Source of the DNA: a virus
Direction: 5' to 3' (one strand)
Length of the DNA: 20,597 nt
IMG/VR virus record: IMGVR_UViG_3300027082_000009
Coordinates: 1 to 20,597 of that record
A model generated the notes under the pieces. The model saw only the letters and a program-made list of their open reading frames with translations. It made no database searches and was not told where the DNA came from. Shown here one piece after another: positions 1 through 20,597 of this stretch. Made by a program: the position numbers and the translations under genes. Within the stretch, counting starts at the first letter, position 1. Each line of letters begins with the position of its first letter.

Positions 1-1
1 A

Positions 2-1090
2 GGTATCGAACTTGAAAAGGATTTGGAGAACTTCAAAGGCTCTCAGGTTCCACTGATCATTTTTGACGAGCTTACCGGGTTTTCTGAAAGAATGTTTTGG
101 TATTTGTTGTCACGTAACCGCTCCAGCACAGGCGTAAAACCCTACATTCGTGCGACATGTAATCCCGTGTCCGAAGGATGGGTCCGCAAACTAGTAGACT
201 GGTGGATCGATGATGCTGGCTATCCAATAGAGGATCGTTGCGGAGTTGTTAGATGGTTTGTCAGACGCGGGGAGGATACGCATTGGTATGACTCTAAAGA
301 GGAAGCCGAAGCCATCTGGGGCGAAGACTCTATGCCTAAGAGCTTTACCTTTGTGAACGCTACTGTTAAAGACAACTTGAAAATCGACCCTGCGTATGAA
401 GCAAACCTTAAAGCACTTACTCGTGTTGAAAGAGAGGCACTTTATTTGGGCAATTGGAATGTGAAGGCAAACTCTGGGACATATTTCCAAAAATCGTGGT
501 GTGAATTTGTAGACCAAAAAAGTGTTCCAAAACCTAAATCAGAAATGCGCGCATGGGACACTGCAAGTTCTGAGCCGTCAGAAGTTAATCCAGACCCCGA
601 CTATACAGCCGGTGTAAAAATACGCCTTGGAGAAGATGGTTATTACTACATCATGCACGCTGTAAGAGATAGAAAGCGCCCATCAGGTGTTAAGAAGATG
701 ATGCGCAAGTACGCCGAAGTCGATGGTCTTAAGTGCGCAATTGGCATTCCATTGGACGCTGGCGGGGCTGGCAAAGCAGTCTTCGAAGACCATGCCAAAA
801 ACCTTGCAGGTTTCAAATTCAAAAAATGTAAAACTACAAAGTCCAAACTTGAACGCTTTGAACCTTTCTCAGCAGCCGCTGAAGCAGGTCTTGTAAAGAT
901 CGTCAAAGGTGATTGGAACGATGAGTTTTGCAAAGAACTTGAAAATTTTGTAGGTGATGGCAAAGGACACGATGACTATTGTGACGCAGTGTCTGATAGC
1001 TTTAATAACTTGTCTCTTGGACAAATCACACCAACAGACTTCAAACTTAACATCTCCAGCATGACTGGACAAAACATCTGGGACATGTAA
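2..1090 (+). CDS. terL: Terminase large subunit, C-terminal part (5' truncated by window edge)
   Basis: This is the packaging motor ATPase/nuclease that cuts concatemeric DNA and drives it through the portal into the prohead. The reading frame is open from base 2, so the start lies outside the window. Near the N-terminus of the visible part is a Walker B-like stretch LIIFDELTGF, with Asp-Glu at about residues 22-23, followed by a coupling-type segment ending RATCNPVS. The RNase H-like nuclease domain begins at RAWDTASS (Asp near residue 186). It ends with a GHDDYCDAVS motif near residue 325, typical of the last metal-binding acidic residues of TerL. A Walker A motif is not visible and must lie upstream. 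Position immediately before a portal gene supports the call. Seen: motifs and order. Inferred: exact subfamily. Confidence 0.93.
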   Translation, partial: GIELEKDLENFKGSQVPLIIFDELTGFSERMFWYLLSRNRSSTGVKPYIRATCNPVSEGWVRKLVDWWIDDAGYPIEDRCGVVRWFVRRGEDTHWYDSKEEAEAIWGEDSMPKSFTFVNATVKDNLKIDPAYEANLKALTRVEREALYLGNWNVKANSGTYFQKSWCEFVDQKSVPKPKSEMRAWDTASSEPSEVNPDPDYTAGVKIRLGEDGYYYIMHAVRDRKRPSGVKKMMRKYAEVDGLKCAIGIPLDAGGAGKAVFEDHAKNLAGFKFKKCKTTKSKLERFEPFSAAAEAGLVKIVKGDWNDEFCKELENFVGDGKGHDDYCDAVSDSFNNLSLGQITPTDFKLNISSMTGQNIWDM

Positions 1091-1132
1091 CAAGAAACCG
1101 TTACAAAAATTAAATTGACATTTTACTAGTTT

Positions 1133-1207
1133 TGTGGTTGACAGTTTGATTATAAATAGCTTATACTTAGAAGTAAGTCAAATATTAATTTAAACTTGTC
1201 AACCGCA
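1133..1207 (+). promoter_or_regulatory. Sigma70-type promoter inside a 15-bp imperfect inverted repeat, upstream of portal
   Basis: A TTGACA -35 box (1138-1143) is followed after 18 bp by TATACT (1162-1167), so transcription would start near 1174. A second TTGACA lies at 1115-1120 without a convincing -10. The promoter sits between two arms that are nearly complementary: 1133-1147 (contains GGTTGACAGTTT) and 1192-1207 (contains AAACTTGTCAACC), with one bulged T and one G-T pair. A small ACTTA/TAAGT hairpin (1166-1179) lies between them. The arms could be an operator dyad, or an RNA hairpin formed only in read-through transcripts from terL. Promoter call is strong; the role of the repeat is inference. 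Confidence 0.72.
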
Positions 1208-1227
1208 TTCATTTTCAAGGGGTTTAT

Positions 1228-2652
1228 ATGGCAACACCTGATACAGATAATACTAAACAGGTTCCCTTGTCAGAACTTGGCGGGACAGGTCTGAGAAATA
1301 CACATGGGAACATTGATGAAGAAGTCATTCGTGATCTTCAATTCCCACAGTGTATTAATACTTACAAGCAAATGGAAACAGATGCACTTATTAGTGGTGC
1401 TTTGTTTGCCGTAAAACAATTTATCAAGGGTGCTGACTGGAAAGTAGAAGAGTATACAGGTATTGATAAGCCTGCTGATGCTGCTGAACAGAAACGCTTC
1501 CTTGAGCAATGTATGGATGACATGGAAAAGTCTTGGGGAGAAGTCCTTACAGATATTCTTTCATTCCTTACATACGGATTTTCAGTACACGAGATTGTAT
1601 ATAAAAAGCGTCTTGGGATGAATCCTCCCGGTGATCGTTATAAATCACTTTACAATGATGGTAAAGTTGGTTGGGCAAAGTTCCCGATTCGCTCACAAGA
1701 TTCTATTGATGAATTTAAAACAACTCCTCGTGGGGATATTGTCAATGTTCATCAAAAAGACTATTGGAACAAGATTGATGTAAAAATCCCTTATCACAAG
1801 TTCCTTTTGTTCCGTACAACATCTTACAAAGATAATCCCTACGGACAATCAATTCTTCGTGGTGCTTACAGAGCATATTATTATCGTCGTAACATTGAAG
1901 TATTTGAAGCGATTGGCATTGAAAGGAATTTGGCAGGTATTCCTGTTCTACGTGTTCCTTCAGAGATTCTTTCCCCTGATGCTGATGAGAATGCCCAGCA
2001 ACTTCGTGCTATGTACGAAACAATGGGCAGGATGCTGAAGAAGAATGACCAAGCATATGTCATGATCCCGAGTGATATCTACGGGAATGGTGACAACGGC
2101 ACTGGTCAGTATATCTATGACATTGAACTTATGAAGTCTGATGGTAATGCTGGGCAAGCAAATCAGGGACCAGTCATTGAAAGATATGACCGTCGAATCA
2201 TGATGTCCATGCTTACAGACTTTATCCTGACAGGTTCGCAGTCAGTTGGCAGTTATGCTCTTGCTTCTTCTAAAGTTGATGCCTTTAAGACGGGTATTTC
2301 AAGTTATCTTGATACTATTGCGGATGAGTTTAATCAGAAAGCTATTCCCCTTCTTTGGGAATACAATGGTTGGGACTCTTCCAAGACACCCAAAGTAACT
2401 CATACTGGTGTTGATAAAGTTGAAATCTCCCCTCTTGCGGACCTTCTCAAGAAGGCTGGTGAGACTGGCTTTATTACGCCTGATGATAACATCGAGAATT
2501 ACTTGCGCAAGATTATCGGACTTGAGCCGATTCAGACGGAAGGTGATGGAAACATCATGGACAGGGCTCGTAGAGAGATGGAAATGAACCCGGAAGAAGA
2601 TTCCAATAATTCTGATGAAGAACCGCCTATTAATCTAATTCCAGAAACTTGA
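1228..2652 (+). CDS. Portal protein (Mu gp29-like / DUF935 family)
   Basis: The dodecameric portal sits at one capsid vertex. It nucleates head assembly, carries DNA in and out, and later binds the neck proteins. The product is 474 residues, a normal length. Seen in the sequence: the segment LISGALFAVKQFIKGADWKVEE near residues 54-75, typical of the DUF935/Mu gp29 portal N-terminus, a central YDRRIMMSMLTDFILTGSQSVGSYALASSKVD stretch (written here as the region around residues 324-355) that matches the portal stem/crown region of this family, and an acidic Ser/Asn-rich tail. The ATG at 1228 follows an AAGGGG Shine-Dalgarno. The gene lies directly after terL and before a gpF-like minor head gene, the usual order. 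Confidence 0.9.
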   Translation: MATPDTDNTKQVPLSELGGTGLRNTHGNIDEEVIRDLQFPQCINTYKQMETDALISGALFAVKQFIKGADWKVEEYTGIDKPADAAEQKRFLEQCMDDMEKSWGEVLTDILSFLTYGFSVHEIVYKKRLGMNPPGDRYKSLYNDGKVGWAKFPIRSQDSIDEFKTTPRGDIVNVHQKDYWNKIDVKIPYHKFLLFRTTSYKDNPYGQSILRGAYRAYYYRRNIEVFEAIGIERNLAGIPVLRVPSEILSPDADENAQQLRAMYETMGRMLKKNDQAYVMIPSDIYGNGDNGTGQYIYDIELMKSDGNAGQANQGPVIERYDRRIMMSMLTDFILTGSQSVGSYALASSKVDAFKTGISSYLDTIADEFNQKAIPLLWEYNGWDSSKTPKVTHTGVDKVEISPLADLLKKAGETGFITPDDNIENYLRKIIGLEPIQTEGDGNIMDRARREMEMNPEEDSNNSDEEPPINLIPET

Positions 2653-2667
2653 TAAGGGAGGGTTACA

Positions 2668-3510
2668 ATGCCAGTTGAAAACTCTCCTTATGATCAAGAG
2701 CAGGAAATCGAAGAAAGCCTTACGGAAGAACTTTTGGCAGCACTTGCTTTAGCATTGTTGTTTTCTGTTGATAATATTGTTATGTCTCAGTTCACTTACT
2801 CTGATCTTAACAGGGTTAATGAACGGTTTAAAAGCAAACTGTCTGAAGTTCTTCCCCCTCTTCAAAGTGCTTCACAGGAATCTGCCCAGATTGGTATTGA
2901 ACGGGCAATACGTGAATTGAAGTTGAAAGACTTGGATATTGATTATTCAAGCCCTCAGTTCAGAAACTTTGTTCAAGATGTATTCGATAAGCACACTGCA
3001 TTTATCATAGCAACTAACAGAGATATGTTCAATACCCTTAGACAGTTTGCTATCGAGAATGGTTGGTCTGAAGCAGAGTTTGCAAGACGATTAAAAGATT
3101 ATATTGGATTAACACCAAGGCATCTTAGGTCTGTGTTAGCAATGGAAAAAGCACTTTCTGAGGATGGTGTTTCAAAAAAGAATCGCCAAGAGAAACTTAG
3201 AAAGTATATCAACAAACTTGTTGATTGGCGTCTTAATCTTATTGCTGTTCAACTTTCTACAGAGATTGTTGAAGGCTCTAAGGATGCTGCTTTTAGTTAT
3301 CTTGTAAGCACTGGTCAGGTTAATGCTGGGGATTATCAAAAGGAGTGGGTCAGTGTTCTCGATGAAGTAACAACACAGATTTGTACATCTTCTCACAGAA
3401 CTCGTGCGAACATTGGAAGCAACTTCCCTAATGGTGTTCCACACCCTCCTGCTTATCCTCCAATCCACAGTTGCCGCAGTGCTATAAGACTAGTAAAAAG
3501 AAATGTTTAA
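2668..3510 (+). CDS. Minor head / head morphogenesis protein (Mu gpF / SPP1 gp7-like)
   Basis: Minor capsid proteins of this family associate with the portal during procapsid assembly and may enter the cell with DNA. The protein is 280 residues and largely helical. Its C-terminus carries the family signature: a conserved Asp and Thr in VLDEVTTQIC, a distant Gly, then PPAYPPIHSCRSAIRLV, corresponding to the usual D..T...C ... PP.HP.CR pattern of the gpF/SPP1 gp7 domain. The second conserved Cys of the usual pair appears replaced (CTSSH). The start ATG follows GGGAGGG with 6 nt spacing, 15 bp after the portal stop, so the two genes are probably cotranscribed and translationally coupled. Confidence 0.87.
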   Translation: MPVENSPYDQEQEIEESLTEELLAALALALLFSVDNIVMSQFTYSDLNRVNERFKSKLSEVLPPLQSASQESAQIGIERAIRELKLKDLDIDYSSPQFRNFVQDVFDKHTAFIIATNRDMFNTLRQFAIENGWSEAEFARRLKDYIGLTPRHLRSVLAMEKALSEDGVSKKNRQEKLRKYINKLVDWRLNLIAVQLSTEIVEGSKDAAFSYLVSTGQVNAGDYQKEWVSVLDEVTTQICTSSHRTRANIGSNFPNGVPHPPAYPPIHSCRSAIRLVKRNV

Positions 3511-3514
3511 AGTT

Positions 3515-3566
3515 TGAGCCGAATAGGGTAGCTCCCGTTCTTGTGCCATCTCACAAGATAGGCTCA
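3515..3566 (+). promoter_or_regulatory. Multi-branch RNA-like structure upstream of the HNH gene
   Basis: Between the minor head stop and the HNH gene, TGAGCC (3515-3520) pairs with GGCTCA (3561-3566). They enclose GGG/CCC (3526-3528, 3534-3536) and a perfect CTTGTG/CACAAG hairpin with a 6-nt loop (3540-3557). There is no U-tract, so this is not a standard intrinsic terminator. Just downstream, AACCT (3574-3578) can pair with AGGTT (3585-3589), covering part of the HNH Shine-Dalgarno. Seen directly as complementarity; function is unknown. Confidence 0.4.
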
Positions 3567-3592
3567 TTTATTAAACCTAGATGGAGGTTATT

Positions 3593-4342
3593 ATGAATTA
3601 TGAGAAAGTATATGACGAGTTGATGTATTCCGCTAAAAAGCGTGGCGAGCCCCATGGATACTATGAGAAACACCATATTGTTCCAAGGTCTCTTGGCGGA
3701 GATAACTCGAAAGAAAATATTGTAAAACTTACTGCTAAAGAGCACCTTGTGGCGCATAAACTCCTTGTGAAGTTTAAAGAAGGAGAAGACAAAAGAAAAA
3801 TGCAGCGCGCATTCTTTTTTATGTTCTACAGTAATAATCCAGAAAGAAAATACTCAACAACTGATCTTGCCAAGGCGCGGGAACAGTACTCAGAGTCTCT
3901 TAAAGGACGGCCTTCATGGAACAAAGGACGTACATTAATACTGACAAAAGAGACAAGGGAACTTCTTTCTAAGAACGCTTATCACGCTTTAGAGTATGTA
4001 GATAATTCTGGTTTTGTTGTAGCAAAGGATTCTACCACAGGCAACAGAATCCGCGTGACAAAAGAAGAGTTTTATAATAATGACAATCTTGTTGGGGTTG
4101 CTTACGGAAACCAAATACCCGAACGAGCCCCTGTTAGTTTTAAAGAAATTTTCTCTGAAGAAGAGAGGAAGAATAAATTTGGAAGGGGCGGCCCCGCCAA
4201 TGGGGCGTCTAGAAAAAAGTCATTAGAAAGGTATGGCCAGATGTCTGATGAAGAGTTCGGGGAATGGTGTAAAGGCAAATCTTCAAGGGGCATTAAAAGG
4301 GCCCTGACATTCAGAAAACAATACTTAAGCGGGGGCTCTTAA
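3593..4342 (+). CDS. Free-standing HNH homing endonuclease
   Basis: Predicted site-specific DNA nuclease of the selfish homing type, 249 residues. The HNH module is near the N-terminus: His27-His28 in KHHIVPRSLGG, Asn42 in KENIVKL, and His51/His55 in KEHLVAHKLL. A NUMOD3-like DNA-binding segment follows around residues 103-125 (GRPSWNKGRT, LTKETRELL), and the C-terminus is Lys/Arg/Gly rich. I prefer the ATG at 3593 because GGAGG at 3583-3587 is correctly spaced for it; an in-frame ATG at 3581 overlaps that Shine-Dalgarno. The gene sits between minor head and protease genes, where no structural gene is needed, and its stop overlaps the protease start (TAATG). Arg codons AGA/AGG are common, unlike the capsid gene. 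Confidence 0.88.
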   Translation: MNYEKVYDELMYSAKKRGEPHGYYEKHHIVPRSLGGDNSKENIVKLTAKEHLVAHKLLVKFKEGEDKRKMQRAFFFMFYSNNPERKYSTTDLAKAREQYSESLKGRPSWNKGRTLILTKETRELLSKNAYHALEYVDNSGFVVAKDSTTGNRIRVTKEEFYNNDNLVGVAYGNQIPERAPVSFKEIFSEEERKNKFGRGGPANGASRKKSLERYGQMSDEEFGEWCKGKSSRGIKRALTFRKQYLSGGS

Positions 4343-4956
4343 TGCCATGGTCTAAAAGCGACTTGCCCACGTCTGCTAAAAATCTTACAGATAAGCAAAA
4401 AGAAATTTTTATCCGCGTTGCAAACTCTATGCTAGAAGATGGCATGTCTGAGGAGCGTGCTATTCGCGGAGGACTATCTAGGGCAAAAGAAATGACAGAG
4501 AAATCAAAATTAATTGACGCTTTTGAGAGCTTCCTTGAAAAACATTTCGGAGGCTCTGAAAAAGAGTATGAACCGCAGGTTGATGTTACAAAGGCTCTTG
4601 ATGAAGAGCAACGCATGGCTTTGTTTGTTGTCTTAGAACCAGATACTTATGATCTTCACAATGACACTTACTCTGCTGAAGAAGTTTGGAAAGCTTGCAA
4701 TAATTTTAATCAGCACAGCATGAAAGCCAATCTGTTCCATCGTATTGAAACAGAAGACATGAAATTTGTACAGTCTTTTATTTCACCTTCTGATTTCTCA
4801 TTAGACGATGGAAGGACGATTAAGAAAGGGACGTGGCTTGCTTGGGCATACTTTCCAGAAACAGATGTTGGACAAAAACTCTGGAAGGGTGTTAAAGACG
4901 GTAAGTTCAACGGACTTAGTATCCAAGCAAGAGCTATTGTGGAGGAGATTGAGTAA
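4342..4956 (+). CDS. Prohead protease, XkdF-like, with ChaB-like N-terminal domain
   Basis: Probable head-maturation serine protease that cleaves scaffold and capsid proteins. The 204-residue product has two parts. Residues 1-50 (MPWSKSDLPTSAKNL, then a helical stretch ending RAKEMTE) resemble a ChaB domain. From about residue 90, EEQRMALFVVLEPDTYDLHND, a VQSFISPSDF strand and KKGTWLAWAYFP ... GKFNGLSIQARA match the XkdF-like putative protease family of PBSX-type phages. Catalytic residues cannot be assigned firmly by eye; the Ser in FVQSF and His in the NQHSM/LFHRIE region are candidates. The start overlaps the HNH stop (TAATG), and the stop overlaps the next start in the same way. Confidence 0.8.
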   Translation: MPWSKSDLPTSAKNLTDKQKEIFIRVANSMLEDGMSEERAIRGGLSRAKEMTEKSKLIDAFESFLEKHFGGSEKEYEPQVDVTKALDEEQRMALFVVLEPDTYDLHNDTYSAEEVWKACNNFNQHSMKANLFHRIETEDMKFVQSFISPSDFSLDDGRTIKKGTWLAWAYFPETDVGQKLWKGVKDGKFNGLSIQARAIVEEIE

Positions 4957-5720
4957 TGGACACAGCTAAGAAAAAGCGACTTAGTAAGTTTAACTTTGAA
5001 TATGATGGCGCCGCAGTGGCACTTGTTGGGGATTTCCAAGGCGGCCCCGCGAATGGCGTTACAACCCTTATAACAAAGGCTACCGAAGATATTACTTCAG
5101 GTGACCTTGAAAAAGCTTTGGGGGAAACCCCTAAAGACTTCTCATCTTCAGTGCAGGATGGGGAGAATGTTGTATCTAAAACTGAAGATGACACTATTTC
5201 AAAAACTAAAGAGGATGACTCTAAAATGACTGAACAAGTTACTGACACTAATCTTGAAGAGCAGATTGAAAAGGCTGCTGAAGCAATTGTCGCAAAGCGT
5301 GTAGAGGCCCTTGAGAAGTCTTACGAAGAAAAGCTTCAAGAGCAATCTAAAGAAGTCGAACTTCTGAAGGCTCGTGAGACTGCCCGTGAGAAGCAAGAGT
5401 ATCTGGCTAAAGCTGAAGAGTTTGCCAAGTATCTTGGTGAAGAAGCTGATAAAGAAGCCATTGCCAAAGCTATTCAGAGTGTTGAGCAGTCTGAGGATGC
5501 AAAGCCAGTTCTGGATATTCTGAAGTCTCTGAAGGGTATGGTTGAGCAGACTGATGACAAGCTGTTTGAGGAAGTTGGCAAGTCCACCACTCAAGACCAG
5601 CCTACTGATATGGAAACCAAAGTTGAAGCTCTTCAGAAATCCCTTATGAAAGATGAAGGTCTTTCTGAGCACGCTGCTTACGTTCGGGCTTTTGACGAAG
5701 TTCGCGCTGAATCTAAATAA
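4956..5720 (+). CDS. Capsid scaffold-like protein
   Basis: Likely internal scaffold for prohead assembly, 254 residues. The N-terminus has a small hydrophobic/glycine segment (GAAVALVGDFQGGPANGVTT, residues 18-37). This resembles the end of XkdF/protease-type domains and may be the protease-recognised or protease-associated portion. Residues about 100-160 form a highly charged coiled coil (repeated Glu/Lys/Ala with EEQIEKAAEAI, EKLQEQSKEVELLKA). The C-terminus is a short helical hairpin ending HAAYVRAFDEVRAESK, as in many scaffolds where the tail binds the capsid protein. An in-frame ATG at 5226 with GAGGA 10 nt upstream could give a 164-residue scaffold-only product. Position between protease and decoration genes is typical. 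Confidence 0.7.
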   Translation: MDTAKKKRLSKFNFEYDGAAVALVGDFQGGPANGVTTLITKATEDITSGDLEKALGETPKDFSSSVQDGENVVSKTEDDTISKTKEDDSKMTEQVTDTNLEEQIEKAAEAIVAKRVEALEKSYEEKLQEQSKEVELLKARETAREKQEYLAKAEEFAKYLGEEADKEAIAKAIQSVEQSEDAKPVLDILKSLKGMVEQTDDKLFEEVGKSTTQDQPTDMETKVEALQKSLMKDEGLSEHAAYVRAFDEVRAESK

Positions 5721-5755
5721 TAGCATTTCCCATTACTATCTAGGAGATATAATTA

Positions 5756-6136
5756 ATGTCTTATAATATTGATACCATTAACGAATTTGGCAACCTCCCG
5801 TTCGTTACTGATGACACCCTTGCTGATCAAGCTGCTCGCTTTGTCCAAGTTGGCGCTGATGGCGTTGTGACTGTTGCAGGCGCTGGTGAAGTTGCTGACG
5901 GCGTTCTTCGCAACAACCCCGTTACTGGTGAAGCCCCCGCAATCGGCATGGACGGCTTCCCCTATGTGGTCGCTGGTGAAGCACTGTCTATTGGTGATGT
6001 CGTGGCCTCTGACGCCAATGGCGCTGCTGTGGTTGCTGCCGGTGGCGCTGTCAACATGGGCAAGGTTCTTGAGGCCGCTGCCTCTGGTGAGAAAGCCCGC
6101 ATCAAACTTTACGATGGTTCTACCACCACCGCTTAA
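5756..6136 (+). CDS. Capsid decoration protein (DUF2190-like)
   Basis: Small outer-capsid cement/decoration protein, 126 residues. The sequence is rich in Ala, Gly and Val, with alternating beta-type segments: RFVQVGADGVVTVAGAGEVADGV, ALSIGDVVASDANGAAVVAAGG, ARIKLYDGS. This matches the beta-tulip-like DUF2190 proteins encoded just before many phage major capsid genes. A strong Shine-Dalgarno (AGGAGAT) precedes the ATG with about 7 nt spacing. Codon choice (GGC, GCC, CGC, AAC) is distinctly more GC-rich than that of most neighbours and is shared with the capsid gene, as expected for a very highly expressed product. Confidence 0.78.
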   Translation: MSYNIDTINEFGNLPFVTDDTLADQAARFVQVGADGVVTVAGAGEVADGVLRNNPVTGEAPAIGMDGFPYVVAGEALSIGDVVASDANGAAVVAAGGAVNMGKVLEAAASGEKARIKLYDGSTTTA

Positions 6137-6168
6137 TCTTAATTAAAATATTTTTGGAGGTTGTTTAA

Positions 6169-7146
6169 ATGCCGCTTAATACTGTGAATGATGTAAAACG
6201 TTTTGATAAGTACCTGACTAATTTCTCTGTTGAACTTATGCAGAGTGAGTCGGTCTTCAAAGCGCATCGAATTCTCCCGACTGTTCCGGTTCGCCAGCGT
6301 TCCGATTTCTTCCGCATCTTTGACCAAGGCGCCTTCCTTAAGCCGCAAATGAAGCCTCTTGCTGATGGCTCTCAAACTGCCGCTATGGATTACAGCTACA
6401 GCGAAGGTCAGTATGCAATTAAGACTTGGGGCCTGCACAAAGATACTGGTCCGCAAGCTTACGCAAACGCTGATGATGATCTGAATCTTGATCGTCGTAC
6501 CGTTGCTGCTCTGACTCGTCAGGGCCTTCTGCACCAAGAAATTAACTGGCACAATGCCTTCTTCGGCACTGGCAAGTGGTCTACTGACCTGACTGGTGTT
6601 GCCTCTAGCCCGTCTACTGGCGAGTTCCTGCAATTCAGCGACGCTTCTTCTGACCCGATTGGTACTGTTAAGTCTGCAATCACCCAGCAGCAGATTCTCT
6701 CCGGTGGATTCAGGCCCAATGTACTGATTATGCCCCGCCAGGTGTTTGATGTTCTTACTGAGCATCCTGACATTATCGACAAGATTAACCGTGGTCAGAC
6801 CACCAATGCTGCTATTGCCAATGAGCAGGTTCTCGCTGCAATCTTCAGCCTTGAAGAAGTTGTCGTGCTGGATGCAGTTGTTGACCAAACCGGCTCTAAC
6901 GAGATTCTTGGTGGCAAAGGCATGCTGCTGATGTATCGTGACGGCAATGCTGGTCTTGAGTCTCCGACTGCCGCTGTTAAGTTCGAGTGGACCCGTCTGA
7001 GTGACTTCATGACTGTTGGTAATGCTATTTATCGTTATGAGCATCCGCTGGCAGAAGGCACCGTCCGTCATGAAATTAAGCAAGCTTTCGACTATCGAAT
7101 CACTGCGCCTGATCTTGCGACCTACTTCGATGCTGTTATCGCTTAA
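6169..7146 (+). CDS. Major capsid protein (HK97 fold)
   Basis: Main shell protein, 325 residues. The N-terminus (VNDVKRFDKYLTNFSVELMQ) and the following segment to IFDQGAFLKPQMKPLADGSQ match capsid proteins of the HK97-fold family found in Mu-like/Pam3-like myophages. In the central A domain are GGFRPNVLIMPRQVFDVLTEHPDIIDKI and a LGGKGMLLMYRD strand. The C-terminal part carries WTRLSDFMTVGNAIYRYEHP and HEIKQAFDYRITAPDLATYF, typical of the P-domain end. It sits directly after the decoration gene, with TGGAGGTTG as Shine-Dalgarno. Codon use (CTG, CGT, GGC, AAC) suggests high expression. No N-terminal propeptide is evident, so the scaffold is likely separate. Confidence 0.92.
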   Translation: MPLNTVNDVKRFDKYLTNFSVELMQSESVFKAHRILPTVPVRQRSDFFRIFDQGAFLKPQMKPLADGSQTAAMDYSYSEGQYAIKTWGLHKDTGPQAYANADDDLNLDRRTVAALTRQGLLHQEINWHNAFFGTGKWSTDLTGVASSPSTGEFLQFSDASSDPIGTVKSAITQQQILSGGFRPNVLIMPRQVFDVLTEHPDIIDKINRGQTTNAAIANEQVLAAIFSLEEVVVLDAVVDQTGSNEILGGKGMLLMYRDGNAGLESPTAAVKFEWTRLSDFMTVGNAIYRYEHPLAEGTVRHEIKQAFDYRITAPDLATYFDAVIA

Positions 7147-7149
7147 GAC

Positions 7150-7178
7150 TTGACTTTCTAGGTTAATATCTGTATGAT
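7150..7178 (+). promoter_or_regulatory. Sigma70-type promoter for the GIY-YIG endonuclease gene
   Basis: TTGACT (7150-7155), a 17-bp spacer and TATGAT (7173-7178) form a near-consensus promoter just after the capsid stop codon. The predicted start point is about 7184-7186, inside the left arm of the hairpin described at 7177-7220. Confidence 0.75.
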
Positions 7179-7220
7179 AGACCTCTGGATTCGTTTTATC
7201 AAAACATGAAGGAGGTCTAT
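7177..7220 (+). promoter_or_regulatory. Hairpin sequestering the endonuclease ribosome binding site
   Basis: ATAGACCTC (7177-7185) and GAGGTCTAT (7212-7220) form a perfect 9-bp stem around a 26-nt loop. The right arm contains most of the GGAGGT Shine-Dalgarno (7211-7216) that serves the TTG start at 7222. A read-through transcript from the capsid gene would hide the site. A transcript from the local promoter starts at the end of the left arm, so it could not form the stem. T4 is known to use RBS-masking hairpins of this kind on homing-endonuclease genes such as I-TevI. Confidence 0.7.
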
Positions 7221-7221
7221 T

Positions 7222-7950
7222 TTGGCTAGAAACCAGAGAGCAATTTTTCCAACCCTTCCAGACGAAGAGACGTATTATGTATACGCCTTTTATGACAGGG
7301 GTGACATATTCTACATAGGGAAGGGTAGATGGTATAGGTGTACCAAGCACTTCTCTGAGTATTCATTGAAGGAAAGTACGCCCAAGAACAGCAAGATAAA
7401 GAAGGTCAACAAACAAGGACGCAAAGTCGAAGTAAGGTTTTTTGCCATACATTTGACTGAGCGAGAGGCGTTAGTTCTGGAGAAGAAACTGATTGAGTCA
7501 TATGGGTTGAAATCCGAAGGTGGAGTGTTAACCAATCTTCGCTATGGAAGCCTAGACTCAGCGGGTCTTTGGACAGAGGATCGGAAGAAGCTGCACTCAG
7601 AAAGACTTCGTGGAAAGAACAGCAATGTTCCTCTTGACCTTGTTAAGAAAGCGAAGTGCCTATCTTACTATAGAGGTATGAAGCTGAAAGACATTGTTCA
7701 GTTAGACGAGTTTGCTGAGTACAATCTCTCACCGGGAACCATCCGTAATTGGTGCCAAGGCAAGAAGTTTTCTTATATACTTCCTCACTTGAACCACGAC
7801 AGAAGTACAATTCGTAATGAGAAGTACAACGAGTTCTTAAATCTCTTTGAGAAGGGTTTTGCGTTAAAGCAAATCTCTGACATTCTGGGACTAGAGATTC
7901 CGTTAGTCCATCATTACAACTCCTGTCGTAAAAACGAAGGTTCCTCATGA
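7222..7950 (+). CDS. Free-standing GIY-YIG homing endonuclease
   Basis: Predicted homing nuclease, 242 residues. The GIY-YIG core lies at residues 13-95: YYVYAFYDRGDIFYIGKG gives the two signature strands. Arg in GRWYRCTKHF is the candidate catalytic Arg, and the metal-binding Glu lies in EREALVLEKKLIESYG. The C-terminal part has a helix-turn-helix-like segment (SPGTIRNWCQGKKF) and a final helical repeat, as in DNA-binding tails of phage homing endonucleases. The start is TTG at 7222, set by GGAGGT five bases upstream; there is no usable in-frame ATG nearby. It lies between the capsid and the next virion gene and has its own promoter and a masked ribosome binding site, so it appears independently regulated. 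Confidence 0.9.
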   Translation: MARNQRAIFPTLPDEETYYVYAFYDRGDIFYIGKGRWYRCTKHFSEYSLKESTPKNSKIKKVNKQGRKVEVRFFAIHLTEREALVLEKKLIESYGLKSEGGVLTNLRYGSLDSAGLWTEDRKKLHSERLRGKNSNVPLDLVKKAKCLSYYRGMKLKDIVQLDEFAEYNLSPGTIRNWCQGKKFSYILPHLNHDRSTIRNEKYNEFLNLFEKGFALKQISDILGLEIPLVHHYNSCRKNEGSS

Positions 7951-7977
7951 CGCCCATATACAGGAGGTTAATTATAA

Positions 7978-8301
7978 ATGCGAGTAGAACGCTCATTTGA
8001 TCCTAGTAAGGAATTCTACGCCAAACGTTCTTTCAAATACTCCGGTAGAGATTACGTTCGTGGTGACAAGTTCCCATCTAGGGATATTAGCAATAAACAA
8101 CTTCTCAAGTTTTATCAGAATGGTTTTGTAGGTTACTCAGAAGACTTTAGAGATAACAAAGCTTCTATCAAAGAAGTCTCTATTGAAAAAGAAGAGCCGC
8201 AAGTTCAGTCTGAAGAAGTTGTTGAACAGAAAGATGCTGAAGAAAAACCTAAGCGTCGTTATCGGTCTAAGAAGAAAACTCAACCTGATTCCCAAGGTTA
8301 A
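7978..8301 (+). CDS. Small basic protein of unknown function in head-neck cluster
   Basis: I do not recognise this 107-residue protein. Residues 1-55 look like a small folded domain (FYAKRSFKYSGRDYVRGDKFPS, followed by SNKQLLKFYQNGFVGY), a pattern reminiscent of short phage head-tail region proteins with a K/R-x-x-G-D-x-F turn. Residues 60-107 are disordered, first acidic (EKEEPQVQSEEVVEQ) and then strongly basic (KPKRRYRSKKK). The start is set by AGGAGG ten bases upstream. Its place between the capsid gene and the neck block suggests a head-associated accessory role, which is only inference. Confidence 0.6.
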   Translation: MRVERSFDPSKEFYAKRSFKYSGRDYVRGDKFPSRDISNKQLLKFYQNGFVGYSEDFRDNKASIKEVSIEKEEPQVQSEEVVEQKDAEEKPKRRYRSKKKTQPDSQG

Positions 8302-8303
8302 TT

Positions 8304-8360
8304 GTGGGGTTATAGTTTCTGGTTGGGATTAATAAGTAAACCCCACTACTTACCCAACCA
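8304..8360 (+). promoter_or_regulatory. Predicted RNA pseudoknot in leader of the 8378 gene
   Basis: Three complementarities interlock. Stem B: TGGTTGGG (8320-8327) with CCCAACCA (8353-8360). Inside it, stem C: TAAGTA (8333-8338) with TACTTA (8347-8352). The apical loop of C is exactly AACCCCAC (8339-8346), perfectly complementary to GTGGGGTT (8304-8311) just upstream. The result is a stacked hairpin whose loop can pair with its 5' flank. TTTT follows at 8361-8364, then an AAGGA Shine-Dalgarno and the ATG at 8378, so it may act as a terminator/attenuator or as a translational control element. All pairings are seen; the function is inferred. Confidence 0.6.
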
Positions 8361-8377
8361 TTTTAAGGAATTATATC

Positions 8378-8983
8378 ATGAGTTTTGTAAAAGGCTGGTC
8401 AAGGCGTTTATTCTTCGCAATTAGAGAATCTATTGGTGGTACTTTTGCAATCACCACTCAACCGTTTATCGAGCTAAATGTTAAACGTGGTCAACAGTTT
8501 GAAGCCAGACACAAGGTAACTGGCATTGCTACAGGCGCTAAGAAGTATTATTTACTAAGGACGGCTGCTGATCCAATTATTCTTAAGAGAAGAGTGTTGG
8601 TTACAAACTCTAACGAGGTTAATTTCAAAGTTTCTAGGACACCTACTATCACAGGAACCGGAACCCCAGTCTTTATCAGGAATTATAACGAAGTTGCTCC
8701 TAATGTTAATGCTGTTCAAGTATTTGTTGATCCAACATTCTCAGCAACTGGAACACTTCGCACACAAGATTATTTACCGGGTTCTGAAAACGCTGGCAAC
8801 AGGTCTTCTGGATCATTTTCTCAAGAAGGCTTTGAGAGAATTCTTGCAGCGAATACAGATTTCCTTTTGGAAATTGCCAACGACGGTACAACAAACCCTT
8901 TGAATTTTTATCTTGAATTATCGTGGTACGAAGGGCCGATTGTCCCAATGGGTGAAGATGACGAAGTTATCCCTACAGATTAA
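8378..8983 (+). CDS. Putative virion structural protein (unrecognised)
   Basis: I cannot assign a family to this 201-residue protein. It looks beta-rich: runs such as GTFAITTQPFIELNVKRGQQFEARHKV, KKYYLLRTAADPIILKRRVLVT and VQVFVDPTFSATGT alternate hydrophobic and polar residues, ending with FYLELSWYEGPIVPMGEDDE. There is no signal peptide or membrane segment. The setting, directly before the head-tail adaptor and behind a structured leader, suggests a head decoration, fibre or neck protein. The start at 8378 has AAGGA eight bases upstream. Confidence 0.6.
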   Translation: MSFVKGWSRRLFFAIRESIGGTFAITTQPFIELNVKRGQQFEARHKVTGIATGAKKYYLLRTAADPIILKRRVLVTNSNEVNFKVSRTPTITGTGTPVFIRNYNEVAPNVNAVQVFVDPTFSATGTLRTQDYLPGSENAGNRSSGSFSQEGFERILAANTDFLLEIANDGTTNPLNFYLELSWYEGPIVPMGEDDEVIPTD

Positions 8984-8996
8984 TTAAGGAGGGCGC

Positions 8997-9455
8997 ATGG
9001 CGTTTACTTATACGGGCGACCTTAATAATGCGCTGGACTACGTGAGATTTAAAATTGATGATAAAGAAGAAGAGTATGCAATCTTTCAAGATGGCGAGAT
9101 TAATTACTTTATCGATCAATTAGAAGAACCTCTTACTGAACAAAAGCTTAATAAAGTTTCACTGAACCTTCTTAAACAGATTCTTCAAACACTTCTACGC
9201 AGTCCCTCTAGAGAGAGGTCCGGGCAGTATGAAGTATATCGTAGTGACTCGCAAGCACTGACACTTGCTATCTCAGAACTTGAAGATGAGATCAAGAAGA
9301 ATGCTGGTTTTGCTAAACCTTCCTTTGGTGGTGTTTACAAATCAGAAGTGCAGAATAATCGTCACAATGATTCCTTCACAGAAACTGTTTTCTATCGTGA
9401 CAGAGTTTATCGAGATGTAACTAGAGCAGATGATTTCTTCGAGCACCAAGTATGA
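8997..9455 (+). CDS. Head-tail adaptor / connector protein
   Basis: A 152-residue protein probably forming the adaptor ring below the portal. The opening YTGDLNNALDYVRFKIDD, then FQDGEINYFIDQLEEPL and a helix with LLKQILQTLL, fits the helical-bundle head-completion adaptor (gp6/gp15-like) family. In those proteins the N-terminal part describes the number of steps along a DNA-filled connector. The C-terminal 40 residues are extended and polar, a likely portal-docking tail. AAGGAGGG lies five bases before the ATG. The stop overlaps the next start by four bases (ATGA), so the two are translationally coupled. Confidence 0.68.
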   Translation: MAFTYTGDLNNALDYVRFKIDDKEEEYAIFQDGEINYFIDQLEEPLTEQKLNKVSLNLLKQILQTLLRSPSRERSGQYEVYRSDSQALTLAISELEDEIKKNAGFAKPSFGGVYKSEVQNNRHNDSFTETVFYRDRVYRDVTRADDFFEHQV

Positions 9456-9943
9456 AATCCACACTAGACTTATCAGGTATAAAGAAACTTGAAAGCAAAC
9501 TAAACAAACTAAAAACCAAAGAAGTTGATTTTGGTTACTTTCAATCTACTGGTACACACTCTACTGCAAAGATGCCTTACGCACAACTTGCATGGATTCT
9601 TGAAGAAGGTACACGTTCTAATGAAGGTGGTTATGCGATTCCTCCAAGACCTGCTCTGAAGGATTTGGCAAGTAAGTTAAGAACTTCCCACACTGAGTTT
9701 GAAACTGAGATGACACCTTTCTACAAGACATTTCTTGAGAATGAATCACAATCTGAAATCAGTCTTGTAAGGAATGCTGCTGAACACTTGAAAGGTCGTT
9801 ACCAATACAATATGGAATTTTGGTATATCGAAGGTTCCAAGAATACCCGTAACGCACCTTTGACACTTGCTCTTAAAGGTCATAATCGTCCTTACGAAGA
9901 TACTGGTGAACTTATTGCTAATGCCGATTACCGAATAACTTAA
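9452..9943 (+). CDS. Tail completion / neck protein (HK97 gp10-like)
   Basis: The 163-residue product has the hallmark of the gp10/Mu gpG-like tail-completion family: VDFGYFQSTGTHSTAKMPYAQLAWILEEGT followed by IPPRPALKDLA (residues about 25-70), where the YA..A...E.GT and IP.RP motifs are conserved. The C-terminal half has RNAAEHLKGRYQYNM and a final ALKGHNRPYEDTGELIANADYRI, again matching the family end LIDTG.L..S..Y.I. These proteins join the head connector to the tail. The start codon overlaps the adaptor stop codon. Confidence 0.82.
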   Translation: MKSTLDLSGIKKLESKLNKLKTKEVDFGYFQSTGTHSTAKMPYAQLAWILEEGTRSNEGGYAIPPRPALKDLASKLRTSHTEFETEMTPFYKTFLENESQSEISLVRNAAEHLKGRYQYNMEFWYIEGSKNTRNAPLTLALKGHNRPYEDTGELIANADYRIT

Positions 9944-9954
9944 AGGGGCAGTTT

Positions 9955-10335
9955 ATGACAATCAAAACGAAAATGAAACTATCCTTAGTCGGCAGAAGGA
10001 CTTATACAGTTACTCCTTATAGTGGTGGTTATGTTAATGGTCGTTGGGAACAAGTTGCAGGTACACCTTTTGAAGTAGCGGGCAATGAGCAACCTTCGGG
10101 TCCACAAGAATTACAAATGCTCCCTGATAGTTTCAGAAGTAAAGATGTAAGGCTGTTTATGTCTACATCTAATCTGAAGATTATTAATGAAGGCTCTGGT
10201 GGTGTTGCTGACAAGATCACTATTGACGGTGAACAGTTCAATATTCAAAAGAAGAAGTCTTATCAGATGGGGCCTAGGCAGCATTACGAATATATCATTG
10301 TTCGTGAAGAACAGTCGGCTGGGGGTACTCAATAA
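9955..10335 (+). CDS. Head-closure / head-tail joining protein
   Basis: A 126-residue, beta-rich protein at the position of the stopper (head-closure) ring, which plugs the portal channel until tail attachment. The segment VNGRWEQVAGTPFEVAGNEQPSGPQELQMLPDSFRSKDVRLFMSTSNLK is typical of small minor capsid/head-closure proteins with a P..G.E...LP...R.....kvyt pattern. This is followed by DKITIDGEQFNIQKKKSYQMG, the usual final beta-hairpin (D.v..dG..Y.V....), and ends in a Tyr-rich strand. Stop and next start overlap (TAATG). Confidence 0.75.
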   Translation: MTIKTKMKLSLVGRRTYTVTPYSGGYVNGRWEQVAGTPFEVAGNEQPSGPQELQMLPDSFRSKDVRLFMSTSNLKIINEGSGGVADKITIDGEQFNIQKKKSYQMGPRQHYEYIIVREEQSAGGTQ

Positions 10336-10820
10336 TGTTTATTACAAATATTGAGAATGCTCTGCTAACTGTTCTTAATGACTACTTCACAATCCCCATT
10401 ATACTTGATTATCAAGGCGGTGATGAACCTCAAGGTGATTATGGAGTATTCGGGATTACAACTGCTAATAAAATCCACAGGGATAATGATAGTTCTTATT
10501 CCACAGTAGATGGGTTTGAAGAACGAATAAAACAAGATTATGAAGTTGTAACAACATTGCGTTTTTATGGGGACACTTGTTACGACAATGCTTTTGAAGC
10601 ACAAGCAATACTGCAAATGAGAAATACCCAAGAAGAATTACATTATAATAATTGTATTTCTGTTATTGATGTAAATAGCATAAGAAGAATGCCAGAACTA
10701 AGGGATACTGATTATATCCAAAAAGCATCTTTTGATTTGAACCTTCTTATTGGGTTTGAATTCATTAGAGAAGTTGATTGGTTTGATACTGTTATCTGGG
10801 CTGGTGATTTTTATGCGTAA
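10335..10820 (+). CDS. Tail terminator (phage neck terminator gp12-like / LIC_12616 family)
   Basis: The tail terminator caps the finished tail tube and sheath so that the tail can join the head. The 161-residue product begins with FITNIENALLTVLNDYF and contains GDYGVFGITTANKI, then a central KQDYEVVTTLRFYGDTCYDNAFEAQA strand-helix. This is the same order as in gp12-like neck terminator proteins and other phage terminators (QD.e.t..l..yG..A.d.a......). The last strand FDLNLLIGFEFIREVDWFD closes the fold. It lies between head closure and sheath, as expected. Its final codons overlap the start of the next small gene. Confidence 0.75.
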   Translation: MFITNIENALLTVLNDYFTIPIILDYQGGDEPQGDYGVFGITTANKIHRDNDSSYSTVDGFEERIKQDYEVVTTLRFYGDTCYDNAFEAQAILQMRNTQEELHYNNCISVIDVNSIRRMPELRDTDYIQKASFDLNLLIGFEFIREVDWFDTVIWAGDFYA

Positions 10821-11022
10821 AGTTTTGAGTGTTGGCAATACTGTCAAGTTTGATATTGAGGATAAACCGACACCCTCACCTTTCCCGTATAGGAAAATCC
10901 TAAGTGTCACCAATCGTGTTGATCTTGAGAATTGGTATGCGATTAATGCTTGGGTCAATTCAGCAGAAGTTCTCTACAACACAGTAAATACAACACTTCA
11001 CTTGTATCTTAACAATAAGTGA
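10813..11022 (+). CDS. Small protein of unknown function before the sheath gene
   Basis: A 69-residue product starting at the ATG at 10813, which overlaps the last two codons of the tail terminator (stop 10818-10820). The frame is open further upstream, but only inside the terminator gene, so the short version is preferred. The Shine-Dalgarno is weak (CTGGTG). The sequence (MRKVLSVGNTVKFDIED ... ENWYAINAWVNSAEVLYNTV) looks like a small beta/alpha protein with no membrane segment. I do not recognise it; position suggests a neck or tail accessory protein. Confidence 0.5.
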   Translation: MRKVLSVGNTVKFDIEDKPTPSPFPYRKILSVTNRVDLENWYAINAWVNSAEVLYNTVNTTLHLYLNNK

Positions 11023-11052
11023 AAAACCGCCCACAAATGATGGAGTAATTTA

Positions 11053-12066
11053 ATGGCTGACGTTAGCGAAATTATTGAAATTAACATCTCGCGTGAAACA
11101 CGCGGTGTATCCCGGCAGGGTTTTGGAACCCCGCTTTTCATTGGCTCAACAACTGGTGTGTATTCTGATGGCGAATATATTCGCAGTTATACCACTGCTG
11201 ATGCCGTTCTTGAAGACTTCGGTGATGGTTCCCCAGAGTATACCGCAGCACTGCGTACTTTCGGTCAACAGATTTCCCCGACCTATTTGAAGATTGGTAA
11301 TCATAAGACTGGCACACTGTCTGTTGATTTCACTATTGGTACTGTTGAAGATAGCACTGCTTACAGCATTACTATTGACAGTGTTCTTGTGGAAATCACT
11401 TCTGGCACTGGTGTCATTGCTGAAGACATTGTTAATGATCTTGAAGCAGAATTTATTAATGTCAATGCTCCCGGTGCTTTCATTGATAATGAAGATGGTA
11501 CTTTTGAAGTTGTTCCCGAAGACCCGAACGACTTCACTTATGATAATACCGCAAACATTACTGCTGTCGAGAACACTGAAAGCATTGTTGAATCTTATGG
11601 TAAGATGAAAGAAGCTGACGATGATTTTTACTTCGTCACTCTTTACAGCCACTCTTCTTCCGATATTGAAGAGATGGCGGATACTGTAGAGTCTGAAAAG
11701 CGTATCTTCGTGACTTCTTACAGTGGTTCCGATGCCACAGATGCCCAAGACGAAAATGACATTGGTTCTGTTCTGCAAGCGAAAGACCTTGCCCGCACCA
11801 TGATCATTTATGCCGAAGATACCTCTGAACTTCCTGAGAATGCTTTTGTTGGTCTTCAGGCTCCGAAAGCTCCCGGTTCAACTACTTGGAAGTTTAAGAG
11901 TGTTTCTGGCGTGACTGTTTCAAATCTCACTACTACCCAAAGCCTTGTGCTGAAGGGTACTCAGTTTGATTATGGCAAGGGTTACAACACTTATGAGCGT
12001 GTTGGTGGTCGTAATATTCTTCGTGAAGGTCGCGTTGTAAATTCTGAATTTGTCGATAAACTTAAT
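11053..12066 (+). CDS. Tail sheath protein (DUF3383-like), exon 1
   Basis: First 338 residues of a contractile tail sheath, the outer tube that shortens on infection. The N-terminus (VSEIIEINISRETRGVSRQGFG, then PLFIGS) and the later KDLARTMIIYAED and GQYNTY-like region KGTQFDYGKGYNTYERVGGRNILREGRV match DUF3383 sheath proteins. Without splicing, translation would stop two codons into the intron after Asn338-Val-Ala. The exon boundary was placed after CTTAAT because the exon end pairs with an internal guide at 12080-12089, with a U-G pair at the splice site, and because joining to 12325 restores the motif NVIRFADWLEARM. The full spliced protein is 438 residues. Confidence 0.85.
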
Positions 12067-12324
12067 GTCGCCTGATAGGGTAACTTATCAGTGAAAACTC
12101 TGTGAATTCGGGGGAACTCTTAGCAGGTAAAGCTGAAGACAATCCCGAGCCAAGCTCGATTCTTAATAGAATCTTGAAGGTGTAACGACTATTATGTAGG
12201 ATCAAGTGATCCGAAGCGCAGAGCAACCTTTTCGGAGGTTGATGATATAGTCTGATCTATATAGAAATATATAGCTGCAAGTAATGTTGCGGGCATGGAT
12301 TAACGACCCATGTTGAACATATTG
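12067..12324 (+). ncRNA. Group I intron, 258 bp, ORF-less, in the tail sheath gene
   Basis: The catalytic core is visible. P4: TTCGGG (12107-12112) with CCCGAG (12144-12149). P6a hairpin: GATTCT/AGAATC (12158-12173). P7: GACTA (12187-12191) with TAGTC (12248-12252), inside the R-like TGTAACGACTA and S-like GATATAGTCT segments. P8 hairpin: GGATC/GATCC (12199-12212). P9: CTATATA/TATATAG (12257-12274) capped by a GAAA tetraloop. P1 is formed by the exon end GATAAACTTAAT and the guide GTAACTTATC (12080-12089), with two bulged bases and one mismatch. The terminal G is 12324. There is no room for an endonuclease gene. The boundaries come from the P1 U-G rule plus restored protein reading. Confidence 0.88.
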
Positions 12325-12627
12325 GTTATCAGATTTGCAGATTGGCTTGAAGCACGTATGCGTGAGCGTATTTACCTGACGCTTGTTAATGCTGAGAAAA
12401 TCCCTTACACCAATGCTGGCTTTGCTATTATTGAAGGGCGTATGCGTGAAGTCCTTCAGGATGGCGTTGCAGCAGGTGGCCTTGGTAGTTTCACTGTGGA
12501 TGTTCCTAATGCCCGCACTCTTGATCCGAACCTTCGTGCAAATCGTGTTGCAGAAGGGTTTGAGTTTGAGGGTGTTCTTGCTGGCGCAGTTCACTTTGTT
12601 GCTATTCGTGGGAAACTCACGATTTAA
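12325..12627 (+). CDS. Tail sheath protein, exon 2 (C-terminal 100 residues)
   Basis: This is the C-terminal part of the sheath. Starting with GTT ATC AGA, it encodes VIRFADWLEARMRERIYLTL, followed by KIPYTNAGFAIIEGRMREVLQDGV, which is the conserved end of DUF3383 sheath proteins where subunits interlink. The upstream ATG at 12310 lies inside the intron, has no Shine-Dalgarno and would add unrelated residues, so it should not be taken as a gene start. The stop at 12625-12627 is followed by a GC-rich hairpin. Confidence 0.87.
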   Translation, partial: VIRFADWLEARMRERIYLTLVNAEKIPYTNAGFAIIEGRMREVLQDGVAAGGLGSFTVDVPNARTLDPNLRANRVAEGFEFEGVLAGAVHFVAIRGKLTI

Positions 12628-12639
12628 CAAGCACTGGAA

Positions 12640-12659
12640 GGGCGGTGGATAAGCCGCCC
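12640..12659 (+). other. GC-rich hairpin between sheath and tube genes
   Basis: GGGCGG (12640-12645) pairs perfectly with CCGCCC (12654-12659) around an 8-nt loop. No U-tract follows, so it is more likely an mRNA-stabilising or processing hairpin upstream of the tube gene than a terminator. Confidence 0.45.
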
Positions 12660-12699
12660 AACCTCCAAATATAATTTATAGTTTTAGGAGCAAGTAAAT

Positions 12700-13218
12700 A
12701 TGAGTTGCGTAGGTACATACTCTCCCGAATTTACTGATGTCGTTATTTCTAACGATCAGTTGTCACACATTGTTAACGGGTACGCAGAAGGCACTTTCAT
12801 TTCTATTGAGCCTTTCGAAGATCGTATCACTCCTATGTATGGTGCAAAAGGTGAAGCATATCGTGCAGTGAGTGCTGTTCGTGCTTTTGATATGACCATT
12901 ACTCTTTCACAGACTTCCCATTCCAATGATGTTCTTACTCAGATTCTTCGTAATGATCGTGAGAGCCTGGAAGGAACCTTTACTGTCACCATGAAAGATT
13001 CCTCTGGTACTACCGTGTTCACAGAGCGTTGTGCATACATCGGTACTGAGCCTTCCCAGTCTTTCTCAGGCGGTGGCACTATTGAAAGCCGTGAGTGGTC
13101 TATCCATCTTCCGAATCCTGATTATGTTATTGGTGGTAACGGCAAGTTCTCCACTGGCAATCAGAATGATCTGGAAGCTGCTGGTGGTAACGTACCGTCC
13201 CGTTGGCAAGCCGAATAA
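12700..13218 (+). CDS. Tail tube protein, copy 1 (DUF3277-like)
   Basis: Probable main tail tube subunit, 172 residues. It begins SCVGTYSPEFTDVVISND and contains FISIEPFEDRITPMYGAKGE, AFDMTITLSQTSHSNDVLTQILRND and a GTFTVTMKDSSGTTVF strand. It then has PSQSFSGGGTIESREWSIHLPNPDYVIGGNG. This layout (G.fi.i......f....G..Ge......n....itltl.qtS..nd.Ls.l...D) is typical of the DUF3277 tube/structural family. Codon use is more optimal than in copies 2 and 3, and a stem-loop with short U-run follows it, so it is probably the abundant one. Shine-Dalgarno: TAGGAG, about 9 nt before the ATG. Confidence 0.83.
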   Translation: MSCVGTYSPEFTDVVISNDQLSHIVNGYAEGTFISIEPFEDRITPMYGAKGEAYRAVSAVRAFDMTITLSQTSHSNDVLTQILRNDRESLEGTFTVTMKDSSGTTVFTERCAYIGTEPSQSFSGGGTIESREWSIHLPNPDYVIGGNGKFSTGNQNDLEAAGGNVPSRWQAE

Positions 13219-13228
13219 TACGGTGTTT

Positions 13229-13254
13229 TTGGGGTAGAATTCCTACCCCAATTT
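13229..13254 (+). terminator. Intrinsic terminator-like hairpin after tube copy 1
   Basis: TTGGGGTAG (13229-13237) and CTACCCCAA (13243-13251) form a perfect 9-bp stem with a 5-nt loop, followed by only TTT. The short U-run suggests partial termination, lowering expression of genes downstream of the abundant tube protein. Confidence 0.6.
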
Positions 13255-13272
13255 CCAACAGGGGGTTGACCA

Positions 13273-13782
13273 ATGGCATGTGTAGAAACGTATTCACCGG
13301 GGGAAGTTTCCCTAATAATTGCCTTGCTTTATGAAGCACAGGGCTTCTCCCCGAACTCTATTATAAGCCTTTCAAAAGATGAGAGTTACTTTACTACTCA
13401 GAAAGGTTCAACAGGTGGTGTCGAAAGAACAGCCATCGCTGATAACACATATACCCTAGAAGTTTCCCTCGCTCAGACATCCTCTACTAATAGTGTTCTA
13501 AATGCACTAGCAACAGTAGACGACCTTTCCAAGTCTGGCATCTTCCCGATCTTTGCAAAAGATTCATCGGGACAATCTCTCTTCCTCGCCTCTTCCTGCT
13601 GGATTGAAAGTCCACCTTCGGCTTCTTACACAGGTTCTATTGAAACTAGAACTTGGACTATCAAGTGTTCAGAAGTTGTATTTGGTCTTTCCGGTAATTC
13701 CGAAGATGAAACTGTTATTGACCAACTAAGTCGCTTGGCTACAGTTGCAGGTCAATTCGGAAATTCTTCTGGGATTCTATAA
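13273..13782 (+). CDS. Tail tube-like paralogue, copy 2
   Basis: This 169-residue product is a paralogue of the preceding tube protein. The two share the start (S/A)CV.TYSP, the TYTLEVSLAQTSSTNSVLNALATVDDLS segment (compare ITLSQTSHSNDVLTQILRNDRES), the SGIFPIFAKDSSGQSLF strand and the PSASYTGSIETRTWTIKC strand. It lacks the Gly-rich loop of copy 1 and has a different C-terminus (VIDQLSRLATVAGQFG). It may be a tail-initiator or tube cap-proximal ring protein of the same fold. GGGGG precedes the ATG. It is expressed downstream of a partial terminator. Confidence 0.72.
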   Translation: MACVETYSPGEVSLIIALLYEAQGFSPNSIISLSKDESYFTTQKGSTGGVERTAIADNTYTLEVSLAQTSSTNSVLNALATVDDLSKSGIFPIFAKDSSGQSLFLASSCWIESPPSASYTGSIETRTWTIKCSEVVFGLSGNSEDETVIDQLSRLATVAGQFGNSSGIL

Positions 13783-13794
13783 AGGGGGTTATTT

Positions 13795-14280
13795 ATGAAA
13801 CTAGCAACATTCTCCCCTGAAGACATTGTATTCAGCGTCAACGATTATCGTGTCACAGACTTTGCCGATGGGACTTTTGTTGATATCAACAAGAATTCAC
13901 AAAACTTTAGGCAAGTCAGGGGTATTCGAGGAAAGCATACGAGAGTTCATACCAGAGACAGGTCTGGTGTTATTACCTTCCGAATGATGCAGACTTCCAA
14001 TCAGAATGACCTTTTAAGTCAATTGGCAAATGCTGATGATCTTAATATGACGGGTCTTCTGCTTGTGACAATCAGGGACATTGGTGGTCAAACAGGTCTA
14101 CAGTTTGGTAATGCGTATCTTGATGGTCTTCCTAATCTCTCTTTTCAGGGCAGCACAACAACACCTAGAGAGTGGAAAATCTTTTACGAATTCGTCACAA
14201 GGTACGATGTGGGCGGCAATGAGAGAAGTCCTCTTGATTTCCTAACTGAGACACTTCCTGGTAACTTTAACGGGTTCTAA
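13795..14280 (+). CDS. Tail tube-like paralogue, copy 3
   Basis: The third member of the same family has 161 residues. The order of motifs repeats: LATFSPEDIVFSVNDYRVTDFADGTFVDI, then VRGIRGKHTRVHTRDRSGVITFRMMQTSNQNDLLSQLANADDLN, MTGLLLVTIRDIGGQTGL and a PNLSFQGSTTTPREWKIFYE strand. It keeps the G.f..I start of copy 1 better than copy 2 does. It could be a tube-to-baseplate adaptor or a minor tube ring; which of the three is the main tube protein cannot be decided here. GGGGG Shine-Dalgarno, 12 bp after copy 2. Confidence 0.72.
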   Translation: MKLATFSPEDIVFSVNDYRVTDFADGTFVDINKNSQNFRQVRGIRGKHTRVHTRDRSGVITFRMMQTSNQNDLLSQLANADDLNMTGLLLVTIRDIGGQTGLQFGNAYLDGLPNLSFQGSTTTPREWKIFYEFVTRYDVGGNERSPLDFLTETLPGNFNGF

Positions 14281-14310
14281 TCAATCAACAATATAGTGGG
14301 GCTATATAAT

Positions 14311-14682
14311 ATGCGTGAACAAAAGCAAGTAGAGATTAATGGGGATAACTTTCTTATTACCCAATTCCCAGCACGTAAGGGTATCAAACTTGGTAAGAAG
14401 GTAGCGAAGGTTGTCCTTCCTGCAATTGGCAAGATGTACGGTGAAGAAGATAAAGAAGTTAACCTTGGTGATATGTTTGAGGTTGTCGCTGAGAATCTTG
14501 ATGAACTTGATGATAAAACCATCGAAGAACTTCTTTCAGAAACTACTGTTAACAAATACACCATTGACGTAGATAATTATTTCGCAGGCAACTATGGAAC
14601 ACTGTTCCAGCTTCTCTGGGAAATTGTTGAATTTAACTTTTCATCTGTTTTTTCAACACTCACCGGAGATACCGAAGAATAA
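14311..14682 (+). CDS. Tail assembly chaperone, short form (gpG-like)
   Basis: In most long-tailed phages two chaperone forms, made by recoding at the end of a shared frame, coat the tape measure while the tube grows. This 123-residue frame fits: REQKQVEINGDNFLITQFPARKGIKLGKKVAKVVLPAIG is the usual beta-hairpin and QFPA..g opening. It is followed by an acidic middle (YGEEDKEVNLGDMFEVVAENLDELDD), and NYGTLFQLLWEIVEFNFSSVF is near the end. The ATG at 14311 has GGGG nine bases upstream; a GTG at 14296 is in frame but has no Shine-Dalgarno. It lies between tube and tape measure, the canonical place. Confidence 0.8.
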   Translation: MREQKQVEINGDNFLITQFPARKGIKLGKKVAKVVLPAIGKMYGEEDKEVNLGDMFEVVAENLDELDDKTIEELLSETTVNKYTIDVDNYFAGNYGTLFQLLWEIVEFNFSSVFSTLTGDTEE

Positions 14683-14942
14683 ATTCGGGGGAATCTTCAG
14701 GTGAGGGTAAAAAGCCAACAACAATGACATCAAAGGTTTGGTCAAACTATAATGAAACAAGTGAGATTGAACCTGAAGTCTATATTATCGTTTCCAAGAA
14801 ATACGCAACACTGAAGGAACTTGATATTGATTATTCAGTAAGTGATTTGTATGACATCCTTGAGATAATTGATATTGAGAATGATATTGAAAGTGCCGCT
14901 CATAAGGATGCTGAACAGGAATCCAAGATGAATAAGCGTTAA
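14682..14942 (+). CDS. Tail assembly chaperone, recoded extension (gpT-like part)
   Basis: An open frame in the -1 register relative to the short form continues past its stop. It encodes NSGESSGEGKKPTTMTSKVW, then an acidic helical segment (ELDIDYSVSDLYDILEIIDIEND) ending EQESKMNKR. The ATG at 14724 has no correctly spaced Shine-Dalgarno, so expression is expected as a fusion to the short form. The slippery site is not obvious: TTTTTT at 14648-14653 is out of register for a classical heptamer, and the frame is open from there onward. The fused product would be roughly 210 residues. Position and composition fit the gpG/gpGT arrangement; the recoding mechanism is inference. Confidence 0.68.
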   Translation, partial: NSGESSGEGKKPTTMTSKVWSNYNETSEIEPEVYIIVSKKYATLKELDIDYSVSDLYDILEIIDIENDIESAAHKDAEQESKMNKR

Positions 14943-14968
14943 CACTTAACTTATAGAAGGTACTGCTT

Positions 14969-16129
14969 ATGGCAGGTGAAATTGCAAGTTTATTTGCGAA
15001 GCTTGGTTTCAAAGTTGACCGAAGAGGCTTGAAGTCTTTTGAAAAGGATTTGAAGGGTCTTAAGACAACTTTAGATTCTGAGAAGGGTGTTACTGGTGCT
15101 ACTAAGAAAGCTACAAAGTCCCAGAATAAACTCTTCAATGACATTAAAAAGAACTATTCTTCAAAGTTCAAACCTTCCTACGGGAAGATGAAAGAAGACT
15201 TGAGGAACCTTAAGCAGTCCTTTGCAGATGGTACTATCCAAGCAGAAGAATTCCAAGAGGCAAGGGGAAGGGTTCTAAAAGGTCTTCGTCAAGAAAATAA
15301 GAAATATTTTTCTAAGCAACGTCAACAGATTGCTGCACAAACTGCTGCTGAGAAAAGGGCTGCTGCTGAATTTAATCGTATTCAAAAAGAACGTACTAAG
15401 TTTGTTAATCAGCAGGCAACTGAAGCAGAACGTGCAGAACGTAAGAAACAAACAGCTTATCAAAAGACCCGTGCAAAACTTCTTCAGATTGAAAAGGGGT
15501 TTGATAAACACTCTGCACAGCTTAGGGAAATGCGTGATAGGTTCTCTTATGTGAATCAAGAGTACAAGAAAGGTAATATTACTCTTGAGAGACGTAGAGC
15601 ACTTTTGCAAGGAATCTATGCAGATTATCGTAGAGTTCAAGCTGCACAGTTAGCAACATCTGCTGGTAGTGTTGGTCCTTATGCTGGTGGTGCTGATCCT
15701 CGCCAACGGGGTACACACGGTCTTATCAGTGCTATCCACAGCGACCTTGCGATAGGTTCTATGATTGGTGGTTTTGCTGCCGCTCAATCTGTAAGGTCTT
15801 ATCAAGGCTTCCTCGCAATGGAGCAAGGCTTAACAGCAGCTACAGGAAGTGCTGAAAAAGCTGGTGAGGAGTTTGAATATCTTGTAGGACTTTCTAGGGA
15901 ACTTGGTCTTTTCGTTGGTGATCTTGGCAAGGCTTATTCACAACTCTCAGCAGCCGCTAGAGGTACTAGTCTAACAAACCAAGAAGTAAGAGACACTTTT
16001 AGAGGTGTTGCTTCACAAGCAAGGGTTCTTAATCTGTCTACCGCTGATACTGAAGGTGTTATGCGGAGTCTTGTGCAGATGTTAAATAAAGGTCAAATCA
16101 TGGCCGAGGAACTTAAGAACCAAATGGGT
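14969..16129 (+). CDS. Tape measure protein, exon 1
   Basis: First 387 residues of the tail tape measure protein, which fixes tail length and is ejected with DNA. Residues about 1-240 are charged and coiled-coil-like (LKSFEKDLKGLKTTLDSE, then EKRAAAEFNRIQKERTK and similar). From about residue 275 comes the conserved tape-measure domain: GFLAMEQGLTAATGSAEKAGEEFEYL, FRGVASQARVLNLS, and GQIMAEELKNQMG at the exon end. Without splicing the frame stops at 16145-16147, within the guide sequence. The splice site after GGT (16129) follows from an 8-bp P1 with a terminal U-G pair. Shine-Dalgarno: GAAGG. Confidence 0.88.
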
Positions 16130-16380
16130 AGGCTTTTGCCCATTTAAAACCTGTCTAATTCGGGGAAACTCTCACTGAGACAATCCCGAGCGAAGCTTTG
16201 AAACATTCAATGAATGTGGATTTGAACGTGTAACGACTAACTGTACTCTACAAGCGATTGGTAGGGGAAACGGCAGGCTTTGGTGAAAACCATTGAAGAT
16301 ATAGTCTCAACTTCTATGGCGACATAGAGATGCAGGTAAAGCTGCTGATAGAACCGTAGCGGGTTTTATTGAAGACACTG
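16130..16380 (+). ncRNA. Group I intron, 251 bp, ORF-less, in the tape measure gene
   Basis: P1: exon end AAATGGGT (16122-16129) pairs with guide GCCCATTT (16138-16145), including the required U-G at the splice site. P4: TTCGGG (16159-16164) with CCCGAG (16185-16190). P6a-type hairpin: ACATTC/GAATGT (about 16203-16217). P7: GACTA (16235-16239) with TAGTC (16302-16306), inside TGTAACGACTA and GATATAGTCT. P9: CTATG/CATAG (16314-16327) capped by a GCGA tetraloop. The last base is G16380. Joining 16129 to 16381 gives NQMG-ERLPGSMQ, the expected uninterrupted tape-measure motif. Core segments resemble the sheath intron closely. Confidence 0.92.
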
Positions 16381-17565
16381 GAAAGACTCCCCGGTAGTAT
16401 GCAGGCTGCAAGCCGTGCTGCATATAATCTGGGAATTACTCAAGAAGCAACTACACAAGAACTCTTCAAAGCTATGGAGCAAGGTAAGCTCATGGCAGAG
16501 GAATTCTTGCCAGAGTTCTCCAAAGAACTCTTGAAAGCTGCTAATGAAGGTGGTGCTCTTGCAGAAGCAATGCAGACTACCGGCGCTGCAATTGGTAGAT
16601 TTCAAACTAACTTCTGGCTTGCTAACAAGACCTTTAACGAATCCGGCTTCGACAAAAACATAAGAATCCTGATTAATACTTTCAGCGATTTTTTGCAAGA
16701 ATCTGAAGGTCTTTTCCAGTTCCTCGGTGAAATGTCCGAATTTGTTATCTACCCTTTAAGGGCAGCCGGTGAAGCCCTTGAGCTTGTTGGTATCAAACTG
16801 ACAGATTTTGCAGAATCCTCTGAGGGCAACATTGCAAAACTCAAAGCCCTTTCGGCTTTCTTCCTCAGTTTGTTCAAGACAGGTAGAAAACTTCTTGCTG
16901 TATTTTTGCTTATCCCTATGGCATCTTCGGGGCTTACAAAGTTTGTGCGAGAGGGCAATCTTGAATGGTCTGAATGGCTTGCAACGCTCGGCAGTATTGC
17001 GGGTATTCTCGCTTGGATGTACAGCCTGAAGAAGCCCAAGATACTTGGGAATATTGGCGGTTCTGTCTTGGGTGGCGCTGCTGCTGGTGCTGGTGCTGGT
17101 GTGGTAAAGAGGTCACTGCCAGTAAAAATTGTCTCTCTGTTGGGCTTGGGCTCGATGGCGAAAGTGGCTTCTGTCCTGTATTCTAAAAAGATTGGCGGCA
17201 GCGAGCAACTTGATTATCTCCCCCAAGGCTCAGAAGGAATGACACCTTTTGTCCCACAACCTAGTTATAACGAAACCCCCGGCGCTGATCCAAGAGCAAG
17301 TCAGCGATCAATGCTTGATAGGTTCGGGGAGGCTGTGACAAACTGGGCAGATAAAAGGATTCAGCAATACGAGGAAGGCATGAACCAACCTTGGAATCCT
17401 AATTATCAACCCGAGCCCAATGCTAGAACATCCATCATTAATAATGATGTGACTTTCAACATTGAGGGCGGAGATGCCGCACAAGTTGAAGACAGCGTAA
17501 TTCGTGTTATTAACGAATATCTGATTCGACCAACAAGTGCAAATGAACCCGTAACAGAGAAGTAA
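16381..17565 (+). CDS. Tape measure protein, exon 2
   Basis: Residues 388-781 of the tape measure protein. It opens with ERLPGSMQAASRAAYNLGIT, which completes the conserved (N/Q)Q(M/L)GERLPGA motif begun in exon 1. It then has ELFKAMEQGKLMAEEFLPEFSKELLKAA, another conserved helix of this family. Hydrophobic segments follow, LLAVFLLIPMASSG, WLATLGSIAGILAWMYSL and a Gly/Ala stretch GGAAAGAGAGVV, suited to membrane insertion during ejection. The C-terminal 100 residues are polar. An apparent TTG start at 16369 lies in the intron and is not used. With the usual ratio of about 1.5 angstrom per residue, 781 residues predict a tail near 115-120 nm. Confidence 0.88.
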   Translation, partial: ERLPGSMQAASRAAYNLGITQEATTQELFKAMEQGKLMAEEFLPEFSKELLKAANEGGALAEAMQTTGAAIGRFQTNFWLANKTFNESGFDKNIRILINTFSDFLQESEGLFQFLGEMSEFVIYPLRAAGEALELVGIKLTDFAESSEGNIAKLKALSAFFLSLFKTGRKLLAVFLLIPMASSGLTKFVREGNLEWSEWLATLGSIAGILAWMYSLKKPKILGNIGGSVLGGAAAGAGAGVVKRSLPVKIVSLLGLGSMAKVASVLYSKKIGGSEQLDYLPQGSEGMTPFVPQPSYNETPGADPRASQRSMLDRFGEAVTNWADKRIQQYEEGMNQPWNPNYQPEPNARTSIINNDVTFNIEGGDAAQVEDSVIRVINEYLIRPTSANEPVTEK

Positions 17566-17600
17566 CAAAAAGCCCACCAAGAACAATATCAAGGTGGGCT
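17566..17600 (-). terminator. Intrinsic terminator of the minus-strand unit
   Basis: AGCCCACC (17571-17578) and GGTGGGCT (17593-17600) form a perfect 8-bp GC-rich stem with a 14-nt loop. Read on the minus strand it is followed by a TTTTTGTT U-tract; on the + strand no U-tract follows. It lies six bases beyond the stop of the minus-strand gene and directly abuts the tape measure stop. Confidence 0.8.
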
Positions 17601-17605
17601 AATCT

Positions 17606-17785
17606 TCAACTGTTAATCTCTTGTTGAATAAAAATATCAATCATGTCATTGTGTTCTTTTGTTTTCATGTGACAGACTACCCATATCACTACCCACGGAA
17701 CAAACAACACTGTCATAATACCGTGGAAGATGTGGGAAGTCTTCTTTTTCTGAAGTTGCAATTCTGCTACTTTTGCGTTGTCCAT
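17606..17785 (-). CDS. Small membrane protein, 59 residues, antisense moron-like gene
   Basis: A short minus-strand gene in the only gap of about 300 bases in the window. The product starts MDNAKVAELQLQKKKTSHIF and has one hydrophobic segment of about 20 residues (GIMTVLFVPWVVIWVVCHM, residues 22-40). Its tail is polar (KTKEHNDMIDIFIQQEINS). The charge pattern (Lys-rich before the segment) suggests a cytoplasmic N-terminus. It has its own promoter (17818-17846), an AGGAG Shine-Dalgarno with 6-nt spacing, and its own terminator. I do not recognise the family. A complete expression cassette in opposite orientation to the late genes is typical of morons, which often act on the host, for example in superinfection exclusion; that role is only inference. 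Confidence 0.72.
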   Translation of the reverse strand: MDNAKVAELQLQKKKTSHIFHGIMTVLFVPWVVIWVVCHMKTKEHNDMIDIFIQQEINS

Positions 17786-17817
17786 TCTATTCTCCTGTGT
17801 TGTTTACAAGCAGGGTC

Positions 17818-17846
17818 ATAATACCAAAGCCCGCAATCTATGTCAA
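17818..17846 (-). promoter_or_regulatory. Sigma70-type promoter for the 59-residue membrane protein
   Basis: On the minus strand, TTGACA (17841-17846), a 17-bp spacer and TATTAT (17818-17823) form a near-perfect promoter. The predicted start, near 17811, is about 25 bases before the ATG at 17785. Confidence 0.8.
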
Positions 17847-17870
17847 CACCAATTTTTAAAAGGATTCATT

Positions 17871-18686
17871 ATGGCTCTAGCATTGCTTTTTGAAAATGAC
17901 GATGTGTTGTACCTAGACACAGTAACCAATTACTCAAAGTCCAGGTCTTCGTCAATCTCCAATCACCCTGTGGATTCTTCAGCAACCGTCACTGATCATG
18001 TTTCAAAACAGAATCCCGTGTTCAGTATGCGGGCCATCATTAGTGCTGCTGATTTCCACACGACATTCACCCGACCACAAGAACTGATTGAAGGCTCCGA
18101 ACAGAATCCGCCCATTGCTTCAGAATATAATCAACCCGCAAGCGGTGTTGCTATTACATCACCATCCAGTTTGCTTGATTTGCTCCCCGGTAGTGTTCAG
18201 CAATTCATCAGTTCCCAAACTTTTTCTAGTATCGCAATTGATCCGTTTCGCGGATATAGTCATCAAATTGCCAGAGATAGGCTGGAGACTGCTTGGGATA
18301 ATTCAGAAATCATCACTGTTCTTGATTATGATTTTGACGTTTCCACAGGTAGGTCTGTCTCAGTAAAAGTTATTGAAAACTGCATCATGGAGCGTCTTGA
18401 GGATGTTGAGGACGTTGATACTGGTGACTCACTAACTGTTAATCTTACATTTCGAAAAGTCCGATTCGCTTATCTGAAGGAAGTGGACGTAGAGATCACC
18501 CAACAAACGTCCTCAGAAGTTTCAGACGAGGCATCCGGTGAATCAGATAAAGGGGATGTTACTTCTTCTGCTGAACGGGAAAGTAAAGAATATCTGATTG
18601 AGAGCGGTGGGAAAGATGTGAGAGGTTTTCTTCTTAACCTTGCGGGCTTTCCTCAAGAGGCTTCAGAGTCATTGGAGGCACCATAA
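17871..18686 (+). CDS. Dit-like baseplate/tail protein
   Basis: Probable distal-tail (Dit-like) protein linking tube and baseplate hub, 271 residues. The N-terminal region VLYLDTVTNYSKSRSSSISNHPVDSSATVTDHVSKQNP carries the S..I..HPV..ga.itDHv...P signature of Dit-like tail protein N-terminal domains. It is followed by FSMRAIISAADF. The central IITVLDYDFDVSTGRSVSVKVIENCIMERLEDVEDVDTGDSLTVNLTFRKVRF is the typical beta-barrel stretch (Y.n.vi.......d...al.f...f.qi). The last 60 residues are Ser/Glu-rich and probably flexible. I chose the ATG at 17871 because AGGA lies six bases upstream; the frame extends to 17778 without a Shine-Dalgarno. The stop overlaps the next start. Confidence 0.8.
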   Translation: MALALLFENDDVLYLDTVTNYSKSRSSSISNHPVDSSATVTDHVSKQNPVFSMRAIISAADFHTTFTRPQELIEGSEQNPPIASEYNQPASGVAITSPSSLLDLLPGSVQQFISSQTFSSIAIDPFRGYSHQIARDRLETAWDNSEIITVLDYDFDVSTGRSVSVKVIENCIMERLEDVEDVDTGDSLTVNLTFRKVRFAYLKEVDVEITQQTSSEVSDEASGESDKGDVTSSAERESKEYLIESGGKDVRGFLLNLAGFPQEASESLEAP

Positions 18687-19009
18687 TGCAAATCATCTGT
18701 CCACTATACCAAGACCCCTTCTACAGCTATTCAATAGACCTTTCAGGGGATACTTACGTATTGACCTTTCGTTATTCTTCCCGTTCACAAGGATACTTGA
18801 TGGATATTGAAGATGCTGAAGAGAATAGTATTATCCGTGGTATCAAACTTGTTCCTGCTTATCCACTGACAGAACAATATTCATTGGAAAATCCTATTGG
18901 TGAATTCTATCTAATTCCTATTGAAGAAGCCAACTTGGCAAATTCATCAATCCCCGATCCCAGACGTGTTGATCAAACTCACGTATTGTATTACACAGAT
19001 GAATTATGA
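18686..19009 (+). CDS. Baseplate plug protein (Pam3 gp18-like)
   Basis: A 107-residue protein resembling the plug that closes the baseplate hub in simple contractile tails such as cyanophage Pam3. Seen: a strand pair SYSIDLSGDTYVLTFRYSSRSQGYLMDIED, then IIRGIKLVPAYPLTEQYS, ending IGEFYLIPIEEAN followed by a short region with HVLYYTDEL. The order l.g..y.l.f.yn.r.......i.d..g..i..g..l......l........p.g.l.......... fits that family. Its ATG overlaps the Dit stop (TAATG). It lies directly after Dit, where the plug gene is expected, but a minus-strand endonuclease separates it from the hub gene. Confidence 0.72.
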   Translation: MQIICPLYQDPFYSYSIDLSGDTYVLTFRYSSRSQGYLMDIEDAEENSIIRGIKLVPAYPLTEQYSLENPIGEFYLIPIEEANLANSSIPDPRRVDQTHVLYYTDEL

Positions 19010-19030
19010 CCCCTATTACAAGGGGTCTTT
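19008..19030. terminator. Bidirectional terminator-like hairpin between convergent genes
   Basis: GACCCCT (19008-19014) and AGGGGTC (19021-19027) form a perfect 7-bp stem with a 6-nt loop. TTT follows on the + strand; the minus side runs into ATAATT. It overlaps the stop codons of both flanking genes (TGA of the plug, TAA of the endonuclease). U-runs are short, so termination may be partial. Confidence 0.6.
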
Positions 19031-20152
19031 CATCAATCTGATTATATTGTGCTCTTCGCTTAAATCAAAACATTCAGAACGTCCTGCAAACTTCTTTTCT
19101 GGAAAGTGTTTCATTAATTCGCTGTCCATCAGAATATCTTGTTCTCTTTGAAAGAGTTTTCTAGCTGGAGAATCCTTAACAATAAAAACAACTTCTATAT
19201 CTCTATAGCCGCTGTTTCGTTGTATTTCCAGAATGCGTCTATTGACATCCTTTGATAAACCAATTTTTAGAAATTCGGAATCTATCTTTAATAGGTATAA
19301 ATTACTCTTATTATTGTTACTCCCGTAGAAACCTGCCAGACCATAAGCAGAATTTCTCTTCCAATATTCGCCATTCTTTCTCTTTTCCTCGCTACACTCT
19401 GGACAACCAGTCTTATCGTAGTAGTGAGAAAATGCTGACAAGAAGAAACTACCATGGCGCGGGCAAACGATTTCGGATTTATTTTTCATGTTTTTATAAG
19501 AGAACTTTGAATAATCATATAACTCTTCATGAACTTCTTTAAATCTGGATAGCCAACAAGGAAGACTATTGCATTTCGTGCAAAGAGGACACCCGCCATT
19601 TCTTAAGTGTGATGTCGGAGTTTGCATGAAGTAACCATGTACTCTGCACCCTATTTTAATTTTTGTTCTTTTATCAACATACTCAACTTTTGAATAATCA
19701 TAGAGGTTTCCGTATTTTTCAAAAGCACTATTTAGAAAACCTTCTTTTGTTTTTCTTTTCGAGTTTTTGATTTTTTCGTTACCGCAAGATGGGCATCCGT
19801 ATTTAAGATGGTTCCCAGCCTTTTGAGTAAATGTGCCATGTGCAGGACATGAAATCTCTACTGTCGTTGAAGAATTGAACTTTCTGACATTTGGGTTTTG
19901 ATAAGAATAAAAATCTCCGTGCTTCTTCTTGGCCCTCTCCAAGAAATTCTTCCATGTATATCTTAAAACATTTGAACATGTCGGACAACCACTACCGGAC
20001 AAGAAGTGTTGCCTTCTTTTGTAGAACTGTCCATGTGTTTTACACATTGCAGTGACGTAAGGCGAATTTTTGATCACCATAGACCAATCAAGACAATAAG
20101 TATTTCCATGTACAGCGCGAACTTTTTCAAGATACTTTTTCAAGTCTAGCAT
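19016..20152 (-). CDS. Zinc-ribbon repeat / GIY-YIG-like homing endonuclease, opposite strand
   Basis: Predicted mobile DNA nuclease, 378 residues. The first 270 residues hold four DUF723-like repeats, each about 60 residues and shaped K.HG..YdYs ... C..HG.F....  H....GCP.C. Examples are CKTHGQF ... GSGCPTC, CPAHGTF ... YGCPSC, CRVHGYF ... GGCPLC and CPRHGSF ... TGCPEC, the cysteines being likely zinc ligands for DNA binding. The C-terminal domain NLYLLKIDSEFLKIGLSKDVNRRILEIQ resembles a divergent GIY-YIG/T5orf172 nuclease: KIG replaces YIG, with Arg in NRRI and Glu in FQREQDIL as candidate catalytic residues. I prefer the ATG at 20152, which has GAGGGAGAG upstream; an ATG at 20170 is only a few bases from the predicted transcript start. 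Confidence 0.82.
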   Translation of the reverse strand: MLDLKKYLEKVRAVHGNTYCLDWSMVIKNSPYVTAMCKTHGQFYKRRQHFLSGSGCPTCSNVLRYTWKNFLERAKKKHGDFYSYQNPNVRKFNSSTTVEISCPAHGTFTQKAGNHLKYGCPSCGNEKIKNSKRKTKEGFLNSAFEKYGNLYDYSKVEYVDKRTKIKIGCRVHGYFMQTPTSHLRNGGCPLCTKCNSLPCWLSRFKEVHEELYDYSKFSYKNMKNKSEIVCPRHGSFFLSAFSHYYDKTGCPECSEEKRKNGEYWKRNSAYGLAGFYGSNNNKSNLYLLKIDSEFLKIGLSKDVNRRILEIQRNSGYRDIEVVFIVKDSPARKLFQREQDILMDSELMKHFPEKKFAGRSECFDLSEEHNIIRLMKDPL

Positions 20153-20182
20153 AAAAACTCTCCCTCTCATTATCCTACAATT

Positions 20183-20211
20183 ATTATCTCACAGTGGTGG
20201 TCGGATGTCAA
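20183..20211 (-). promoter_or_regulatory. Sigma70-type promoter for the minus-strand endonuclease
   Basis: On the minus strand, an exact TTGACA (20206-20211), a 17-bp spacer and GATAAT (20183-20188) form a strong promoter. Its -35 box overlaps the start codon of the + strand hub gene (ATG at 20205). Transcription should start near 20176, consistent with translation from 20152. Confidence 0.8.
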
Positions 20212-20597
20212 GTAATAATACAATGTTCAAACGTTCTTACGAACTTTTAATTGGTGAACCTAACAGCGGGAAGGGGCTTCAAATCATTGGTGATGAAGAT
20301 GCCAATAAAGGTCTTCAAGTATCCTTTAGAATCAAGAAACACATTGACAATAAAGAAAACAGCAACACGTGTTCCATTGATCTTTACAACCTCTCTGAAG
20401 ATTCCATCAGATATATACAAAAACCTAATATGGCAATCATCTTCAAAGTAGGTTATAATAATGATAACAAGCTGCTTTTTCAAGGGATGATTTCAGAGGT
20501 TGATACTGATGACAGGTCTTCAGGAAATGATCGTAAGACCACCCTCAAGTGTGTCCCCGCTGACTCCTTAACTTATCGCCCGGTTATATCCAAGACT
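20205..20597 (+). CDS. Baseplate hub-like protein, N-terminal part (3' truncated by window edge)
   Basis: The frame is open from the ATG at 20205 to the end of the window (131 codons). The visible part, FKRSYELLIGEPNSGKGLQI, then LQVSFRIKKHIDNKENSNTCSIDLYNLSEDSIRYI and MAIIFKVGYNNDNKLLFQGMISEV, is the typical opening of phage hub proteins (F.f.v.k......n...i.iyNLs......i.....v.l.aGY.....lif.G.i). This matches Pam3-type and other gp27/gp44-like hubs. The Shine-Dalgarno is weak (GGTGGTCGG); a second ATG at 20223 is possible. The hub would follow the plug gene directly if the minus-strand endonuclease were absent, supporting insertion of the latter. Confidence 0.75.
   Translation, partial: MSSNNTMFKRSYELLIGEPNSGKGLQIIGDEDANKGLQVSFRIKKHIDNKENSNTCSIDLYNLSEDSIRYIQKPNMAIIFKVGYNNDNKLLFQGMISEVDTDDRSSGNDRKTTLKCVPADSLTYRPVISKT

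What the first reader, a model, noticed from the sequence alone, without database searches (positions are those of the whole stretch)
16130..16380. Second ORF-less group I intron, in the tape measure gene
P1 is an 8-bp helix with the diagnostic U-G at the splice site, and the ends fuse NQMG to ERLPGSMQ, rebuilding a strongly conserved tape-measure motif. The element is only 251 bp, has a full core and a GCGA-capped P9, and carries no endonuclease.
Basis: partly seen in the sequence, partly recalled or inferred. Interest (0 to 1): 0.82.

Follow-up and report, generated by a model that had tools for sequence, protein, structure and literature searches.

The report
Self-splicing intron in phage tail gene
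A 251-base self-removing RNA insert (group I intron) sits in the gene that sets the length of a phage's tail, at a spot where other phages carry similar inserts; it is real but belongs to a well-known kind.

Summary
Window 16130-16380 is a complete, ORF-less group I intron (Rfam RF00028, 77.7 bits against a cutoff of 50, E 1.6e-18) in the tape measure protein (TMP) gene. P1 is 8 bp with U·G at the splice site, P10 is 5 bp, the core is complete, P9 is GCGA-capped and the last base is G. Core helices covary across nine related introns. Joining 16129 to 16381 rebuilds one 781-codon TMP. A syntenic relative (IMGVR_UViG_3300030100_000603) has an uninterrupted TMP at this junction and also lacks the window's other intron, in the tail sheath gene, so both boundaries are confirmed by empty sites.

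It is not a new kind of thing. The same TMP position holds introns in Vibrio phages 10AMN, vB_CoeS_P1, 1.084.O and ICP1 and in several IMG/VR contigs; ICP1 TMP splicing was shown experimentally (PMC10448857). More interesting: this motif is an intron hotspot, with seven insertion positions within 66 coding bases across marine and vibrio phages and introns of more than one lineage at the window's own site. Splicing of this copy is inferred, not shown. Verdict: new member of a known kind.

The parts
14969..16129 (+). exon 1 of the tape measure protein gene (387 codons); unspliced ORF runs to an in-frame TAA at 16145-16147
16130..16380 (+). ORF-less group I intron, 251 nt
   Evidence: RF00028 77.7 bits; boundaries by P1, P10, terminal G, reading frame and empty sites in relatives
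16122..16145 (+). P1: exon AAAUGGGU (16122-16129) with internal guide GCCCAUUU (16138-16145), U-G at splice site; loop 16133-16137 is the P10 strand
16150..16277 (+). P3 (16150-16155/16272-16277), enclosing P4 (16159-16164/16185-16190), P5 (16170-16173/16177-16180), P6 and a P7.2-like hairpin (16246-16251/16261-16266)
16235..16306 (+). P7, guanosine-binding helix GACUA/UAGUC (16235-16239/16302-16306), enclosing P8 (16281-16284/16289-16292)
16312..16370 (+). P9 with GCGA tetraloop (16312-16329), P9.1 (16332-16345), P9.2 (16347-16370)
16381..17565 (+). exon 2 of the tape measure protein gene (starts GAA AGA CTC, ERLPGSMQ); first five bases form P10

Best explanation
16130-16380 is a group I (IA-type) self-splicing intron that has lost, or never had, a homing endonuclease gene. 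In the transcript the guide GCCCAUUU binds the end of exon 1 (P1), a free guanosine held by P7 attacks after U16129, the exon end then attacks after G16380 with P10 positioning exon 2, and one 781-aa tape measure protein is made. The copy probably reached this site by homing or recombination from another phage, because the same position holds introns in other phages and is empty in the nearest relative. Sequence, structure, covariation, same-site introns and empty sites are shown here; catalysis in this phage and the route of arrival are inferred.
For: Rfam hit over cutoff. Complete P1, P3-P9, P10 and terminal G. Of 41 pairs over nine related introns, 96.4% of cells are standard pairs and 26 pairs change on both sides, 0 of 500 shuffles as high; slid controls fall to 36-46% paired. 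P1 covaries: exon base -4 is G, A, G, C, U in window, 10AMN, P1, L152 and 1.084.O, with guide partner C, U, U, G, A. The syntenic relative G001/L154 has uninterrupted TMP (55% aa identity) and uninterrupted sheath (79%) through both junctions; L101 and L102 DNA shows the empty site. Introns at the identical codon boundary in 10AMN, vB_CoeS_P1, 1.084.O, ICP1, L123, L152, L107. ICP1 TMP: four exons, three introns, shown by RNA-seq, RT-PCR and Sanger sequencing (PMC10448857). No endonuclease ORF fits in 251 nt.
Against: No RNA data for this phage. The window is a 20.6-kb virus record, so host and transcript cannot be examined. P8 has an irregular base with U-U mismatches. Whether this copy splices without protein help is unknown.
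Confidence: 0.96

Rival explanations
1. A dead or poorly spliced intron: the TMP is made as two polypeptides, the first ending at the in-frame TAA at 16145-16147 and the second starting at TTG 16369.
For: Mechanical ORFs exist on both sides.
Against: All core helices and P1/P10 are intact and covary; the split falls inside the most conserved TMP motif; by eye there is no Shine-Dalgarno-like stretch just before TTG 16369 (sequence); ICP1's TMP introns in the same motif are spliced.
Confidence: 0.03
2. The intron is still mobile in trans, carried into new genomes by a free-standing endonuclease of the same phage (collaborative homing), for instance the GIY-YIG at 7222-7950 or the endonuclease at 19016-20170. 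This concerns mobility and does not contradict the main explanation.
For: Three free-standing endonuclease genes in the window; such collaboration is discussed for ICP1 terL.
Against: None is adjacent to the intron (nearest is 2.6 kb away); no cleavage specificity is known.
Confidence: 0.15
3. A non-ribozyme insertion bypassed by ribosome hopping or removed as an intein.
For: The flanks fuse in frame.
Against: The insert has no open frame for an intein, and it matches the group I covariance model with covarying helices.
Confidence: 0.005

Closest known systems
Vibrio phage ICP1 tape measure introns (Barth et al. 2023, PMC10448857)
   Same: Group I introns in the TMP gene, one of them at the identical codon boundary G|E as delimited here (L095:2173-2500); TMP splicing proven by RNA-seq, RT-PCR and Sanger sequencing.
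   Different: ICP1 has three introns with 8- and 16-nt exons between them and an HNH gene in the middle one; its site-D intron falls in another part of the intron tree.
Site-D introns of Vibrio phages 10AMN (OR472329) and vB_CoeS_P1 (PV206818) and of IMGVR_UViG_3300036546_000019 (L152)
   Same: Same insertion position, ORF-less, 276-286 nt; 10AMN_D and P1_D are the nearest rows to the window intron in the tree (67% identity to 10AMN_D).
   Different: 10AMN and P1 carry further introns in the same motif; L152 has the single site-D intron only, like the window. Not annotated as introns in the phage records seen here.
Mycobacteriophage BAKA tail-gene intron (PMC3706429)
   Same: ORF-less, 265-bp intron in a phage tail gene, RT-PCR confirmed.
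   Different: Different tail gene (minor tail protein) and host group; intron type described there as most likely group I.
Phage group IA introns in general (for instance Bastillevirinae, PMC11878797)
   Same: Same model family (RF00028) and splicing chemistry; an extra hairpin between P7 and P3.
   Different: Those surveyed sit in polymerase, reductase and terminase genes, and most carry endonuclease genes.

Membership tests
Group I intron (RF00028) | Match to covariance model above curated score | tested here: met
   77.7 bits against 50
Group I intron (RF00028) | 5' exon ends in U paired with G of the internal guide (P1), intron ends in G | tested here: met
   8-bp P1, U16129-G16138, G16380
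Group I intron (RF00028) | P3-P9 core with P7 guanosine-binding helix | tested here: met
   All helices present; covariation 0 of 500 shuffles
Group I intron (RF00028) | Removal restores an uninterrupted host gene | tested here: met
   Spliced TMP and empty sites in relatives
Group I intron (RF00028) | Self-splicing with guanosine cofactor | not testable with these tools
   No RNA experiment possible; in vivo splicing of the ICP1 TMP shown by others
Group IA2 subgroup | Extra hairpin(s) between P7 and P3 (P7.1/P7.2) | tested here: inconclusive
   A hairpin CUCUAC/GUAGGG lies there, which fits IA; subgroup models were not available
Mobile (endonuclease-bearing) group I intron | Encodes a homing endonuclease | tested here: not met
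   No ORF of useful length in 251 nt

The most novel reading that the evidence does not exclude
The TMP motif KGQIMAEELKGQLGERLPGA is a general intron hotspot of marine and vibrio phages: seven insertion positions in 66 coding bases, with different intron lineages arriving at the same position, and ORF-less copies such as the window's may persist because they occupy and so protect a site that competing endonucleases cut.
Probability: 0.3. Interest if true: 0.55.

Novelty: new member of a known kind. Interest (0 to 1): 0.38.

Why it matters
The tape measure gene (and the tail sheath gene) of this phage should be annotated as split genes joined by RNA splicing. It adds a clean, minimal, single-intron case to a TMP hotspot in which other phages pile up three or four introns with exons as short as 8 nt, which makes the question of why introns choose the most conserved few codons of a structural gene directly testable. 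It also adds structural-gene cases to a literature that stresses nucleotide-metabolism, polymerase and terminase genes as intron hosts.

Tried and rejected
A viral-contig scan with the exon 1 protein alone found nothing; an alignment of exon 2 was needed. An exact search for the window's own P1 region in viral contigs gave none. P8 was first taken in the 8-bp register given by RNAfold and replaced by the 4-bp UGGU/ACCA form, because the longer form would pair J8/7. I first counted contigs L105, L106, L119 and L129 as site D; closer reading places their introns 5 nt upstream (site D2; L119 and L129 checked). The idea that all site-D introns are one lineage was tested and rejected (AU p 0.014), with the caution that the alignment of 306 columns is short. 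Intein, ribosome-hop and two-protein readings were considered and judged unlikely.

Full report
WHAT IS THERE. The window is a complete virus record of 20,597 bases. Rfam's group I model hits it twice above its cutoff: 12048-12274 (92.3 bits) and 16074-16329 (77.7 bits, E 1.6e-18), both on the + strand. The second is the finding.

STRUCTURE. P1 is AAAUGGGU/GCCCAUUU, 8 bp with U-G at the splice site. The five bases before the guide, CUUUU, pair with the first five of exon 2, GAAAG (P10). P3 CCUGUC/GGCAGG, P4 UUCGGG/CCCGAG, P5 UCUC/GAGA, P7 GACUA/UAGUC, a hairpin CUCUAC/GUAGGG between P7 and P3, P8, P9 with a GCGA loop, P9.1 and P9.2 follow. On an alignment of nine related introns, 96.4% of cells in 41 pairs are standard pairs, 26 pairs have double-sided changes and no shuffle of 500 reaches this; sliding the partners by 1-3 columns drops pairing to 36-46%. 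The slid control is partly biased because the structure was drawn on one of these rows, but the double-sided changes in P3, P4, P5 and P9.2 are not explained by that. P1 covaries between exon and guide: at exon position -4 the window, 10AMN, P1, L152 and 1.084.O have G, A, G, C, U and the guide has C, U, U, G, A.

HOST GENE. The two ORFs 14969-16147 and 16369-17565 hold the halves of a tape measure protein. Joined at 16129/16381 they make a 781-aa protein; Pfam TMP_3 aligns exon 1 up to profile position 115 and exon 2 from 115 on, with 77.8 bits for the joined protein against 51.7 and 22.6. The junction lies in the best conserved motif of the family, KGQIMAEELKNQMG|ERLPGSMQ, with which intronless phage TMPs align without gap.

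EMPTY SITES. An alignment of exon 2 sequences found two IMG/VR relatives with no intron there: L101 (72% identity over the first 112 residues of exon 2) reads NKGTVMAEELKNQLG|ERLPGSMQAAARAA straight through, and L102 (63%) likewise. L101's contig (G001) is syntenic with the window; its sheath protein (435 aa, 79% identity) and its TMP (55%) run uninterrupted through both of the window's intron sites. G001 carries one RF00028 intron elsewhere.

SAME-SITE INTRONS ELSEWHERE. The best DNA relatives of the window intron lie in Vibrio phages. Reading them, I found that several sit in TMP genes and are not annotated as introns. Using letters for positions, the window's site is D (G|E). vB_CoeS_P1 has introns at A, B, C and D with exons of 18, 8 and 16 nt between them. 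10AMN has A, C, D; 1.084.O has A, B, D; ICP1 has B, C, D; 193E37-1 has C; 1.193.O has Z and C. L123 and L128, identical here, have at least A and D by P1 and 3' end and a C-type intron between them, and L107 has an endonuclease-bearing intron at D. L152 has one ORF-less intron, at D only, like the window. L119 and L129 show a further site, D2, 5 nt upstream of D, and J2-1 (L099) one more, E, after LPG, judged against the uninterrupted L108. That is seven positions (Z, A, B, C, D2, D, E) in 66 coding bases.

SPLICING EVIDENCE. Barth et al. (PMC10448857) showed by RNA-seq, RT-PCR and Sanger sequencing that ICP1's TMP mRNA has four exons and three introns, the middle one usually holding an HNH gene. 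That agrees with my three ICP1 introns (B, C with HNH, D). Their figure was not available to me, so the identity of their third junction with my site D is inferred from the sequence and the count.

DESCENT. In a tree of 18 introns the window's nearest rows are 10AMN_D and P1_D; ICP1_D and 1084_D fall elsewhere, and holding all site-D introns together is rejected (AU p 0.014). Site-C introns do group (71/88 support). Labels by site are clustered more than in shuffles (7 changes against a mean of 11). So site identity partly tracks lineage, as expected of homing, and site D has probably been entered more than once. The alignment is short, and many branches are weak.

MECHANISM. Shown: the anatomy, the exact site and the relatives. 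Inferred: splicing by the two-step guanosine reaction in this phage; arrival by homing or recombination; loss of an endonuclease gene (other introns at site D carry one: 1.084.O and L107). The in-frame TAA at 16145-16147, at the end of P1, would stop ribosomes before the core, which from general knowledge of phage introns helps folding; I did not test it.

NOVELTY. Introns in phage tail genes (BAKA, PMC3706429) and in TMP genes (ICP1) are published; ORF-less ones as well. The Bastillevirinae survey (PMC11878797) stresses polymerase, reductase and terminase genes. I found no paper that describes the TMP motif as a hotspot with many positions, but the library holds only open-licence papers. The finding itself is a new member of a known kind; the hotspot is the part a specialist would want.

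Noticed in passing
window 12058-12324: First ORF-less group I intron, 267 nt, in the tail sheath gene (DUF3383/phrog_205); junction EFVD|VIRFADW, uninterrupted in relative G001 (79% identity). DNA relatives in terminase genes of Aeromonas phages phiA009/phiA019 (72.7%).
   Followed up: partly
window 3581-4342, 7222-7950, 19016-20170 (-): Three free-standing homing endonuclease-like genes: HNH, GIY-YIG (next to the major head protein gene) and a phrog_681 endonuclease; the first and third have no counterpart in the 19.9-kb syntenic stretch of G001 searched, while a GIY-YIG relative lies elsewhere there, upstream of the sheath gene.
   Followed up: partly
L007:2333-3546 (Vibrio phage vB_CoeS_P1, PV206818.1): Four group I introns within 18 codons of the tape measure gene, leaving exons of 18, 8 and 16 nt; not annotated as introns in the record.
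   Followed up: yes
window 16080-16129 and 16381-16395 (coding positions): Tape measure motif is an intron hotspot: seven insertion positions in 66 coding bases across phages, with more than one intron lineage at the window's site.
   Followed up: partly
L003:929-1761 (Vibrio phage 10AMN, OR472329.1): A further intron carrying a 663-nt ORF (929-1591, product unnamed) seems to lie upstream of the three delimited ones in the same tape measure gene (partial RF00028 match 1557-1701); its 5' end was not delimited.
   Followed up: no
G001:C1:52076-52304 (L153): The relative with an intronless TMP has its own group I intron (81.1 bits) in what looks like the large terminase gene, near the P-loop.
   Followed up: no
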